The position numbers were made by a program, and so were the translations under genes. From contig JAFQCR010000033.1 of NCBI GenBank assembly GCA_017416345.1, positions 62,001 through 126,000 on the forward strand: a stretch of 64,000 nucleotides of DNA, given 5' to 3'. Positions 1-64,000 of this stretch are shown here, piece after piece. The notes beneath the pieces are model-generated. The model made no database searches, was not told the origin of the DNA, and worked only from the letters and a program-made list of their open reading frames with translations. The DNA is from Clostridia bacterium (lineage in GTDB: Bacteria; Bacillota; Clostridia; Oscillospirales; Acutalibacteraceae). Position 1 is the first letter of the stretch. Each line of letters starts with the position of its first letter.

Positions 1-708
1 CAGTTTATTATGACCAGAACATCACCAGGCGGCTTGTTACTGTTTGACACCAATATTAAGGTGAGCATTGAGGACTACAACATTACCGAAAACGCACAAA
101 ACGGCCTTGATGTTTCGGTAGAGGTAAAACTGAAACAATACCGAGATTACAGCACCAAAACCGTTACGATCACAACAACCACCGCCACCACAAAGCCAAC
201 GGGTAACACCTCAACGCAGACGGGCGGCGGCACTACGCCCAGCACCGGTGGAGGCTCAACCTCCGGCTCCGGATCCACCGCCTTTAAGGTGGGTGATGTG
301 GTGAAAATCACCGGCAACACCTATTATAACGGCGGTACCATACCAAGCTGGGTAAAGGTAAAAAATTGGATCGTTTACTCGGTAAGCGGTGATCGTGTTG
401 TTATCAATAAGAGCGTTGATGGCAAAAATGCAATTATGAGCCCCGTTAAGGCCTCAAACCTTGCACTTGTTTCCAGCAGCGGCTCTATAACCAAAACCGC
501 AACTGTTACAAATACACGAGAAACAACAACCGCCCCGAAAGTTACCACCTACACCGTTAAAAAAGGTGATACGCTTTGGGCGATTTCCAAAAAATACTTG
601 GGCAGCGGTGCCAAATACAACACCATTTATAATGCCAATAAGGGCATCATTAAAAATCCCAACCTCATTTATGTTGGGCAGGTGTTGACAATTCCCGCTG
701 TTAAGTAA
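1..708 (+). CDS. LysM-containing phage tail protein (5'-truncated)
   Basis: The reading frame is open to the window edge and its first in-frame ATG (position 10) lies inside a conserved-looking segment, so the true start is upstream. About 235 residues are visible. A Thr/Gly/Ser-rich linker (roughly 170-290 nt) leads to an SH3-like domain (about 280-475) with a G..YY.G..IPSWV pattern, then a C-terminal LysM module (from about 550) with the GDTLWAISKKYLG signature. XkdP/YqbP-type tail proteins of PBSX-like phages end in LysM; the role is inferred to be a baseplate-associated peptidoglycan-binding protein. A closely related SH3-like domain ends the endolysin further downstream. It overlaps the next gene by one base (TAATG). 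Confidence 0.8.
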   Translation, partial: QFIMTRTSPGGLLLFDTNIKVSIEDYNITENAQNGLDVSVEVKLKQYRDYSTKTVTITTTTATTKPTGNTSTQTGGGTTPSTGGGSTSGSGSTAFKVGDVVKITGNTYYNGGTIPSWVKVKNWIVYSVSGDRVVINKSVDGKNAIMSPVKASNLALVSSSGSITKTATVTNTRETTTAPKVTTYTVKKGDTLWAISKKYLGSGAKYNTIYNANKGIIKNPNLIYVGQVLTIPAVK

Positions 709-1673
709 TGACCTACGAGCTTTTTATCAAGCACGGCAACACCCTTTTGTACCCGCCCGTTGTTGACGGTGTAACAATAGAATGGGAACGCAAAGGGCAG
801 CCGGGCAAACTTACTTTCCAGGTAGTGAAAACAACCGCTTTGACCTTTGAGGAGGGCGATGCCTGCCGCTTTTCGGTGGATGGCAAGCCCTTATTTTATG
901 GCTTTGTGTTTGAAAAATCACGCACCGGGAGTAAGAGCGATATTATCAAGGTTACGGTGTACGATCAGCTGTATTACCTTAAAAACAAAGACACCTATGT
1001 GTATGCCAACAAAACGGCCACAGAGGTTGTAAAAATGATTGCACAAGACTTTGGGCTTAACCTCGGTACCCTTGAGGACACCGGCCATAAGATCGAGAGC
1101 CGCACCGAGGAAAACGCCCAAATGTTTGATGTGATCCAAAACGCTTTGGATGAAACACTCAAAGCAAAAACCCAAATGTATGTGCTGTATGACCAGGCGG
1201 GCAAGCTCACACTCACCAACATTGCCAATATGAAACTTGGCCTTGTGGTGAACGAGGACACCGCCGGCGATTATGACTATAAAAGCAGCATCGCCTCCAA
1301 CACATACAACCGCATTAAACTTGCCTATGAGGACAGCAATGCGGGTGCCCGTAAAATCTACATTGCACAAGACAGTAGCAACATTAACCAATGGGGCGTT
1401 TTGCAGTATTACGAAAAACTCAACGATCCTACAAATGCCCAGAGTATGGCTGACAGCTTGCTTAAACTGTATAATACCAAAAACCGTACCTTGAGCATTA
1501 AAAATGCCCTGGGCGATGTGCGGGTGCGTGCGGGCACGCTGTTGTTGGTTGTTTTAGGGCTTGGCGATATTAACCTCTCAAATTTCCTTTTGGTTGAGCA
1601 AGTCAAGCACACTTTCAAAGACAACCAGCACCTTATGGAGCTTAAATTAAGGGGTGGTGCTTTTGTCGCTTAA
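708..1673 (+). CDS. Baseplate hub protein, XkdQ/gpD-like
   Basis: The protein has 321 residues, close to B. subtilis XkdQ. An N-terminal segment with paired beta strands (VTIEWERKGQPGKLTFQV) and a central region (TATEVVKMIAQDFGL) are typical of the gpD/late-control hub family that forms the tail-tip trimer of contractile tails. The start ATG overlaps the stop of the LysM gene. It lies between the LysM gene and a DUF2577 gene, the usual order in PBSX-like phages. Function is assigned from family resemblance and order. Confidence 0.8.
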   Translation: MTYELFIKHGNTLLYPPVVDGVTIEWERKGQPGKLTFQVVKTTALTFEEGDACRFSVDGKPLFYGFVFEKSRTGSKSDIIKVTVYDQLYYLKNKDTYVYANKTATEVVKMIAQDFGLNLGTLEDTGHKIESRTEENAQMFDVIQNALDETLKAKTQMYVLYDQAGKLTLTNIANMKLGLVVNEDTAGDYDYKSSIASNTYNRIKLAYEDSNAGARKIYIAQDSSNINQWGVLQYYEKLNDPTNAQSMADSLLKLYNTKNRTLSIKNALGDVRVRAGTLLLVVLGLGDINLSNFLLVEQVKHTFKDNQHLMELKLRGGAFVA

Positions 1674-2055
1674 TGCTAATACCTGGATCAAAACTATTAA
1701 GCGGGCGGCTGTTGAGGCAGTCGAGGCACGCAAACCATTTGCATTGTGCCTTGGCGAGGTTATCCAAGCCAGCCCCCTTAAAATAAGCGTTGACCAAAAA
1801 ATGACACTCACCGTAGCCCAGCTAATGCTTACCGATGCTGTGCGGGATCACACGGTTTATATGACCGTTGACCACAATACCGAAAGCAAAAGCGGTGGCT
1901 CTGGTGATAGCTCTTTTGCCTCCCATAACCACGCCTATAAAGGTAAAAAAGCCTTTAAGGTGCACCGTGCCCTTAAAAAGGGCGAAAAGGTGATCCTGCT
2001 CCGGTGTGATGGCGGGCAAAAGTTTATAGTGCTGGATAGAGTGGAGGCTACATAA
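1654..2055 (+). CDS. DUF2577 phage tail protein (XkdR-like)
   Basis: This 133-residue protein has the DUF2577 layout: an N-terminal helix (NTWIKTIKRAAVEAVEARKP), a small beta domain with a statement of QASPLKISVDQKMTL type, a His-containing middle (SHNHAYKG) and a closing beta barrel (KGEKVILLRCDGGQKFIVLDR). Start options are GTG at 1654 or 1657; both overlap the upstream gene by about 20 bases, suggesting translational coupling. Members sit in the baseplate operon of PBSX-type phages; the exact role is unknown. Confidence 0.75.
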   Translation: MVLLSLNANTWIKTIKRAAVEAVEARKPFALCLGEVIQASPLKISVDQKMTLTVAQLMLTDAVRDHTVYMTVDHNTESKSGGSGDSSFASHNHAYKGKKAFKVHRALKKGEKVILLRCDGGQKFIVLDRVEAT

Positions 2056-2474
2056 TGGCAGAATTACAGTATTTGCCCACAACGGGCGATGATCTTGACC
2101 TTTTGGAGTACGCCCTTGAGCAGCAACCCTCTTACACCTACAAGCTGGATATTGACAAAGGGCGTATTAAGGGTATGACGGATGAGGCAGATGCGATGCT
2201 CCAGGCCGTTTACCTTATCCTATCTGTGGAAAGGTACCAATGCCCCATATATTCCTACAACTACGGCGTGGAGCTTGCTGACCTTATAGGACAGCCCAAG
2301 GACTATGTTATGAGTGAGGCAAAGCGCCGAATTACTGAGGCCTTAACGCAGGATGATCGCATTGAGAGCGTTGACGAATGGGCCTTTGAAACAACCAAAA
2401 ACTCCGTAATTGTTACCTTTGTGGTGCATACGATTTTTGGCGATATTGAAACAACAAAGGAGGTGGCGGTATGA
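2055..2474 (+). CDS. DUF2634 phage baseplate protein (XkdS, gp25-like)
   Basis: The 139-residue product resembles XkdS/DUF2634, distantly related to the gpW/gp25 baseplate wedge family: an N-terminal Tyr-rich segment, a middle helix (MLQAVYLILSVERYQCPIYS) and a C-terminal strand pair ending in VVHTIFGDIETTKEVAV. It overlaps its neighbours at both ends by 1-4 bases. It is inferred to be the wedge component that bridges hub and baseplate J protein. Confidence 0.78.
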   Translation: MAELQYLPTTGDDLDLLEYALEQQPSYTYKLDIDKGRIKGMTDEADAMLQAVYLILSVERYQCPIYSYNYGVELADLIGQPKDYVMSEAKRRITEALTQDDRIESVDEWAFETTKNSVIVTFVVHTIFGDIETTKEVAV

Positions 2475-3697
2475 GCTTATTTGAGGATCGTACCTTTGAA
2501 AACTTGCTTGCAAGTGCACTTGCAAGGGTACCCTCCACCCTTGATAAGAGGGAGGGCTCCCTGGTGTATAACGGCAATGCCCCGGCAATGGCAGAGCTGG
2601 CACAGTTATACATTGGCCTTGATTTTGTATTTACGGCCACATATATTGCCACCGCACCCCGTGAGTACCTTATTGAGCGTGCAAAGGACCGTGGGCTGAC
2701 ACCCAAAGCGGCAAGTGCTGCCGTGTTCCGTGCAGAGTTTAATATTGAGGTGCCCGTGGGTGCCCGCTTTTCCTGCGAGGATCTTAACTTTTATGTAAGT
2801 GAGAGGTTGGCAGGCGATGATACCGAAACAGGCCTCAGCCACAGGCTGGTATGTGAAACTGCCGGCACGGTGGCCAATGATTACACCGGGGCACTTATCC
2901 CCATTGAGTACATTGACGGGCTTACATCGGCAAATATCGTTGAGCTGCTTATCCCTGGCGATGATGAGGAGGAAACGGAGGTATTTAGGCAAAGGATCCT
3001 GGATGCCCTCCAATCGCAGGCGTTTGGTGGAAACCAAGCAGATTACAAGCAAAAGGTGTTAAGCATTGACGGTGTGGCCGCCGTAAAGGTGCACCCCGTC
3101 TGGAACGCTGACACACCGCCCGCACAGTTTATACCCTCTGCCGAGGTGCAGGCGTGGTTTGATGCGGGTATGAGTGGCGTTACTGATACCGCCGCAAAGG
3201 CGTGGATCACAGCCATATACAATGCAGCCCTTAACAAAAAGCTCACGGTGGGCGGCACGGTCCGCTTGGTTGTTATGGCTGCCAACAATTCTGCACCCTC
3301 CGAGGAGCTTATTGATGTGGTGCAGAGCACTATTGATCCCACCCAAAATGCGGGTGAGGGTGTGGGCCTTGCCCCTATTGGCCACATTGTAAAGGTGGAT
3401 GGCGTTAAGCTCACCACCATTGATGTGCACACCAATATCACCCTTACAGCAGGCTGGGCGTGGGCAAACGCAAAGCCTTACATTGAGGCGGTAATTGATA
3501 AGTATTTCAACGAGCTTGCCGAGGCGTGGGAGGGTGCCACAAACCTTATTGTGCGTATATCCCAAATTGAAAGCAGGATCCTCCAGGAGTGCTCCGCTTT
3601 TGTTATGGATATTAACGGCACCACGCTGAACGGAGCCACGGCCAACATCACTCTGGGTGAGGACTACATCCCCAAGCGAGGTGCCGTAAATGAATGA
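2471..3697 (+). CDS. Baseplate J-like protein (XkdT)
   Basis: The 408-residue protein carries the baseplate J / gp47 pattern: an N-terminal helical region with VPSTLDKREGSLVYN and PAMAELAQLYI, a central beta domain (ARFSCEDLNFYVSE), the conserved ETEVFRQRILDALQSQAFGGNQADYKQ segment and a C-terminal helical part ending in GEDYIPKRGAV. It forms the baseplate wedge in contractile tails. Length is slightly above XkdT. ATGA overlaps on both sides couple it to the flanking genes. Confidence 0.88.
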   Translation: MSLFEDRTFENLLASALARVPSTLDKREGSLVYNGNAPAMAELAQLYIGLDFVFTATYIATAPREYLIERAKDRGLTPKAASAAVFRAEFNIEVPVGARFSCEDLNFYVSERLAGDDTETGLSHRLVCETAGTVANDYTGALIPIEYIDGLTSANIVELLIPGDDEEETEVFRQRILDALQSQAFGGNQADYKQKVLSIDGVAAVKVHPVWNADTPPAQFIPSAEVQAWFDAGMSGVTDTAAKAWITAIYNAALNKKLTVGGTVRLVVMAANNSAPSEELIDVVQSTIDPTQNAGEGVGLAPIGHIVKVDGVKLTTIDVHTNITLTAGWAWANAKPYIEAVIDKYFNELAEAWEGATNLIVRISQIESRILQECSAFVMDINGTTLNGATANITLGEDYIPKRGAVNE

Positions 3698-4310
3698 TAG
3701 AAAACTTATTGACTACCTCCCGCCGGTGCTTAGATCCGTTATGGAGTTTATGGCCATAACGGATGCACAGCAGCCGGAGTTTGAGAGGGCTTGGGCTGCC
3801 CTTAACTTGGTGATGGATAATCAATTTATTGATACCGCCACCGAGGAGGGCGTTGCGGTGTGGGAAAAGGAGCTCAATATCACACCGCTTAATACGGAAA
3901 CGCTTGAGGAGCGTAAACAGCGTATAAAAACCGCCTGGACCTATGGCGTGGTTTATACCTATAATTGGCTGGTGAATTGGTTAAAAACCTCCTGCGGTGA
4001 AACAAACCGCTTGCCCACCATCAATGATTACACCCTCCGTGCAGCGTTGCCCGTTTCTGTTGACTACATAAGAATTTTGGAGGATATGAGGCGGTATGTA
4101 TCGGCCAATGTGCTTATAGATCCACTCATCCTGCTTACCAAAATTGAAATGACACACTTTGCAGGTGCCGCTTTCCGGCACTCGGTGCGCCAGACAATGC
4201 AAACACCGGCGTGGGATATGGATAACATAAACCTGCTTACCGATGAAAACGGCATTGTGCTTATGGAGGAGGCAGGCAGCAAAATAATGTATGAGGAGGT
4301 TGTTGTATGA
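3690..4310 (+). CDS. DUF2313 (YmfQ/XkdU-like) tail protein
   Basis: At 206 residues this matches the YmfQ/DUF2313 family, which follows baseplate J in Mu-, P2- and PBSX-like phages. Seen: an N-terminal RKLIDYLPPVLRSVMEF start, TEEGVAVWEKELNITPL, and LEERKQRIKTAWTYGV, all typical of the family. It overlaps baseplate J by 8 bases and the tail fibre gene by 4. It probably connects wedge and fibre. Confidence 0.82.
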   Translation: MNDRKLIDYLPPVLRSVMEFMAITDAQQPEFERAWAALNLVMDNQFIDTATEEGVAVWEKELNITPLNTETLEERKQRIKTAWTYGVVYTYNWLVNWLKTSCGETNRLPTINDYTLRAALPVSVDYIRILEDMRRYVSANVLIDPLILLTKIEMTHFAGAAFRHSVRQTMQTPAWDMDNINLLTDENGIVLMEEAGSKIMYEEVVV

Positions 4311-5590
4311 CACCTAATTTGACCGATGCCGGCAAAAACCTTTTGCTCCGTGCATTAACAGGTGAAACCATCACCTTTACCAAAATACAGCTTGGTAACG
4401 GTCCTGCCCAGGATGCGAGAACGGCAACAGGCTTGATAAACCCCTTGCTTACCGTTGAGCTTTCCAAAATTGAGGTTGGTGAGGAATATGTTACCCTTAC
4501 AGCTGCATTTACAAACGGTACTGTAACAAGCGGCTTTCACATTACGGAGGCGGGCTTTTATGCCAAGGATCCGGATGATGATAGCAAAGAGCTTTTGTAT
4601 GCCCTTGGCAACGAGGATGAAAGCACCGCCGACTATGTACCGAATAACGCAAACCGCATCCTTGAAATGGAGTTTAATGCTTTGCTTTTCATAGGCGATG
4701 CGGAAAATGTGGCGGCGGCAATTAACAGCTCCCTTGTTTATGCCTCTGCTGCTGACCTTGAGGCCCACACCGGAAATGTGGAAAACCCGCACAATGTTAC
4801 AAAGGAGCAGGTGGGGCTCGGCAATGTTCCCAACAGGAGCACCAACGATCAAACGCCCACCTATGAAACCGCAACCACCTTTGCAACCCTTACCTCCGGT
4901 GAAAAGGTAAGCACCGCCTTTGGTAAAATCAAGCTGGCGATCACTAACCTTATTAACCACATTGCCAACAGGAGCAACCCGCACGGCGTAACAGCGGCAC
5001 AGGTAAATGCTGCGGCAAAATCGCACACGCATAACGCCTCCGACATCAACGCCGGCACGGTGCCCGTTGCCCGTGGTGGTACAGGTACAACCTCTTTCCC
5101 AAACGGTGCCCTGGTGCAGGGTACGGGTGGCGCATACCTCAAGTATTTGCAGGGGGCGGGTGCTTTGTATGCTACCTCTACCGGCAACCCCCGTTTTGGC
5201 ACCCTGCCCGTTTCTATGGGAGGCACGGGCGTTACCACGCTTAATGCGTTGCTTGAGCTCGTTGCACAAAACCTCTTTGTTACCGGTATGTATGACGGTA
5301 ACAACACGCAGGGGCGTGTAATTGATCTGGGCTTTACCCCCAAAGCGGTATTGCTTTTTGATGCCGAGGGTAATACCCACGATGATGTTGACGATCTGCA
5401 CGGCGGCTTGGCATTGCGTAATTACAATGTTATCAGCCGTAATGCCTCTAATACCTACACCACAACCTGGAGCAATACATATTGCGTGCTGGGCATCGTA
5501 ACAAATGGTTTTAGAGTGAATTACTACACGAGCCAAGAGATAAGATCCAATGAAAGCGGCCACCGCTATTATTACATTGCATTTAGATAA
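4307..5590 (+). CDS. Phage tail fibre / collar fibre protein
   Basis: The 427-residue protein starts with a DUF3751-type collar-fibre N-domain (MTPNLTDAGKNLLLRAL, ITFTKIQLGNG). Fibre repeats follow: HNVTKEQVGLGNVPN, a second NPHGVTAAQVNAAAKSHTH element, and two GGTGxT repeats (VARGGTGTTSFPNGALVQG and SMGGTGVTTLNALL) typical of trimeric fibre shafts. The C-terminal 110 residues should be the tip domain. This is a fibre distinct from the diversified protein encoded next but one, so the phage seems to carry two adhesin-like proteins. Confidence 0.83.
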   Translation: MTPNLTDAGKNLLLRALTGETITFTKIQLGNGPAQDARTATGLINPLLTVELSKIEVGEEYVTLTAAFTNGTVTSGFHITEAGFYAKDPDDDSKELLYALGNEDESTADYVPNNANRILEMEFNALLFIGDAENVAAAINSSLVYASAADLEAHTGNVENPHNVTKEQVGLGNVPNRSTNDQTPTYETATTFATLTSGEKVSTAFGKIKLAITNLINHIANRSNPHGVTAAQVNAAAKSHTHNASDINAGTVPVARGGTGTTSFPNGALVQGTGGAYLKYLQGAGALYATSTGNPRFGTLPVSMGGTGVTTLNALLELVAQNLFVTGMYDGNNTQGRVIDLGFTPKAVLLFDAEGNTHDDVDDLHGGLALRNYNVISRNASNTYTTTWSNTYCVLGIVTNGFRVNYYTSQEIRSNESGHRYYYIAFR

Positions 5591-5592
5591 GA

Positions 5593-5600
5593 GGGGGGGG
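5593..5600 (+). repeat. G8 homopolymer tract behind the tail fibre stop
   Basis: Eight consecutive G bases lie three bases after the tail-fibre stop codon and nine bases before the next ATG. The tract probably acts as, or modulates, the ribosome binding region of the small downstream gene. Because it lies outside both reading frames, length change would alter translation rate, not frame. Confidence 0.5.
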
Positions 5601-5609
5601 TAAAGTGAT

Positions 5610-5834
5610 ATGATTACAAAACTCAAAGAGGGTAACACCTATGTTGTTGACAATGAGGGCATTTATACGGAGTTTGTCTGTGATGAGCCCGCCGATGTGC
5701 TGAACTTGCCAACGGGTGCAAATTCCTCCAGCCTTGACAGGCCACGCCCCGGTAGCACGGCGGTTATCACCAGCACCCAAGAGGTGTATGTGCTTACCAA
5801 TCAGCGTGTATGGGTTGCACTTGTAGAGGGGTGA
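5610..5834 (+). CDS. Small phage protein of unknown function
   Basis: This 74-residue acidic, beta-rich protein has no recognised domain. It begins ITKLKEGNTYVVDNEGIYTEF and ends VLTNQRVWVALVEG. It sits between the tail fibre and another small gene ahead of the DGR target, on the same strand with short spacing, so it belongs to the tail/host-recognition cluster. The leader is the G-rich tract rather than a clear AGGAGG. It could be a fibre accessory or head-tail decoration protein; nothing in the sequence decides. Confidence 0.55.
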   Translation: MITKLKEGNTYVVDNEGIYTEFVCDEPADVLNLPTGANSSSLDRPRPGSTAVITSTQEVYVLTNQRVWVALVEG

Positions 5835-5838
5835 TAAT

Positions 5839-6024
5839 ATGGCAAATATGGCTGTGTTAAAGCCCTTACCCCAAGACAATAACCCCATAACCCTTTTGCT
5901 TATGCGTAAAGGTAAAAGCAAGGTTATTGAGCCGCCTGCCGGCTCCGTGTTCCTTGCTGACGAAAACAACAGGCTCCTCCGTGATGAACGGGGAGCCTAT
6001 TTACTTGAAAATAAGGAGGAGTAA
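5839..6024 (+). CDS. Small phage protein of unknown function
   Basis: The predicted 61-residue product has no recognised family. Its C-terminal half (VFLADENNRLLRDERGAYLL) is charged and likely folded. It starts four bases after the previous gene and ends six bases before the DGR target, so the three are probably co-transcribed and perhaps co-assembled. Confidence 0.5.
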   Translation: MANMAVLKPLPQDNNPITLLLMRKGKSKVIEPPAGSVFLADENNRLLRDERGAYLLENKEE

Positions 6025-6030
6025 ACCACT

Positions 6031-7812
6031 ATGGCAAATACTGTTTCGGTTGTTGAAAAACCCATCCCCGAAAAAGTAAGCAAAGAGGCTTATGTGCTCG
6101 GCATCCAGGATGATGGATCCGGCAAGCAAGCCCTTTACCGCTTGCCCCTTAATGAGGTGCGTGCAAACGGTGCAAATGACCTGTTTATTATCCCGGCTCT
6201 TATTGAGCAGTACGGTACCAAGCAGGCATTTATTGTGTTTGTAAACGCTAATGCCGAATATGACAGCCTCACCAACCTTGCGGATCGTTTCTTTAAGGCT
6301 GCGGCCTCGGCGGTTACGCAAACCTATACCTCACAATTTTACCGCTATAACACCAGCAACAGCTCCCTTGGTACCAAGATGGCTGACAATGAGGGGCTTG
6401 TTTGTACCCCCTCCACCATTGCCACCGCCGGCCAGGATGATTATGCAGACCTCCCGCTGTTTGCTTGCTTTGATGTAAACTATACCATTGATGCAAACAG
6501 CCTTGAGCCTGTTATCCACGCCATTAAGGGCGTATATGGTGCATTTACTGCACAGCCTGTGGATAGCTTTGTGGGTGTTATGCAAATGACCGGCTATGTA
6601 CGCCGCAGCGGTGATGAAACCACCAAAACCGTGGAATACAAGGCACAGTATGCCGAGGGCTTTATGCCTCTGCCGGAGGCTGTGCGTGCATCCGATAATG
6701 GCGTGCGTGGTTTTGTTATCCACGCCAAGTATGCCGCAGGCTTTGATGCAAACGGTTTGCTTTCCAGCGTTTCCGGTGTACAGCCCGCAACCTACCGCCC
6801 CGGCTCCGAGGGCTCTGCCTCGATCAGCCACAACGGCCAAATTAACCTTTGGCGTGCAAGGGGCAACCAGTATGCGGGCTCCAGCCTTTGTGATAGCGCA
6901 TTTATGCAGCTTATGCTTGAGATCAAGTACGCAGAGCTCGGCAACAATGCTGTTATGAAAGGCTGCCAGTATTACTACACTACCACAGCCATTGCGGCTG
7001 TTTCGGAAAGCGGTGTAAACCGCATTGTGCTTACCGCATCCAACGCCAACTATTTTATTGTTGGCTCCCGTGTTTCCATCGGTACCGGCACAGACCGTGC
7101 AAAAGCAACTTGCTACGATGTACACGATATTGCCACCATTGCAAGCATTGAGGATGTTACCATTGACGGTACCGCCTACAAGGCCGTTGTTTTAGACACA
7201 GAGGCTGTTTTCAACACGGAGGCAGGTGTGCATTACCTTGTACCGCAGCCGTGGCTCACGGGCTCCACAGACGGTGTGCAGGGCAACGATGGCAGCCCAT
7301 ACAGCAACACCAACGGCAAAGAGCCCTTTAAGATCCAGGGCATTGAGGTGCTGCTTGGTATGTATGAGGTGCTGGGCGATATTACCCTTTACGAGGATGC
7401 AGAGGTGGGCTACACCGTTTATGCGGACCGTAAGGCGGCTGACATCGTAAGCGGCAAGGCGGGTGCCAATGCCGTAACACTTGGCATTATTCCCAAAGAG
7501 GAGGCGGCTGCGTGGAAATACAACGCAGAGCTTAATTGGGATGCTAATAACCAGGAAAGCTATATGATCCCCACACAGTTTAACGGCACCAGCACAACCG
7601 GCTACCGTTCCGCAACATACCGTGATGCTTTGGCTACCGTTGGCTGGCGTGAGTGGCGGGCCTTTGGCTATTTGGGCGTTGGCGGCTCCTGCGGCCTTGC
7701 GTGTGCTAGTTTGAACGGTGCCCTCGGTGCTGCTCACTGGTACATCGGCGCCCGCCCGTGTGGATCCGGTGGCAACCGGGGTGAATTTACGCCGGCTGTG
7801 GCCGGCGTATAA
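6031..7812 (+). CDS. DGR target: phage receptor-binding protein with C-terminal variable region
   Basis: The 593-residue protein is the target of the retroelement behind it. An AGGAGG-like site (AAGGAGGA) precedes the ATG. Most of the protein shows no domain I can name. The C-terminal portion from about residue 540 (WREWRAFGY ... HWYIGARPCGS) has the W..IGARP ending seen in C-type-lectin-fold DGR variable proteins. Residues 542-576 are encoded by the VR. Compared with the template, codons 543, 547, 549, 550, 553, 558, 560, 563, 567, 569 and 571 have changed amino acid, while Asn562 is an unchanged AAC codon and Pro576 changed silently. Position in the tail operon supports a role as tip adhesin, as for Mtd of phage BPP-1. 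Lectin fold is inference. Confidence 0.88.
   Translation: MANTVSVVEKPIPEKVSKEAYVLGIQDDGSGKQALYRLPLNEVRANGANDLFIIPALIEQYGTKQAFIVFVNANAEYDSLTNLADRFFKAAASAVTQTYTSQFYRYNTSNSSLGTKMADNEGLVCTPSTIATAGQDDYADLPLFACFDVNYTIDANSLEPVIHAIKGVYGAFTAQPVDSFVGVMQMTGYVRRSGDETTKTVEYKAQYAEGFMPLPEAVRASDNGVRGFVIHAKYAAGFDANGLLSSVSGVQPATYRPGSEGSASISHNGQINLWRARGNQYAGSSLCDSAFMQLMLEIKYAELGNNAVMKGCQYYYTTTAIAAVSESGVNRIVLTASNANYFIVGSRVSIGTGTDRAKATCYDVHDIATIASIEDVTIDGTAYKAVVLDTEAVFNTEAGVHYLVPQPWLTGSTDGVQGNDGSPYSNTNGKEPFKIQGIEVLLGMYEVLGDITLYEDAEVGYTVYADRKAADIVSGKAGANAVTLGIIPKEEAAAWKYNAELNWDANNQESYMIPTQFNGTSTTGYRSATYRDALATVGWREWRAFGYLGVGGSCGLACASLNGALGAAHWYIGARPCGSGGNRGEFTPAVAGV
7653..7758 (+). repeat. DGR variable repeat (VR)
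   Basis: The VR is 106 bases at the 3' end of the target gene, aligned without gaps to the template repeat 221 bases downstream. All 17 differences fall opposite a template adenine (A to G, T or C); 82 non-adenine positions are identical. A GC-rich block of 14 bases (ATCGGCGCCCGCCC, 7744-7757) closes the shared region. After it, homology drops with a non-adenine difference (G versus C at 7760), as expected near an initiation-of-mutagenic-homology site. Confidence 0.95.
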
Positions 7813-7830
7813 GAGGGGCGGTAGCCCCTC
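7789..7830 (+). promoter_or_regulatory. Two tandem tetraloop hairpins downstream of the VR
   Basis: The first is a perfect 8-bp stem, ACGCCGGC / GCCGGCGT, with loop TGTG (7789-7808), covering the last codons of the target. The second is a perfect 7-bp stem, GAGGGGC / GCCCCTC, with loop GGTA (7813-7830), just after the stop. In phage BPP-1 a GC-rich hairpin or cruciform with a 4-base loop just behind the VR is needed for target recognition; the same role is inferred here. Neither has a T-run, so a terminator is less likely. Confidence 0.75.
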
Positions 7831-7873
7831 AATAAGGGATGTGCTGTGGACCCTGGTGCCCTTTGTCCTTGCT

Positions 7874-7979
7874 GTGGCAGGCCTTTGGCAATTTGAACAA
7901 TGGCGGCAACTGCGGCCTTGCGTATGCTAATTTGAACAATGCCCTCGGTAATGCTAACTGGAACATCGGCGCCCGCCCA
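7874..7979 (+). repeat. DGR template repeat (TR)
   Basis: This is the 106-base donor copy of the VR, lying outside any gene between target and reverse transcriptase. It holds 24 adenines, 21 of them in AAY, TAT or CAG codons when read in the target frame. Most sit in AAT/AAC codons, which under adenine mutagenesis can give about 15 amino acids without stops. The TR is followed by 173 bases of non-coding sequence up to the RT start, likely part of the TR RNA. A short open frame across the TR is only its translation. Confidence 0.95.
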
Positions 7980-8152
7980 TCTGGTAAGATTTTTAATTAT
8001 TACGCAGTACATTCCTTGGTGTAAAAGCCAAAAATTGAGATGTAACCGGCACCGCTATTGCGGCGGTTGTGGTGTATGAGGCCACAGCCGGAGGTTAGTA
8101 GAAAAACCGAAAGCCTTTGTGCTCAACCAGACGATCATTAAGGAGGGATGGC

Positions 8153-9262
8153 GTGAAAACATACTGTAAAAAGGTTGACATCACCGATCCCGATACAATA
8201 GAGCCGTGGGTGTACCTGTGCATATCGGATCCCAAAAAGCGAAACCGCCCAGGTTTTAAGCGTTTGAGCAGCCGCTATGGCGGTGCCCACGGTATAGCGG
8301 TTGAGATCACCGAGCGTATTAAGCGCCGTGATCTTGACCTGCCACCTATTCAGTATCGTAACCGGATAGACAAGAGCAGCGGAAAAGAACGCAGGCTCGG
8401 TGTTGAGAGTGCTATGCAGCAATGTATGAATTATGTAGCTGTGTTTGCACTTATGCCTATGTTAAAGGCAAAGGTTGGCGTGTTCCAATGTGCAAGCATC
8501 CCGGAGCGTGGCCAAATTTACGGTAAAAAGGTGCTTGAAAAATGGATCCGCAAAGATCCCAAAGGCACTAAATATTATGACAAAATGGATGTGCGGCATT
8601 GCTTTGAAAGCATAAGCTGCCGCACGGTCCGCAAATTGCTTGAGCGTGATATACATAAAAACCCAACGCTTATTTGGTTTGTATGTGCCCTCATAGGCTC
8701 ATACGAGCACGGGCTTTCCATAGGCAGCTTTTTAAGCCAATGGCTGTGTAACTATGTTATGAGTTACGCATACCATTACGCCTCGGAGCAAATGTGTAAG
8801 GTACGCCGTGGCAAAAAGCAGAGGCTCATTTCACACATCCTTATGTTTATGGATGATGTGATTGTTTTCTCTGCATCAAAGCGGGATCTCAAACTTGCTG
8901 CAAAGCAATTTGAGGCGTACCTCCTCAAGCACCTTGGCTTGAATATCAAGCCAAACCACCACATAAAGCACACAGCGGATGAGCCACCGGATATGATGGG
9001 CTTTGTGGTTGGCAGGGAATGTACAACGATAAGAGCACGCATTTTTGTAAGAGCAAGGCGTGCACTTATACGAGCCTGGAGGCGTATGCAGGCAGGTTTG
9101 CCAATATATCTGCAAAACGCCCGCCGCATCGTTTCCTATAAAGGCTATTTTGTATATACCAACTCCCAGAGGGTTGCCCTTACCCTACACCTCAAGGCAG
9201 TTTTTAAGGCTGCCACAAGGGCAATAAGTATAAATGCAAAGAGAGGACAGGTACCAGTATGA
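8153..9262 (+). CDS. DGR reverse transcriptase
   Basis: The 369-residue RT copies TR RNA into adenine-mutated cDNA that replaces the VR. The start is GTG, placed six bases after AGGAGG; the open frame extends upstream without a good start. Motifs seen: YDKMDVRHCFESI (RT motif 2 with the first catalytic Asp), GLSIGSFLSQWLCNYV with the SQ pair at residues 195-196 (typical of DGR/retron-like RTs), the active site FMDD at 232-235 (YxDD variant), and HLGLNIKPNHH followed by MMGFVV (motifs 6-7). A basic C-terminal region follows (thumb). It overlaps the next gene by ATGA. No Avd-type accessory gene lies next to it. Confidence 0.93.
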   Translation: MKTYCKKVDITDPDTIEPWVYLCISDPKKRNRPGFKRLSSRYGGAHGIAVEITERIKRRDLDLPPIQYRNRIDKSSGKERRLGVESAMQQCMNYVAVFALMPMLKAKVGVFQCASIPERGQIYGKKVLEKWIRKDPKGTKYYDKMDVRHCFESISCRTVRKLLERDIHKNPTLIWFVCALIGSYEHGLSIGSFLSQWLCNYVMSYAYHYASEQMCKVRRGKKQRLISHILMFMDDVIVFSASKRDLKLAAKQFEAYLLKHLGLNIKPNHHIKHTADEPPDMMGFVVGRECTTIRARIFVRARRALIRAWRRMQAGLPIYLQNARRIVSYKGYFVYTNSQRVALTLHLKAVFKAATRAISINAKRGQVPV

Positions 9263-9627
9263 TTGCAAAAGCAAGTTTTACAGAACGCCCGGAAAGCATC
9301 AAGTATATGGTTTTACCCTCCGGGGATGCGGATCTCTGGATGCGTAAAAACATTGCAGAGGTTGTGGATCCGGAAACCAACGAGGTAAGCTATGAGGCCG
9401 ATGAGGCATATATGCGTACCAATGCCACGGAGGCAGAAATTGCCGCCGACTTTGAGGGGTGGTTTGAAACTGCCTCGGCCTGGGAGCCTCCGGTGCCGGA
9501 AAAGAAACCGGAAACCGAGGATGAGCGTATTGTTGCCCTTGAGGGTGAGGTTAAAACCTTGAAAGCACAAAACGCTGTGCTCCAGGAGGAATTGCAGGCA
9601 ACCAAAATTATTTTGGGGGTGGAGTAA
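9259..9627 (+). CDS. Small acidic phage protein with C-terminal coiled coil
   Basis: The product has 122 residues. The first 85 are acidic with several Trp; residues about 90-118 (EDERIVALEGEVKTLKAQNA) have leucine heptads typical of a coiled coil. Small XkdX-like tail proteins with such coiled coils lie at this place in many Clostridia phages. The start overlaps the RT stop by four bases. It is too acidic to be a good Avd candidate, since Avd is a basic, four-helix protein. Confidence 0.6.
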   Translation: MIAKASFTERPESIKYMVLPSGDADLWMRKNIAEVVDPETNEVSYEADEAYMRTNATEAEIAADFEGWFETASAWEPPVPEKKPETEDERIVALEGEVKTLKAQNAVLQEELQATKIILGVE

Positions 9628-10032
9628 ATGACACTTACAGAATATGCAAGGCAGTTACGCCCCCTCATTGAAAAGGCAGCCCAAAGCCTGCCGGATGAGG
9701 ATGCCCTCAACGGCGTTGCTCTGTTTCCCCATTGGGCGGTTGGTGTAGCTTACACCGCCGGCCAAAAGGTGCAGTACAACGGGGTGCTTTACACCGTTTT
9801 GCAGGCCCATACCTCACAGGAAACCTGGACACCGACAGCAGCACCCAGCTTGTTTGCAAAGGTGCTCATCCCGGATCCTACGGTTATCCCCGAATGGGAA
9901 CAGCCCGACAGCACAAACGGGTACAGCAAGGGTGATAAGGTTATGTACAACGGCGTTGTATATGAAAGCCTTATTGATAACAATGTATGGAGCCCGGAGG
10001 CTTACCCTGCTGGCTGGCAGGTTGTTGAGTAA
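9628..10032 (+). CDS. Phage protein with two CBM5/12-like carbohydrate-binding repeats
   Basis: After a short N-terminal helix, this 134-residue protein shows two carbohydrate-binding (CBM5/12, chitin-binding-like) repeats: W..GVAYTAGQKVQYNGVLYTVLQAH..TW.P around residues 36-70, and a second with NGYSKGDKVMYNGVVYESL and a closing GW around 95-132. Paired aromatic residues and YNGV.Y repeats are diagnostic. The ATG follows directly after the previous stop. It probably binds host cell-wall glycans and assists attachment; this is inferred from family and location. Confidence 0.75.
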   Translation: MTLTEYARQLRPLIEKAAQSLPDEDALNGVALFPHWAVGVAYTAGQKVQYNGVLYTVLQAHTSQETWTPTAAPSLFAKVLIPDPTVIPEWEQPDSTNGYSKGDKVMYNGVVYESLIDNNVWSPEAYPAGWQVVE

Positions 10033-10046
10033 GGAGGGCCACAGCG

Positions 10047-10421
10047 TTGTATGTATCAGCACAAACAATAATCACAGCGGGGGCGGTATTAACTGCCCTC
10101 GTTGGTTTTGTAACCCTGGGCTGGAAACTCTTTAAGTGGATAAACCACCAAAAGGAGCAGGACCAGGAAATTACCAGCATTAAGGCACAGCACAAAAAGG
10201 ACATAGACGATCTCAAGGCCGAACACGCAAAGGATATGGCAGAGGTTAAGGCTATGCACCACAAAGACACCGAGGGCATCCAGGAGGAGCAAACGGTTGT
10301 GGTATATGGTTTGCTTGCTTGCCTTAAAGGCCTGGCAGCACAGGGCTGTAACGGTCCTGTATCGGAGGCCATTGACCGCATAGAAAAACACATCAATAAA
10401 AAAGCCCACGGGCAAGAATAA
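10047..10421 (+). CDS. Phage membrane protein with coiled coil, lysis-module associated
   Basis: A TTG start nine bases after AAGGAGG gives 124 residues. One N-terminal transmembrane segment (ITAGAVLTALVGFVTLGWKL, about 8-27) is followed by a long charged coiled coil (about 32-85) and a compact C-terminal part with GLLACLKGLAAQGCNGPV. Similar proteins lie just upstream of endolysin genes in many Firmicutes phages, where they are often mis-annotated as transporter components. A holin-like or spanin-like role is possible but unproven. Confidence 0.65.
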   Translation: MYVSAQTIITAGAVLTALVGFVTLGWKLFKWINHQKEQDQEITSIKAQHKKDIDDLKAEHAKDMAEVKAMHHKDTEGIQEEQTVVVYGLLACLKGLAAQGCNGPVSEAIDRIEKHINKKAHGQE

Positions 10422-10436
10422 AAGGAGGATCCACCA

Positions 10437-11525
10437 ATGGCATTTTTGACACCGGACAAAACCCGTGTGGAGCACGGGCTTGTTATCAAAGAAAAGATCA
10501 TCCCCTGGGGTGCCGTATGGCCCAAGAATTACGGCAACTATAAAAAGGGCGATAAGTACAAAGCGGATCGCCTGCTTTCCGGCGGTACCGGTAAGGTTGC
10601 TTATGTAACCATCCACAATACCGCTGACATTGAGGAGGCAAAGGGTACCAACGATGCCGAGCAGTACGCCCGTGCTGTTTGGCCCAATGCCAATATGGGT
10701 GATGTGCGTGTGCACTATTTCATTGATGAAACGGATTGCTGGCAGCAGCTCCGTGAGGATGAGGTGGGCTGGCACGCCGCCGATGGCAGAGGCCCCGGCA
10801 ATGAAACCACGCTTTCCATTGAGATCATTATGGATGGCAGCGGTAGCGCCGCAGACCTTGCCGCCGAGGACAGAGGTGCCCTGTTGGCTGCTATTCTGCT
10901 CAACCGCCACGGCCTGGGCATTGACAAGCTGACCACCCACCAGCGTTGGTACAGCAAAAAGTATTGCCCGGCATATATCCTCCCGCATTGGGATGCTTTC
11001 AAGGCAAAGGTTGAAAAGTACCTCAAGCAGATCCAGGGTGTTACCGACACCCCGGCAGAGAGCACGGATGCCCTTTACAGAGTGCAAACCGGTGCCTTTG
11101 CTAAAAAGCCCAATGCGGATGCACTTGCAGCCGAATTAAAGGCCAAGGGCTTTGACACCTACATTGTGCAGGTGGGCGGACTCTACAAGGTACAGGTTGG
11201 TGCCTACAAGGTTAAAGGCAATGCAACCAATATGCTTAACAAGATCAAAGCCGCTGGGTATGATGCTTTTATCACCGTGAACGCAAACACCGCCCCTGCA
11301 CCCACAGAAAAGCCCGCTGTGGCGTTTTCCGTGGGTGATAAGGTAAAGTGCAACGCCGGTGTAAAAACCTTTTCCAACGGCAGCAAAATGGCATCCTGGG
11401 TGCCCACGGCCACGCTGTATGTGCGTGCCGTTGAGCAGGGCGGTAAGATCTTGCTCGTAAGCACCGAAAAAACCAAAAAGGTATATACGGGGCGTGTGAA
11501 CGCATCCGATGTACATAAAATTTAA
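10437..11525 (+). CDS. Phage endolysin: N-acetylmuramoyl-L-alanine amidase with SPOR and SH3-like domains
   Basis: The 362-residue protein begins with an Amidase_2/PGRP domain (about 20-190): zinc-ligand candidates are His in VTIHNTAD, His in WHAADGRG and the H/K/C of THQRWYSKKYCP. A SPOR-like repeat pair (YRVQTGAFAKKPNADALAAE and YKVQVGAYKVKGNA, about 205-280) binds peptidoglycan, and the C-terminus (about 295-362) is an SH3-like domain related to the one in the tail LysM protein. It cuts the sugar-peptide bond of peptidoglycan at lysis. AGGAGG precedes the ATG. The holin gene follows after 15 bases. Confidence 0.88.
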   Translation: MAFLTPDKTRVEHGLVIKEKIIPWGAVWPKNYGNYKKGDKYKADRLLSGGTGKVAYVTIHNTADIEEAKGTNDAEQYARAVWPNANMGDVRVHYFIDETDCWQQLREDEVGWHAADGRGPGNETTLSIEIIMDGSGSAADLAAEDRGALLAAILLNRHGLGIDKLTTHQRWYSKKYCPAYILPHWDAFKAKVEKYLKQIQGVTDTPAESTDALYRVQTGAFAKKPNADALAAELKAKGFDTYIVQVGGLYKVQVGAYKVKGNATNMLNKIKAAGYDAFITVNANTAPAPTEKPAVAFSVGDKVKCNAGVKTFSNGSKMASWVPTATLYVRAVEQGGKILLVSTEKTKKVYTGRVNASDVHKI

Positions 11526-11540
11526 CGGAGGTTTTCAACT

Positions 11541-11759
11541 ATGAAGAATTGGAAACAGAAATTGACCAGCAGAAAGTTTTGGGCAGCCGTTGTGGGCTTT
11601 GTTACTCCCACTCTGCTTGCCTTTGGTGTTGCCGATAATGTGGCAACGCAGGTGGCCGGCATCATTATGGCCGGTGCAGCTGTGGTGGCTTACATTGTTG
11701 GTGAGGGCTTGGTGGATGCCAGCAACGCCGGCAAAAATGACACCGACACAGAGGGCTAA
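11541..11759 (+). CDS. Holin
   Basis: The 72-residue protein has a short basic N-terminus (MKNWKQKLTSRKFWA), two closely spaced hydrophobic segments (about 14-33 and 38-58) and an acidic hydrophilic tail, the pattern of small phage holins. It follows the endolysin behind a GGAGG site. Holins make membrane lesions that release the endolysin. It is the last recognisable prophage gene before the tRNA. Confidence 0.8.
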   Translation: MKNWKQKLTSRKFWAAVVGFVTPTLLAFGVADNVATQVAGIIMAGAAVVAYIVGEGLVDASNAGKNDTDTEG

Positions 11760-12128
11760 AACCCTCTTACAATGACCAGGAGTAAATTGTAATATTGGTA
11801 AAAATGTAACTTACAATATTACATTTACCCGTGCACAATGTAAGGCGGTTTGTAATGCGGAAAAACCAAGCAATAACAAGCAATGTTTTAGTTTTCTTAC
11901 ATTCTTACATATTTTTTATAGAGTAATGAAAACAGATAATTTGAGGGTAATTTTACCGCCAAACCGCCTAAGTGCACGCTATACACGCACACGCACGAGT
12001 GTGTAACACAAAAACGCCCAGGAGCCTTTGTGCCCCTGGGCGTTTTTTTTATTTGGTTGGTATGCTGATTGCAAACACATTACGCCACACCGCTATGGTA
12101 AGCGGTGCGGGTTCGTGCGTGTGCGTTA
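11760..12128. other. Prophage right-end intergenic region
   Basis: No gene is seen in this AT-rich stretch. It contains an inverted repeat, AAATTGTAATATTG / CAATATTACATTT (11784-11797 and 11814-11826), and a long-range inverted pair GGCGGTTTG / CAAACCGCC (near 11843 and 11961). A terminator (listed separately) lies at 12012-12050. The 3' end of tRNA-Ala lies immediately right, so this is the phage side of the presumed attachment junction. Confidence 0.6.
12012..12050 (+). terminator. Rho-independent terminator at prophage end
   Basis: Stem AACGCCCAGG / CCTGGGCGTT followed by eight T bases. It ends transcription of the lysis module before the tRNA gene. Confidence 0.85.
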
Positions 12129-12204
12129 TGGTGGAGACGGAGGGGATCGAACCCTTGACCTTACGGATGCGAACCGTACGCTCTCCCAGCTGAGCTACGC
12201 CCCC
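12129..12204 (-). tRNA. tRNA-Ala (anticodon CGC), probable phage attachment site
   Basis: On the minus strand a full cloverleaf is seen: acceptor GGGGGCG paired with CGTCTCC including the G3-U70 pair that marks alanine tRNAs, D-arm TAGCTCAGCTGGGAGAGC, anticodon arm TACGG-TTCGCAT-CCGTA with anticodon CGC, and T-arm with GGTTCGATCCC. CCA is encoded. The 3' end points into the prophage, the usual orientation for integrases that use the 3' part of a tRNA gene. Confidence 0.95.
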
Positions 12205-12264
12205 ATATCGGGCGGATGCACCGCCCATCACATATTAACACTATTTTTGTAAAAATGCAACAGA

Positions 12265-12870
12265 TTACTTTCTCGGATTTCGGGTCCTGATACCCGACCA
12301 GAGCCAGATTATGATCTGGGCAGGGATGCCGACGATGAACATCAGCCACAGTCGGAACCCGATGAAGGTTATGAAAAGCGCAGCCAGCGATGTCCACATC
12401 AGCAATGAAATTATCAAAAAGTTGCGGCGCTTGTTGAACCATATCGAGTTGAACACCAGCCACACCACCATACTGGTCGGCACGGCATAAACAAAACAGA
12501 TGCTGAGCGTTGCGGCGCTTATCGAGGTGGCGGCATCCAGCACGAAAAACACCACCGTTGCCACCAGCCACACCAGCATTATACTTATGCACGAAATAAT
12601 GGCACGGTTGCGCACCTTGCGCTTGGCAACACGTCTTTGAAGCTCCTTTTCCTGCTCATGGTCGGATTTAAGCAGGTAATCCACCGTTACCGAAAACATA
12701 TCGGCAATGGTTTTTAGCACGATGATGTCGGGCAACGATTCGCCCCTTTCCCATTTTGAGATCGCCTTGTCGGAATAGTTCAGCTTCTCGGCAAGCTCAA
12801 GCTGGGTCAGCCCCGATTCCTTGCGGAGCTGGGTTATATTTTGGGCAATAACGCTTTTGATCTCTTCCAT
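12265..12870 (-). CDS. Membrane-anchored XRE-family transcriptional regulator
   Basis: The first 65 of 201 residues form an XRE helix-turn-helix (LTQLELAEKLNYSDKAISKW, then ERGESLPDIIVL). After a basic linker come four hydrophobic segments (about 88-110, 118-140, 148-170, 172-192). HTH-plus-membrane proteins of this type are common in Firmicutes and are thought to couple envelope state to transcription; the signal here is unknown. A GAGGT site precedes the ATG. Repeated CTCTACCGCA elements lie upstream. Confidence 0.82.
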   Translation of the reverse strand: MEEIKSVIAQNITQLRKESGLTQLELAEKLNYSDKAISKWERGESLPDIIVLKTIADMFSVTVDYLLKSDHEQEKELQRRVAKRKVRNRAIISCISIMLVWLVATVVFFVLDAATSISAATLSICFVYAVPTSMVVWLVFNSIWFNKRRNFLIISLLMWTSLAALFITFIGFRLWLMFIVGIPAQIIIWLWSGIRTRNPRK

Positions 12871-12900
12871 TTTTACCTCACAGCATTGTAAAAATCACAG

Positions 12901-13022
12901 CTCTACCGCAAAGAGAACCGTATTCTTCGAAAACATTATAACACACTTTAAATCACTTTGCAACCCCTTATTTCAAGCCAATTCTACTGACGGTAGAGAC
13001 GACAAAATCCGACTCTACCGCA
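12901..13022. promoter_or_regulatory. CTCTACCGCA repeat elements between regulator and degV
   Basis: CTCTACCGCA occurs at 12901-12910 and 13013-13022, and the inverse, CGGTAGAG, at 12991-12998. The last two form an inverted repeat with a 14-base centre. The first lies about 30 bases before the regulator start. They are candidate operators for that regulator; a stem-loop in RNA is the alternative. Confidence 0.45.
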
Positions 13023-13131
13023 CCGAACCCAGCGGTATAATTCATTGCTCCAACAGTTGCGTGACTAATTATGGGTCTTGATGTATCATAATATCATCAA
13101 TAACAACAGTTTCCTTCGGAGGTAAACACAA

Positions 13132-13998
13132 ATGAGTAACTTTCAACTGATAACCGACTCGGCCTGCGACCTTGGGCTTGATTACCTTAAAAGTATCAAC
13201 GTCAAGAGCGTAAGTCTGACCTTGAAATTTGACGGCGAAGATCTTGAGCTTAAGAACGACGATATTGACCCCAAAGAGTTTTACGACAAAATGAGGGCAG
13301 GTGGCACAGCCAAAACTGCGGCCGTAAACGTTGACGGCTTCAAGAAGGTGTTTGAGGAGACCCTCAAAGAGGGCAAGGACATTTTGCACCTCGGCTTTTC
13401 CTCGGGACTCAGCACCACCTACAACTCGGCAAGACTTGCCGCCGAGGAATTAAGCGAGTCTTATCCCGACCGCAAGATAATCACGCTTGATTCTCTGGCC
13501 GCTTCGGCAGGCTTCGGAATGCTGGTCTACCTTGTTGCCCAAAAGCGTGACGAGGGCGCAACCTTGGAGGAGGCCGCCGAGTACGCCAAGGCCACCATCC
13601 CCAACCTTGTGCATTGGTTCACGGTCGACGACCTCGTATACCTCAAGCGTGGCGGACGTGTCAGTCCTGCTGTTGCATTCGTTGGCGGACTGCTCGGAAT
13701 CAAGCCGGTCATGCACGTTGATGACGAGGGTCACCTCATAAAGGTCACCACCGCACGTGGACGCAGTGCCGCCATCAAAGCGCTTGCAGATAAGTTCGGC
13801 GAGACTGCACTTGATAACACCAAGGGTCCCGTTATGATATGCCACGGTGACTGCGAGGAGGACGCCAAAAAGCTGTCCGATATTATTGAGACCACCTACG
13901 GTGTCAAGACCGATATGACGGTATTCACCGGACCCGTTATCGGAGCTCACTCGGGTCCCGGAACGCTTGCTCTCTTCTACCTGGGAAAGGAAAGGTAA
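13132..13998 (+). CDS. DegV family fatty-acid-binding protein (FakB-like)
   Basis: At 288 residues it matches DegV/FakB proteins, which hold a fatty acid for phosphorylation by FakA. Seen: N-terminal FQLITDSACDLGLDYL, the HLGFSSGLSTTYNSARLAAEE motif, ITLDSLAASAGFGMLVYL, and the C-terminal TGPVIGAHSGPGTLALFYLG, all typical of the family. GGAGG precedes the ATG. The hemolysin III gene follows after four bases, so they form a membrane-lipid related pair. The ligand cannot be told from sequence. Confidence 0.9.
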   Translation: MSNFQLITDSACDLGLDYLKSINVKSVSLTLKFDGEDLELKNDDIDPKEFYDKMRAGGTAKTAAVNVDGFKKVFEETLKEGKDILHLGFSSGLSTTYNSARLAAEELSESYPDRKIITLDSLAASAGFGMLVYLVAQKRDEGATLEEAAEYAKATIPNLVHWFTVDDLVYLKRGGRVSPAVAFVGGLLGIKPVMHVDDEGHLIKVTTARGRSAAIKALADKFGETALDNTKGPVMICHGDCEEDAKKLSDIIETTYGVKTDMTVFTGPVIGAHSGPGTLALFYLGKER

Positions 13999-14002
13999 TT
14001 TA

Positions 14003-14680
14003 ATGGAAAGAACGCCTTTAAAGGCACGCATTTTGCCCGATTACACCCGTGGCGAGGAAATTTTCAACATGGTCTCCCATATTGTGGGAGGTGCGTTGGG
14101 TGTTGCGGTTCTGGTGCTGTGTGTTATAAGATCGGCGCTCAAAGGTGACGCCTTCGGCGTTGTCGGAAGTGCCATTTACGGTGCTTCAATGGTCATGCTT
14201 TATACCGTTTCCAGCGTGTATCACGGGCTTGGCTTTGGAGTGCAGACCGCTAAAAAGGTCATGCAGGTCATCGACCATTGCACCATATATCTTTTGATCG
14301 CAGGAACCTACACGCCTATACTTCTGACCGCCATCCGTCGGGAAGACCCCGTTACGGCTTGGGTGCTTTTCGGAGTTGAATGGGGCTTCGCCGCGTTGGG
14401 TGCGACATTGAACGCCATCGACCTCAAAAAGTATTCCAAATTCTCAATGCTGTGCTATATCGGTATGGGCTGGGGCATTGTGTTTGCCGCCAAGACCGCC
14501 ATCGCCGCCATTCCGTTTGCGGGATTGATGTACCTGCTTTTGGGCGGCATTGCCTACACCATAGGTGCTGTGATCTACGCCGTCGGCAAAAAGCATCGCT
14601 ACGCACACTCGATCTTCCACCTGTTCGTGGTGCTCGGCAGTCTGCTGCAATTTTTCTCAATTCTGTTTTGGATAATATAA
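14003..14680 (+). CDS. Hemolysin III family (PAQR-like) membrane protein
   Basis: The start chosen is ATG at 14003, behind GGAAAGG, giving 225 residues. Seven hydrophobic segments and the conserved polar motifs SSVYHGL, DHCTIYLLIAGTYTPILL and a C-terminal HSIFHLFVVLGSLLQF match HlyIII/YqfA proteins, related to PAQR receptors with a metal site built from Ser, Asp and His. Hydrolase activity on lipids is suspected for the family. It is in an operon with degV. Confidence 0.9.
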   Translation: MERTPLKARILPDYTRGEEIFNMVSHIVGGALGVAVLVLCVIRSALKGDAFGVVGSAIYGASMVMLYTVSSVYHGLGFGVQTAKKVMQVIDHCTIYLLIAGTYTPILLTAIRREDPVTAWVLFGVEWGFAALGATLNAIDLKKYSKFSMLCYIGMGWGIVFAAKTAIAAIPFAGLMYLLLGGIAYTIGAVIYAVGKKHRYAHSIFHLFVVLGSLLQFFSILFWII

Positions 14681-14683
14681 AGT

Positions 14684-14736
14684 AAAAACTCCTTTGCCTG
14701 ACCGATAACACCGTTATCCGCAAGCAAAGGAGTTTT
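14684..14736. terminator. Bidirectional terminator
   Basis: AAAACTCCTTTGC pairs with GCAAAGGAGTTTT across a 26-base loop region that has an inner weak pairing (GATAACACCGTTATC). T-runs on both strands serve the convergent genes on each side. Confidence 0.8.
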
Positions 14737-14737
14737 A

Positions 14738-15181
14738 TTATATTTTCAGCAGTTCAAAATACATATCTCTGTAAGAATGATAACCTCTGCCGCTGTAATT
14801 GCGTGGGTGTCCTATGCCGGTCTTGGGCTCGGTTATCAGTATATAATCCTCTCGGTCAAAGGCCTTGCAGATAACACCGCAAAAAGCACCGTCTTTGATG
14901 ATACATTCATCAAGGCCGATCTCTATATCCTTTTCTTCCTTGAAATAATCGTCACGTCCGTCACCGGCATCCGTGCTGCTCTCGTAATCCATAATATATG
15001 TGGTGTGAATATACCACTTGGCGAGCTCTTCGGTAAGGGCTTTTACAAAGCTGTCATCGTATTCGATCGGAGCAACATATAATTCGCTGTCGGTATAGGT
15101 GCCCGTTTCGGTGTCCTTTGTGCAACGCTTGAACACGACAGCACCTTCAAAGTTTTTGTCAACTACTGTTTTAATAAGCAT
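14738..15181 (-). CDS. Hypothetical protein
   Basis: The 147-residue product is acidic, soluble, and has no domain I recognise. It begins MLIKTVVDKNFEGAVVFKRC and ends YSGRGYHSYRDMYFELLKI. GGACGG lies upstream of the ATG. It precedes a terminator and follows a lipoprotein gene on the same strand with 26 bases between, so the two may be co-transcribed. Confidence 0.6.
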   Translation of the reverse strand: MLIKTVVDKNFEGAVVFKRCTKDTETGTYTDSELYVAPIEYDDSFVKALTEELAKWYIHTTYIMDYESSTDAGDGRDDYFKEEKDIEIGLDECIIKDGAFCGVICKAFDREDYILITEPKTGIGHPRNYSGRGYHSYRDMYFELLKI

Positions 15182-15207
15182 ATATTTCCGTCCTTTAATT
15201 CATTGTA

Positions 15208-15648
15208 TTATTCAACATAGGTCGTAAATTCGTTGCCGTTGTTTACAAGGTTGCCGTTTTTGTACTCATAAACGGTGGCAGATTGGGTATCTCCGTTGAG
15301 GTAGAGGTAAAGCTTGCCGTCCGTTACGTCATATGTGCCGGTCTCCTTGTGGGAAAACAGCTCGTTTTTGGCAATGATGGCGGTAAACTCGCCCTCGGCC
15401 GACAAAGTGAAGCGGCGGTAGATCTTGTCTTCGCCCTCAAAATAGGTGCATTGCCAGCCTGTGCCGGCAACGTTTTCTTTAGTCAGCTTGCTGTCCTCGA
15501 TCTGCGTGATGCTCGAAGTCCCACCGTTGTTGGGCGCGGAATTTGTGTCGGTCTTTCCGCCGTTATCGGCAGCACCGCCGCAGGCGCACAAGCCAAGACA
15601 AAGGCTCAAAACCAAAATAACGCTAAACAAAGATACGATATATTTCAC
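15208..15648 (-). CDS. Small lipoprotein
   Basis: A GTG start behind GGAGAA gives 146 residues. The N-terminus is a lipoprotein signal peptide with cleavage before Cys in GLCACGG. A Gly/Asn/Thr-rich linker leads to a beta-rich domain (about 55-145; YRRFTLSAEGEFTAI, GTYDVTDGKLYLYLNGD) that resembles the DUF5640/lipocalin-like repeats of Clostridia lipoproteins. It should be anchored on the outer face of the membrane. Function unknown. Confidence 0.7.
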   Translation of the reverse strand: MKYIVSLFSVILVLSLCLGLCACGGAADNGGKTDTNSAPNNGGTSSITQIEDSKLTKENVAGTGWQCTYFEGEDKIYRRFTLSAEGEFTAIIAKNELFSHKETGTYDVTDGKLYLYLNGDTQSATVYEYKNGNLVNNGNEFTTYVE

Positions 15649-15732
15649 AGCACGTTCTCCTTGAACTTATAAAATTAGGATACACGAAGTTTATATAATT
15701 GTCAAGTGATTTACCAAAGCATAATTGGACAC

Positions 15733-15769
15733 AAAAAACAGCGGAGTGAATTTCACTCCGCTGTTTTTT
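15733..15769 (-). terminator. Rho-independent terminator
   Basis: Perfect hairpin AAAACAGCGGAGTGAA / TTCACTCCGCTGTTTT with T-runs on both strands, just behind the stop of the zinc-ribbon membrane protein gene. Confidence 0.9.
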
Positions 15770-15776
15770 GTATTAT

Positions 15777-16586
15777 TTAGGCTTCGGTAATTTTGCCGTC
15801 AAGCTGATTTTCTACGAAAAATGCTTCGACCATTTCCTCAGGATCCTTATGGTATTCGATTTTTACATCATTGTATCTGGGATATGCAACAGTGTCATTG
15901 CCCATTGTAAGCTTGGTTCTTTGCTCGTATTTCGGATTGTTTTTGCTGTGAATGGAGTATCCGAGATTTGCGCGAGTATTAGGATCGTTATAAACAGCAA
16001 CCACGGATTTAACTGCGCCCTCGAGTCTCATCTTGACCAGCTCAACGTCTCTAACAGCAACCTTGGATTGTTTTGCAGAACACCTAAACGGAACGATTGA
16101 ATAATTCAACTTTTTCATATTGCCGCAATAAGGGCATTTAAGATCAATTGCAACATGAACAGAAGCGCTGGCGGTTGCGGCAACTTCGGAAACAACGCCG
16201 TCGCTGCTGGAGGGATGCCTTACACCGTTATAAACAGCCTCGTTTTTGCCAATGACATAAGAAACATATTTTACAAAGTCTTCACGGGTTTTTATCTCTG
16301 CCAGTTTATTACAGCTGTTACATGTAAGTGCTTTGAACTTCTCTTTCGCTTTCTTAATTACGATGAGCAAGAAGCCGAAAAACAATGTTGCGAAAATGCC
16401 GATCATACCGAAGATCATGAGAAAACCGAGTGCATCAACAGCACCGCCCAACACACTGGGGATCACCGCAAGTGCGATCGAGCCGTAAAGCCAGGGCATA
16501 ATTTCCTTTTTTCGTGCATCAGCTTCTGCAATTGTGTTGATGGGGTCTTTTACAAGATGTTTCAAATAAGCTAAGGGGTTTTTCAT
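15777..16586 (-). CDS. Membrane protein with zinc-ribbon cysteine pairs
   Basis: The 269-residue protein has two hydrophobic segments (about 33-55 and 58-78) followed by a cytoplasmic domain with two CxxC pairs, CNSC near residue 88 and CPYC near 150, which can form a zinc ribbon. No family is recognised. GGAGG precedes the ATG. It is divergent from a small XRE regulator, with two perfect palindromes in between, so the regulator probably controls it. Confidence 0.65.
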   Translation of the reverse strand: MKNPLAYLKHLVKDPINTIAEADARKKEIMPWLYGSIALAVIPSVLGGAVDALGFLMIFGMIGIFATLFFGFLLIVIKKAKEKFKALTCNSCNKLAEIKTREDFVKYVSYVIGKNEAVYNGVRHPSSSDGVVSEVAATASASVHVAIDLKCPYCGNMKKLNYSIVPFRCSAKQSKVAVRDVELVKMRLEGAVKSVVAVYNDPNTRANLGYSIHSKNNPKYEQRTKLTMGNDTVAYPRYNDVKIEYHKDPEEMVEAFFVENQLDGKITEA

Positions 16587-16610
16587 TTTTTTCTACCTCC
16601 AAACAAAATA

Positions 16611-16652
16611 TGTAACAAAATGTTACATAAAGATTGTAACACAATGTTACAA
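16611..16652. promoter_or_regulatory. Twin TGTAACA palindromes (operator candidates)
   Basis: Two perfect palindromes lie between divergent genes: TGTAACAAAATGTTACA (16611-16627) and TTGTAACACAATGTTACAA (16634-16652). Their centres are 24 bases apart. They are likely binding sites for the small XRE protein encoded immediately right. Confidence 0.75.
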
Positions 16653-16672
16653 TAAATGCAAGAGGTGATTTG

Positions 16673-16876
16673 GTGATCGGGCTAAAAAATATTCGCAGAC
16701 AGCGAAATCTTAATCAGCAAAAGGTTGCGATGGATCTGAATATTTCAAGAGAGGCGCTGTCGTATTACGAAAACGGCAAGCGGGAGCCGTCGCTTGCGTT
16801 GCTGGTCGCCATGTCCAAGTATTTCAACGTGTCGATCAACTATCTGATCACCGGCGAGGAATTTCAAAAAAGATGA
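16673..16876 (+). CDS. Small XRE-family regulator
   Basis: The GTG at 16673, five bases behind AGAGGTG, is preferred over the TTG before it. The 67-residue protein is a single XRE domain: IRRQRNLNQQKVAMDLNISR, EALSYYENGKREPSLALLVAM and a closing YFNVSINYLITGE. It probably represses itself and the divergent zinc-ribbon membrane gene through the TGTAACA palindromes. Confidence 0.85.
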   Translation: MIGLKNIRRQRNLNQQKVAMDLNISREALSYYENGKREPSLALLVAMSKYFNVSINYLITGEEFQKR

Positions 16877-16948
16877 GCCTGTATTTTGCATAAGCAAAGT
16901 ACAAGCTCATTTTTAGTTTGTATAGATGCGGTTCGTCGCGAAGGAGGC

Positions 16949-17950
16949 TCAGATCCCACAGCACTTGAGCACAAGCTTATACAGCTCGAGCTCGTAGTCG
17001 AGGGTGTAGACCTTTTCCTCGTATTCACCGTTTATGCGCTTGGCAAAGGTGGCCAGCATGGTGTCAAAGCGGTCATAAGCTTCGCTTTCAGACCGAACAC
17101 CCTTATCAAGCCATTTGGTGCTTGAATACTCAACGGCGGTGCTGTAAAGAAGCGGACTTTTAGGGACGTACATCTCCAAAGGTCTTACGACGGCTGTCTT
17201 TTTACTGCCGATGACCAAAAGCTGACGCTCCTGGAAGCCGCCGTGCTGAATATCGGTGGTCTTGGCGGTCGAAACGCCGTTTTTATACTCCATCGCAACC
17301 ATTCCGAAATCCTCACCCGTGGCGCCATCGATTCCGGTCGAACGGGTCAAGGGAATGATGTTTTGTGGCTTGCCCTGAATACGGTAGATAAGGTCGATAA
17401 GATGGCAACCAAGGAAAAACAGCATACCGCCCTTCATACACGACAGCCAGTTTCTGATGTCGGTGGGGTGGGTACAACTCATCTGCACGTCGACCGAAAT
17501 GATATCGCCGTACTCTCCGTTGTCAATGGCCTCGAGCAGCTCGATGACCTTGGGGTTGTAGCGGTACATATATCCCGTGCTGAAGACCTTGCCGCTTTGG
17601 CGCATGGTCTCGATCATTTCCTCGAAATCGGAAAGCACCTGACTGCCGGGCTTCTCCATATGCAGGTGCTTGCCTGCCTTGGCGACCATCGTGGCATATT
17701 TTGTGAGGTATATCTCCTCGGTCTCAACGGCAACGGCGTCGATAGTGGGGTCGGAGAGTATCTCCTCCACCGTCATCTCACGGTAGCCCTCATAGGGCTT
17801 CATCTGCTCGGGGAACTTTTCACGTTCATTTTCGGGGAAGGCAAAGCCGACCACCTCAAAAATGTCATTCTGCCTTAAAAGACTGTTCCAGACAAAATTG
17901 CCGTGGCTCATCAGGCTTGTGCCGATCTGTGCGATTCTTACTTTTTTCAT
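16949..17950 (-). CDS. Gfo/Idh/MocA family oxidoreductase
   Basis: The ATG at 17950 sits behind GGAG and overlaps the upstream stop (ATGA); a TTG five codons earlier is the alternative. The 333-residue protein has an N-terminal Rossmann fold (VRIAQIGTSLMSHG) and the family motif HMEKPG, where Lys is catalytic. Members oxidise or epimerise sugars and cyclitols with NAD(P). The partner upstream is an MDR dehydrogenase, and a divergent AraC regulator points to a catabolic sugar or polyol pathway. Substrate unknown. Confidence 0.88.
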   Translation of the reverse strand: MKKVRIAQIGTSLMSHGNFVWNSLLRQNDIFEVVGFAFPENEREKFPEQMKPYEGYREMTVEEILSDPTIDAVAVETEEIYLTKYATMVAKAGKHLHMEKPGSQVLSDFEEMIETMRQSGKVFSTGYMYRYNPKVIELLEAIDNGEYGDIISVDVQMSCTHPTDIRNWLSCMKGGMLFFLGCHLIDLIYRIQGKPQNIIPLTRSTGIDGATGEDFGMVAMEYKNGVSTAKTTDIQHGGFQERQLLVIGSKKTAVVRPLEMYVPKSPLLYSTAVEYSSTKWLDKGVRSESEAYDRFDTMLATFAKRINGEYEEKVYTLDYELELYKLVLKCCGI

Positions 17951-18960
17951 TTCAAAAGTCTCCAATCAAACTGAACCATCGGGAAGGACGGCTCGTTGGC
18001 AAGACGGGTGTAGACTTCGGTTGCTTCTTCGGGGGAATGAACCTCTTCAACAAGCTCGGTAAGCTTCAGTCTGCCCATTTCGGTCAGCTTTACAGCGGCC
18101 TTCATATCGTCGGCCTGAGTCCACCAGCCCTCGTGAGATTCCTGACGGGGACGTGCATCGGTGTGTGCGCCGACAAGGGTGATTCCGGGGAAATGCACCT
18201 TACGGTAGTAGTCGATAGTGAAATCCTTGTTACGGGTGCAACCGAGCAATGCAACTCGGCCAAAACGTGCCATACAGTCCAAAATTCCGTCCAGACCTGC
18301 GCCGATACCCGTGACCTCAATACCAACCTTGGCGCCGCCGTTTGTCAACTTTTTGGCAGTTGCGGCAAAATCGGGTGCATAGGGATCAAGTGCGTAATCG
18401 GCGCCGTTTTTGAGAGCGACCTCACGCTTTTGGGGGTTGGGGTCGACGGCGATAATGGGTGCCGCACCGGCCATGCGCAAAAGCTTGATTCCCATAAGTC
18501 CCAAAACGCCAAGACCCATAACAATGGCAGGCTCGCCCATCTCAAAACGGCACTTGCGGATGGCGGCCATCGGGAAAATGCTGATATGGAACAAAGCGGC
18601 ATCCTCAAAAGATACCGAATCGGGGAGCTTGAATGCATATTTTGCGGGAATGTTGACGTAGCTTGCGTGGATGGTCCACATCATTGCAACACGGTCACCG
18701 ACCTTAAGCTCTTCAACGCCCTCACCAACGGCGGTAACGGTGCCCGATGTGCTGTAGCCCAACGTTCTGGGGAAGGTCACACCTGCGCCCTTGCCGGGAG
18801 CAATGTTGGGGTCTCCGATAAGATTAGCTCTCTCGGTTCCGCTACTGATGGACGAAACCGCAACCTTGACCTGGATCTCACCTGCTTTGGGGGCTTCGAG
18901 CTCGTCGGTTATGAGCTTGGCCACTCTGGGTTCTGTAAACTGTATAACCTTGCGTTCCAT
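17947..18960 (-). CDS. Zinc-type alcohol dehydrogenase-like (MDR) oxidoreductase
   Basis: The 337-residue protein has the MDR layout: GroES-like N-domain (ISSGTERANL, TLGYSTSGTVTAVGEGVE) and Rossmann domain (VMGLGVLGLMGIKLLRMAG). The four-Cys structural zinc loop of classical alcohol dehydrogenases is absent. The SSGTER variant is common in MDR proteins encoded beside Gfo/Idh/MocA genes. It is translationally coupled to the next gene and divergent from an AraC regulator, presumably its activator. Confidence 0.85.
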   Translation of the reverse strand: MERKVIQFTEPRVAKLITDELEAPKAGEIQVKVAVSSISSGTERANLIGDPNIAPGKGAGVTFPRTLGYSTSGTVTAVGEGVEELKVGDRVAMMWTIHASYVNIPAKYAFKLPDSVSFEDAALFHISIFPMAAIRKCRFEMGEPAIVMGLGVLGLMGIKLLRMAGAAPIIAVDPNPQKREVALKNGADYALDPYAPDFAATAKKLTNGGAKVGIEVTGIGAGLDGILDCMARFGRVALLGCTRNKDFTIDYYRKVHFPGITLVGAHTDARPRQESHEGWWTQADDMKAAVKLTEMGRLKLTELVEEVHSPEEATEVYTRLANEPSFPMVQFDWRLLK

Positions 18961-19002
18961 AAAAAATACCTCGCTTTTGAGTGTTTTTCTTTATTTTAAC
19001 GC

Positions 19003-19032
19003 TTGACAGAATGTGTTTCAATACAATATACT
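19003..19032 (+). promoter_or_regulatory. Sigma-A type promoter for the AraC gene
   Basis: TTGACA, an 18-base spacer, then TATACT, about 45 bases ahead of the AraC-family start codon. Confidence 0.65.
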
Positions 19033-19077
19033 ATACTAAAGAGGTAAAATTCTCCACTTTTCGAGAGGAAAAGCGCT

Positions 19078-19839
19078 ATGAATAATGAAGAATTCTTCAG
19101 TTCGTTCAAATTTATCAGAATCAAGCCCAACCGATACAACAAGGGCGGCAATATGAGCAAACAGGGCTGTGTGACCAACTTTTTGGGGCGGCTTTTGTAC
19201 GGCACGGGGAAATTGGTGTCGCAGGGTACGACCGTGATGCTGTCAGCAGGCGAAACTGTCTTTATCCCCAAAGGATGCCGCTACGAATCGTTCTGGACAC
19301 CCGACGAAAACTCAAGGCTTGAGTGGGATTCTATAGGTTTTGACTATTTTCCGCAGACCGATAAGGGAACTTATCTTCTGCAAAAGGTCGGGCTTGACGG
19401 CCGTGCGACCGAGCTGTTGAATGCGGTGACCGAGCAGATGAAGGTCACACCCTACACCGTCGGCAGGCTTTATGAGGTTTTGGATAGGATCCTGCCCAAA
19501 ATGCAACGTCAGGTGGGGTCGCAGGATCTGATAACCGAAAACGCCGTGAAATATATGCGTGATGATCCGTTTGCCTCAATGAGCGAGGTGGCGGCCGCCT
19601 GCCACGTCAGCGAATCGTGGCTATACACCGTTTTCAAGGAGTCACGGCATTTAAGCCCCAACGAAATGCGCCAGAGGATACTTTGCGAAAAGGCCGAGGA
19701 ACTGCTGCTGTCAACCGGTATGTCGGTGGAGGAGATAAGCAACGAGCTGCAGTTCAGCTCGTCGTCGTATTTCAGAAAAATTTTAAAAAAGCACCTTGGT
19801 AAAACGCCATCGGAGATAAGGCGCACCATCGGTGTTTGA
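19078..19839 (+). CDS. AraC-family transcriptional regulator
   Basis: The 253-residue protein has an N-terminal cupin-like sensing domain (about 20-95; VSQGTTVMLSAGETVFIPKG) and a C-terminal pair of helix-turn-helix motifs (about 155-250; MSEVAAACHVSESWLYTVFK and SVEEISNELQFSSSSYFRKI). AGAGGAAA precedes the ATG. Divergent placement suggests control of the MDR-Gfo/Idh/MocA pair in response to a sugar-like ligand. Confidence 0.88.
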   Translation: MNNEEFFSSFKFIRIKPNRYNKGGNMSKQGCVTNFLGRLLYGTGKLVSQGTTVMLSAGETVFIPKGCRYESFWTPDENSRLEWDSIGFDYFPQTDKGTYLLQKVGLDGRATELLNAVTEQMKVTPYTVGRLYEVLDRILPKMQRQVGSQDLITENAVKYMRDDPFASMSEVAAACHVSESWLYTVFKESRHLSPNEMRQRILCEKAEELLLSTGMSVEEISNELQFSSSSYFRKILKKHLGKTPSEIRRTIGV

Positions 19840-19854
19840 TAATATAAACAAAAC

Positions 19855-19886
19855 GGTCATCGGCGTTAGCCGATGACCACTTTTTT
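19855..19886. terminator. Bidirectional terminator
   Basis: GGTCATCGGC / GCCGATGACC with loop GTTA, followed by six T bases on the plus strand. It serves the AraC gene and, from the other side, the minus-strand operon. Confidence 0.85.
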
Positions 19887-20058
19887 ATTCAATTACGGTG
19901 TATTGGAATATTTCCCAATGGAGCTTGGTGCCGACCGTCACATCGGGCGGAAGCAGTGCCATTGCGATGAACAGATCCTCGTCGCATTTGCCCGAAAGGT
20001 CGTGTAAATAGGCATATTCGCCCTCGATCTTTGAAATTATATAGTCCTTCGGTTCCAT
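19885..20058 (-). CDS. DUF3006-like small protein
   Basis: A 57-residue frame, ATG behind AAAGGATG, reads MEPKDYIISKIEGEYAYLH and later LLPPDVTVGTKLHWEIFQY. This pattern (short beta protein starting with a [F/I]EG.YA motif and ending with a LP..V..G segment) matches DUF3006-type proteins. It starts four bases downstream of the YgjP-like gene and is the last member of that operon. Confidence 0.65.
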   Translation of the reverse strand: MEPKDYIISKIEGEYAYLHDLSGKCDEDLFIAMALLPPDVTVGTKLHWEIFQYTVIE

Positions 20059-20062
20059 AAGA

Positions 20063-20575
20063 TCATCCTTTCAAAAGCTCACGGCGGCGTTTGTAATCGG
20101 GCATAAATTTTCCGACCAATGCCCAAAACCGCTTGGAGTGGTCGTGGTGTGCGGTGTGTGCCAGCTCATGCAGGACAACATAGTCTATGGCTTCGTCGGG
20201 GTACTGCATCAGCAAATACGAAAAACAAACGGAATTTTTGGCGCTGCAGCTTCCAAACCGTGTTTTGGCGCTTGTTATCTTTATGCCGGTGCATTTGAGC
20301 CCCGTAAGTCGGCTGAAATATTCAACCCTTTCGGGCAGAATATCCTTGGCTTTTTGCTTTAGCACGGCGATCTCCTCGGGGGTAGGGTCGTGCCGTTTGG
20401 GACGTTGCTTTTGCCTGGCAACGTTTTTTAAGATCCACGCCGTATGATCTTTGACAAAGCCGTCAACAGTCTCCTGCGGTGTGCGCCACGGCGACCGCAC
20501 CAAAACCTCACCGTCACGGGTGACCTCCAGTGCAAGTGTGCGCCGTGACGAGCGGATCAATCTGTAATCGATCAT
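20063..20575 (-). CDS. YgjP-like (DUF45) metal-dependent hydrolase
   Basis: At 170 residues it is shorter than E. coli YgjP-type proteins but keeps the metalloprotease-like core: VVLHELAHTAHHDHSKRFW carries HELAH plus a later His as zinc ligands. The N-terminal RRTLALEVTRDGEVLVRSP is also typical of the family. Related to WSS1/SprT-like metallopeptidases; the substrate is unknown. Its ATG overlaps the EamA stop (ATGA). Confidence 0.87.
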   Translation of the reverse strand: MIDYRLIRSSRRTLALEVTRDGEVLVRSPWRTPQETVDGFVKDHTAWILKNVARQKQRPKRHDPTPEEIAVLKQKAKDILPERVEYFSRLTGLKCTGIKITSAKTRFGSCSAKNSVCFSYLLMQYPDEAIDYVVLHELAHTAHHDHSKRFWALVGKFMPDYKRRRELLKG

Positions 20576-21519
20576 TGGTTGGCCTTCTTTTTGAAGATTT
20601 TAGCGTAAATGCGGTCGGCAAACGGGGTCTCCACCACAAAAATAGCAAAGAGCATGATCACACAGCCGATACCCTCTCTCAAGGTGGGGAGCTTTGCGTA
20701 GAACGCGCAGGCCGCAACCATACAGAACAGCGATTCGAGGCTCATAATAAGGCTGGCAACGGTGGCCTCGGAGTATTTTTGACCGACTATCTGCAACGTG
20801 TAGGCAACACCCGACGACATAACGCCGCAGAAAAGGATGGGCACGGCGGCCGATAGGATGTTAGCAAATGACAGCGTATCTCGGTCAAAAACGAACATCA
20901 ACACACCCGAAATGACGGCGGCGGTGACAAACTGGATAAGCGACAGCGTAACACCGTCGGCCTTTTGCACGAAGTGGTCGACGACCATGATGTGACCCGT
21001 AAAGGCAACAGCGCAAAGCAACAGATAAATATCGCCCGAGGACACGGTAAAGCCGTCCTTAACGCTGATAAAGTAAAGTCCCAAAACGCCCAAAAGCACG
21101 GCGGCTATCATAGAAAAGCGGAGCTTTTTGCCGCCAAAGACCGAAGCTATGGGCACAAAGATTATGTACATTGCGGTGATAAAGCCTGCCTTGCCCGAGT
21201 CACCCTCGGCCATTTCGGCATTAAACACAATGCCAATTTGCTGCAGGTTGGCGGCAATAGCTAAGGCAATACCGCAACAGATACCGCCCAAAACCGATGT
21301 TTTGGTCACCAAGCGCTCGGGTATACCTGTCTTTTTCACACGCAGCTGCTTCATTATCAGTGCTACGGGAATCAGCACCACGGCACCCACTATCGAGCGC
21401 ATACAGTTAAGGGTAAACGAGCCGATAAACTCGGCGGCCTCCTCCTGAAAGACGAAGGCCGTACCCCATATAACGGTAGCAATTACCAGCATTATGCTAC
21501 CCTTAAGGTTGCTTTTCAT
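20572..21519 (-). CDS. EamA/DMT-family transporter
   Basis: The 315-residue protein has ten predicted transmembrane segments in two EamA repeats (for example GSIMLVIATVIWGTAFVFQE and the second GVMSSGVAYTLQIVGQKYSE). DMT proteins export or import small metabolites such as amino acids or nucleotides. One-base overlap with the mutase gene upstream places it in the same operon. Substrate cannot be told. Confidence 0.88.
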   Translation of the reverse strand: MKSNLKGSIMLVIATVIWGTAFVFQEEAAEFIGSFTLNCMRSIVGAVVLIPVALIMKQLRVKKTGIPERLVTKTSVLGGICCGIALAIAANLQQIGIVFNAEMAEGDSGKAGFITAMYIIFVPIASVFGGKKLRFSMIAAVLLGVLGLYFISVKDGFTVSSGDIYLLLCAVAFTGHIMVVDHFVQKADGVTLSLIQFVTAAVISGVLMFVFDRDTLSFANILSAAVPILFCGVMSSGVAYTLQIVGQKYSEATVASLIMSLESLFCMVAACAFYAKLPTLREGIGCVIMLFAIFVVETPFADRIYAKIFKKKANQ

Positions 21520-23051
21520 CAGTCTTCCTGCTCCTTAAGGGTGTCAAGATATTCTCTTAATACATCGGTATTAAGGAAGCGGCAGTTGAAGAAGAAGGGC
21601 GCAATTTTTTCAAGGATCTTGCGAACTCCGCCCTTGGAATCGCTCTCAACGTTGAACGGCATAACGGGGTCGTGCACCGACAAACGGAGCAGGAACCAGC
21701 CGTCGTCAACGCTGACACGGATGCCCTCACGGTTGTCGTCGGCGATTATGTAGCCGTCCTCTGTGGCTTTGGCCTCACACCAACGCTGAACGCCCTCGAT
21801 GACCAGCTCGCCGTAGGTCTTGAACTCGTCGACCTCGATATTAAAGCGAAGCTCCTTGGCGTCAAGCGGCATTTTGAGGTCGGCGGTAAGGTCGGAAATG
21901 CTCTTGCCCTCACGGCCCAATTTTGCCATCTTTATGATGATTTTTGTAACAAGATATGCGCCGTCATCAAGGAAATAATTTTCCTTCAATGCGGCATGAC
22001 CCGAGGTCTCAATGGCCAACGGAGCGTTGATGCCTTCGTTGCACAAACGGACGGCCTCGTTGATGACGTTTTTATATCCACGCTTGAAGCGGTGATGCTT
22101 ACCGCCAAGGTTTTTCTCGATAAACTCTTTCAGACCCGAGGAGGTCACGCTGTCGGTAACGATAGTCGAGCCGGGCTCGTTTTCAAGTGCAATGGCGGCG
22201 GCCAAAGCAACAAGGCGGTTGCGGTTTATCTCAACACCGTCGGGGTCAACACAGCCGGCACGGTCAACGTCGGTATCAAAGATAACACCGAGGTCGGCAT
22301 TGGAGTTGATAACAGCATCCGAAATGCAGGCCATTGCATACTCGTTTTCGGGGTTGGGAATGTGGTTGGGGAACATTCCGTCGGGCTCAAGGTTGATACT
22401 GCCGGTGGTGTCGGCACCCAAGAGCTTCAGCACCTTGTCGGCATAAAATCCGCCTGCGCCGTTGCCTGCGTCGACAACAATGTGATAGCCTTTAAGCGGC
22501 TGATCCTTTTCCTCAACACCCAACTCACGGCAGATGGTCTCACGCAAGATGGCGGCGTAGTCGGTCATAAAATCACGGGTCTCAACATAGCCGGTTGCAG
22601 GCTCGCAATGCTTACCCTCGTTGGCATCGTTGATTATCTCAACAATGTCAGAGGAATCAAGTCCGCCTGTGGGCAGGAAGAATTTCAGACCGTTGCGGTC
22701 GGCAGGGTGGTGGCTGGCGGTTATCTGAACCGCACCGTCACAGCCGAGCGTTACGGTGGTCATAAACATTGCGGGAGTGGACGACAGACCGCAGTCAACA
22801 ACGTGGATGCCTGCCTTGACCAAGGCCTCAATGACCTTCGATTTGATGCGTTCGGCGGTGATTCTCGAATCGTGTCCCACCGAAACGGTAAGCGTGGGGG
22901 CTTTTTTGCCGCTCTTTTTCTCCAAAAACAGCGCAAATGCGGCGGTGATGTCAAACACAGCATCGTCGGTAAGGTTGATCTCGTTCTCAAAAATGTCGCT
23001 GGCAAAGCCTCTGACATCCGAGCCTGATTTGAGTTCCGTGTAATTTCCCAT
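21519..23051 (-). CDS. Phosphomannomutase/phosphoglucomutase (alpha-D-phosphohexomutase)
   Basis: ATG at 23051 behind AAGGAG gives 510 residues. Four-domain phosphohexomutase motifs are visible: the phosphoserine loop TASHHPADRNGLKFF (usual TASHNP, here His replaces Asn), the metal-binding DTDVDRAGCVD and a sugar-binding SGHAALKENY. It interconverts hexose 1- and 6-phosphates for envelope sugar precursors. It lies between a tiny membrane protein gene and a DMT transporter, all coupled. Confidence 0.9.
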   Translation of the reverse strand: MGNYTELKSGSDVRGFASDIFENEINLTDDAVFDITAAFALFLEKKSGKKAPTLTVSVGHDSRITAERIKSKVIEALVKAGIHVVDCGLSSTPAMFMTTVTLGCDGAVQITASHHPADRNGLKFFLPTGGLDSSDIVEIINDANEGKHCEPATGYVETRDFMTDYAAILRETICRELGVEEKDQPLKGYHIVVDAGNGAGGFYADKVLKLLGADTTGSINLEPDGMFPNHIPNPENEYAMACISDAVINSNADLGVIFDTDVDRAGCVDPDGVEINRNRLVALAAAIALENEPGSTIVTDSVTSSGLKEFIEKNLGGKHHRFKRGYKNVINEAVRLCNEGINAPLAIETSGHAALKENYFLDDGAYLVTKIIIKMAKLGREGKSISDLTADLKMPLDAKELRFNIEVDEFKTYGELVIEGVQRWCEAKATEDGYIIADDNREGIRVSVDDGWFLLRLSVHDPVMPFNVESDSKGGVRKILEKIAPFFFNCRFLNTDVLREYLDTLKEQED

Positions 23052-23067
23052 AATAATCTCCTTAAAT

Positions 23068-23199
23068 TCAAAGAGAGCCAAAGAGCAGCTCGGCACCGAT
23101 AAAGCCTATCGCTATAAGCGACAGTGCGATCAGCGTCCACGCCGCCGACTTTAACACAAGTCGGAGCCCAGTGGTCTTCTTTTGTTTTGTATTGCTCAT
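23068..23199 (-). CDS. 43-residue single-span membrane protein
   Basis: A short frame with ATG behind GGGAGG encodes a basic N-terminus (MSNTKQKKTTGLRLVLKSAA) then one hydrophobic span ending in GAELLFGSL. It precedes the phosphohexomutase gene by 16 bases, so it heads the operon. No family known to me; it may be a small membrane anchor or regulator. Confidence 0.55.
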   Translation of the reverse strand: MSNTKQKKTTGLRLVLKSAAWTLIALSLIAIGFIGAELLFGSL

Positions 23200-23210
23200 T
23201 TTCTCGCCTC

Positions 23211-23232
23211 CCGTCAACAGTATTGTTGACGG
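23211..23232. promoter_or_regulatory. Perfect palindrome upstream of mutase operon
   Basis: CCGTCAACA / TGTTGACGG with centre GTAT lies just upstream of the ribosome binding site of the 43-residue protein and about 80 bases ahead of the divergent MecA-like gene. It may be an operator or a leader hairpin. Confidence 0.45.
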
Positions 23233-23308
23233 ACAGCGTAAATTTAATTCAGTTCACCCCTGCCAAGCACTCGGTATATAATGGCGTATAGATCCATGGA
23301 GGTGCTGT

Positions 23309-23893
23309 ATGACGGTGAGGGTGGTTGACGGACAGTTAAAGGTGACTTTGACCGAGACCGAAACGGTGAGATTCAATATCGACCGTGTGTTTTTTGATCG
23401 GGTATGTGAGCCTGCCAAGGTGGCCTTGACCAAGCTGTTACGCCTTGCGGTAATAAAGACCGATTTCAAATGCTCGGCCACCGTGTTTCAGATCGAGCTG
23501 TACCCCGTGTTTGAGGGCGGCTGTGAGGTCTGGTTCATACCTCAAAACACCTCGTCCGAGGTCAAACCAAAAGCAACGGTTCAAAAATGCTGTATTTTTG
23601 AATTTTTCTGCTCGGAGGGTCTGCTTGCGGCGTGTGAAGCGCTGTATCACGATCCCAAAACACGCTATTGCCGCTCGGCCGTCTATTTAAAAAACGGAAG
23701 CTACCGTCTTGCGGTTTCGGGGTTAGACCCTTCCGCTTTTCGAAGCATTTCGCTTAATTTCAGCGACCGAACGGTATCGTCGGCCGCTTTTGCGGCCGAA
23801 ACTGCGGAGCATTGGAAATGCATCTGTCCAAAAAATGCCGTTGCGGTGATCGGTGCCGCTTTAAGCCACACCGATCCCGAAGGCTTGTCTTAA
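23309..23893 (+). CDS. MecA-like adaptor protein
   Basis: The 194-residue length and layout fit MecA/YpbH adaptors that deliver substrates to ClpC. The N-domain (VRVVDGQLKVTLTETETVRF, then a helix and CSATVFQIELYP..GGCEV) and a C-domain (FEFFCSEGLLAACEALYHD, then YLKNGSYRLAVSGL) follow the family's pattern, with weak residue identity. GGAGGT precedes the ATG. If correct, it acts in regulated proteolysis. Alternative: an unrelated two-domain protein of the same fold. Confidence 0.6.
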   Translation: MTVRVVDGQLKVTLTETETVRFNIDRVFFDRVCEPAKVALTKLLRLAVIKTDFKCSATVFQIELYPVFEGGCEVWFIPQNTSSEVKPKATVQKCCIFEFFCSEGLLAACEALYHDPKTRYCRSAVYLKNGSYRLAVSGLDPSAFRSISLNFSDRTVSSAAFAAETAEHWKCICPKNAVAVIGAALSHTDPEGLS

Positions 23894-23896
23894 TTA

Positions 23897-24541
23897 TTAA
23901 AGCGCTCTGTATTCCTTGGCCTTTTCCTTAAGGTCGGTTGCCTTGAAAAGTGCGCTTCCGACAACCAGCACATCGGCACCTGCCTCGACACAAAGCTTGC
24001 CGGTCTCCTCGTTGACACCGCCGTCGACCTCCAGCAGAATATCAAGACCCAAACGGTCACGCTCGGTTTTTAAAGTTTTTAATTTATCGAGAGCGTTCAT
24101 CATAAAGCTCTGACCGCCAAATCCCGGCTCGACCGACATTACAAGCACCATATCGCACTTGGGCAGATATTTGAATATCTCCTGAGGGTCAGTCTTGGGC
24201 TTGATGGTAAGGCAGGTCTTGCAACCCAGCTTATGTATCTCGTCCAGCGTTTCATCAATGTCCGAGCCTGCCTCGTAATGGAAGCCGAGCCAGTCGGCAT
24301 ACTTGGCAAAATCCTTGATATAACGCAAAGGACGGTCGATCATAAGATGAATGTCAAGAGGTATTGAGGTGTGCTTTTTGATGGAATCGATAACGGGACA
24401 GCCAAACGAAATGTTGGGTACAAAAATGCCGTCCATAACATCAAGGTGAAGCATTTCGGTCCCTGCGGCCTCAAGCTCCTTGCAGGCCTCGCCCAAGGTG
24501 AGGTAATCGCAACCTAAAATTGACGGTGAAAGTTTAGCCAT
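23897..24541 (-). CDS. rpe: Ribulose-phosphate 3-epimerase
   Basis: The 214-residue TIM barrel shows all family marks: LSPSILGCDYLTLGEACKEL, HLDVMDGIFVPNISFG (catalytic Asp and metal His), LDIHLMIDRP, VMSVEPGFGGQSF, and LEVDGGVN with the catalytic Asp. It interconverts ribulose 5-phosphate and xylulose 5-phosphate in the pentose phosphate pathway. AAGGAG precedes the ATG. A terminator of the next gene lies just upstream. Confidence 0.95.
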   Translation of the reverse strand: MAKLSPSILGCDYLTLGEACKELEAAGTEMLHLDVMDGIFVPNISFGCPVIDSIKKHTSIPLDIHLMIDRPLRYIKDFAKYADWLGFHYEAGSDIDETLDEIHKLGCKTCLTIKPKTDPQEIFKYLPKCDMVLVMSVEPGFGGQSFMMNALDKLKTLKTERDRLGLDILLEVDGGVNEETGKLCVEAGADVLVVGSALFKATDLKEKAKEYRAL

Positions 24542-24595
24542 AGCTCTACTCCTTTTTCGACAAAAGCCGAAGTCTTTTTAACATTCCTATTTTAC

Positions 24596-24628
24596 CTAAA
24601 AAAAGCCGATAGGTCAACACCTATCGGC
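24596..24628 (-). terminator. Rho-independent terminator
   Basis: GCCGATAGGT / ACCTATCGGC with a CAAC loop. On the minus strand a T-run follows, ending the lipoprotein gene to the right. Confidence 0.85.
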
Positions 24629-24668
24629 CATTATTTTATATTTATTTTGGATTTGTGGCTTGAGAACA

Positions 24669-25958
24669 TCAGAAATCAATGTGGTTGCTACGAGGCTCGA
24701 ACACGCTTCGGTTATAGTATTGGAGATACTGCTTGAGATTATCACTGCATACGATTTTTTCGGAATATTCAGGCGGCACGTTGATCCCCACATACTTATA
24801 TTCGTCAACGGTCTTTTTGCCGTCGGAATCGACCTTGGTGGCCTTTATCAGATTCCCGTAATCGTCATATTTAAAGGCCATTAAATGAGCGACCTTGTTA
24901 TGTCTGTATTCGGTTTTCTTTACGATTAGATCTCCCTTGTATTTAAGCACGACCTTGATGTCTTCACCGGTTATGGTATACTCTGTGAGGCGGCCGTTGC
25001 TGTCGAATTTTCGGGTCTCGCGTTCAGTTGGCTCGCTCTCGCCGCGGTTATACTTTTCATATAAAGTCTCACGGCCCATACTGTCGTATTCGCGAAGCTC
25101 AACTTCGGGGAGAGGATTGGTTTCGAGATATTTGTATTTATGGGTTACAAGACCGGATTCATTGTATTTAAACACATTGCGTTGCCACAGCTTTCCGTTT
25201 TCTTGGAAATCCTGAAATTCCACAACGTTACCGTCATCGTCATAGCTCCAGGTGTGGCACCTGTTATATTTTCCGAAACGATGGGTCAATTCCTGGATTT
25301 TATTACCCTTTTCATCGTATTTATAATATTTTGCCAAAACCTCAGAGCCGTCTCTTTCATATATAATATCCTGAGTCATTTTGCCGGAACTATCGTAGGC
25401 ATATTTGTGGTGTGAATAATTATCAGGATCGGGCATGCTTAACAGTTGAATAATTTGTGCGGAGGATGAATTATTTGAGTTATGAGCGGTAGCTTCATCT
25501 GTATGTGAAGAATGAGTGCAGGCAGGTTCTTCGTAGACCTTGAAAGAATGTGAGATCATTTCGGACAAAATGTCGCCGTCATAAATGTTTGTAGTACGGG
25601 TTATCCAATTAACACGCCTGTTTTTGCAAGTGATCAATTCTCTGAATATGATTCGGTCTTTTGAATCGTATTCATAGGTGTAGTGAGAGCACTGGTCGTA
25701 ATAACGGCTGTTTAATACGTTGCCGTGAGAATCATACTCGTCGTCAGAGACATTACTGTCAAGCAGCCGACCGTTGCTGTCGTACTCCCATGTGTCGATC
25801 ACTTCGCCGTTTCTCTTGTGCTCACATACCAACCAGATACGGCCATCCTTGATGACGGTGTCCGGGTTTTTCTCTTCGGGAATATCAAGCTCATTGCAGG
25901 CAGTTGTAAATATAACTAACATAACCGCACAGAGCAGTAAGTACAATGTTCTTCTCAT
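24669..25958 (-). CDS. Lipoprotein with YD/RHS-like repeats
   Basis: ATG at 25958 (GTG one codon earlier possible) gives 429 residues. The signal peptide ends in FTTAC, a lipobox. From about residue 55 to 390 there are around twelve degenerate repeats of the form YDSxGxxxxxxxYDxxG (for example EYDSNGRLLDSN, KYAYDSSGKMTQDI, EYDSMGRETLYEK, KFDSNGRLTEY), as in RHS/YD proteins, here without a toxin or core domain. It should be a surface-anchored beta-repeat protein, function unknown. Confidence 0.75.
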   Translation of the reverse strand: MRRTLYLLLCAVMLVIFTTACNELDIPEEKNPDTVIKDGRIWLVCEHKRNGEVIDTWEYDSNGRLLDSNVSDDEYDSHGNVLNSRYYDQCSHYTYEYDSKDRIIFRELITCKNRRVNWITRTTNIYDGDILSEMISHSFKVYEEPACTHSSHTDEATAHNSNNSSSAQIIQLLSMPDPDNYSHHKYAYDSSGKMTQDIIYERDGSEVLAKYYKYDEKGNKIQELTHRFGKYNRCHTWSYDDDGNVVEFQDFQENGKLWQRNVFKYNESGLVTHKYKYLETNPLPEVELREYDSMGRETLYEKYNRGESEPTERETRKFDSNGRLTEYTITGEDIKVVLKYKGDLIVKKTEYRHNKVAHLMAFKYDDYGNLIKATKVDSDGKKTVDEYKYVGINVPPEYSEKIVCSDNLKQYLQYYNRSVFEPRSNHIDF

Positions 25959-26067
25959 CACACGACCGTCCTTTCAAAATATATACGAAGCCGTGACGCC
26001 AAATGTTACATATTTTACTTTATTTTATCATATTGGGTGATGGGTGTCAACATAAGGCCAAGGATAA

Positions 26068-26099
26068 TAAAACAGCCGCTCTGAAATTCAGAGCGGCTG
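26068..26099 (-). terminator. Rho-independent terminator for hppA
   Basis: Perfect 13-bp stem CAGCCGCTCTGAA / TTCAGAGCGGCTG; on the minus strand it is followed by TTTTATT. Confidence 0.9.
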
Positions 26100-26115
26100 C
26101 TTTGTTATAGGCTGA

Positions 26116-28206
26116 TTACAGAATGCTGAACTTGAAAACAAGTGCGGCAAATACGATGGAGACCATCGAAAGAAGCTTGATAAGGATGTTGATAGCAGGG
26201 CCGGAGGTATCCTTGAACGGGTCACCGACGGTGTCGCCTACAACGGCGGCCTTGTGCTGGTCAGAGCCCTTGCCGCCAAAGTTTCCGCCTTCGATGTGCT
26301 TCTTGGCGTTATCCCAGGCACCGCCCGAGTTGGACATAAATATGGCCATCAAAAAGCCGCTGACAGTAGCGCCGGCCAACAGACCGACAACGCCCTTGTA
26401 ACCGAGAATAAGACCGGTAACAACCGGAACAACAACTGCAACGATGGTGGGAAGGATCATTTCTTTAAGGCTTGCCTTGGTGCAAAGGCTTACGCACTTG
26501 GCATAGTCGGGGTCAGCCTTGCCTTCCATAAGACCCGTGATCTCGTGGAACTGACGGCGAACCTCTTTAACGACCGACTGTGCGGCCTTGCCGACCGAGT
26601 CCATAGTCAAAGCGGCAAATACGAACGGCAGGCAGGCACCGATAAACAGACCGACCAGAACGGTGGGGTTGGTGAGATCGAATACGGTGTCAACGACCTC
26701 GCCGGCACTCGCGGCAACCTCTTTGATCTTGTCAACATAAGAGGCCATCAAAGCAAGTGCGGTCAAAGCGGCCGAGCCGATTGCAAAGCCCTTACCGGTA
26801 GCGGCGGTGGTGTTGCCCAATGCGTCAAGAGCATCGGTACGCTCACGGACTTCCTTCGGGAGTCCTGCCATCTCGGCAATACCGCCTGCGTTATCGGCAA
26901 CAGGGCCGTAAGCATCGGTTGCAAGGGTGATACCCAAGGTGGAAAGCATACCGACAGCGGCCAGAGCGATACCGTAAAGTCCGCAACCGTCGCCTGCGGC
27001 ATAGAAAGCAACAAGGATGCAAATTGCAATAATTGCAATGGGAAGTGCGGTGGACATCATACCAAGTCCAAGTCCGCCGATGATGATGGTGGCCGAGCCG
27101 GTCTCCGACTTGGAAGCCAGCTTTTTGGTGGGTCTATATGTATCCGAGGTGAAAAGCTCGGTCGACTGACCGATGAGAACACCTGCAACAAGTCCTGAGA
27201 AAATGGAAGCGTAAAGACTGATATGATCCTTGCCAAGGCAGAACCAAACGATGGGGAATGCGGCAATTGCAATAAGAATTGCCGAGAAGTTGGTGCCACG
27301 GCTCAAGGATGCGAGCAGATTCTTCTGGGTGGCGTTTTCCTTGGTGCGGACCAGGAATGTGCCGATGACCGAGAAGATGATACCGATAGCGGCAATGAGA
27401 AGCGGAACAGCCATAGCCTTAAAGCCCATACCCATTCCATTAAAAGCGGCAACACCCAGAGCGCAGGCCGAAATGATAGAGCCAACGTAAGACTCATAAA
27501 GATCGGCACCCATACCTGCAACGTCACCGACGTTGTCGCCAACGTTATCGGCGATAACTGCGGGGTTTCTGGGGTCATCCTCGGGGATGCCTGCCTCGAC
27601 CTTACCGACAAGGTCGGCACCGACGTCTGCAGCCTTGGTGAAGATACCGCCGCCGACACGGGCAAACAAAGCCATGGAGGAAGCACCCATTCCGAAGGTC
27701 AGCATTGCGCTGGTGATCTCGGAGGCCGAGCACTTGAAAACAAACTTCAAAAGGCTGAACCAGATCGCAATATCCAAAAGGCCGAGACCGACAACGGTGA
27801 AGCCCATGACCGAGCCTGCCGAGAATGCAACACGAAGGCCTTTGTTCAGACCCTCACGGCAAGCGTTGGCAGTACGTGCATTGGATGCAGTTGCGATCTT
27901 CATACCGACGAAGCCCGACAAAGCCGAGAAAACACCGCCGGTGAGGAATGCAAACGGTACATAAGGTGTTAAAAGCTTGAAAATTGCCATAACGCCGAGG
28001 ATAACGAACATAACGGCAAAGAAAATGGCTACTACCTTATATTGTCTTTTAAGGTAAGCGTTGGCGCCCTCGCGGATCGACTGGGATATCTTTTTCATCC
28101 TGTCGGTTCCTTCAGAGAACTTCATAACCTTTTTTGCTGTGAAAACTGCAAAAAGCAACGCTACCGCAGCTCCGATAAACGAACTCAGAGCTAAGATCTT
28201 CTCCAT
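26116..28206 (-). CDS. hppA: Membrane-bound (ion-pumping) pyrophosphatase
   Basis: The 696-residue protein has about 16 membrane spans and the core signature [20 protein letters not shown] followed by [15 protein letters not shown], plus C-terminal [14 protein letters not shown]. It hydrolyses pyrophosphate to pump H+ or Na+. [18 protein letters not shown] has Ala where K+-independent enzymes have Lys (TTKA), which marks the K+-dependent subfamily. AAGGAG lies upstream, and a sigma-A promoter further up. It stands alone between terminators. Ion choice is not decided by what I can see. Confidence 0.94.
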
Positions 28207-28240
28207 AATTATACGACTCCTTTTTTGTGAGGTACCCTAT

Positions 28241-28270
28241 ATTTTAATACAAAGAGTATCTAATTGTCAA
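28241..28270 (-). promoter_or_regulatory. Sigma-A type promoter for hppA
   Basis: On the minus strand TTGACA, an 18-base spacer and TAAAAT, about 35 bases before the start codon. Confidence 0.65.
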
Positions 28271-28467
28271 TAATTTAACATAAAATTTCTTTAAAAAGCA
28301 ACTAAAGGGGATGTGATTGTTAAATTTATTGCAAAAAATATAGAAATAATTTACCGAGAGTAAACGTTTGTCCAAAAATGTGGCTTCATTTTGCAAAAAC
28401 GAAATCCGTTTTTGAACCGTTTTACCCAAAATGCAAAATTTGGTATGTTTTATTATGTAAGACACGG

Positions 28468-28535
28468 TTTGCCAAAACAATATAAAAATTTACACCGCCG
28501 TTTGACAAAATCGCCCTAAAGCTTTCGTGTACAAT
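28468..28535 (+). promoter_or_regulatory. spoIIE promoter region with long -35/-10 spacing and Spo0A-like boxes
   Basis: TTGACA (28502-28507) and TACAAT (28530-28535) are separated by 22 bases. TTTGCCAAAA (28468-28477) and TTTGACAAAA (28501-28510) repeat 33 bases apart, each one mismatch from the Spo0A box TTCGNCA or TGNCGAA. Spo0A-activated spoIIE and spoIIG promoters of B. subtilis also have 21-22 base spacers, so the same control is likely. Confidence 0.6.
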
Positions 28536-28615
28536 GTTTACATAATATCGCATACGGTCGGGCGGGAGTGTTTCGGCGGCTGTATGCACAACGCAAAAAA
28601 GGGAAGGACATAAAA

Positions 28616-30928
28616 ATGGTAAAGGAAACGGTCAAAAGGGCCAAACTGTTGAGGTCTTGGGGTGTGGCAGAGGGGGTCACGGCGGCGGCAAAGCAACTGT
28701 CGGTAGCCGTTTTGGGTTTTTTCATGGCAAGGACAAGCCTTGTTGGCGGGGGATTGCCGCTTGGTGCGGCGTTTGCGGCAGGAGCATCAAAAAAATACAT
28801 ATTTTCGGCAGCTTTAGGGTCGCTTTTGGGTTACCTTTTCCCGTCCGAAGGCTTTTCGGCGCTCAAATATTCGGCCGTGCTGTTGGCCGTTGTTGCCATC
28901 CGCCTGCTGACCGTGGGACTGAAAGGGGTCGCCAAAAGTGCAATATGGTCGGCAGTAACGGCCATAGCGGTGGTCACGGGGGTCAACCTTGTGGCGGTCG
29001 GCAGCGAGGTCATGCAACGCACGGCGGTCGGTGTGGCCGAGGGGCTTATAGCCGGTTGTGCCGCCTACTTTTTCCGCAAAGCGGCCGAAGCCAAGCCACG
29101 TGCCGTGGGCAACACGCCCGAGCAAACGGCAGCCTTGCTCATATCGGTCAGCCTCATACTGGCGGCGCTGTATGCGGTTTCGTTTGACGGTGTTTCTCTG
29201 GGACGCATTGCGGCCTTTGTGCTGATACTTTTGTCGGCACGGTACGGCAGGGTGGGGGTCGGAGCGGTCGCAGGAGTAGCATCGGCTTTAGCGGTCGTCA
29301 TAATCGGCGGCAGCGCTTCACAGGCGTTGGTTTTCTGCGTAGTGGGGTTGGTCTCGGGCGCTTTTGCATCGGTCAAAAAACTGTGGTTTGCCGCAGTACC
29401 GTCGGCGGTAGCGCTGATGTGGGTGCTGGTGACAAGTGCCACGGGCGGTTCGGTTCAAATGCTTATAGAAACGGTCTCGGCAGGGCTTATATTCGCCGCC
29501 ATACCCAAAACGGTAACGGCAGGCTTTGGCACGGCGATATCGCCCTCGGTCGTGACCCCCGATTCAAAAGGCCTCCGCAGGGCGTTGACCTTGCGGTTGG
29601 GCTTTGCCTCGGCGGCGTTGCACGGCGTATCCGACACGGTGGAGGACGTTGCACGGTGCCTTGCGATATCGCAAAGACCCAACTTTGCCGAGGTCTTGTC
29701 CAAAACTGAAAACGATGTGTGCAAGGGGTGCACCTTACATCAGTATTGCTGGGAGCGTCAGCGAAGCTCCACCGTCGATGCCATTTTAGGAATGAGCGAT
29801 GCCGTCCGCAAATGCCGTCCCATCAGCATGGCCGACATTCCTCCCGAATTTTCCGAGCGGTGCCTGCGAATAGAGCGGTTTGAAGATGCTTTAAGCCACA
29901 ATTACACCGACTTTTTGAGCGAGCTTGCGGCCGAGCGCCGTGTGACCGAAATGCGTGAAGCGGTGTCAAATCAGATGAACGGCATAGCCGATATGCTGGC
30001 CGAGCTTGCCGAGGAGTTCAAAACGGCGCAAAAATACGATATTGCAATGGCAGGCAGGGTGGCGGCGGCCTTAAAGGAGCTTGACCTCAATGCAGGGGAA
30101 TGCAGCTGTGTGGTCGACCGCTTCGGCCGCATGACGGTCGAGGTACGGCTCCCCGAGGCTCCCGAAATGCCCATAAACCGAGCAAGGATCCTCGAACGGC
30201 TTGAGCAGATATGCGAGCGTGACTTTGAACCGCCCGAGATCAACCGTGTGGGCAGGGCGTATTATATAACCGCCACCGAAAAGGCGGTGCTGTCGGTCGA
30301 TTGCGCCTGCACCCAGTTTTGCCAGGGGCAAAACCGCCATTGCGGAGACACCTGCCGTTACTTTTTTGACGGCCGTGGCAGGCTGGTAGCGTTGGTCAGC
30401 GACGGAATGGGCTCGGGCGGACGAGCGGCAGTCGACAGTGCAATGACGGCAGGTCTTGCCGAGCGTCTCATAAAGGCCGGCTTCGGCTACGATTGCACCT
30501 TAAGGCTGGTCAACTCGGCCATGCTGTATAAATCGACCGATGAATCGCTGGCCACGCTGGATATTTCCTGCATAGACCTTTTTACGGGCAAGACCGAAAT
30601 GCTCAAGGCCGGTGCCGCACCGACCATCGTGCGGCGTAACGGTCGCACGGGGCGTGCCGAGTGCCGCTCGCTGCCTGCGGGTATACTTAACGAGGTCGGC
30701 TTTGACCGTGCGGTGGTCACCTTAAGCGAGGGTGACGTGCTGATAATGATGTCGGACGGCGTGTGTACCGACGGTACCGATTGGGTGTGCGCCGAGGTCG
30801 AGGCCTTTGAGGGTAACGGTGCAAAACAGCTTGCCGAGCGCATAGCCACCTCTGCCCGACGCCGCCGTCACGACGGCCACGATGACGACATAACGGTCTT
30901 CGCCGCCGTCATCGAAAAAGCGGTATGA
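28616..30928 (+). CDS. spoIIE: Stage II sporulation protein E (SpoIIE)
   Basis: ATG at 28616 behind GGAAGGA is preferred to the upstream GTG and gives 770 residues (B. subtilis 827). About ten hydrophobic segments fill the first 320 residues, a central regulatory region follows with a Cys cluster (CKGCTLHQYCW), and residues from about 555 form the PP2C phosphatase: VSDGMGSGGRAA, KAGAAPTIVRR, IMMSDGVCTDG, DDDITVFAAV carry the metal-binding Asp residues. SpoIIE dephosphorylates SpoIIAA to activate sigma-F in the forespore. It implies a sporulation-capable lineage. Confidence 0.92.
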   Translation: MVKETVKRAKLLRSWGVAEGVTAAAKQLSVAVLGFFMARTSLVGGGLPLGAAFAAGASKKYIFSAALGSLLGYLFPSEGFSALKYSAVLLAVVAIRLLTVGLKGVAKSAIWSAVTAIAVVTGVNLVAVGSEVMQRTAVGVAEGLIAGCAAYFFRKAAEAKPRAVGNTPEQTAALLISVSLILAALYAVSFDGVSLGRIAAFVLILLSARYGRVGVGAVAGVASALAVVIIGGSASQALVFCVVGLVSGAFASVKKLWFAAVPSAVALMWVLVTSATGGSVQMLIETVSAGLIFAAIPKTVTAGFGTAISPSVVTPDSKGLRRALTLRLGFASAALHGVSDTVEDVARCLAISQRPNFAEVLSKTENDVCKGCTLHQYCWERQRSSTVDAILGMSDAVRKCRPISMADIPPEFSERCLRIERFEDALSHNYTDFLSELAAERRVTEMREAVSNQMNGIADMLAELAEEFKTAQKYDIAMAGRVAAALKELDLNAGECSCVVDRFGRMTVEVRLPEAPEMPINRARILERLEQICERDFEPPEINRVGRAYYITATEKAVLSVDCACTQFCQGQNRHCGDTCRYFFDGRGRLVALVSDGMGSGGRAAVDSAMTAGLAERLIKAGFGYDCTLRLVNSAMLYKSTDESLATLDISCIDLFTGKTEMLKAGAAPTIVRRNGRTGRAECRSLPAGILNEVGFDRAVVTLSEGDVLIMMSDGVCTDGTDWVCAEVEAFEGNGAKQLAERIATSARRRRHDGHDDDITVFAAVIEKAV

Positions 30929-30967
30929 ATAATACACACAGAGCAGTTCAAAAAAAGGCAAGAAAAG

Positions 30968-30993
30968 CCTCCGCCCAAATTATTGGACGGAGG
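30968..30993 (+). terminator. Possible terminator after spoIIE
   Basis: CCTCCGCCCAA / TTGGACGGAGG hairpin with one mismatch and a four-base loop; the following T-run is interrupted, so terminator activity is uncertain. Confidence 0.45.
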
Positions 30994-31069
30994 TTAGCAT
31001 GTTGTTTTAAGAGCTTATCTAAGAAAAAGAGGTCAAGAAAGATAAATTATCAATTAATTGTATCCGTTT

Positions 31070-31489
31070 TTACTGCTGTGATGTTTGCGGAACCGAAAGC
31101 TTACGCTGATTCTTTTGACCTACGAACCCGAATATAGTTATAGGCAATCCAATGAATATAAAAATCGGGAACAGGATAGTTGCGAGCAGGTAGAGAACAG
31201 CCGCAAATTTTGCGCATCCGCTCCTTTTTAATGCATAGCCCAGCCACCCTAATATGGAGCCGAGAGAGAATAAAATAATATGCACCATCAAAAGTACCAT
31301 AAAGACGTTTATAACGGTCGCAACACTATCGGATGAACCCAGGAGTTCTCTTACTATCTTGGCCAGGTCGTTAACTGTAACCAACGCATCCCATCCGCCT
31401 TCCGCGAGAAAACTTCCAAAGTGGAATAGTGACCATCCGGCCCAAATACTTGAAAGAACGTTTGCGACAAAAAGTGATTTGCTTCTCAT
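31070..31489 (-). CDS. Hypothetical membrane protein
   Basis: ATG at 31489 behind GGAG is preferred to an upstream in-frame Met, giving 139 residues. Three hydrophobic segments (about 8-28, 58-85 and 95-125) and a short basic tail are seen. It is not recognised. It follows a lipoprotein gene on the same strand by 16 bases, suggesting an operon. Confidence 0.6.
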   Translation of the reverse strand: MRSKSLFVANVLSSIWAGWSLFHFGSFLAEGGWDALVTVNDLAKIVRELLGSSDSVATVINVFMVLLMVHIILFSLGSILGWLGYALKRSGCAKFAAVLYLLATILFPIFIFIGLPITIFGFVGQKNQRKLSVPQTSQQ

Positions 31490-31505
31490 AGTTATACTCC
31501 TTTCA

Positions 31506-31949
31506 TTAATAGGCGGCTTCTGCAATCCTGGCTGCTATTTTTGCGAGTTCAGAAGCATATTCCAAAGCAGCCTCGGGAGAGTCGGCCAGTTCATCAGAAA
31601 TGACGTCGGCTTTTTCCGACCATTCCGCCATATCCGATATCATTTCAGTATAATCAACCATAATTGATATATCGGTTGGATTGGACTTGTATTTTTTCAA
31701 AACTTCTATGTAACTGTCTACCCAATTGTTATACTCCAGAATAAATTGCTTCCACTCGGGGGTGTCGGCAGTGGAACTGATTTCGTTATCAGACTCGGCG
31801 TCGGATTGCAATGAACTGTTTTCTGAAACAGTATTTGGCTCTGAGTTTAAAGATGGCACATCAGTACGGGAATCTGCAGCAGTACCACCACAGGCAACCA
31901 TTGATAAAGATAAAATAAAAACAAACAGCAACGATAATAGTTTATTCAA
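31506..31949 (-). CDS. Small lipoprotein with helical domain
   Basis: The 147-residue protein has a signal peptide ending in SMVACGG (lipobox), a Ser/Asn/Glu-rich linker (about 25-60) and a helical C-terminal half (WKQFILEYNNWVDSYIEVLK, then a YTEMISDMAEWSEKA helix). DUF6591-like lipoproteins look similar. It is divergent from a small XRE regulator. Function unknown. Confidence 0.65.
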   Translation of the reverse strand: MNKLLSLLFVFILSLSMVACGGTAADSRTDVPSLNSEPNTVSENSSLQSDAESDNEISSTADTPEWKQFILEYNNWVDSYIEVLKKYKSNPTDISIMVDYTEMISDMAEWSEKADVISDELADSPEAALEYASELAKIAARIAEAAY

Positions 31950-31983
31950 AGAAATTCCTCCTTAATTAATTTGAAAGTATTAT

Positions 31984-32017
31984 AACACATAAGTATTCAT
32001 TTGTCAACATATGTGTT
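31984..32017. promoter_or_regulatory. AACACATA inverted repeat between lipoprotein and XRE gene
   Basis: AACACATA (31984-31991) and TATGTGTT (32010-32017) form an inverted repeat with an 18-base centre in the divergent intergenic region. It is a candidate operator of the adjacent XRE protein. Confidence 0.4.
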
Positions 32018-32062
32018 CAAAATTCGACAAATTGTGACATAGAATATTATTGAGGTGAAAAT

Positions 32063-32296
32063 ATGTTTGTTGCTACTTTAGATTCGCAAAAGGTCGGAAA
32101 AACGATTGCTTATTTCAGAAATCATAAAGGCGTTTCGCAAGAGGTATTAAGTGGTTTGGCGGATATCGGCCGAAGTCATTTGAGTGCTATTGAGCGTGGC
32201 GAGAGGAAGCCTACACTTGAGACGCTTTATAGGATTTGCACGGCTTTAGACGTGAAAATGAGTACCGTTATATTAAAGCTTGAAGAAGATTTATAG
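32063..32296 (+). CDS. Small XRE-family regulator
   Basis: A single XRE domain fills this 77-residue protein: IAYFRNHKGVSQEVLSGLAD, IGRSHLSAIERGERKPTLET, and a C-terminal TALDVKMSTVILKLEEDL. GAGGTG lies before the ATG. Divergent to the lipoprotein gene and 29 bases upstream of a 96-residue protein that may be co-transcribed. Confidence 0.83.
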   Translation: MFVATLDSQKVGKTIAYFRNHKGVSQEVLSGLADIGRSHLSAIERGERKPTLETLYRICTALDVKMSTVILKLEEDL

Positions 32297-32325
32297 GTGA
32301 AAGCGAAATATAAAAAGTATTGTAA

Positions 32326-32616
32326 ATGGGGTTGATTGATTTGATAGGAAAAGAATTACCGTTGTTTATCGATTCTCTTTACAATAATCCCGAAATGGAG
32401 TTTGAGTATCTTGAAAAAAGGTATTTAGTCAGTGGTTATATGGAAAATAATGACTACATTTTGAGTGTAGATACAATAGAAAAAGACTCTAAAAATGTGT
32501 TTGTCATCAAGAATCCGTCAAGACAAAAATGCGTTGAAGCGTTTGAAAAAGCGCCTATATTCGGGGGCAAAACCATATATGAGGCTGAATCACAGATTAA
32601 GGTATTATATGGATAG
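32326..32616 (+). CDS. Hypothetical protein behind XRE gene
   Basis: The 96-residue product is acidic, soluble and unrecognised (LIGKELPLFIDSLYNNPEM, then YLEKRYLVSGYMENNDYIL). The ribosome binding site before the ATG is weak, so an internal TTG start is possible. It ends in front of a terminator shared with the opposite strand. Possibly a partner of the XRE protein, though nothing typical of a toxin is visible. Confidence 0.5.
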   Translation: MGLIDLIGKELPLFIDSLYNNPEMEFEYLEKRYLVSGYMENNDYILSVDTIEKDSKNVFVIKNPSRQKCVEAFEKAPIFGGKTIYEAESQIKVLYG

Positions 32617-32651
32617 TTGATAAACTATCAAAAGGCCCCCAATGAGGTTTT

Positions 32652-32699
32652 AAAAAAAGAACCGCCGGTTCGATCTTTTTTGATTGAATCAGCGGTTCT
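32652..32699 (-). terminator. Long-hairpin terminator
   Basis: An imperfect 17-bp hairpin with outer stem AGAACCGC / GCGGTTCT and a T6 loop; on the minus strand it continues into seven T bases, ending the cohesin-like gene. Confidence 0.8.
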
Positions 32700-32706
32700 G
32701 GTTTTA

Positions 32707-33408
32707 TCAGAATTTAACTGTTGTGCCTTGGGTCTTAAAGGTGGTGTATTGTACGTTTTGGTCTACAAACGAGTTGCTTTCGGCCTTGATGCCGAAGGTC
32801 GTTTCGGTGGCTTTGGAGTCCTTTACCTTAAAGGTGACCGAAAACAGGTCGCCGTTGTCCTTAAAGCCCAATGCATCCGAATAAACTGCGGTGACCTCGC
32901 CGCCGCAATCGGTACTCTGCTGAAGGTTGGAGACCACGCTCACAAGCCCTTTTTGAAGCTTGTCGGGGGTTACGGCCGCCTTGTCATAGGTTATCTTAAA
33001 GCTGAAGCCTGCCAACCCCGAGTTGTTTTTAACGGCGGCCTTAACGGTTACGGTATCGCCGTTTTTGGTTGCGGTCAGAAAAACGGTGGGGCTGTTATCG
33101 GGCTCGGGGGTCGAAGTATTCGAAATGTTGCTTGAAACGGTGGTGTCATTTTTACTGCTGTCGCCGTTGCTTTGAGAATCCTTGGAAGAATCGGGAACGG
33201 TATCGCCGCTTGTCACAGCTTCATCCTTGCTTGACGCAGTATTACTGCTGTCGTCGGTCGAAACAGCGCTTTGGGTCTCATCGTTCACAGATGAAATGTT
33301 TGACGAAGCCGCCGTATCGGTGTCGCCGTCGTCCGAGCATCCGACAACCGCAAAAAGCATAAGGCAAAGCGCCATAAGGAGCGCTGTTATTTTTAAAATA
33401 TTCTTCAT
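32707..33408 (-). CDS. Lipoprotein with cohesin-like domain
   Basis: ATG at 33408 behind GGAGGG gives 233 residues; the longer upstream frame lacks a good start. The signal peptide ends in AVVGCSD (lipobox). A Ser/Asp/Asn-rich linker covers about 25-105. The C-terminal 125 residues resemble the cohesin / CBM2-like beta sandwich: VTVKAAVKNNSGLAGFSFKI, TYDKAAVTP and FSVTFKVKDSKATETTFGIK follow the cohesin strand pattern. A membrane-anchored cohesin would bind dockerin-bearing enzymes; this is inferred only. The next gene starts 13 bases upstream on the same strand. Confidence 0.7.
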   Translation of the reverse strand: MKNILKITALLMALCLMLFAVVGCSDDGDTDTAASSNISSVNDETQSAVSTDDSSNTASSKDEAVTSGDTVPDSSKDSQSNGDSSKNDTTVSSNISNTSTPEPDNSPTVFLTATKNGDTVTVKAAVKNNSGLAGFSFKITYDKAAVTPDKLQKGLVSVVSNLQQSTDCGGEVTAVYSDALGFKDNGDLFSVTFKVKDSKATETTFGIKAESNSFVDQNVQYTTFKTQGTTVKF

Positions 33409-33421
33409 AATACCCTCCAAA

Positions 33422-34096
33422 TCAGTATCTTCGGCGTTTGATCTTGATGTAGTTGCTGACGATGTTTTCGCTCTGCTCCATCCTGCGACGTTGCCAATCC
33501 TTGACAAACGAAAGAGCGAGCAAAACCACAACCGCCACAACACCCAGAATACAGATACTCAGTACGATTATGATGGTGATACTCGGGCCACCGGTTGCTA
33601 CGTTATCGGGCAGAGTAACGGTGCCGATAAACTCACCGATCTTTGAGGGGTCGCTTCCGAAATAGGTGACGGTGTACAGCTTCTTATCAGCCACGGTTAC
33701 ATATATAATGTTGTATTTTCCGTCGGTCACCGTCGTGCTTTTTAGGTATACCAGCCGACCGATCTCGGCCGTGTCGTACCCATTTGGGAACAGCTTTTGT
33801 CCCACGGGGGCAAGATCCTCGCCCGAAAGTCCCGCAAACGAACCCAACTGGGTCGAAAACTCGGTCTCGGTCCTGCGGCATTGGATCTGATGCTGTTCGT
33901 TCTTGGAAATGGCGGCGAAGATCAACCCCTCCACCTTGCTGGAGGCTGTGAGATCTTCATCGGTCAGAATGGTGTAATCACCGGACAGACTGAACTTTAC
34001 GCCTTCTATACTGTGTGTTGCCGCCGAAACGGAAATGCCTGCCGCCGCAAAAAGGCAGACGGTAAGCGTCAGCAAAACGGCAAATATTCTTTTCAC
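33422..34096 (-). CDS. Exported, C-terminally membrane-anchored protein
   Basis: The GTG at 34096, ten bases behind AGGA, is preferred to an earlier GTG and gives 224 residues. A cleavable signal peptide (to about GISVSAA), an extracellular beta domain of about 140 residues (VKFSLSGDYTILTDEDL, TVTDGKYNIIYVTVADKKLY), one C-terminal membrane span (about 172-197) and a basic tail are seen. Not recognised. Probably co-transcribed with the cohesin-like lipoprotein. Confidence 0.65.
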   Translation of the reverse strand: MKRIFAVLLTLTVCLFAAAGISVSAATHSIEGVKFSLSGDYTILTDEDLTASSKVEGLIFAAISKNEQHQIQCRRTETEFSTQLGSFAGLSGEDLAPVGQKLFPNGYDTAEIGRLVYLKSTTVTDGKYNIIYVTVADKKLYTVTYFGSDPSKIGEFIGTVTLPDNVATGGPSITIIIVLSICILGVVAVVVLLALSFVKDWQRRRMEQSENIVSNYIKIKRRRY

Positions 34097-34129
34097 AGCG
34101 GTCACTTCCTTTCAACGGTAATTTTATAC

Positions 34130-34978
34130 TTACTTAAGGCAACGCTTGGCCGAGGTCAGGGTGTTCTGCATCAGCATAGCAATGGTCATAGGACCTACGC
34201 CACCCGGCACGGGGGTGATGGCCGAGCACAGCGGCTCAACGTTTTGGTAATCAACATCGCCGCACAGCTTGCCGTTTTCGTCACGGTTCATGCCGACGTC
34301 GATGACCACGGCACCCTCCTTGACCATATCGGCGGTGACAAACTTGGCACGTCCCACGGCAGCCACAAGAATATCAGCCTCACGGCAGAGCTCTTTGAGA
34401 TTCTGCGTCTTTGAATGGCAAATAGTCACGGTGGCGTTGGCGTGGAGCATCAGCATTGCCATCGGCTTGCCGACGATATTGCTTCGGCCGATGACCACGC
34501 AATGCTTGCCTTGAGGATCGATATTGGAGAATTTCAGCATCTCCATAATTCCTGCAGGAGTGCAGGGCAAAAAGTCATAATCGCCGATCATTATTTTGCC
34601 GACGTTCTGCACATGGAATGCGTCAACGTCCTTTTTGGGGTCAATGGCATCGATAACGGCCTTTTCGTCAAGATGACGGGGCAACGGGAGCTGACACAGA
34701 ATGCCGTGGATCTTATCGTCCTTGTTAAGTCTTTCAACCAGTGCCAAAAGCTCCTCATTTGTGGTGCTTTCGGGCAATTCATATTTTTCAGAGTACATTC
34801 CAAGCTCGATGCAGGTGCGCTCCTTTGAGCCTACGTAGACCTGCGAAGCGGGGTCGGTGCCTACAATAATGACTGCAAGACCGGGGGTCACACCCTTTGC
34901 TTTAAGCTCGGCTACCTCGGCCGCAATGCGTTCCTTGACCGCCGCCGATATAACCTTTCCGCTGATTATTTCTGCCAT
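34130..34978 (-). CDS. folD: Bifunctional methylenetetrahydrofolate dehydrogenase/cyclohydrolase
   Basis: The 282-residue enzyme shows the FolD set: [13 protein letters not shown] (catalytic Lys), [16 protein letters not shown], the [20 protein letters not shown] nucleotide site, and [18 protein letters not shown]. It interconverts methylene-, methenyl- and formyl-tetrahydrofolate. Its ATG overlaps the lgt stop by one base (TAATG). Confidence 0.95.
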
Positions 34979-36060
34979 TAGTTATCATCCTTTTTTGCGT
35001 TATCGTTGTTGTTTTCTGTCGGTGCCTCACCGTCGGCCGTATCAGCCTCTGTGGGTGCTTCGGTAGGTGCTTCGGTGGGTGCTTCGGTAGGTGCTTCGGT
35101 GGGTGCGGCTTCACCGTCAGCCTCGGTCACGGGAGTCTCACCGTCACTCTCTGAGGCATCTCCGTCACCCTCGTAATAAACCGTTTTAACGGTGGTATCG
35201 TCAATGTCGTCAAACATGGTCTCGTAGGTTTCGGCAACCTTGGCGTTTTTAATTTTCACAAGGTTGTAGATAAGGAGCACCGTGCAAACGATGACCAAAG
35301 CGCCCGAAAGCCATTGCGAAACTCTCAATGGGCCTAAGTAAAGGCTGTCGGTTCTTAAGCCCTCGATGATCATACGTCCAAAGCCGTACCAGATTCCGTA
35401 GGAAAGGGCGATCTGACCCTTGAATTTGCGGTGTTTGCTCAAAAAGTGGAGCAGAACAAAGCCCAAAGCGCACCAGATGGATTCATAAAGGAAGCAGGGG
35501 TGAACACGGACATTTTCGGTTCCCTCGCTGACCATTCCCCAGAAATTGCTGTTGGTGGGAGAGCCAAAGGCTTCCTGATTGAAGAAGTTGCCCCAACGGC
35601 CGATGGACTGTCCGATAAGGAAGCAGATGGAGGCAAGGTCGAAGGCATCAAGTATCTTGACCTTTCTTATAAGGCACATCGTAAGTCCCACCACGGCGGC
35701 ACCGATAACGGCACCGTAGATGGCAAGTCCCGAAACGCCGGAGCTTCCCGAAATGCCAAGAAAATCGCCTATCGAGCTTATCTTAAGGTCGCCCGGATAG
35801 AAGATTATGTAGTAGATCCTTGCGCAAAGAATGGCCAAAGGTGCTGTAACCAGCACAACATCGGTCAGACGGTCGGGGTCGATACCGAACTTTTTGGCAC
35901 GGACAAAGCCATAGGTAACGGCGCCCAAAAATGCCAGCGCAATGCAAATGCCGTACCAATAAATGTCCCATCCGTCACCAAACGGCAAGGTAAAAGCGAC
36001 CGAATCAAATTCAAGATCAATGCCGAATATATCGACATGATAAGCGGTTAAAGCCTGCAA
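34978..36060 (-). CDS. lgt: Prolipoprotein diacylglyceryl transferase with PTEA-repeat tail
   Basis: The 360-residue protein (TTG start) is about 90 longer than usual. Residues to about 280 are Lgt: seven membrane spans, the signature [23 protein letters not shown] and [18 protein letters not shown]. It transfers diacylglycerol to the lipobox Cys of prolipoproteins, fitting the many lipoproteins around it. The tail of about 75 residues is acidic and contains PTEA repeats. One-base overlap with folD. Confidence 0.93.
35054..35101 (-). repeat. 12-base tandem repeat encoding PTEA
   Basis: Four perfect units of GGTGCTTCGGTR (R alternating A and G) in the 3' part of lgt encode PTEA repeats. Copy number could vary by slippage without breaking frame. 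Confidence 0.8.
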
Positions 36061-36111
36061 ATGAAAACACCCTTTCAGTTTATAAAAACTATATCATACC
36101 TATTATATACC

Positions 36112-36141
36112 AAATACCCCTTTAAGAAAAGGGGTATTTTT
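36112..36141 (-). terminator. Rho-independent terminator
   Basis: AAATACCCCTTT / AAAGGGGTATTT with loop AAGA and T-runs on both strands, behind the YfmH gene. Confidence 0.88.
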
Positions 36142-36166
36142 AAAAATTTATAAAATTGTAAAAATT

Positions 36167-37438
36167 TTATGCTTTTATGACCGACAAGGCGCAGAGTGTG
36201 AGGTCGAGCTCATTGGCACGTGCGGTTATGTCATCGGCCGTTATCTCGCCCAGGATCTTCAGCGAGTTAAAGGGCTCGAAGCCGTTCATCGCACAGTCGA
36301 TAAAGCCGTCAACGGTCTCCTCGACATCGTTAAAGGCACGTATCTCCTTGCCGTACAGCTTGCGGCGTGCATCCTCAAAAAGGTCGGGATCAACGCCGTT
36401 TTCGGCAACCGAACGAAGCTCCGCAAGAATGGCGTCACGCACTTTTTCAGGGTCAGACGATTCGCCGTCAAAAAGCAGGGCGGCGTAGCCGTGACCGTAG
36501 AAAAATTCGGTGCCGAACTGCGGATTGATAAGTCCCTCGTTCAAAAGGCGGTTGTAAAGCGGAGATATCCTGCCTGCAACGGTCTCCAGTAAAAGAGAGG
36601 AGGCGATTATCTGCTTTTCGGAACGCTTGAGCTTGAGCTTGTTATCCTTCACGCCGACTACGAAAAGCGGCATTGCGACCGGCATTTTCTGCTCTGTATA
36701 AGCCTTAACAAGACCGTCGGGCTCCGAAAACTCGGAACGGTGGATCTCGGCTGTTTCTAAAGGCTTGATCCGGTCGTCGATCATAGAAAGCACCTTTTCC
36801 GAGTCAAAATTGCCGCAAAGGCAGACGAACATATTGGAGGGGTTATAAAATGTGCGGTAGCAATCGTAGAGGGTCTTGTCGGTGATCTCGGCGATCGACT
36901 CGACCGTGCCTGCGATCTCGACCTTAACAGGGTGGTTGTGATACATCGCCCTCAAAAGGTTGAACAGCACACGCCAGCCGGGCACATCCTCATACATTCT
37001 GATCTCCTGACCGATGATGCCCTGCTCCTTCTGCACCGTTTCGGGGGTGAAGTAGGGCGAGCTGACAAAGCCCAGCAGAATATCAAGATTTTCATAAAAC
37101 CGCTCGGAGCAGCTGAAAAGGTAGCAGGTGCGGTCAAACGAGGTGTAAGCGTTGGCCGAAGCACCGGTCACGGCGTACTTTTCAAAAGCGTCTCCGTCCT
37201 CACCCTCAAACAGCTTGTGCTCCAAAAAGTGGGCAATACCCTCGGGCACGGTTATCATGGGGTCGTTTCCAAGCGAAAATTCGGTGTCGACCGAGCCGTA
37301 GTGTGTGCCGAAAACGGCATAGTTCACGCTGAAATCGGCCTTTTCGGAAATATAGACCTTAAGTCCCGACGAGTGCACCGCAACGGTACAGCCTTCGTTG
37401 GTTTTGGGGTCGGTTATCTTTCTTGTTTCAAAGCTCAT
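36167..37438 (-). CDS. M16 peptidase YfmH-like (EF-P modification associated)
   Basis: The 423-residue protein has the M16 zinc motif HFLEH within IAHFLEHKLFEGEDGD and a downstream Glu-rich second ligand region, then ASANAYTSFDRTCYLFS. It pairs with an inactive-type M16 protein encoded directly upstream (one-base overlap). YfmH/YfmF pairs in B. subtilis are needed for 5-aminopentanol modification of elongation factor P; the same role is inferred. It might also act as a general processing peptidase. Confidence 0.88.
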   Translation of the reverse strand: MSFETRKITDPKTNEGCTVAVHSSGLKVYISEKADFSVNYAVFGTHYGSVDTEFSLGNDPMITVPEGIAHFLEHKLFEGEDGDAFEKYAVTGASANAYTSFDRTCYLFSCSERFYENLDILLGFVSSPYFTPETVQKEQGIIGQEIRMYEDVPGWRVLFNLLRAMYHNHPVKVEIAGTVESIAEITDKTLYDCYRTFYNPSNMFVCLCGNFDSEKVLSMIDDRIKPLETAEIHRSEFSEPDGLVKAYTEQKMPVAMPLFVVGVKDNKLKLKRSEKQIIASSLLLETVAGRISPLYNRLLNEGLINPQFGTEFFYGHGYAALLFDGESSDPEKVRDAILAELRSVAENGVDPDLFEDARRKLYGKEIRAFNDVEETVDGFIDCAMNGFEPFNSLKILGEITADDITARANELDLTLCALSVIKA

Positions 37439-38712
37439 TATTCTGCCTCCTTTTGGGTCCCGTCGGGTCGCAAAACATAAACCGTGTCAAGCCGGAAACT
37501 CTTGGCGGCGTTTATGATGTCCTCACGGGTGACGGCGTTCAGAAGCTCACAGATCTCGGCAGGGGAAGCAGGGCTTTTTTCCAGGCTTCGTGCGGCGTAC
37601 CAGCGTGCAAGTGCCGACTGGTCCGATTCCACCGAGCGGATGGAATCGCACATCGAAAGCTTGGACGAGGCCATATCCTTGTCGGAAAAGCGTCCGTTTC
37701 TCATATCGTCAAGCTGTTGGAGTATTGCGGCTTTGGCGGCCTCGATATTCTGATCCTCAACGCCGCTGTCAACCAGGATTATACCTTTTCTGCGGTTTGA
37801 ACGTGCCGAGCAATAGTAGCAAAGACTCATTTTTTCACGTACATTACAGAACAGCTTGGAATAAGGTCCTCCGCCGAAAATATCGCCCATTATCCAGTTG
37901 GCAACGGTGTCACGGTCGGCTCCGCCATTTTCACTGCGAAGTCCCAGCACCAGCTTGCCCTGCTTTACGGGCATGGTTTCGGTCACGGTGTCACCGTCCC
38001 TGGCGGCGGTTATCACATCGTCGGGCAAAGCCTTATAGTCACGTCCCACAGCCGAAAGGCATTTGGAGAAGCTGTCGGCAAAGCAGACCGGCTCCGAAGC
38101 GCCGACGACCTGTATCGAAATGAAGGATTCTTTCAATATACGCTCAAAGGCTTTACGGATTTCGCCGTTTTCGAGTGCCGAGATCTCCTCCTCGGTGCCT
38201 TCTTCGGGCAGACCGAAGGGCTCATTGGCACACATTATGGCCTCGCAACGGTTGCGTGCGTAGGTGCGCTTGTCATTTAACTTAGATGCAACGGCCTCTT
38301 TTAGCAGACGCTTTTCACGGCTCACAGCCTCGGCAGGGTAATCGCTTTTTGAAAGAAAGCGTGCAAAGATCATATCGCAAAGCAGCTTGCCTGCCTCGTC
38401 TACGGTATGCTCGTTGCCGATGGAATAGCGGTCGTCATTGACCGTGATACCAAGCCTTAGCTCCTGGCAGTCGCCCAGCTTTGCTATCCACGAGGTGATC
38501 GAAGCGCCGTAAAGATTGGCAAGCTTGCGGTTGAAGGAATAGGTATCGGGCAGGGCTTCAGTGCCGCTTCTCATAAGATAAAGCGCCAGCGCATTAGCGG
38601 CGTTGTTGCGGCTTGACGGCAGATAAAAGCCAACCGAAATAAGTGTTGTCTTAAAGCGGTTGCTCGGGATATAGGAGTAGCTCACTCCGCTGTTTTTAAT
38701 AGCATCTTTCAT
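37438..38712 (-). CDS. M16-like protein YfmF (inactive partner)
   Basis: The 424-residue M16-fold protein lacks the HxxEH zinc motif (the matching place reads LALYLMRSGTEALPD), as in YfmF. The C-terminal RSNRRKGIILVDSGVEDQNI region is typical. It forms a dimeric peptidase with YfmH, supplying the substrate-binding half. It overlaps yfmH by one base. Confidence 0.88.
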   Translation of the reverse strand: MKDAIKNSGVSYSYIPSNRFKTTLISVGFYLPSSRNNAANALALYLMRSGTEALPDTYSFNRKLANLYGASITSWIAKLGDCQELRLGITVNDDRYSIGNEHTVDEAGKLLCDMIFARFLSKSDYPAEAVSREKRLLKEAVASKLNDKRTYARNRCEAIMCANEPFGLPEEGTEEEISALENGEIRKAFERILKESFISIQVVGASEPVCFADSFSKCLSAVGRDYKALPDDVITAARDGDTVTETMPVKQGKLVLGLRSENGGADRDTVANWIMGDIFGGGPYSKLFCNVREKMSLCYYCSARSNRRKGIILVDSGVEDQNIEAAKAAILQQLDDMRNGRFSDKDMASSKLSMCDSIRSVESDQSALARWYAARSLEKSPASPAEICELLNAVTREDIINAAKSFRLDTVYVLRPDGTQKEAE

Positions 38713-38741
38713 AACAGTTCACCAAAAATAAAAGTTCAAAT

Positions 38742-38776
38742 CAAAAATACCTGCCGGACAAAAGCACGGCAGGTAT
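38742..38776 (-). terminator. Rho-independent terminator
   Basis: ATACCTGCCG / CGGCAGGTAT hairpin followed on the minus strand by TTTTT, behind the foldase lipoprotein gene. Confidence 0.85.
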
Positions 38777-38787
38777 CATTTCCGATA

Positions 38788-40134
38788 TTATTCGTCCAGA
38801 GTAAAGGTGATCTCGTCAACGTCGAAGGGAGAGGTTGCGTGGGTGTCCTCATAAAGCTTCATAGCGTTGCCCTTCTCGTCAAGAGCGTCGTCATACTCGT
38901 CCTGCTTCAAAAGGTAGGAAACGTTGAGCTTAAGATAATCGTACCAGTAGTCCTCGTAATCCTCGTCAAGCAGGTCACGCTTTACAAACAGGATGTACTG
39001 GGAATTCTCGGTATCCTCAAGAACAACAGCCTTATTAAGCTCCTGCTTCTTGTACTGCTCCATCATCTTGTTCTCGGAGCCGGTCTCTTCGTCACCGTAA
39101 AGTCCCTTAAAGCTTTCGGGGCTGTACTTGGTGCTGCCCGAAGAGGTGGTAGAGGACGAGGTGGTGGTAGAAGCGGTGGAAGAGGTCTCGCTCGAGGAAG
39201 CAGCCTCGGAAGAAACAATGGAAGAGGTGTTGCTCGAAGCATTGCCCGAAGCGGTGCTTGAATTCTTGTCAGAGGAAGTGGAGGTGGTGCTGGAGGTGTT
39301 CTTGGAGGCCTCCTCTTGGCGCTTGGTCTCTTCCTTATAGATCACGTCAAATGACTCACCTGCGTTAAGTCTCTCGGCATAGCCGTCGGCAATGGCCTTG
39401 AGCTCCTTAAGCTTTTCATCCGAAAGCTTCTTGTTATCAGAGTCCATCTGCGAGAAGGTGATGTTATCGGCCAAAACGTAATGCTCGGTCATAAACTTCT
39501 TAAGATCGTCCTTCTTGATCTCCTTTGCGCCGCCCTCGCCGTAGAGGTGCTCAAAGTAGAAGCTGTACTTTGCATCGAAAAGCATATACTCAAGATAGGT
39601 CTCGTAAGCCACGCCGTTTTCTGCAAGGATATATGCGTAGGGAGCATAGTAGCTGTAAAGCTGGCTCTCCATACCCATCTGTGCATACTGTGCGTAGGTG
39701 CTGTAATCACAGCCGAAGTTCCAGTAAGCCCAGGCTTCCCAGGAAGCAGAGTTGCGGGAATCCTCGTCGAGCTCAAGCTTTTCGGCCTTCATCAAAGCCT
39801 CGATAGCGGCATTCTGACGAAGCATATCGATAGCACTCTGTCTTACAAACTTTTCGTAAGGTGTTCCGGTTGCGGCAACCTTGCCTTCTTCATCAAACTT
39901 GTAGTTTTCATATTTGATGTTTTCGGTGCTGAGCTCGTTGTCGGTCAGGTGGTTGTAAATGGCCGAGCGAGCGCTCTGTGCCGAGAAGAACTGCACACAG
40001 CTGAACATGGCCGAGGTGAACTTCGATTCACCGATGGTGAATGCGATCTCGTCCTTGCTGTGACATCCGACAAAGCCGGTCACCAGCATAAGAACTGCCA
40101 GCAAAGCGGCCAAAAGTCTTGAAATCTTTTTCAT
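38788..40134 (-). CDS. PrsA/SurA-like foldase lipoprotein
   Basis: ATG at 40134 behind AGGAGT gives 448 residues. The signal peptide ends in FVGCHS (lipobox). The N-terminal SurA/PrsA-like chaperone region (to about 280) is followed by a Ser/Thr/Ala-rich stretch of about 70 residues (near 285-355) placed where a parvulin domain would normally lie, then a closing segment with NSQYILFVKRDLLDEDYEDY. I cannot see a complete rotamase core, so it is more likely a chaperone than an isomerase. It acts on exported proteins at the membrane surface. Confidence 0.7.
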   Translation of the reverse strand: MKKISRLLAALLAVLMLVTGFVGCHSKDEIAFTIGESKFTSAMFSCVQFFSAQSARSAIYNHLTDNELSTENIKYENYKFDEEGKVAATGTPYEKFVRQSAIDMLRQNAAIEALMKAEKLELDEDSRNSASWEAWAYWNFGCDYSTYAQYAQMGMESQLYSYYAPYAYILAENGVAYETYLEYMLFDAKYSFYFEHLYGEGGAKEIKKDDLKKFMTEHYVLADNITFSQMDSDNKKLSDEKLKELKAIADGYAERLNAGESFDVIYKEETKRQEEASKNTSSTTSTSSDKNSSTASGNASSNTSSIVSSEAASSSETSSTASTTTSSSTTSSGSTKYSPESFKGLYGDEETGSENKMMEQYKKQELNKAVVLEDTENSQYILFVKRDLLDEDYEDYWYDYLKLNVSYLLKQDEYDDALDEKGNAMKLYEDTHATSPFDVDEITFTLDE

Positions 40135-40285
40135 AAATATACTCCTATTCTTGCCCTTTGGCATCAAAAGATACCAAAAGTGTTTTCTAAAATTACAGAT
40201 ACACTCAACAGTATATATTACTTTTTGAGAAAAGTCCAGCATTTTTTAACATTCTTTATGACATATTTGTAAATATTTTATCAAT

Positions 40286-40331
40286 GTCTGTCAGGAAAAG
40301 ATCCTGAGCGAAGCGAAGGATGACAAAATCG
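40286..40331. repeat. Dispersed GATCCTGAGCGAAGCGAAGGAT repeat fragment
   Basis: A short copy of a dispersed intergenic repeat, with CCTGAGCGAAGCGAAGGATG, lies upstream of mfd's 3' end. A longer relative lies at 45309-45412. Confidence 0.65.
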
Positions 40332-40408
40332 GGTGGAAATAGGGTGGAGTATCCGAGGTGCTCTGTCATTCTAAAGGGGACGACCGAAGAAGCTTTTGCC
40401 TTTCGAAA

Positions 40409-43400
40409 TTACTGTTCCATATATCCCAATGCCTCTTTGAGAGCATCGAGAATGTGCTGTTTTTCCTCCAAGCGCACCGAAACATAAGGCTTACTGCCTG
40501 CGCTGAACATGACCCTGCGCTTGATGTTACTTGTCAAAAGGCGGCTGATGCTTTCGGTCAGAGCGCCGCAGTAAAGCAGCAGCCGTCCGTTTTGGTCGCT
40601 TATTTCGGTTATGCCCATTTCGGCGGCCTTGTTTTTGAGGAAGGAAACCTGAATAAGGTCGTTTACCACCTGCGGCAGGTCGCCGTAGCGGTCAAGCAGT
40701 TCGTCGGTGACATCCAGCACGTCCTCGTTTGTGCGGATGGCGGCGATCCTTCGGTAGGCCGAAAGTCTTTGCGGCAACGACGAGATATACCGCTCGGGGA
40801 TGTGTGCGCTCATCTTGATGTCCACCACACATTCCAGCTGCTTTTCGGGTTCTTCGCCCTTCTCCTCGGCCAATGCTTCGGACAAAAGCTTTAAATACAT
40901 ATCGTAGCCCACAGCCTCCATGTGTCCGTGCTGTTCACCGCCCAAAACACTGCCGGCGCCTCTTATCTCAAGGTCACGCATGGCAATGCGGAAGCCCGAG
41001 CCAAACTCGGTAAACCGACGTATGGCATCAAGCCGCTTTTGTGAAATGTCCGACAGCGCCTTGCCGGGCGTAAACAAAAGATAGGCAAAGGCGGTGCGGT
41101 GGCTTCGACCCACACGGCCGCGAAGCTGATGCAGCTGCGCAAGTCCGAAGCGGTCGGAATTTTCAATGATAAGCGTGTTGGCATTGGGCACGTCAACACC
41201 CGTTTCGATAATGGTGGTGCAGACAAGGATGTCTATCTCGTGCTCGAGTAGCTGTTGCCACACACGGGAAAGGGTGTCCTCGCTCATTTTGCCGTGTGCC
41301 GTGCCGATACGTGCCTCGGGGTGTGCCTGCTGAAGCTTCATTGCGCAGGAATCAATATCCTCGGTGCGGTTGTGCAGGTAATACACCTGACCGCCTCGTC
41401 GAAGCTCACGGCTGATAGCCTCATTCACAACGGATCTATCCTGCTCCATAACATAGGTCTGCACGGGGTGGCGGTTCATGGGAGCCTCCTCAATAGAGGA
41501 CATATCCCGAAGTCCCGACAGAGCCATATTAAGGGTCCTCGGTATCGGCGTTGCCGAAAGCGTCAGCGCATCGACCGTGGGGTAAAGCTCCTTTAGCCTT
41601 TCCTTTTGAGCAACGCCGAAGCGCTGTTCTTCGTCTATTATTATAAGTCCGAGGTCCTTGAATTTTACATCTTTGGAGATCAAAGCGTGCGTTCCGACGA
41701 TAAGGTCAATGTTGCCTGCGAGCAGGTTTTTCCTGATCTTTTCCTGCTGCTTGGGGGTGCGGAAGCGTGAAAGCATCTCAACCTCGACCGCCATATTGCC
41801 AAAGCGCTGTAAGGCGGTGTTGTAATGCTGCCAGCACAGAATGGTGGTCGGTACTAAAATGGCACACTGCTTGCCGTCGGCAATGCACTTGAAGGCGGCA
41901 CGTAAGGCCACCTCGGTCTTGCCGAAGCCGACATCACCGCAAAGCAGGCGGTCCATCGGCACTCCACGCTCCATATCACGCTTGATTTCCGAAATACAGC
42001 GAAGCTGGTCGTCGGTCTCGTCAAACTCAAACCTGCGCTCAAAATCGGATTGCAGGTCGCCGTCGGGACTAAACTGATAGCCCTTTTGCTGCATACGCTT
42101 GGCATAAAGCACGGTCAACTGCTTGGCCATATCCTTTACGGCCTTTTTAACCCTCGACCTTGTGCGGCTCCAATCGGATGAGCCGAGCTTATTAAGCTTT
42201 ATTGCGGTGTCCTCGGCCGAACCGATGTAGCGTGAAACCATATCGAGGCTGGTAACGGGAACGTACAAGGCATCCTTACCTGCGTAGCTTATTTTAATGT
42301 AATCACGGGTCATTCCACGGGTGGTGAGCTGTTGAACTCCCTCAAAAATACCGATACCGTGGGTGGCGTGGACAACGTAATCGCCACGCTGAAGCTCCTC
42401 AAGTGAGCCGACCGCACTGCCGCCCGAAAAACGTTTTTTGCGTTTTTTGACAGCGGTCTTTCCGTGAACGATGACCGAGAGTGTGCCGTCGGGCAGCTCA
42501 AAGCCCGAGGACAGCACGCCCACCGTGACGAAAATGCCTTTTTTTCCCACCTGCGAGGGCTCAAGGCAGAAGTTGGCTTTAAGCCCCAATTCACACATTT
42601 CCTCGCAAAGGTTACTTGCGGCACGCTCACTTCCGCCCAAAACAACGGTCAGCTTGGCGGCCGAGGATTTAATGTCCTCGCAAAGCGATGCCACGGCACC
42701 CGAAAAGCCGGAATTTTGTTTGAAATTTAAATTGACAAGTGCCTTTGGCGGCACATCGTAGGAGGTTTTAGGGAAGCTGTCGCAATACACCGTGTCGGCC
42801 TTTTTCAAGCACTCGGCCAGCCCCACACGGTCAAGGTATACCGACTTGAAATCGGGCGGAAGCTCACCCTCTAAAAGCAGGGTCTTGATCTCCTCCGAGT
42901 GCAGTTTAAGGCAACTGTCTACCTTATCGAAACACGCATTGGTGTCATATATAAATGTAATACTGTCAAAATCACGGCCGCAAAAGTAGTCGAAAAGTGT
43001 CACATTGCGGTCAAAAATATGGCGCAGATAGGCGTCGTAGCTTATAACGGCACCGACCTCAAGACGGTCAATGTCCTCTTGGATACGCTTGCGTTGTGCT
43101 TCGCTGATGCTTTTCTTTTTCAAAAGCTTACCTAGGCTCTCGGCCAACTGCTCGGGGTCATCGGGTGAACCCTCGGTAACGGGGGTTATCTTTATTTCGT
43201 CAAGGGTGTCGGTTCGGCGCTGGGTGTCAACGTCAAACAAAGCGATACTGTCGATCTCGTCACCGAAAAAGTCAAGTCGGCAGGGGTTCGGCAGGTTGGG
43301 GGAGAAGATATCGACAATGCTTCCTCTTATCGAAAACTGACCTGCGCCGTCGACCTGCGCACTTTTCACGTATCCGCCCGCAATCAGCTTTTCGGCCAAC

Positions 43401-43861
43401 ACAAGCATCGAGCATTCCTCGCCCACCGAAAGGGTAAAGCAACGGTCACGCAAAGCCTCGGGCGGAACGGTGGTGCTGACGGCCGCCTCGATGGAGGCTA
43501 CACACACGTCAAAAGCCCCCTCCAACACCTTGGAGAGGGTACCTATTCTTTTGTGCTCGTATTCGTGCGAGTGTGAAACGTTGCGCCTGAAGCAATAGTC
43601 CCTTGCAGGGAAAACTGCAACGTTTAACCCCAAAGCCTCAAGATCCTCCAAAACACGCTCGTTTTCGGCATCTCCTGCCGTGAGGACAAGGGCTTTTTGA
43701 CCGTTTTGTGCCGCCAGCACGGCCGACAGCACGCATCGGTGAATATGCGACACACCCGTCAAAGCGATTGGGTACAGACGGTTTTTGACCGCCGCCGAAA
43801 GCTCCTTAAAGCTGTCGGTCTTGCCCAATGCGTCAGAGAAGATGTTATACCTTAACTGCAT
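40409..43861 (-). CDS. mfd: Transcription-repair coupling factor
   Basis: The 1150-residue protein has the full Mfd architecture: UvrB-like N-domain (to about 330), RNA-polymerase interaction domain near 470-540 (LQRGDYVVHATHGIGIFEG), and an SF2 translocase with Walker A CGDVGFGKTEVALRAAFK, box II IIDEEQRFGV, TLSATPIPRTLNMA and GRVGRSHRTAFAYLL, then the TRCF C-domain. It removes stalled polymerase and recruits UvrA. The pth gene lies four bases upstream on the same strand, as in many Firmicutes. Confidence 0.96.
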   Translation of the reverse strand: MQLRYNIFSDALGKTDSFKELSAAVKNRLYPIALTGVSHIHRCVLSAVLAAQNGQKALVLTAGDAENERVLEDLEALGLNVAVFPARDYCFRRNVSHSHEYEHKRIGTLSKVLEGAFDVCVASIEAAVSTTVPPEALRDRCFTLSVGEECSMLVLAEKLIAGGYVKSAQVDGAGQFSIRGSIVDIFSPNLPNPCRLDFFGDEIDSIALFDVDTQRRTDTLDEIKITPVTEGSPDDPEQLAESLGKLLKKKSISEAQRKRIQEDIDRLEVGAVISYDAYLRHIFDRNVTLFDYFCGRDFDSITFIYDTNACFDKVDSCLKLHSEEIKTLLLEGELPPDFKSVYLDRVGLAECLKKADTVYCDSFPKTSYDVPPKALVNLNFKQNSGFSGAVASLCEDIKSSAAKLTVVLGGSERAASNLCEEMCELGLKANFCLEPSQVGKKGIFVTVGVLSSGFELPDGTLSVIVHGKTAVKKRKKRFSGGSAVGSLEELQRGDYVVHATHGIGIFEGVQQLTTRGMTRDYIKISYAGKDALYVPVTSLDMVSRYIGSAEDTAIKLNKLGSSDWSRTRSRVKKAVKDMAKQLTVLYAKRMQQKGYQFSPDGDLQSDFERRFEFDETDDQLRCISEIKRDMERGVPMDRLLCGDVGFGKTEVALRAAFKCIADGKQCAILVPTTILCWQHYNTALQRFGNMAVEVEMLSRFRTPKQQEKIRKNLLAGNIDLIVGTHALISKDVKFKDLGLIIIDEEQRFGVAQKERLKELYPTVDALTLSATPIPRTLNMALSGLRDMSSIEEAPMNRHPVQTYVMEQDRSVVNEAISRELRRGGQVYYLHNRTEDIDSCAMKLQQAHPEARIGTAHGKMSEDTLSRVWQQLLEHEIDILVCTTIIETGVDVPNANTLIIENSDRFGLAQLHQLRGRVGRSHRTAFAYLLFTPGKALSDISQKRLDAIRRFTEFGSGFRIAMRDLEIRGAGSVLGGEQHGHMEAVGYDMYLKLLSEALAEEKGEEPEKQLECVVDIKMSAHIPERYISSLPQRLSAYRRIAAIRTNEDVLDVTDELLDRYGDLPQVVNDLIQVSFLKNKAAEMGITEISDQNGRLLLYCGALTESISRLLTSNIKRRVMFSAGSKPYVSVRLEEKQHILDALKEALGYMEQ

Positions 43862-43865
43862 AAAA

Positions 43866-44453
43866 TTACCTGTTAAATTTATTCATTGCCTGCCCGATGT
43901 CGGCCGTCACTATGGTCTTTACCGCCTCGGCGGCATTTTTCTCGGCCTCGTCGATTTTGACCTTGTCGTCCTTATTGGGCTTTCCAAGCACCCAATCGGC
44001 AAGGTCATATTCGGGGTGGGGCTTCTGACCCATTCCGATCTTGACCCTTGGTATATTATCGGTGCCCGACAGCTCAATTATGTCTTTGAGTCCGTTGTGG
44101 CCGCCGTGGCTTCCCGATTTTCTGATGCGAAGTCTGCCTGCATCCATCGTAACGTCATCCGATACAACGATAACCTTTTCAAAGGGAATTTTGTAAAACC
44201 TTGCAACCTCGCAGACCGCTGACCCTGAGTTATTCATAAAGGTCAGAGGCTTCACGAAAAGCACCTTGTGACCCTTTATTTCGCCATCATATATAAGCGA
44301 TTGGAATTTGTTTTTTTCGGGGCCTGCGCCCAATTCCTTTATAAGGATGTCAACACAGCGAAAGCCTGCGTTGTGGCGGGTTTCGGAGTATTTGTCACCG
44401 GGGTTTCCGAGACCTACTATTATATAATCGTATTTAGGCTTTGAGAACAGCAT
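43866..44453 (-). CDS. pth: Peptidyl-tRNA hydrolase
   Basis: The 195-residue enzyme has IIVGLGNPGDKYSETRHNAG with the catalytic His, KPLTFMNNSGSAV, VSDDVTMDAGRLRIR and GSHGGHNGLKDI, all diagnostic. It recycles peptidyl-tRNA dropped from ribosomes. Order pth-mfd is conserved in Firmicutes. Its start overlaps the upstream membrane protein gene by 20 bases. Confidence 0.96.
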   Translation of the reverse strand: MLFSKPKYDYIIVGLGNPGDKYSETRHNAGFRCVDILIKELGAGPEKNKFQSLIYDGEIKGHKVLFVKPLTFMNNSGSAVCEVARFYKIPFEKVIVVSDDVTMDAGRLRIRKSGSHGGHNGLKDIIELSGTDNIPRVKIGMGQKPHPEYDLADWVLGKPNKDDKVKIDEAEKNAAEAVKTIVTADIGQAMNKFNR

Positions 44454-45204
44454 TTTTAACCTTCCTCATTCTGATATAAGCAACAAACAAATACACGGCA
44501 AACAGAAGCATTACCACGGCAAAAGCAAAGTAAAGTCCTGCAGTCGGGTAGGCCACCTTGGGGTCAATTGGGCATCTGCAGGGGATAACAAGGTTGAGTG
44601 CTCTGAGCCCTTTAAACACCAAAACAAAAGACAACAAAAGGTTGACGAGGCTTGACAGAAAAACCGTTTTGGTGAAGGGCAGATTCTTGCGCTTTGAACG
44701 GTTCAAAGAACCAAAGCTTAACCCAAGGCAAAGGCAACCCACCGCAAGGCAGGCCGCAACGCTATCGGTGCCCGAAAAAACGGTGTTGGCATATTCATTC
44801 AGCGGTTTGGGGATGATATCGGTCACACCGTCAAGCAGCTCGTGCGCCTTCCATAAAAGCTCGTTGGTCAGCTTAAACTCGTCCAACAAAGCCACCGCAG
44901 CAAAAATGACAGCCGAAATGATAAAAGCTACCTTTTTAAAGCCAAGGCCGTAGCCGCCGTAAAGCTCTTTTGATTTTTTTAAGCCTACTGCTTGTGAGAT
45001 AAGCAAAAGAATGCCGATCGGCAAAAATATGATGCCTGCCAAAAGATCAAAGTACAGTATTCCTAAAGAAAACAGCACAAATACCACAGCGGTAATGATG
45101 CCGAGCGCACTGCGACCCAAGCCTCTGACGGTCGATACCACCGGAGGCAAAAATTCACCCGAAGGCTTTAAAGTATTGGATTCTTCAACGATTTCTATGT
45201 TCAA
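44434..45204 (-). CDS. Hypothetical multi-pass membrane protein
   Basis: TTG at 45204, eight bases behind GGGAGG, is preferred to the GTG fused to the GGAGG; about 256 residues. Six to seven hydrophobic segments in two groups (about 28-75 and 90-250) and no recognised domain. A 20-base overlap couples it to pth. It may be a lineage-specific membrane protein with no known job. Confidence 0.65.
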   Translation of the reverse strand: MNIEIVEESNTLKPSGEFLPPVVSTVRGLGRSALGIITAVVFVLFSLGILYFDLLAGIIFLPIGILLLISQAVGLKKSKELYGGYGLGFKKVAFIISAVIFAAVALLDEFKLTNELLWKAHELLDGVTDIIPKPLNEYANTVFSGTDSVAACLAVGCLCLGLSFGSLNRSKRKNLPFTKTVFLSSLVNLLLSFVLVFKGLRALNLVIPCRCPIDPKVAYPTAGLYFAFAVVMLLFAVYLFVAYIRMRKVKNAVLKA

Positions 45205-45308
45205 AATCAGCACCTCCCAAAAAGCACCTTATCCAATACATTATATATTAAAATGTTGCCGCCGTCAATCAAAATCAGAAAAGACATTCCAGATCCGCCA
45301 AAATAAAA

Positions 45309-45412
45309 ATGTCATCCTGAACGAAGTGAAGGATCTTGAAAAAGATCCTTCGCAGGCCCTTCGGCGAAATTCGCCTTGGGCGACGCCGTGGCGTCGGCTC
45401 AGAATGACATAT
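45309..45412. repeat. Dispersed palindromic intergenic repeat (GTCATCCTGA family)
   Basis: Begins GTCATCCTGAACGAAGTGAA and ends GGCTCAGAATGACAT, so the outer ends are inverted relative to each other (GTCAT / ATGAC), with inner CGACGCCGTGGCGTCG and GGATCTT / AAGATCC palindromes. Whole unit can fold as one long hairpin. Such elements are common between genes in gut Clostridia. Confidence 0.75.
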
Positions 45413-45431
45413 ATGTTTTATATGGTTTGAA

Positions 45432-46556
45432 TCAATTGTATCTGCACTCACGGCTTTTGGCATTGCCGAGACCGATGGTGCTGATGGTGCGGGTTTCGGT
45501 GTCGATGGTTACGATCTCGCCGTTTTTGCCGCCGTTTTTAAAGGACATATACAGTCGGCCGTTTTCGTCAATATATTCGATCTGTTCGTGCTCGTGACCG
45601 TTGAGATAGGCGATAAAATCGCCGCCACCGGATATAAATTCCTCAACGGCATTGCGGATGGCATCGGAATTGCTGACACCGTTGGTAGTCTTACCCGTTG
45701 CGGCCAAAGTGAAGTTGGCATCAAGCGGCACGTGAGACATAACAAGCACGGAATACTCGGTGTTCAAAGCCTCGGTTTTGAACCACTCGACCTGCTCATC
45801 ACTGATCTTAAAGCAGCTTGTGTATTTGGTTCCGTCATAAACGTCGTCGGCCTGGTTGAGCATTACGACACGGATCTTGTCGTCGGGGAAATCCATATAA
45901 TAGTAAGAGCCGTTGCCGCCGGTAACCATTTTATCGCCGTTATATTCCTTCAAGGGTGCATAAACCATGTTTATATGATCTTCGGGCATGATCTGCATTG
46001 TGTGGTCAGCCCATTTCTGGCACCACATAATGTTTGTGTCGTGGTTACCGACCGTCATAAACACGGGGCACTTGGCACGGGTGGTAAAGCGGTTGAAAAT
46101 GTCGCTCATGCAGGCACGCATATTGGCATCGTTGTCGATCTCATCCTGCGAATAACCGCGGATAAGGTCACCGAGGTTTGCGATGAAGTCAAGCTCAACA
46201 AAGTTGGACAAAGCGGCGGCATTTTTACCAACCTCGGCAGCGGTGAGATCATAATGGTGGGGGTCGGTCTCAACAAGGAAGGAGAACTTGCCGTGCACGG
46301 CGGTCTGAACCTCGGTCAGCTTGTCGGACCATTTGCCGAGATGCTGTGCCATAGCGATCTGGTCGTCGGTCAGACGGCTTACGGTATCCTTTGAGGATGT
46401 ATCGCTTTCGGTCGAAGCAACCGTCGAACCGTTGCTTGCGGTAGTTGATGCATCGGACGAGGTATCGTCAGACGAGCCACCGCATCCGCAGGCGAAAATA
46501 AGGCACAGAGCAAGAACTACTGCAAAGATGCTTTTTACAGATCTCAAAAAGTTCAT
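45432..46556 (-). CDS. Calcineurin-like metallophosphoesterase lipoprotein
   Basis: The 374-residue protein has a lipobox (LIFACG) and a Ser/Thr-rich linker, then all metallophosphoesterase motifs: VETDPHH (DxH), IANLGDL (GD), VGNHDTN (GNHD), VMSHVPLD (H) and LNGHEHEQ (GHxH). It is a two-metal phosphatase or phosphodiesterase on the cell surface. Substrate unknown. It stands alone upstream of thrS on the opposite strand. Confidence 0.88.
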   Translation of the reverse strand: MNFLRSVKSIFAVVLALCLIFACGCGGSSDDTSSDASTTASNGSTVASTESDTSSKDTVSRLTDDQIAMAQHLGKWSDKLTEVQTAVHGKFSFLVETDPHHYDLTAAEVGKNAAALSNFVELDFIANLGDLIRGYSQDEIDNDANMRACMSDIFNRFTTRAKCPVFMTVGNHDTNIMWCQKWADHTMQIMPEDHINMVYAPLKEYNGDKMVTGGNGSYYYMDFPDDKIRVVMLNQADDVYDGTKYTSCFKISDEQVEWFKTEALNTEYSVLVMSHVPLDANFTLAATGKTTNGVSNSDAIRNAVEEFISGGGDFIAYLNGHEHEQIEYIDENGRLYMSFKNGGKNGEIVTIDTETRTISTIGLGNAKSRECRYN

Positions 46557-46691
46557 ACTAAAACCTCCGTATTAAAAATACACAGATATTTTATCGCAAA
46601 TAAACACAATTGTCAATGCAGAATGGTGTACTGAAATTATAATATTGTATAAACTCAAATCTGCCAAAGGTTTAAAATTCAAAATCTAATC

Positions 46692-46720
46692 TTGACATTT
46701 TGAGGTTACGGTAGTATTAT
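46692..46720 (+). promoter_or_regulatory. thrS: Sigma-A promoter of the thrS leader
   Basis: TTGACA, 17-base spacer, TATTAT. Transcription would start near 46727, just ahead of the T-box fold. Confidence 0.8.
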
Positions 46721-46726
46721 ATATTG

Positions 46727-46957
46727 TAACAAAGCGTTGATGGGAAGAGTAACCGAAAAGGGTATCCTAAAGAGAGCACGGTCACCGGCTGAAAGCCGTG
46801 CGGAGAAGATCTTCGGTGAAGACCACCCCTGAGTGCAGTCGGTAAAAAAGACTGACGTCTGACCTGCGTTATGGGTCTAAAGAGTGATAAATCAAGGTGG
46901 AACCGAGCTTAGATTCAAGCGCCCTTGGTGTGTTTTGCACACCAAAGGCGTTTTTGT
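46727..46957 (+). promoter_or_regulatory. T-box riboswitch leader (threonine)
   Basis: The T-box core AAGGTGGAACCGAG (46894-46907) with TGGA to pair with the NCCA end of uncharged tRNA is clear. Upstream is a Stem I region with GATGGGAAGAGTA start and an apical hairpin GCACGG / CCGTGC; ACC codons at 46822-46827 are candidate threonine specifiers. A terminator, CGCCCTTGGTGTG / CACACCAAAGGCG with TTTTT, ends it at 46957. Uncharged tRNA-Thr should favour the antiterminator and allow read-through. Confidence 0.88.
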
Positions 46958-46974
46958 TTGTACACTTGGGCTTT

Positions 46975-47038
46975 CAGGATTGAAAGCCTCCCTTGTTAAA
47001 GGGAGGTGGCACGCGAAGTGTGACGGAGGGATTCAAAA
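46975..47038 (+). repeat. Repeat fragment on left flank of DUF559 gene
   Basis: Contains CCTCCCTTGTTAAAGGGAGG, a hairpin, followed by TGGCACGCGAAGTGTGACGG and AGGGATT, a family found again at 58140 and 62270. It ends at the DUF559 start codon. Confidence 0.65.
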
Positions 47039-47407
47039 ATGAATTACCAACATAATCCAAAACTCACACCTATTGCCAAGGCCTTACGAAAGAATATGAC
47101 AAAACAAGAGAGACATCTGTGGTATGATTTCTTGAAGGGTTATCAGGTTCGCTTTTTAAGGCAAAAAGTCATAGATGACTACATTGTGGATTTTTACTGT
47201 AGCCAAGCTGAACTTGTTATTGAACTGGATGGCTCGCAACATTATAGCGAGTCGGGTACATTAAAAGACAGAATTCGAACCGAACGGTTAGAAAAAAGAA
47301 ACTTGACGGTTTTACGGATACCCAATAACGAGGTTGATAAGAATTTCAACGGTGTTTGTGAATATATAGATCTGTATGTGAAAGAGACACTAAATAAGCG
47401 CAAATAG
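47039..47407 (+). CDS. DUF559 / Vsr-like endonuclease domain protein
   Basis: The 122-residue protein has the DUF559 PD-(D/E)xK core: ALRKNMTKQERHLWYDFL, VRFLRQKVIDDYIVDFYC, LVIELDGSQHY (E-x-D-G with a nearby His) and a C-terminal VLRIPNNEV. The family resembles very-short-patch repair nucleases. It sits alone between the T-box leader and thrS, flanked by repeats on both sides, so expression would depend on T-box read-through unless it has its own promoter. Such genes are often repeat-associated and may be mobile. Confidence 0.85.
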   Translation: MNYQHNPKLTPIAKALRKNMTKQERHLWYDFLKGYQVRFLRQKVIDDYIVDFYCSQAELVIELDGSQHYSESGTLKDRIRTERLEKRNLTVLRIPNNEVDKNFNGVCEYIDLYVKETLNKRK

Positions 47408-47540
47408 AGTTATCCGCCAAGGAATCCCCTCGCCACGCTACGCGCGGCCCTCTCCCCTTTAACAAGGGGCGCTATGCCAATCCTAACGCTTTGCGTTGAT
47501 TTATTTCCCTTTGATGAGGGAGGCAAATCTATAACATATA
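47408..47540 (+). repeat. Repeat fragment on right flank of DUF559 gene
   Basis: Includes CCCCTCGCCACGCTACGCGC, TCTCCCCTTTAACAAGGGGC and a CCCTTTGATGAGGGAGG hairpin. It resembles the inverse of the left-flank module (both with AAGGGAGG or CCCTT ends), so the nuclease gene is bracketed by repeats. Confidence 0.55.
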
Positions 47541-47571
47541 AATTCATTTTTTGAAAAAAGGAGTAATAAAA

Positions 47572-49374
47572 ATGAAGGTAATCTACAATAACGGAACTGT
47601 TGATCAGTGTCCCGAAGCAGAGGAACTTGAGGTTCTTCGCCACTCGGCGGCACACATTATGGCACAGGCTGTAAAGCGTCTGTACCCCCAGGCAAAGTTT
47701 GCCTACGGCCCTGCAACCGAAAAGGGCTTTTACTATGACGTTGACCTTGGCGACGTAAAGCTGGTCGATAGTGACCTTGCCGCGATCGAGGCCGAAATGA
47801 AGAAGATCACAAAGGAAAATCTCCCCATCAAGCCTGAGATCCTGCCCCGTGACGAAGCCATCAAGCTGATGGAGTCTGAGGGCGAGGTCTACAAGGTAGA
47901 GCATATTGCCGATCTTGCCGATAATGAGCCTATCAGCTTCTACCGTCAGGGCGAGTATATCGATATGTGCCGTGGACCGCACATCACCTACACCAAGGCG
48001 CTCAAGGCCTTTAAGCTGACCTCGATTTCGGGCGCATATTGGAAGAACGATTCCAACAACAAGATGCTTACCCGTATCTACGGTACCGCATTTGCCACCC
48101 AGCCCGAGCTTGACGAGTATCTCAAGGCGGTTGAGGAAGCCAAGATGCGTGACCACAACAAGATCGGCCGTGAGCTTGAGTATTTCACCACCGTTGAGTC
48201 GATCGGTCAGGGTCTGCCCATTATGCTCCCCAAGGGTGCACGTACCATTCAGCTTCTGCAGCGTTTTGTTGAGGATGAGGAGCAAAGAAGAGGCTACCTG
48301 CTCACCAAAACTCCGCTTATGGCCAAGCGTGACCTTTACAGAATTTCGGGTCACTGGGATCATTACCTGGACGGTATGTTTGTTTTGGGCGACCCCAACG
48401 ATGAGGAAAAGGAGTGCTTTGCGCTTCGTCCCATGACCTGCCCGTTCCAGTACCAGGTATTCCTTAACAAGATGCGCTCCTACCGTGACCTGCCTATGCG
48501 TCTCGGTGAGACCTCGACCCTTTTCAGAAACGAGGATTCGGGCGAGATGCACGGTCTTATCCGTGTCCGTCAGTTCACCATTTCCGAGGGTCACCTTATC
48601 CTGCGCCCCGAGCAGCTTGAGGACGAGTTCAGAGGCTGTTTGGAGCTTGCCAACTATATGCTGAAGGCCGTCGGTCTTGACGAGGATGTTTCCTACCGCT
48701 TCTCGCAGTGGGATCCCGAGCGTAAGGACAAATACGAGGGTACCCCCGAGCAGTGGGATGAGGCACAGACTTTGATGGGCAAGATCCTTGATAACCTCGG
48801 TCTGAAGTATTCCATCGGTATCGACGAGGCCGCCTTCTACGGACCTAAGCTTGACATTCAGATCAAGAACGTCCACGGTAAAGAAGATACTCTTATCACC
48901 ATTCAGATCGATATGCTGCTTGCCAAGAAGTTTGGTATGGAATATGTCGATGTTGACGGTGAAAAGAAGATCCCCTACATTATCCACAGAACCTCTTTGG
49001 GCTGCTACGAGAGAACCCTTGCTCTGCTGCTTGAAAAGTTTGCAGGCGCAATGCCTATGTGGCTGGCTCCCGAGCAGGTCAGAGTCATCCCCATTTCGGA
49101 GAGACTGCGTGACGAGGCTATGGCCGTTACCGACAGCCTTAAGGCCGCAGGTATCAAGGTCACCTGCGACGACCGTAACGAAAAGATGGGCTACCGCATC
49201 CGTGAGGCCCAGCTTGAAAAGATCCCTTATATGCTGATCGTCGGCGATAAGGAGGTAGAGACCAACACCGTTTCGGTCAGAAAGCGCGGAGGTGTTGACC
49301 TCGGCTCCATGACTCTGGACGAGTTTATCGCCAAGGCCAAGGAAGAGATCGAGACCTTGCATATCGATAAGTAA
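47572..49374 (+). CDS. thrS: Threonyl-tRNA synthetase lacking the TGS domain
   Basis: ATG at 47572 behind AAGGAG gives 600 residues. The protein begins almost directly with the editing domain (LRHSAAHIMAQAVKRLYP, then MCRGPH), so the usual N-terminal TGS domain of about 60 residues is missing; upstream is repeat DNA. The class II core is complete: motif 2 EMHGLIRVRQFT, zinc Cys in RPMTCPFQ, motif 3 IHRTSLGCYERTLALLLE, and the anticodon-binding C-domain. It charges tRNA-Thr. Control by the upstream T-box is expected. Confidence 0.95.
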   Translation: MKVIYNNGTVDQCPEAEELEVLRHSAAHIMAQAVKRLYPQAKFAYGPATEKGFYYDVDLGDVKLVDSDLAAIEAEMKKITKENLPIKPEILPRDEAIKLMESEGEVYKVEHIADLADNEPISFYRQGEYIDMCRGPHITYTKALKAFKLTSISGAYWKNDSNNKMLTRIYGTAFATQPELDEYLKAVEEAKMRDHNKIGRELEYFTTVESIGQGLPIMLPKGARTIQLLQRFVEDEEQRRGYLLTKTPLMAKRDLYRISGHWDHYLDGMFVLGDPNDEEKECFALRPMTCPFQYQVFLNKMRSYRDLPMRLGETSTLFRNEDSGEMHGLIRVRQFTISEGHLILRPEQLEDEFRGCLELANYMLKAVGLDEDVSYRFSQWDPERKDKYEGTPEQWDEAQTLMGKILDNLGLKYSIGIDEAAFYGPKLDIQIKNVHGKEDTLITIQIDMLLAKKFGMEYVDVDGEKKIPYIIHRTSLGCYERTLALLLEKFAGAMPMWLAPEQVRVIPISERLRDEAMAVTDSLKAAGIKVTCDDRNEKMGYRIREAQLEKIPYMLIVGDKEVETNTVSVRKRGGVDLGSMTLDEFIAKAKEEIETLHIDK

Positions 49375-49390
49375 CCGACTTACATTATAT

Positions 49391-49429
49391 AAACACCGCC
49401 GTTACATTACTGTAGCGGCGGTGTTTTTT
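49391..49429 (+). terminator. Rho-independent terminator after thrS
   Basis: AAACACCGCCG / CGGCGGTGTTT hairpin with inner TTAC / GTAG pairing, followed by six T bases. Confidence 0.9.
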
Positions 49430-49485
49430 ATGAAAAAAATGAATTTTTTAGTGCAAAATGCAAAAATCAGGCAATATACGGGGCT

Positions 49486-49511
49486 GAAATTGTTAAAAAA
49501 ATAACAATTTC
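49486..49511 (+). promoter_or_regulatory. Rex-type operator palindrome
   Basis: GAAATTGTTA and TAACAATTTC flank AAAAAA as a perfect 26-base palindrome. The core TTGTTAAAAAAATAACAA is one base from the Rex consensus TTGTTAANNNNTTAACAA. Rex is the NADH/NAD+-sensing repressor of fermentative genes; the site lies about 55 bases upstream of the hydrogenase operon -10. Confidence 0.75.
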
Positions 49512-49542
49512 ATAAATTCCAAGAAAATTTGACATAAAAATG

Positions 49543-49571
49543 TAGACTTTTTTGTTTACATCTGTTATAAT
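49543..49571 (+). promoter_or_regulatory. Promoter of the hydrogenase operon
   Basis: TAGACT (49543-49548), 17-base spacer, TATAAT (49566-49571). About 90 bases of leader precede the first start codon. Confidence 0.6.
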
Positions 49572-49661
49572 TTTAACAAGTTATGCAGAGTGAGGCAGTC
49601 TGCAACTTTGCGACCGCACATTTTGCCGTAATTGCATTTTAATTTCAGGAGGAAAAAGCTT

Positions 49662-50159
49662 ATGAAGAAACATGCCAGCTCAATACCTTTTAACGGTACC
49701 CCCGAGCAGGAAGCCCAGCTGAAGGCTATCATCGAAGCCAAGAAGAACATTCCCGGTTCCTTGATGTCCATCATGCAGGACGCACAGGGAATCTACGGCT
49801 ATCTGCCGCTTGAGGTTCAGACCATGATCGCTGAAGGTGTCGGCGTATCTGTAGAGGACGTCTACGGTATCGCAACCTTCTACGCACAGTTTGCACTTTC
49901 TCCCAAGGGTAAGTACAACATCTCGGTCTGCCTTGGTACTGCTTGCTACGTTAAGGGTGCACAGGATCTTATCGACCGTCTTACCGAGGTTCTCGGAATC
50001 GCCCCCGGCGAATGCACCGCCGACGGAAAGTTCTCGCTTGAGGCTTGCCGTTGCATCGGCGCTTGCGGTCTTGCTCCCGTTCTCACCGTTAACGAGGATG
50101 TTTACGGACGTCTTGTTAAAGCTGATATCGACGACATTCTCAAGAAGTACGCTGACTAA
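49662..50159 (+). CDS. hydC: Bifurcating hydrogenase subunit HydC (NuoE-like)
   Basis: ATG at 49662 behind AGGAGG gives 165 residues. It is a thioredoxin-like [2Fe-2S] NuoE-type subunit: VCLGTACYVKGAQDL and CRCIGACGLAPVL hold the four Cys (CX4C and CX3C). With HydB and HydA it makes the NAD+/ferredoxin electron-bifurcating [FeFe]-hydrogenase. It starts the ten-gene operon. Confidence 0.92.
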   Translation: MKKHASSIPFNGTPEQEAQLKAIIEAKKNIPGSLMSIMQDAQGIYGYLPLEVQTMIAEGVGVSVEDVYGIATFYAQFALSPKGKYNISVCLGTACYVKGAQDLIDRLTEVLGIAPGECTADGKFSLEACRCIGACGLAPVLTVNEDVYGRLVKADIDDILKKYAD

Positions 50160-50185
50160 TTTTTTAATTTAAGGATCATACAGGT

Positions 50186-50539
50186 ATGAAAATCAGTGCG
50201 ATCAAAGAGCTGCTTAAGGCAGAGGTCATCTGCGGTGAGGAGGATCTCGAAAGAGAGGTCTACTCCGCCTGCGGAAGCGATATGATGAGCGACGTTCTGG
50301 CTTACGTCAAGGATCAGGGAGTTTTGCTCACCGGTCTTGTTAATTCACAGGTCATCAGAACCGCCGAAATGATGGACATGGTCTGCATAGTGTTCGTCCG
50401 CAACAAGCGACCCACCGAGGAAATGGTGGAGCTTGCGAAGGAAATGGGCATTGTGATGCTGTGTTCACCCAAGCGTATGTATGAGGCTTGCGGTAAGCTG
50501 TATATGAACGGTCTCAACGGAAACGGAGCAACAGTATGA
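50186..50539 (+). CDS. DRTGG domain protein in hydrogenase operon
   Basis: The 117-residue protein is a stand-alone DRTGG domain: ELLKAEVICGEEDLEREVYS, CGSDMMSDVLAYVKDQGVLL, TGLVNSQVIRTAEMMDM. DRTGG domains occur next to CBS/PTA sensors and may bind nucleotides. It overlaps the next gene by four bases. Its job in hydrogenase control is unknown. Confidence 0.82.
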   Translation: MKISAIKELLKAEVICGEEDLEREVYSACGSDMMSDVLAYVKDQGVLLTGLVNSQVIRTAEMMDMVCIVFVRNKRPTEEMVELAKEMGIVMLCSPKRMYEACGKLYMNGLNGNGATV

Positions 50540-50958
50540 GTGAGCCGTTGAAGTTCCGATTTGATGTTCAGGGAGGTAACTTTACCTCGGCCGGTCAGGC
50601 GTCGGTGCTTGTTAAAAAGAACCTTCGTCAGATAGGCCTTCCGCCCGAAATAATCCGCAGAGTTTCAATAGCCATGTATGAGGGCGAGATCAATATGGTA
50701 ATACACGCCGGCGGCGGTGTTGCCGAGGTTCTGGTTTTTGAGGACAAGGTCGAGATCGTTCTTGACGATAAGGGTCCCGGAATCCCGAACATTGAGCTTG
50801 CCATGAAGGAAGGCTTCTCCACCGCACCCGACAACATAAGGTCGTTGGGCTTCGGTGCAGGTATGGGTCTTCCCAATATGAAACGCTACACCGACAGTAT
50901 GAATATCGAAACCGAGCTTGGAAAGGGCACCAAGATAACCATGGTGGTCAATTTCTGA
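50536..50958 (+). CDS. HATPase (RsbW-like) protein in hydrogenase operon
   Basis: The 140-residue protein is a bare GHKL ATPase of anti-sigma type: N-box region YEGEINMVIHAGGGVAEV, G1 box DDKGPGIPNIE, G2 box GFGAGMGLPNMK. No histidine phosphorylation domain is present. It may act as a serine kinase or anti-sigma factor in a switch that signals redox or hydrogen state, possibly with the second HATPase gene downstream. Confidence 0.85.
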   Translation: MSEPLKFRFDVQGGNFTSAGQASVLVKKNLRQIGLPPEIIRRVSIAMYEGEINMVIHAGGGVAEVLVFEDKVEIVLDDKGPGIPNIELAMKEGFSTAPDNIRSLGFGAGMGLPNMKRYTDSMNIETELGKGTKITMVVNF

Positions 50959-50983
50959 TCTTAGGGTTTCAATAAGGAACGCT

Positions 50984-52264
50984 ATGAATACATATTTACA
51001 TTCAGTCTCTCTTGACAGAGAAAAATGCACCGGCTGCACGACCTGCTTAAGGCATTGTCCGACCGAGGCTATCAGGGTCAAGGACGGATGTGCTGTCATC
51101 AACCCTGACAGATGTATCGATTGCGGTGAGTGTATCAGAGTCTGTCCGCAAAAGGCAAAGCACGTTGTTTGCAGTAAATTTTCCGATATGGAAAAGTTCA
51201 AATGGCGCATTGCCTTGCCGGCACCGACACTTTACGGTCAGTTTGAGGAGCTTGATGACATAGACTACTGCCTGCAGGGTCTACTTGACATGGGCTTTGA
51301 TGAGGTGTATGAGGTCTCGCAGGCCGCCGAAATAGTTTCGGAGTATACACGTCTTTTGCTCAAGACCGAAGGTATCAAAAAGCCGGTCATCAGTTCGGCC
51401 TGTCCCGTTATTGCACGACTTATTGCTTTAAGATTCCCTTATTTAAAGGATAATCTTTTGCCGTTGCTGCCTCCGATGGAGATAGCCGCCAAAAAAGCAG
51501 TTGAGCGAGCATTGAAGGAACATCCCGAGCTTAAACGTGAGGATATAGGCGTTTGCTTCATATCCCCGTGTCCCGCCAAAGCCAGCTACGTTAAAAACGG
51601 CTTTGGAGATTACAAAAGCAATGTTGATCTGGTGGTATCCATCAGCGATATTTATTTCCAGCTCATCAACTCGATGAAGCGTGAGATAACACCGGTGCCG
51701 TTCTCCCGTTCGGGTGTTATCGGCATCAGCTGGGCAACCTCGGGAGGGGAAGCCACCGCCATCTTCAACGACAAATATCTTGCGGCTGACGGAATCGAAA
51801 ACGTCATAAAGATGCTGGATCAGATCGAAAACGGTATGATCCCCCAGCTTGAGTTTATTGAGCTCAACGCCTGCACCGGCGGTTGCGTCGGCGGCGTTAT
51901 GACGGTTGAAAATCCGTTCATAGCCAAAGCAAGACTTCAGACCTTGCGCCGATACCTTCCGGTATCGCAAAACTTCCTCGATGAGAATGAACGGTATGTT
52001 CCCACCGATTGCTTCTTCGGTGAGGTGCCCCACTACAAGCCCATCTCAAGGCTTAGCAACAATATCGGTGAATCAATGAGAATGATGGCCGATATCCAAA
52101 GGCTTCGTGAGGAGCTTCCGGGAACCGACTGCGGCTCCTGCGGTGCGCCCACCTGCCGTGCCTTTGCCGAGGACGTTGTAAAGGGTCAGGCTTCTTTGGA
52201 TGCCTGCATCATAAAAACTGCAAGGTCAAAATGCGAAGGCTGTAAAAATAACAATGAAGGATAA
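50984..52264 (+). CDS. [FeFe]-hydrogenase-like H-cluster protein (HydS/group C-D type)
   Basis: The 426-residue protein starts with two [4Fe-4S] motifs (CTGCTTCLRHCP, CIDCGECIRVCP). The hydrogenase domain retains the four H-cluster Cys: Cys140 (SSACPVIAR), Cys196 (SPCPAKA), Cys297 and Cys301 (ELNACTGGCVGGV). The usual TSCCPxW is reduced to SSACP, so the proton-transfer Cys is missing. The C-terminus carries an extra Fe-S motif (CGSCGAPTCRAFAE...C, then CEGC). Such forms are thought to sense hydrogen rather than turn it over fast; that role is inferred from residues and HATPase neighbours. Confidence 0.82.
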   Translation: MNTYLHSVSLDREKCTGCTTCLRHCPTEAIRVKDGCAVINPDRCIDCGECIRVCPQKAKHVVCSKFSDMEKFKWRIALPAPTLYGQFEELDDIDYCLQGLLDMGFDEVYEVSQAAEIVSEYTRLLLKTEGIKKPVISSACPVIARLIALRFPYLKDNLLPLLPPMEIAAKKAVERALKEHPELKREDIGVCFISPCPAKASYVKNGFGDYKSNVDLVVSISDIYFQLINSMKREITPVPFSRSGVIGISWATSGGEATAIFNDKYLAADGIENVIKMLDQIENGMIPQLEFIELNACTGGCVGGVMTVENPFIAKARLQTLRRYLPVSQNFLDENERYVPTDCFFGEVPHYKPISRLSNNIGESMRMMADIQRLREELPGTDCGSCGAPTCRAFAEDVVKGQASLDACIIKTARSKCEGCKNNNEG

Positions 52265-52276
52265 GGAGCAACAGGA

Positions 52277-52606
52277 ATGACGGTTAAAGAGCTTTGCGAA
52301 AAAATGGCACTTTCCACGGTCACTCTGCCTGACGGCGACCGTGAGATACACGGAGCCTACTGCTGTGACCTTTTAAGCTGGGTCATGGGCAGAGCCAAGG
52401 CTGACGATGTGTGGATCACCATTATGTCAAACGCCAATATCGTTGCGGTTGCTTCGCTTGCCGACACGGCTTGCATACTGCTTGCCGAAGGGGTCGAGCT
52501 TGACGATAATGTCAGATCGATAGCCGAGGCCAAGGGTGTCAACGTCGTTCGGTCTGAAAAGCCTATTTTCGAACTCGCTTCAGAGTTGTCCTCATTGTTA
52601 AAATGA
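52277..52606 (+). CDS. Second DRTGG-like protein
   Basis: The 109-residue protein parallels the earlier DRTGG gene: VKELCEKMALSTVTLPDGDR, IHGAYCCDLLSWVMGRAKAD, VDLTLSS-type closing replaced by DDNVRSIAEAKGVNVVRSEK. It lies between the H-cluster protein and a PHP gene (four-base overlap), within the same operon. Probably a paralogue with regulatory function. Confidence 0.78.
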   Translation: MTVKELCEKMALSTVTLPDGDREIHGAYCCDLLSWVMGRAKADDVWITIMSNANIVAVASLADTACILLAEGVELDDNVRSIAEAKGVNVVRSEKPIFELASELSSLLK

Positions 52607-53340
52607 GCCGCTACACCTACGATTTTCACATTCACTCCTGCCTTTCTCCCTGCGCCGATAATGATATGACTCCTTCAAATATTGCCGGAATGGCAACGCT
52701 TGCAGGCATTCAGATAATGGCGCTGACCGACCACAACACCGTCAAAAACTGTCCTGCCTTTTTTAAGGCGGCCAAGGCTAACGGCATCATTCCCATAGCG
52801 GGGATGGAGCTGACCACCGCCGAGGATATCCACGTGGTGTGTCTGTTTGAAACGTTGGACGAGGCGCTTGTGTTCGGTGAGGAGATCGAAAAGCACAGGA
52901 TACTGATCAAAAACCGCACCGATATTTTCGGTGACCAGCTTATAATGGATGAAGAGGATAACGTCATCGGCACCGATGAATACCTTTTATCCAATGCGAC
53001 CGATATTTCGATCGACAATGTACTTAAGCTGGTTGAGAGCTTCAACGGTGTGTGTTATCCCGCACACGTTGACCGAACCTCCAACGGCATCATCGCAACC
53101 TTGGGTGATTTTCCCCCCGACCCGAAATTCAAATGCGCCGAGTTTCACGACAAGGAAAAGATTTCGGAGAATTTGGAAAAATACCGTGAGCTGCGTGACA
53201 AGCTGTTGCTTATATCGTCGGATGCCCACTATCTGTGGGACATCAGAGATGCCGATGCAACCGTCGACATTGACGATGAGCCTTACAGTAGTGATCTTGT
53301 GAGGAAAAGACTTTTTGAGATCTTGAGGTGTGAAAAGTGA
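52603..53340 (+). CDS. PHP-domain phosphoesterase
   Basis: The 245-residue PHP protein keeps metal ligands: YDFHIHSCLSPCADNDMTP (HxH), LTDHNTVKN (DH), PIAGMELTTAEDIHV (E, H), CYPAHVDRTSNG (H) and LISSDAHYLWDI (D, H). PHP proteins hydrolyse phosphate esters; here the substrate may be a phosphorylated regulator or nucleotide. It overlaps its neighbours by four bases at each end. Confidence 0.9.
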   Translation: MSRYTYDFHIHSCLSPCADNDMTPSNIAGMATLAGIQIMALTDHNTVKNCPAFFKAAKANGIIPIAGMELTTAEDIHVVCLFETLDEALVFGEEIEKHRILIKNRTDIFGDQLIMDEEDNVIGTDEYLLSNATDISIDNVLKLVESFNGVCYPAHVDRTSNGIIATLGDFPPDPKFKCAEFHDKEKISENLEKYRELRDKLLLISSDAHYLWDIRDADATVDIDDEPYSSDLVRKRLFEILRCEK

Positions 53341-53891
53341 AGGAATTATCGCTCAATATTCTTGATATTGCCGAAAATTCGGTAAGAGCAGGAGCGAATT
53401 TAACCAAAATCATCATCGACGAAACCGATGATACCATAACTGTGGCCATTTCGGACGACGGTTGCGGTATGACCGAGGAGATACTTCGCAACGTGACCGA
53501 CCCGTTTTGCACCACCAGAACGACCCGTAAGGTGGGTCTTGGCATTCCGCTTTTGAAGCTGGCAGCCGAGCAGACAGGGGGCAGGGTGGACATCGTGTCA
53601 AGACACGAAAGTCAGTACCCCGATTCCCACGGAACCACCACCACGGCGCTGTTCTACAAAAACCATATAGATATGACTCCGTTAGGAGATATCGCCGCCA
53701 CCGTAGTCACCTTGATACAGTGCAATCCGCACATCGATTTTCTCTTTACCCATAACATGGGGGACAAGGTCGTAAGTCTTGACACAAGAGAGCTTCGTGA
53801 GGTCTTGGGTGACGTACCGCTGAACACCGTTGACGTTATAATGTGGATCAAGGATAACCTCAACGAGCAGTACAACGGCAGGGCGGAATAA
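53337..53891 (+). CDS. Second HATPase (histidine-kinase-like) protein
   Basis: The 184-residue protein is a GHKL ATPase: LNILDIAENSVRAGANLT (N box), ISDDGCGMTEEILRNVTDPF (G1/F box), VGLGIPLLKLAAEQTGGRVD (G2 box), then a C-terminal HIDFLFTHNMGDK region not in typical kinases. It lacks a HisKA domain. Together with the RsbW-like gene it suggests a dedicated signalling module inside the operon. Confidence 0.85.
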   Translation: MKELSLNILDIAENSVRAGANLTKIIIDETDDTITVAISDDGCGMTEEILRNVTDPFCTTRTTRKVGLGIPLLKLAAEQTGGRVDIVSRHESQYPDSHGTTTTALFYKNHIDMTPLGDIAATVVTLIQCNPHIDFLFTHNMGDKVVSLDTRELREVLGDVPLNTVDVIMWIKDNLNEQYNGRAE

Positions 53892-53924
53892 AACAGTTAA
53901 TATTTTCAGAAAGGAAACGATAAT

Positions 53925-54284
53925 ATGAAATCATTGGCAGAACTCGCAGCAATCAGAGACAAAATGAAGGACAAGGTCGTTATCCGTGAAGGCTCTCAGG
54001 GCATCCGCGTTGTAGTCGGTATGGCTACCTGCGGTATCGCAGCAGGCGCACGTCCTGTCCTCAACACCTTTGTTGAGGAAGTAGCTAAGGCTGACCTTTC
54101 CGATAAGGTTTCGGTCACCCAGACCGGATGCATCGGCATTTGCCAGTACGAGCCCGTCGTTGAAATTTACGAGGACGGCAAGGACAAGGTTACTTATGTC
54201 AAGATGACCCCCGAAAAGGCAGTTGAGATCGTAGAAAAGCATCTCAAGGGCGGCAAGGTCATCGCTGATTACATTATCAAGTAA
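53925..54284 (+). CDS. Thioredoxin-like [2Fe-2S] ferredoxin
   Basis: The 119-residue protein has VVGMATCGIAAGARPVLNTF and VTQTGCIGICQYEP, giving Cys residues for a thioredoxin-like [2Fe-2S] centre, with the CX3C pair in the second motif. Stand-alone copies often precede hydB in bifurcating hydrogenase loci. It could be an extra electron carrier or assembly partner. AAGGAAA precedes the ATG. Confidence 0.85.
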   Translation: MKSLAELAAIRDKMKDKVVIREGSQGIRVVVGMATCGIAAGARPVLNTFVEEVAKADLSDKVSVTQTGCIGICQYEPVVEIYEDGKDKVTYVKMTPEKAVEIVEKHLKGGKVIADYIIK

Positions 54285-54302
54285 TTTTTAGGAGGTATAA
54301 TT

Positions 54303-56126
54303 ATGATTCGTGCACAAGTTCTTATTTGTGGCGGTACAGGATGTACCTCTTCGGGAAGCGTTGCAATTCAGAAGGAATTCGACGAGCAGATCAAGCTTAA
54401 CGGTCTTTCCGAGGAAGTCAAGATTGTACAGACCGGTTGTTTCGGTCTTTGTGCTCTCGGCCCTGTCGTCATTGTTTACCCCGACGGAACCTTCTATTCC
54501 AGAGTTACCGCCGAGGACGTTAAGGAGATCGTCTCCGAGCATCTTCTCAAAGGTCGTCCCGTTGAGCGCCTCGTTTACACCGATACCGGTGACGCAGAGG
54601 AGACCATCGAGAACGTTTCCTTGAACGACACCGCTTTCTACCGTTCGCAGAAGCGTGTTGCTCTTCGTAACTGCGGTGTTATCAACCCCGAAAATATCGA
54701 TGAGTACATTGCTATGGACGGTTATCAGGCTCTCGGTAAGGTCTTGACCGAGATGACTCCCGATGATGTTATCAAGGAGATCCTTGCTTCCGGCCTTCGC
54801 GGTCGTGGCGGCGGCGGATTCCCCACCGGTAAGAAGTGGGAGTTGGCCCGTAACCTCGTTCCCGATGCAGACCAGAAGTATGTTGCTTGTAACGCCGACG
54901 AAGGTGACCCCGGTGCATTTATGGACCGTTCGGTTCTCGAAGGTGACCCCCATGCTTTGATCGAGGCTATGGCAATTGCCGGTTACGCTATCGGCGCAAA
55001 CAAGGGCTTCGTTTACGTCCGTGCAGAGTATCCTATCGCTGTTCGCCGTCTTGAGATCGCTATCAACCAGGCTCGTGAGTACGGCCTTTTAGGTAAGGAC
55101 ATCTTCGGCACCGGATTCGACTTTGATATGGAGATCCGTCTTGGCGCAGGCGCATTCGTCTGCGGTGAGGAGACCGCTCTTATGACCTCTATCGAGGGTA
55201 AGCGCGGTGAGCCCCGTCCCCGTCCTCCGTTCCCTGCAGCAAAGGGTCTGTTCGGCAAGCCCACCGTTCTTAATAACGTTGAGACCTACGCCAACATTCC
55301 TCAGATCATCTTAAAGGGTGCTGATTGGTTCTCTTCTATGGGTACCGAGCGTTCTAAGGGTACCAAGGTATTCGCTCTCGGCGGTAAGATCAAGAACACC
55401 GGACTTGTTGAAGTACCTATGGGAACCACTCTCCGTCAGATCATCGAAGAGATCGGCGGCGGCATCCCCAACGGCAAGAAGTTCAAGGCAGCACAGACCG
55501 GCGGTCCTTCCGGCGGATGTATCCCTGCACATCTTATCGACACCCCCATCGACTACGATAACCTTATCGAGATTGGTTCCATGATGGGCTCCGGCGGTCT
55601 TATCGTTATGGACGAGGACAGCTGTATGGTCGATATTGCAAAATTCTTCCTCGAGTTTACTGTTGATGAGTCCTGCGGTAAGTGTACTCCCTGCCGTGTC
55701 GGTACCAAGAGACTGCTCGAAATGCTTGACAACATCACCAAGGGCAAGGCTACCTTGGAGGATCTTGACAGAATGGAAGAGCTCTGCTACTACATCAAGA
55801 AGAACGCACTTTGCGGTCTCGGACAGACTGCTCCGAACCCCGTTCTTTCAACTCTCCGTTACTTCCGTGACGAGTATGTTGCTCACATCGTTGACAAGAA
55901 GTGTCCTGCAGGCGTATGTAAGGATCTCCTTACCTACTCTATTATCGCAGATAAGTGCTTCGGCTGCGGAATGTGTGCAAAGGCTTGTCCTGCAGGCGCG
56001 ATCTACAAGACCGACTACACCGCACCCGGCAAGAAGCTTCCCGCTCTTGCAATCGACCCCGATAAGTGCGTAAAGTGCGGCGCATGTATGGGCACCTGTA
56101 AGTTCAAGGCAATCATTAAAGGTTAA
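54303..56126 (+). CDS. hydB: Bifurcating hydrogenase subunit HydB (NuoF-like)
   Basis: The 607-residue subunit has an N-terminal thioredoxin-like [2Fe-2S] domain (VLICGGTGCTSSGSV, CFGLCALGP), the flavin/NADH core (GLRGRGGGGFPTGKKWE, ACNADEGDPGAFMDR), the [4Fe-4S] site ESCGKCTPCRVG, and two C-terminal [4Fe-4S] motifs (CFGCGMCAKACP, CVKCGACMGTC). It carries NAD(H) and FMN, the place of electron bifurcation. AGGAGG precedes the ATG; HydA follows after 14 bases. Confidence 0.95.
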   Translation: MIRAQVLICGGTGCTSSGSVAIQKEFDEQIKLNGLSEEVKIVQTGCFGLCALGPVVIVYPDGTFYSRVTAEDVKEIVSEHLLKGRPVERLVYTDTGDAEETIENVSLNDTAFYRSQKRVALRNCGVINPENIDEYIAMDGYQALGKVLTEMTPDDVIKEILASGLRGRGGGGFPTGKKWELARNLVPDADQKYVACNADEGDPGAFMDRSVLEGDPHALIEAMAIAGYAIGANKGFVYVRAEYPIAVRRLEIAINQAREYGLLGKDIFGTGFDFDMEIRLGAGAFVCGEETALMTSIEGKRGEPRPRPPFPAAKGLFGKPTVLNNVETYANIPQIILKGADWFSSMGTERSKGTKVFALGGKIKNTGLVEVPMGTTLRQIIEEIGGGIPNGKKFKAAQTGGPSGGCIPAHLIDTPIDYDNLIEIGSMMGSGGLIVMDEDSCMVDIAKFFLEFTVDESCGKCTPCRVGTKRLLEMLDNITKGKATLEDLDRMEELCYYIKKNALCGLGQTAPNPVLSTLRYFRDEYVAHIVDKKCPAGVCKDLLTYSIIADKCFGCGMCAKACPAGAIYKTDYTAPGKKLPALAIDPDKCVKCGACMGTCKFKAIIKG

Positions 56127-56140
56127 GGAGGATACATACA

Positions 56141-57898
56141 ATGGCTAAAATGATAAATTTGAAAATCAACGGTATGGATGTCTCCGTACCTGCCGGCACT
56201 ACCATTCTTGAAGCAGCACGTGAGATCGGAATTGAGATCCCCACCCTCTGCTTCATGAAGGAAATGAACGAGATCGGCGCTTGCCGTATCTGCGTTGTTG
56301 AGGCCAACGAAGGCCGTGGATTCAGAATCGTTGCTTCCTGCGTATACCCCGTAACCGAGGGTATGGAGGTAAGAACCAACTCCAAGGCCGTTATCGAGTC
56401 CAGAAAAATGACTCTTGAGCTTTTGCTCTCCACTCACGACAGAAAGTGTCTCTCATGCGTACGTTCGGGCAACTGCGAATTCCAGAAGCTCTGTAACGAC
56501 TATGGCATCGAGGACGAGGCCAAGTTCGACGGCGACAAGCCCCACTACGAGCTTGACAAGACCTCTCCCCATATGATCCGTGACAACAACAAGTGCGTGC
56601 TCTGCCGCCGCTGTGTTGCCGCTTGCCACGCACAGCACGTTGGCGTTATCGGCACTAACGACCGCGGTATCGACACCAATGTTGCCTGCGCATTCGAGAA
56701 GGGCCTCGGCGCTACCGGATGTGTATCCTGCGGTCAGTGTATCATCAGCTGTCCTACCGGCGCTTTGACCGAGAAGGACGATACCGATAAGGTCATCGAC
56801 GCTATCAACGATCCCGAGAAGGTCGTTATCGTTCAGACTGCTCCTGCAGTCCGTGCAGCTTTGGGTGAAGAGTTCGGTCTTCCCATCGGCACCGGCGTTG
56901 AGGGCAAGATGGTTGCCGCTCTCCGTCGTCTCGGCTTTGATAAGGTATTCGATACCGACGTTGCAGCCGACCTCACCATTATGGAAGAGGGAACCGAGTT
57001 CATCGACCGTGTAAAGAACGGCGGCGTTCTCCCCATGATCACCTCCTGCTCACCCGGTTGGATCAACTTCTGCGAGATGTATCATCCCAACATGATCCCC
57101 AACCTTTCTTCTTGCAAGTCTCCCCAGCAGATGTTCGGCGCAGTGCTGAAGACCTACTATGCAGAGAAGCACGGCATCGATCCCAAGAACATCGTTTCTG
57201 TTTCGGTTATGCCCTGTACCGCCAAGAAGTACGAGATCATGCGTGACGACGAGAATGCCGCAGGCGTTCCCGATCTTGACATCACCATCACCACCCGTGA
57301 GCTTGCCAGAATGATCAAGAAGGCAAGAATCGAGTTTAATAAGCTTCCCGACGAGCAGTTTGACTCTCCCTTGGGCGAGGCAACCGGCGCAGGCGTTATC
57401 TTCGGCGCAACCGGCGGTGTTATGGAAGCAGCTCTTCGTACCGTTGCTGAGGTTCTCGAGGGCAAGACCATTGAGAACGTTGAGTACACCGCAGTTCGTG
57501 GTACCGACGCTATCAAGGAAGCAACCCTCAACGTTGCAGGTATGGATGTCAACATCTGTGTTGTCAGCGGACTTGACGCTGCTCACAAGGTTCTCACCGC
57601 TGTTGAGAATGGCGAGAAGAATTACCACTTCATCGAGATCATGTGCTGTCCCGGCGGTTGTGTAAACGGCGGCGGTCAGCCCATCCAGCCCAACTCGGTT
57701 CGCCAGACTGTTGATATCAAGGCTCTCCGTGCAAAGGCTCTGTATGATTACGATGCAGCTAACACCAAGAGAAAATCTCACGAAAGCCCCGTTGTCAAGG
57801 CTCTCTACGATGAGTATTTTGAGAAGCCCGGCAGCCATAAGGCTCACAAGATCCTCCACACCACCTATGTAGACCGTTCCAAGAACGTTATGAAATAA
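56141..57898 (+). CDS. hydA: Bifurcating [FeFe]-hydrogenase catalytic subunit HydA
   Basis: The 585-residue enzyme has a [2Fe-2S] N-domain, a His-Cys [4Fe-4S] motif (HDRKCLSCVRSGNCEFQKLC), two ferredoxin motifs (CVLCRRCVAAC, CVSCGQCIISCP) and the H-cluster: Cys303 in TSCSPGW, Cys359 in MPCTAKKYEI, Cys503 and Cys507 in CCPGGCVNGGGQP. The motif-1 Cys used for proton transfer in many enzymes is Ser304 here. It reversibly makes H2 from reduced ferredoxin and NADH with HydB and HydC. A terminator follows. Confidence 0.95.
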   Translation: MAKMINLKINGMDVSVPAGTTILEAAREIGIEIPTLCFMKEMNEIGACRICVVEANEGRGFRIVASCVYPVTEGMEVRTNSKAVIESRKMTLELLLSTHDRKCLSCVRSGNCEFQKLCNDYGIEDEAKFDGDKPHYELDKTSPHMIRDNNKCVLCRRCVAACHAQHVGVIGTNDRGIDTNVACAFEKGLGATGCVSCGQCIISCPTGALTEKDDTDKVIDAINDPEKVVIVQTAPAVRAALGEEFGLPIGTGVEGKMVAALRRLGFDKVFDTDVAADLTIMEEGTEFIDRVKNGGVLPMITSCSPGWINFCEMYHPNMIPNLSSCKSPQQMFGAVLKTYYAEKHGIDPKNIVSVSVMPCTAKKYEIMRDDENAAGVPDLDITITTRELARMIKKARIEFNKLPDEQFDSPLGEATGAGVIFGATGGVMEAALRTVAEVLEGKTIENVEYTAVRGTDAIKEATLNVAGMDVNICVVSGLDAAHKVLTAVENGEKNYHFIEIMCCPGGCVNGGGQPIQPNSVRQTVDIKALRAKALYDYDAANTKRKSHESPVVKALYDEYFEKPGSHKAHKILHTTYVDRSKNVMK

Positions 57899-57918
57899 TA
57901 GGTTAAGGACAAGCAAAA

Positions 57919-57957
57919 AACGACCCACCGTGGCAACACGGTGGGTCGTTGCGTTTT
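57919..57957 (+). terminator. Terminator of the hydrogenase operon
   Basis: CGACCCACCGTG / CACGGTGGGTCG with loop GCAA, followed by TTGCGTTTT. Confidence 0.85.
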
Positions 57958-58640
57958 ACAAAGGATTTCAAAAATGGATAAAACAATGCAGGGGCTGGCG
58001 CCTTCGACAGCCCGCCGCAAGCCGGCTTTTCGGAACGGATAAATCCGTTCCTTATAAAACTCAAATCGCCCATCGTAGGGGAGGCCATTGGCCTCCCGCC
58101 GCAAGCCGACTATATTGTATCATTCGTAATCCTTCGTGACGGCGGACACCTCATCCGTCAGGCTTCGCCTGCCACCTTCTCCCACTGGAGAAGGCTATCG
58201 TAGGGGCGATTCACGAATCGCCCACCGTAAGCCGATGTTACGGACCGTCGAGGACGCCGGTCCCTACAAAAAGTATAAGGATATCATGTAGGGGCTGGCG
58301 CCTTCGACAGCCCGCCGTAAGTCGGCTTATCTCTCCCTCAGTCACCTGCGGTGACAGCCACTTACCGTGGCGGTCCCCTCTGTCACTTCGTGACATCTCC
58401 CCATTTTATGGGGAGTCACCCTCGTCAGAGGGAGCTTCTGTAGGGGCGAACTGCGTTCGCCCGCCTTAAGTTGGCTTTGCGGAACGGATAAATCCGTTCC
58501 CTACGATTAAGCCTATAGACACAATGTAGGGACCGGCGGTCTCGCACTGCGGTGCTCGGTCCCTCGTCGGCTCTGACAGTCCGCAGGACTGTCATTCACT
58601 ACCGACTCGCACGCTTCGCTACCCCGACGGTCCGCCGCAA
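57958..58640. repeat. Cluster of modular palindromic intergenic repeats
   Basis: The nearly 970-base gap up to the next gene holds no gene I can support. Seen are repeated modules: GTAGGGGCTGGCGCCTTCGA (57988 and 58287), GGAACGGATAAATCCGTTCC (palindrome; near 58031 and 58480), GTAGGGGCGATTCACGAATC (58200; again at 62661), and a long CCTCAGTCACCTGCGGTGAC unit (58336) almost repeated at 62270. Modules are mostly perfect or near-perfect inverted repeats and are joined without genes. Confidence 0.85.
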
Positions 58641-58820
58641 GCCGGCTTTTCGGGAGCACACACAAAATAATTAGTGCAAGGGAGCAAAATGACTGAGGAA
58701 GTCTGAAAGCTAACATTTTAGAGCTATATGTTCAGTCAACAGAATCGTAAAAGTAACTAAAATTACAACATATCACTGTCCAAAGTGCACAAAAATTGCA
58801 AATGGTACCACCGTGGTATC

Positions 58821-58849
58821 TTGAAATCGCTTCATTACTACACTATAAT
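58821..58849 (+). promoter_or_regulatory. Sigma-A promoter of the DUF6809-like gene
   Basis: TTGAAA, 17-base spacer, TATAAT, about 20 bases ahead of the start codon. Confidence 0.7.
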
Positions 58850-58867
58850 GTTTATGAGGTGATCTTA

Positions 58868-59164
58868 ATGAAAATAATAAAAGAAATATGGCGTGGAAAC
58901 TTACAGCCTATAGCAAAGTTTGGGGACGGCGTAAAGCAAATTGCCGAACTGGAGCGTTTAAAAGAGCGGCACCGTGAAACAATGCTAAAAATTTTGGGCG
59001 ATAGTAACAAAGAGAACCTTGAGAAATACTCGGACTGTGTCGATGAGTATGTGAGTATCATGTGCGAGCAAGCATTTTTTGAGGGCTTTTGCTTGGGCTC
59101 AAGAATTATTGCCGAATCGGCGTCCGGCGCAGACGAGATAATTCAAAGAGATTGTTGCTTGTAA
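58868..59164 (+). CDS. DUF6809-like helical protein
   Basis: ATG at 58868 behind GAGGTGA gives 98 residues. The predicted helical protein (MKIIKEIWRGNLQPIAKF, LERLKERHRETMLKIL, FFEGFCLGSRIIAES) has the [L/I]W.GN.[Y/L]P start and a closing GF.LG helix typical of DUF6809 proteins, which are common in Firmicutes phages and mobile elements. It may be a remnant of one. Confidence 0.65.
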   Translation: MKIIKEIWRGNLQPIAKFGDGVKQIAELERLKERHRETMLKILGDSNKENLEKYSDCVDEYVSIMCEQAFFEGFCLGSRIIAESASGADEIIQRDCCL

Positions 59165-59216
59165 ATTACCCACTGATAATATATAATGAATTTATTAAAT
59201 ACTCATGGAGCGGTTT

Positions 59217-59894
59217 ATGGAACAAAGTTTAAAGATGATCGCAAAAATTTATACGGCGCATAAGGAAAAATTCGGCATACCGAGGCAAAGCGGTATGGTA
59301 TCTTTGCCTGCCGAAATCGTTTTCGAACCCGAATACCGTGACCCAAACGCCGTGCGTGGACTTGACGGTTTTTCGCACATTTGGGTCTTGTGGCAGTTTT
59401 CAAAGGTAAAATGCGACGGCTGGCAACCCACCGTCCGACCGCCGAGATTGGGCGGCAACAAGCGTATGGGCGTGTTTGCCACACGTTCGCCGTTTCGCCC
59501 CAATTCCATCGGTTTGTCGTCGCTGAGGCTGGAAAGGGTTGAGCTTACGCACGACCGAGGCCCTGTTTTACACGTTACGGGAGCCGACATCCTGGACGGT
59601 ACACCGATATTCGACATAAAGCCTTACATCACATTTTGTGACAGTCACCCCGATGCCGTCTGCGGCTTTTCGGAGGGGTACAAGGAGTATAAGCTAAAGG
59701 TGGAGTATGGGGAGGGAACACTTGAAAAGCTGCCGACCGACCTTGTCGAGCCTATAACCGGCCTTCTGGCCTGCGACCCGAGACCTTCATACCAAAACGA
59801 CCCGACCCGTGTTTACGGCCTCTACGTTTCGGGCTATTCCATAAAATTCACCGTCAACGGCGAAACGCTGACGGTGGTTGAGGTGAAAAAGTGA
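59217..59894 (+). CDS. trmO: tRNA (N6-threonylcarbamoyladenosine-37) methyltransferase TrmO
   Basis: ATG at 59217, six bases behind GGAG, gives 225 residues. TrmO/TsaA motifs: IPRQSGMVSLPAEIVFEP, VRGLDGFSHIWVLWQFS, TRSPFRPNSIGLSSLRLERV (SAM and tRNA site) and GADILDGTPIFDIKPY. It methylates t6A37 of tRNA-Thr using SAM. The C-terminal DPTRVYGLYVSGYSIKF is also conserved. Confidence 0.92.
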   Translation: MEQSLKMIAKIYTAHKEKFGIPRQSGMVSLPAEIVFEPEYRDPNAVRGLDGFSHIWVLWQFSKVKCDGWQPTVRPPRLGGNKRMGVFATRSPFRPNSIGLSSLRLERVELTHDRGPVLHVTGADILDGTPIFDIKPYITFCDSHPDAVCGFSEGYKEYKLKVEYGEGTLEKLPTDLVEPITGLLACDPRPSYQNDPTRVYGLYVSGYSIKFTVNGETLTVVEVKK

Positions 59895-59898
59895 AATT

Positions 59899-60684
59899 TT
59901 ATGTGTCTTTTTTGGGAAGCCAATCGGCCGTAAAGTTGTATTGGTAGTCGGACGGGGAAACGCCCATTATCTTTTTGAATTCCACCGAAAAGTATTTATA
60001 GTCGTTATAGCCCGACATACCTGCAATTTCGGTCAATGAAAAGCACCCCGTCGAAATCAGTCCTGCGGCGTATTGTATGCGAAGCTCGATGATATATTTT
60101 TGCGGGGAAATTCCAAATTCTTTTTTAAATATTTTTCTGAAATAGACCTCACTCATAAAAGATCTGTCAGCGATCTCTCTTATCGAGAGGTTGCTGTTTT
60201 TATAATTTTTTAAAATATAGTCCACCGACCGTTTGATTTTAGAATTTTGGTTGGGCTGTGTGTAGTTTTGAGCGTAACACTCGGCTAAAATTTCATAAAA
60301 CAGACCCGAGCATCGGTATTTATAACCGACCTTCTGATTATCCCAACAGTCGAGTATATCTTTAAACAGTTGTGCCAGGCGTTCGGCGGATTTGGCTTCA
60401 AAGCATTCGATACGGTCGGCGTGATAATCGGTCGTGTCAAAATGCACGACAATAAATTCGTCCTTGGTTGCATTTCGTTTGTAATTCAATCTTGCAGGGA
60501 CATAAGTGACACAGTTGTCAGTCATTTGGTATTTACCCTTGCTGTCCTCTAGTACTGCGTCCGAACAAAAGCGAAAAGAAAGAGCACTGAAATTTCTGCC
60601 CTTGTTGTTTGAATGGCATTCCCTTTGAGAAAATTTATAAACGCCCAAAATGTTGAATGAAAGGATCTCTTTTTCGAAAAACAC
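59899..60684 (-). CDS. AraC-family transcriptional regulator
   Basis: GTG at 60684 behind GAGGGTGG is preferred to an upstream TTG; 261 residues. An N-terminal ligand domain (to about 150) and a C-terminal HTH pair (LSIREIADRSFMSEVYFRKI, FSLTEIAGMSGYNDYKYFSV) are seen. It is divergent from the GH10 xylanase gene and likely activates it in response to xylo-oligosaccharides. Confidence 0.86.
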   Translation of the reverse strand: MFFEKEILSFNILGVYKFSQRECHSNNKGRNFSALSFRFCSDAVLEDSKGKYQMTDNCVTYVPARLNYKRNATKDEFIVVHFDTTDYHADRIECFEAKSAERLAQLFKDILDCWDNQKVGYKYRCSGLFYEILAECYAQNYTQPNQNSKIKRSVDYILKNYKNSNLSIREIADRSFMSEVYFRKIFKKEFGISPQKYIIELRIQYAAGLISTGCFSLTEIAGMSGYNDYKYFSVEFKKIMGVSPSDYQYNFTADWLPKKDT

Positions 60685-60810
60685 GATACCACCCTCTAAA
60701 TCCAAATAAATTATATCAAAACAGTTTCGAAAAGTAAACCATTTGTGTCGAATTTCAAGTGTACTTTTTGAATTTGAGTGGTAAAATGGTATTGTAAAGG
60801 GGGATTTACA

Positions 60811-62160
60811 ATGAACGACGGAAGAAAAATATTAGATTTGTTTGACGAACAAAAGGAAATGGTTGAAAAAAGAGTTGCCGAGGGTATCGAGACCTACCGA
60901 AAAGGTGACGGCAGGATAAAGGTCATCGACAAGGACGGTAAGCCTATCGTGAATGCCAAACTCAAGCTTAATCAAAAGAGTCATGAATTCCGTTTTGGTG
61001 CCAACCTGTTTATGCTCGACGAAATGGAGTCGGCCGAGAAAAACGAAAAATACAAAAAATATTTTTCGGACGTGTTCAATATGGCAACACTTCCGTTTTA
61101 TTGGAGCACGCTTGAACCCGAAAGAGGCAAGCCCCGTTACGCCAAGGACAGCCCCAAGGTGTACCGCCGCCCTGCGCCCGATCTATGTATGGAATTTTGC
61201 GAGGAGCACGGCATTGAGCCTCGTGAGCACGGTCTGGCATACGAGCACTTTTTCCCGAAATGGCTGTATGATGCTGATGTCGACGAGATAAAGGCAGAGC
61301 TTGAACGGCGCTATGCCGAGATCTCGGAGCGCTACGCCGATCGTATTCCGACCATCGAGGTCACCAACGAGATGGAGTGGCCAAAGGGTGTGACCAAATT
61401 CTATGACGAGCCTGAGTATATTGAGTACTGCTTTAAGCTTGCAGAAAAATATTTCCCCAACAATCAGCTTTGTATCAACGAGGGAACGGGGCTGGTTTGG
61501 AAAGACAGATGCCGTGCAACCGATAAGTACTACGCTTACATAGAGGCCAATATGTTAAAGGGCGCACGCATAGATGCCATCGGTATGCAGTATCATTTGT
61601 TCAACCGACGTGAAGGTCACTATGATGCAACGAGACAGACCCTTGACCCGATGAGCCTTTATAAGCATTTAGACCTCTACTCGAATTTCGGCAAGCCCTT
61701 GCAGATAACCGAGGTAACTGTTCCTTCGTATTCTTGGGAGGCTGAGGACGAGGAGCTGCAGGCCGAAACCATTGAAAAGCTGTATTCTGTTTGGTTCTCG
61801 CATCCGAATGTTGAGCAGATAATTTATTGGAATTTAGTCGACGGATACGCCCACGTTTGGAGCCCCGACCCCACAAAGGTAACAGCATCGCAGGGCAATA
61901 TGACGGCCGGCGAAAACTACTACCACGGCGGACTTTTGCGGTTTGATATGTCGCCCAAGCCTGCATATTACAAAATAAAGGAGCTTTTGCAGGAAAAATG
62001 GCATACTGAAGCAGAGGTCACATCGGATGCTGATGGCCGTGCCGATTTCAGAGGCTTTTACGGCGATTATGAGGTCACGGTCGAAACCGACCGAGGCGTT
62101 ATGACTAAAACGGTATCCTTGTCCAAAAACGGCGAAAACAGTTTTACGCTTGTGGTGTAA
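60811..62160 (+). CDS. GH10 endo-beta-1,4-xylanase, likely intracellular
   Basis: ATG at 60811 behind AAAGGGGG gives 449 residues without signal peptide. GH10 marks: an N-terminal beta domain (IKVIDKDGKPIVNAKLKLNQ), the barrel with acid/base Glu187 in VTNEMEW and nucleophile Glu301 in ITEVTVPSYSW, and WNLVDGYAHVW. A short C-terminal beta domain (about 395-449; EAEVTSDADGRADFRGFYGD) follows. It would cleave imported xylo-oligosaccharides. Divergent AraC regulator. Confidence 0.9.
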   Translation: MNDGRKILDLFDEQKEMVEKRVAEGIETYRKGDGRIKVIDKDGKPIVNAKLKLNQKSHEFRFGANLFMLDEMESAEKNEKYKKYFSDVFNMATLPFYWSTLEPERGKPRYAKDSPKVYRRPAPDLCMEFCEEHGIEPREHGLAYEHFFPKWLYDADVDEIKAELERRYAEISERYADRIPTIEVTNEMEWPKGVTKFYDEPEYIEYCFKLAEKYFPNNQLCINEGTGLVWKDRCRATDKYYAYIEANMLKGARIDAIGMQYHLFNRREGHYDATRQTLDPMSLYKHLDLYSNFGKPLQITEVTVPSYSWEAEDEELQAETIEKLYSVWFSHPNVEQIIYWNLVDGYAHVWSPDPTKVTASQGNMTAGENYYHGGLLRFDMSPKPAYYKIKELLQEKWHTEAEVTSDADGRADFRGFYGDYEVTVETDRGVMTKTVSLSKNGENSFTLVV

Positions 62161-62164
62161 ATTA

Positions 62165-62370
62165 AAGCCGATAAAAATAATAGTCTATGTGCCAAAGGCA
62201 CCCTTGTGTAAAGGGGGCTGTCAGCCGAGTAGGCTGACTGGGGGATTATTATTATCGGATTGATCCCTCCGTCACCTGCGGTGACACCCACTTACCGTGG
62301 CGGTCCCGTCTGTCACTTCGTGACATCTCCCCATTTTATGGGGAGTTACCCTTTAGGCAAGGGAGGCATT
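62165..62370. repeat. Modular intergenic repeat copy
   Basis: Holds CTGTCAGCCGAGTAGGCTGA, then a unit with CACCTGCGGTGACACCCACT and CCGTGGCGGTCCCGTCTGTC that nearly repeats 58336-58430 (differences at a few positions only), closed by an AGGGAGG end. Confidence 0.8.
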
Positions 62371-62380
62371 CTATACGCTA

Positions 62381-62415
62381 AAAAATCGTTTGCAACTGCC
62401 GTTGCAAACGATTTT
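62381..62415 (-). terminator. Rho-independent terminator
   Basis: Perfect 15-bp stem AAAATCGTTTGCAAC / GTTGCAAACGATTTT, loop TGCC, immediately behind the DUF1653 stop. Confidence 0.88.
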
Positions 62416-62416
62416 G

Positions 62417-62632
62417 TTATTCACCTATATATTGAAACCTTTTAAAGGTCTTGCCGTCTCGGGTTATCTCCTCATCCCACATAGCGGCAGGACGCACCCA
62501 AAGTCCGCCGTCGCCGTAAAGTGCCTTGTAGACCACCATCGGCTCAAGCGTTTCGCTGTGCTGCGCAATGCCCAACACCTCGTATTCATTGCCCTTAAAA
62601 TGGCGGTATTTTCCCGGTTTTATTTCGTTCAT
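62417..62632 (-). CDS. DUF1653 protein
   Basis: ATG at 62632 behind AAGGAGG gives 71 residues. The whole length fits DUF1653: KPGKYRHFKGNEYEVLGIA, SETLEPMVVYKALYGDGGLW, VRPAAMWDEEI. It is a small beta protein, function unknown. A longer upstream start has no ribosome site. Confidence 0.9.
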   Translation of the reverse strand: MNEIKPGKYRHFKGNEYEVLGIAQHSETLEPMVVYKALYGDGGLWVRPAAMWDEEITRDGKTFKRFQYIGE

Positions 62633-62660
62633 ATTATCCTCCTTGGTCTCGTTTGCAATG

Positions 62661-62683
62661 TAGGGGCGATTCACGAATCGCCC
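62661..62683. repeat. GTAGGGGCGATTCACGAATC repeat
   Basis: Copy of a module also seen at 58200, with GATTCACGAATC as inner palindrome, lying between DUF1653 and AraC genes. Confidence 0.75.
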
Positions 62684-62685
62684 GG

Positions 62686-63582
62686 CTATCCTATATATTC
62701 TCCGTGGCGGCGGAATTGGCTGGGGGTAAGGCCTGTTACCTTGCGGAACATTTTATTGAAATTGGCCGTGTTGTTAAAGCCGCATTCAACCGCAATGTCC
62801 AGCATATTCATATCGTTGCGGTCGTGCAGCATAGTCATTGCAAGCTCAATGCGCTTGGACGTAATATAGTCCCAAAGCGGCACCCCGGCCGTTTTCTTGA
62901 AGATGTGTGAAAAATAATTGGGGCTTAAATCTGCCTTTTTGGCCAGCTCGTTTAATGTCAGATCCTCGGTCAAATGGCGGTTGATGTGGTCGATGGCCGT
63001 CCTTACCGCCCTGATGTGGCGGTACTCCTCGGCCGTGACCGACTTGCCCGTGCCGTACCCCAGATGCCTTGCCAAAATTATCAGTATTTCATACACTTTA
63101 TTATGCACCATAAGCTCATATTCGGGCTCTTTTGCCTCAAGCTCGGCTTCAATATCGTAAATAAGTTGGCGAACCCTTTCGGTGTAAACATTGTTCCTCG
63201 GCAGGCGGTTGCAAAAGTCGTTAGCGTGAGAAAAGCACATATTCATGGCATCGTTTGAAAGGCCGTTGTTGCGTGAGCCCCAAACGTATCTCGGCTCAAA
63301 ATGGATGTTCATAAACTCAAAGCTTTCACCGTCATAAATATCGGTTATACAGTGCTGTTCATTGCATGCAAATACAAAAATATCGCCTTTTTTAATGTCG
63401 TGCGAGCCGCTTTTGGTGGTATAAAGCCCGTTTCCGCTTTTAAAAAGCACAATTTCAAACTGCAGGTGTCGGTGCTCCAAAACATTGCGGTGGAAAGGGG
63501 TAACCGTGTTGTTCCACAGCTTAAACATAAAACCCGACTTAACATTTTCGGGAATAAAGGCCTCTCTGACCAAGATTTTCAC
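62686..63582 (-). CDS. AraC-family transcriptional regulator
   Basis: A GTG start gives 298 residues; the ribosome site is weak. The cupin N-domain (VLEHRHLQFEIVLFKSGNG, KKGDIFVFACNEQHCITD) and C-terminal HTH pair (LTLNELAKKADLSPNYFSHI, MNMLDIAVECGFNNTANFNK) are clear. It is divergent from an enolase-superfamily gene it likely controls. Confidence 0.9.
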   Translation of the reverse strand: MKILVREAFIPENVKSGFMFKLWNNTVTPFHRNVLEHRHLQFEIVLFKSGNGLYTTKSGSHDIKKGDIFVFACNEQHCITDIYDGESFEFMNIHFEPRYVWGSRNNGLSNDAMNMCFSHANDFCNRLPRNNVYTERVRQLIYDIEAELEAKEPEYELMVHNKVYEILIILARHLGYGTGKSVTAEEYRHIRAVRTAIDHINRHLTEDLTLNELAKKADLSPNYFSHIFKKTAGVPLWDYITSKRIELAMTMLHDRNDMNMLDIAVECGFNNTANFNKMFRKVTGLTPSQFRRHGEYIG

Positions 63583-63718
63583 CGCCTATCGTAAGAAAGT
63601 TTGCAAATTGCCAAACATAGTTATAGAAAACAGACCTATTAGGCTGTATGCTTTAATCGTAGTATAAATCCAAACTCAAAATTAGTCAATAAGAAAAGAA
63701 AAGAAAGGCAGAAGAAAC

Positions 63719-64000
63719 ATGTTAAGTAACGTAAATACCTACTCTAACCCCTCGGACCTTCGTATTACCGATATGCGCTTTGTCGATATCGACGGCGCAC
63801 CCAAAAGATGTACCCTTATCCGCATTGATACCAATCAGGGTATCAGCGGCTACGGCGAGGTTCGTGATGCCTCGTCCAAGACCTATGCTTTGATGCTCAA
63901 GAGCCGTATTTTGGGCGAAAACCCCTGCAACGTTGATAAGATCTTCCGCAAGATCAAGCAGTTCGGCGGCCCTTCCCGTCAGGGTGGCGGTGTCAGTGGT
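63719..64000 (+). CDS. Mandelate racemase/muconate lactonizing enzyme family protein (3'-truncated)
   Basis: Only the first 94 residues are in the window. The start is ATG, with AAAGGCAGAAG before it. IRIDTNQGISGYGEVRDASS and KSRILGENPCNVDKIFRKI match the N-terminal capping domain of the enolase superfamily, which dehydrates or racemises sugar acids. The barrel and catalytic residues lie outside the window. Location next to AraC and xylanase genes suggests sugar-acid breakdown. Confidence 0.83.
   Translation, partial: MLSNVNTYSNPSDLRITDMRFVDIDGAPKRCTLIRIDTNQGISGYGEVRDASSKTYALMLKSRILGENPCNVDKIFRKIKQFGGPSRQGGGVSG

What the first reader, a model, noticed from the sequence alone, without database searches (positions are those of the whole stretch)
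7653..9262. Complete diversity-generating retroelement in a prophage tail operon
Ungapped alignment of 106 bases between the 3' end of a 593-residue tail protein gene and a non-coding copy 221 bases downstream shows 17 differences. All lie at template adenines (17 of 24), none at the other 82 positions, and an RT gene with SQ and FMDD motifs follows. Adenine-only variation is the mark of a DGR. Shown directly: repeats and motifs. Known: DGRs diversify phage adhesins. Inferred: the host-recognition role here.
Basis: partly seen in the sequence, partly recalled or inferred. Interest (0 to 1): 0.92.

Follow-up and report, generated by a model that had tools for sequence, protein, structure and literature searches.

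The report
Prophage DGR with conserved RNA element
A bacterial prophage carries a genuine, apparently working mutation machine (a diversity-generating retroelement) that rewrites the end of one of its tail proteins; the machine itself is of a known type, but next to it lies a conserved RNA structure that is shared with distant relatives and that I could not find described.

Summary
In detail: VR 7653-7758 and TR 7874-7979 differ at 17 positions, all opposite TR adenines (17 of 24; 0 of 82 others). The RT (8153-9262) is DGR-type: SQ and FMDD motifs, best solved-structure match 8ub7 (E 1.7e-56; next, a group II RT, 5.6e-24).

The window and seven related loci give a comparative test. VRs depart from their own TR at 109 of 178 adenines and 4 of 638 other positions; where TRs differ at non-adenines, each VR follows its own TR in 182 of 184 cells. 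So mutagenic TR-to-VR copying recurs. One correction: 7758 is G in 8 of 8 VRs, an IMH/IMH* difference, so the mutagenised count is 16 of 23.

That pattern has a DGR RT downstream at 20 of 39 viral-contig sites, against 0 of 59 for its reverse, including RTs 18-21% identical. It is not universal among DGRs.

Verdict: new member of a known kind. The RNA element is the most novel part; the key structural paper was not readable.

The parts
6031..7812 (+). Target gene, 593 aa tail protein (phrog_17147; tail phrog_5302), diversified at its C-terminus
   Evidence: phrog_17147 E 2e-106, phrog_5302 E 6e-11; family alignment
7653..7757 (+). Variable repeat (VR); 16 of 23 TR adenines changed
7745..7758 (+). 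IMH-like 3' end of VR: no TR adenine from 7745 to 7757, then the fixed VR/TR difference at 7758
   Evidence: limits inferred by analogy with BPP-1
7788..7809 (.). Target-site hairpin/cruciform: 9-bp GC-rich stem, 4-nt loop TGTG, 30 nt after VR; covarying
   Evidence: 9 pairs kept in 8 of 8 loci, 2 pairs with changes on both sides
7813..7830 (+). Second hairpin just after the stop codon (GAGGGGC/GCCCCTC), stem invariant in 8 loci
   Evidence: it never varies, so covariation says nothing
7839..7848 (+). 5' arm of a predicted helix that brackets TR (partner 8003-8012)
   Evidence: 90 of 90 cells paired in 9 loci, only one-sided changes
7874..7979 (+). Template repeat (TR), 24 adenines
7980..8152 (+). 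TR-RT spacer, strongly conserved and structured; presumed RT-binding / priming part of the template RNA
   Evidence: function inferred from BPP-1 (PMC12875486, passages)
8003..8012 (+). 3' arm of the TR-bracketing helix
8065..8089 (+). Sequence-variable hairpin P2 (GGTTGTGG/CCACAGCC)
   Evidence: one search lists the region for 9 loci; pairing read by eye
8091..8117 (+). Core RNA element: covarying 4-bp stem closing UUAGUAG-NNN-AACCGAAAG
   Evidence: model R1
8153..9262 (+). DGR reverse transcriptase, 369 aa from GTG (IGSFLSQ, FMDD)

Best explanation
It is a diversity-generating retroelement of a prophage with contractile-type baseplate genes (type inferred from gene matches), in a bacterial genome whose name is not given; the closest named relative locus is in a Ruminococcus MAG from roe deer cecum. 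Mechanism: a transcript running through TR and the structured spacer is bound by the RT, which copies TR into cDNA and misincorporates opposite adenines; the cDNA replaces VR, guided by the near-identical 3' end (IMH) and a DNA hairpin 30 nt further on. The result is a new C-terminal surface on a 593-aa tail protein, most likely for host-surface binding. SHOWN: adenine-only TR/VR differences here and strong adenine bias in relatives, TR-to-VR concerted evolution, DGR-type RT, conserved covarying hairpin and RNA element. INFERRED from BPP-1: transcript, priming, error mechanism, retrohoming, receptor role. No Avd was recognised, so either the RT works without it or an unrecognised partner serves.
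For: TR/VR pattern. Window plus 7 related loci: 109 of 178 adenines changed against 4 of 638 other positions, and VR follows its own TR in 182 of 184 cells at 23 variable non-A TR columns. Over 28 pairs, VRs differ at 399 of 584 TR-A positions but 273 of 2278 others, close to TR divergence 343 of 2940. RT: phrog_1423 E 6e-54, 8ub7 E 1.7e-56, tree. Hairpin with compensatory changes. Phage genes: recombinase, DNA polymerase, portal, major head, tape measure, baseplate wedge, Gp48, endolysin.
Against: No reads, so present activity of this copy is unseen. No Avd in the genome (NF033474, 0 matches), whereas BPP-1 needs it (PMC12875486, passages) and one paper calls it essential (PMC10743442, passage). 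Hairpin loops (TGTG x3, GCAG x2, GTAG x2, GTAA x1) do not fit the GRNA consensus of PMC3240598. No significant match to a solved protein or to BPP-1 Mtd for the target. The active-site tyrosine is F (FMDD), also in close relatives.
Confidence: 0.95

Rival explanations
1. A DGR that has stopped working in this copy: the VR/TR difference is an old record.
For: No reads; only one VR and one TR in the genome; the three other genomes of the genus searched lack it.
Against: RT, TR, IMH, hairpin and spacer all look intact; 16 of 23 adenines changed but none of 82 other positions, which decay would not preserve; relatives show repeated TR-to-VR copying.
Confidence: 0.15
2. A duplicated 3' gene end that diverges by ordinary mutation and selection, with an unrelated RT beside it.
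For: TR is in the VR reading frame, as a duplicate would be.
Against: Adenine-only changes, p 1.8e-14; the bias recurs over 8 loci, nominal p 1e-81, and VR follows TR at non-adenines in 182 of 184 cells.
Confidence: 0.01
3. The RT belongs to a group II intron, retron or defence RT and only happens to lie next to a repeat.
For: Weak matches to TIGR04416 (48 bits, cut-off 300) and to retron St85 and Drt3a models far under cut-off.
Against: SQ motif; order target-TR-RT kept in the 7 relatives compared.
Confidence: 0.01
4. The conserved UUAGUAG...CGAAAG element controls translation of the RT (it lies about 40 nt before the start codon) instead of being part of the template RNA that the RT binds.
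For: Position close to the ribosome-binding site; same place in relatives.
Against: In BPP-1 the TR-to-RT spacer folds and recruits the RT-Avd complex (PMC12875486, passages of the introduction); conserved blocks run through the whole spacer, not only near the start codon.
Confidence: 0.25

Closest known systems
Bordetella phage BPP-1 DGR (mtd-avd-TR-brt)
   Same: VR at the 3' end of a tail gene, TR between target and RT, adenine-directed changes, IMH/IMH* difference, GC-rich hairpin after VR, spacer between TR and RT; the RT profile's best solved match is a 328-aa RT, the length of Brt
   Different: No avd recognised; loop not GRNA; hairpin 30 nt away, within the 4-34 bp range given in PMC3240598; BPP-1's RT lies across a 94/92 branch of the midpoint-rooted tree; the UUAGUAG...CGAAAG element was not detected in BPP-1
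Phage DGR RTs in public records: Butyrivibrio phage Arawn, Faecalibacterium phage FP_Epona, Lactobacillus phage LBR48, archaeal virus vir215; Faecalibacterium prophages of PMC11792537 (passages)
   Same: RT gene in a tail/lysis region; same 32-row side of the RT tree; element-like sites before the RT in Arawn and LBR48 (p 0.005 each); vir215's upstream gene is annotated phrog_5302, which the window's target also matches
   Different: RT identity 24-36% to the 30 phage records found; target of FP_Epona and of vir215 not significantly similar; no element detected in FP_Epona (p 0.51)
Uncultured human-faecal phages MT835485, MT835469, MT836575, MT835477, MT839517
   Same: Target-like (27-30%) and RT-like protein (30-36%) side by side; model R1 matches just before the RT in four of the five, two of which (MT836575, MT835477) are rows of the model
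   Different: Unannotated records; their TR/VR were not analysed
IMG/VR phages L007-L014 and Ruminococcus MAG locus L022
   Same: Same element: 77-97% RT identity, same target family, hairpins and spacer
   Different: The 8 VRs compared (window included) are all different; L008, L013, L014 and L022 carry extra spacer sequence that reads as two hairpins

Membership tests
Diversity-generating retroelement | TR/VR pair with differences confined to TR adenines | tested here: met
   in relatives 109 of 178 A against 4 of 638 others
Diversity-generating retroelement | RT of the DGR type (SQ motif, separate from group II and retron RTs) | tested here: met
   (retron RTs only through; none in the tree)
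Diversity-generating retroelement | VR at or near the 3' end of a protein-coding gene | tested here: met
Diversity-generating retroelement | Repeated TR-to-VR information transfer | tested here: met
   comparative only: 182 of 184 cells
Diversity-generating retroelement | IMH / IMH* at the 3' ends | tested here: met
   VR G against TR A or T at 7758 in 8 of 8 loci
Diversity-generating retroelement | Hairpin after VR: 7-10 bp GC-rich stem, 4-nt loop, 4-34 bp from VR (PMC3240598) | tested here: met
   stem, loop size and distance fit
Diversity-generating retroelement | Loop consensus GRNA of that hairpin (PMC3240598) | tested here: not met
   TGTG here; TGTG, GCAG, GTAG or GTAA in relatives. A consensus of the phage examples shown there, not used to define the family
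Diversity-generating retroelement | Accessory protein Avd | tested here: not met
   NF033474: 0 matches in own genome; next gene 9259-9627 no Avd match. PMC10743442 (passage) says the cassette 'usually' holds it and calls it essential; whether DGRs without it work was not tested
Diversity-generating retroelement | Mutagenic cDNA synthesis and retrohoming activity | not testable with these tools
   needs reads or bench work
C-type lectin fold target | VR-bearing domain has the C-type lectin fold | tested here: inconclusive
   searches give no significant match; structure prediction off
Rfam-listed RNA families | Match of the spacer to a described family | tested here: not met
   over 7400-9400: only a sub-threshold PinT hit on the other strand at 9140-9205

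The most novel reading that the evidence does not exclude
DGR template RNAs of one large phage lineage share an undescribed core: a variable, covarying stem closing UUAGUAG-(NNN or a hairpin)-(AA)CCGAAAG, placed directly upstream of the RT gene. It would be the RT's docking or priming site, taking over work done by Avd plus spacer in BPP-1, and it would allow DGRs to be found and their template RNA delimited from RNA alone.
Probability: 0.45. Interest if true: 0.65.

Novelty: new member of a known kind. Interest (0 to 1): 0.45.

Why it matters
As a DGR it adds one more phage lineage with a self-diversifying tail protein. The eight-locus comparison gives clean evidence of mutagenic TR-to-VR copying without reads, because non-adenine TR changes are mirrored in each VR. 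The conserved RNA element makes an open question testable: how DGR RTs without a recognisable Avd recognise and prime their template RNA, and whether a common RNA core underlies DGRs that do not share TR or target sequence.

Tried and rejected
Rejected readings: ordinary duplicate divergence, group II intron or retron RT (see rivals). The 17th difference (7758) as mutagenesis: rejected, G in 8 of 8 VRs. The 122-aa gene after the RT (9259-9627) as Avd: no match; it is present in 6 of 6 loci read, the window included.

Universality of the RNA element: not supported. With a scored motif against shuffles, p of 0.025 or less was reached by 11 of 29 DGR loci, 3 of which (L016, L019, L026) are rows of the model, and by 1 of 14 group II controls; the site in L077 is badly placed. 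In a second set it was 3 of 20 new DGR loci, of which L148 is implausibly long, and 0 of 8 others; two further rows there, L138 = the window and L139 = L081 again, were left out of that count. So by this test the excess over controls is modest. Hairpin-insert variants in L073, L075, L080, L083 and L143, L149, L156, L158, L163 were seen by eye only and are not counted. L085, L087, L093 and L106, where an avd-like frame end (my reading) stands right before the RT, reach no significance. A search of 391 genomes with model R1 gave 31 matches up to E 0.5 outside the window's own genome: the best, G157 (E 0.0036), ends directly before a DGR RT; of the 30 others 28 were read (L110-L137) and none has a DGR-type RT frame on the strand of the match (L127 has a motif-like frame on the other strand). 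In a set of 28 further loci R1 gave 4 matches up to E 1, one of them (L146) before a DGR RT. The reversed control pattern hit more stretches (59) than the real one (39), so the pattern is not rare as such; only its place is special.

attL/attR: no shared repeat over 14 bp found. C-type lectin fold: no evidence. Literature searches returned off-topic lists; one search gave one unrelated paper, seen as a listing.
Full report
OBSERVATION. The repeat pair is real. VR 7653-7758 and TR 7874-7979 align without gaps at spacing 221 with 17 differences, all at TR adenines (17 of 24 A; 0 of 82 other positions; chance 1.8e-14). VR lies at the 3' end of a 593-aa ORF (6031-7812) and 23 of the 24 TR adenines fall on codon positions 1 or 2. 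The RT ORF carries IGSFLSQ and FMDD and ends at 9262. One of the 17 differences should be dropped: 7758 is G in 8 of 8 VRs, with A (6) or T (2) in their TRs, so it marks the IMH/IMH* boundary.

COMPARATIVE TEST. RT searches gave relatives in viral contigs (13 loci) and one in genome contigs (L022, a Ruminococcus MAG from roe deer cecum). I compared the window with seven of them that hold both repeats (L007, L008, L009, L010, L013, L014, L022). L011 and L012 show the same repeats as L010; L020 and L021 are the contigs of L008 and L013; L015-L019 were not used, nor L029, found later. Over 102 columns VR departs from its own TR at 109 of 178 adenines and 4 of 638 other positions; bases found opposite adenines were A 69, G 51, T 43, C 15. 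At the 23 non-adenine columns where TRs differ between loci, VR matches its own TR in 182 of 184 cells. Over 28 pairs, VRs differ at 399 of 584 TR-A positions but only 273 of 2278 others, close to TR divergence (343 of 2940). The loci are related, so cells are not independent and the p value (1e-81) is nominal, but mirrored TR changes are best explained by repeated TR-to-VR copying. L007 is odd: the 3' half of its TR equals its VR; it was kept in the counts.

RT. Pfam RVT_1 E 5.5e-11; phrog_1423 E 5.9e-54 (this family takes in YADD, group II-like RTs as well as DGR RTs). A profile of 18 RTs finds 8ub7_A, 328 aa, at E 1.7e-56; next come a group II RT (6ar1, 5.6e-24) and 5hhj (2.9e-23, named 'retron-type reverse transcriptase'); chains named retron RT reach 2.9e-6 at best. 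The table names 8ub7 only 'Reverse transcriptase'; that it is BPP-1 Brt is inferred from its length (328 aa) and recalled. In a 52-row tree the nine group II RTs form one side of a 100/100 branch; the window groups with L008, L013 and L010 (100/100). The tree is midpoint-rooted and holds no retrons.

SETTING. The window is C32:62001-126000 of a 2.47 Mb, 38-contig genome without a name. Upstream on the contig lie a serine recombinase (ORF C32:29813-31255), DNA polymerase, helicases, portal, minor and major head proteins and tape measure. In the window lie a tail protein, a baseplate wedge subunit, a Mu Gp48-like protein and a tail-fibre-like gene, then the DGR, a CBM5/12 protein and an amidase-SPOR endolysin. 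Right of 11759 come a tRNA-Ala and host-type genes. So the prophage spans roughly 44 kb; its ends were not fixed. Only one VR and one TR were found in the genome. Of 98 genomes searched, the window's own included, 3 carry a related RT; in the genus it is 1 of 4, again the own one included. No Avd: NF033474 has 0 matches in the genome at E 1.

TARGET-SITE HAIRPIN. 7788-7809 forms a 9-bp stem with a 4-nt loop 30 nt after VR. In 8 loci all 9 pairs are kept and two pairs show changes on both sides (C-G/G-C in 5 and 3 loci, U-A/C-G in 7 and 1). Counted together with the invariant second hairpin, slid controls pair 33-57% of cells against 100%; the covariation score is reached by 1 of 500 shuffles, but the mere number of pairs with double changes by 56 of 500, so the support rests on few changes. 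In L009, L010 and L013 the stop codon sits in the loop, so the stem is kept although its 3' arm is coding in some loci and not in others. Size, GC content and distance fit the BPP-1-type hairpin (PMC3240598, passages read); the loop sequence does not fit GRNA.

TEMPLATE RNA. The TR-RT spacer is highly conserved and structured. A predicted helix 7839-7848/8003-8012 brackets TR and pairs in 90 of 90 cells over 9 loci, but only with one-sided changes, so it is plausible and unproven. A hairpin at 8016-8031 changes from UUGG/CCAA to UCGG/CCGA between loci, and the one at 8065-8089 changes sequence while staying largely able to pair (sequences, pairing read by eye). The most striking part is 8091-8117: a stem closing UUAGUAG-NNN-AACCGAAAG, about 40 nt before the RT start. 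In 27 aligned loci (26 distinct; 13 fetched by protein similarity, 14 by a pattern that fixes the loop and the G before it) the four inner pairs form in 99.0% of cells, all four with changes on both sides and 15 such cells, against at most 2 pairs and 2 cells in slid controls, and 0 of 500 shuffles reach the cells paired. Four further pairs outwards fail in 10 to 19 of 26 rows, so a longer stem is not general.

HOW FAR THE ELEMENT REACHES. An exact pattern for its two halves, scanned over the viral contigs, hit 39 stretches; 20 have a DGR-type RT frame opening within 250 nt downstream, in 17 distinct contexts, while the reversed pattern hit 59 stretches with 0 such RTs. By reading, four more of the 39 (L029, L030, L052, L067) begin an RT that runs off the stretch held, and L047 precedes a broken RT. 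The RTs found include a separate 100/100 clade with YCDD (L040, L050, L054, L063, L065); L054, L063, L065 and the separate L059 are 18-21% identical to the window's RT. Their repeats were not examined. In L036 the repeats look unrelated to the window's (read by eye). Model R1, run on 34 sources of which 31 were not in it, gave 9 matches up to E 2: the window and two other model rows; L047 (broken RT); L086 (E 0.0004), L027 (0.003), L024 (0.07) and L068 (0.11), each ending within about 60 nt before an RT match found by protein; and one at E 1.5 that is not. The other sources gave nothing, BPP-1 among them. Against universality see the counts under Tried and rejected. No Rfam family matches the window's stretch.

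LITERATURE. Passages, not whole papers, were read of PMC3240598, PMC8144416, PMC12875486, PMC11792537, PMC10743442 and PMC8867640. PMC12875486 states that in BPP-1 the spacer between TR and brt folds, recruits bRT-Avd and primes cDNA from an internal adenine. PMC8144416 describes six DGR clades, of which 1, 4 and 6 are found almost only in viruses; I did not assign the window to one. [quoted passage not shown] A full-text search for DGR papers with TTAGTAG gave 0. The cryo-EM paper (PMC11995886) and the large DGR survey (PMC5758913) are not held. I recall the former as suggesting that its RNA mechanisms are conserved in distant DGRs, so the element may already be described there.

VERDICT. An ordinary kind of system, well supported, with good comparative evidence of function in its lineage; the lack of a recognisable Avd and the shared RNA core lift it somewhat. 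Interest 0.45.

Noticed in passing
L007:1752-1862 (TR) and L007:1531-1641 (VR): The 3' half of this relative's TR equals its VR with adenines lost: either a VR-to-TR back-copy or an assembly chimera.
   Followed up: no
L008, L013, L014, L022, TR-RT spacer: Extra spacer sequence that reads as two hairpins, with loops such as GCAA (L013) and GAAA (L022), absent in the window, L007, L009, L010 and L029 (hairpins read by eye).
   Followed up: partly
L047:9025-9071 and following: The RNA element precedes a DGR RT remnant whose frame stops after 60 codons.
   Followed up: no
window 9259-9627: 122-aa protein overlapping the RT stop codon, present in 6 of 6 loci read (window included), without assigned function.
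   Followed up: partly
window 9628-10032: Small phage protein with a strong CBM5/12 carbohydrate-binding match (E 9e-21) downstream of the DGR.
   Followed up: no
L005, L006 (genome G054): Two DGR RTs with nearly the same upstream element on two contigs of one related genome.
   Followed up: no
window 24669-25961, minus strand: 430-aa ORF with an RHS-repeat match (E 1.8e-8), outside the prophage.
   Followed up: no
L043, L049, L055, L056, L060: Five contigs share a sequence matching the element's pattern without an RT; it looks like the start of a coding gene, so probably coincidence (read by eye).
   Followed up: partly
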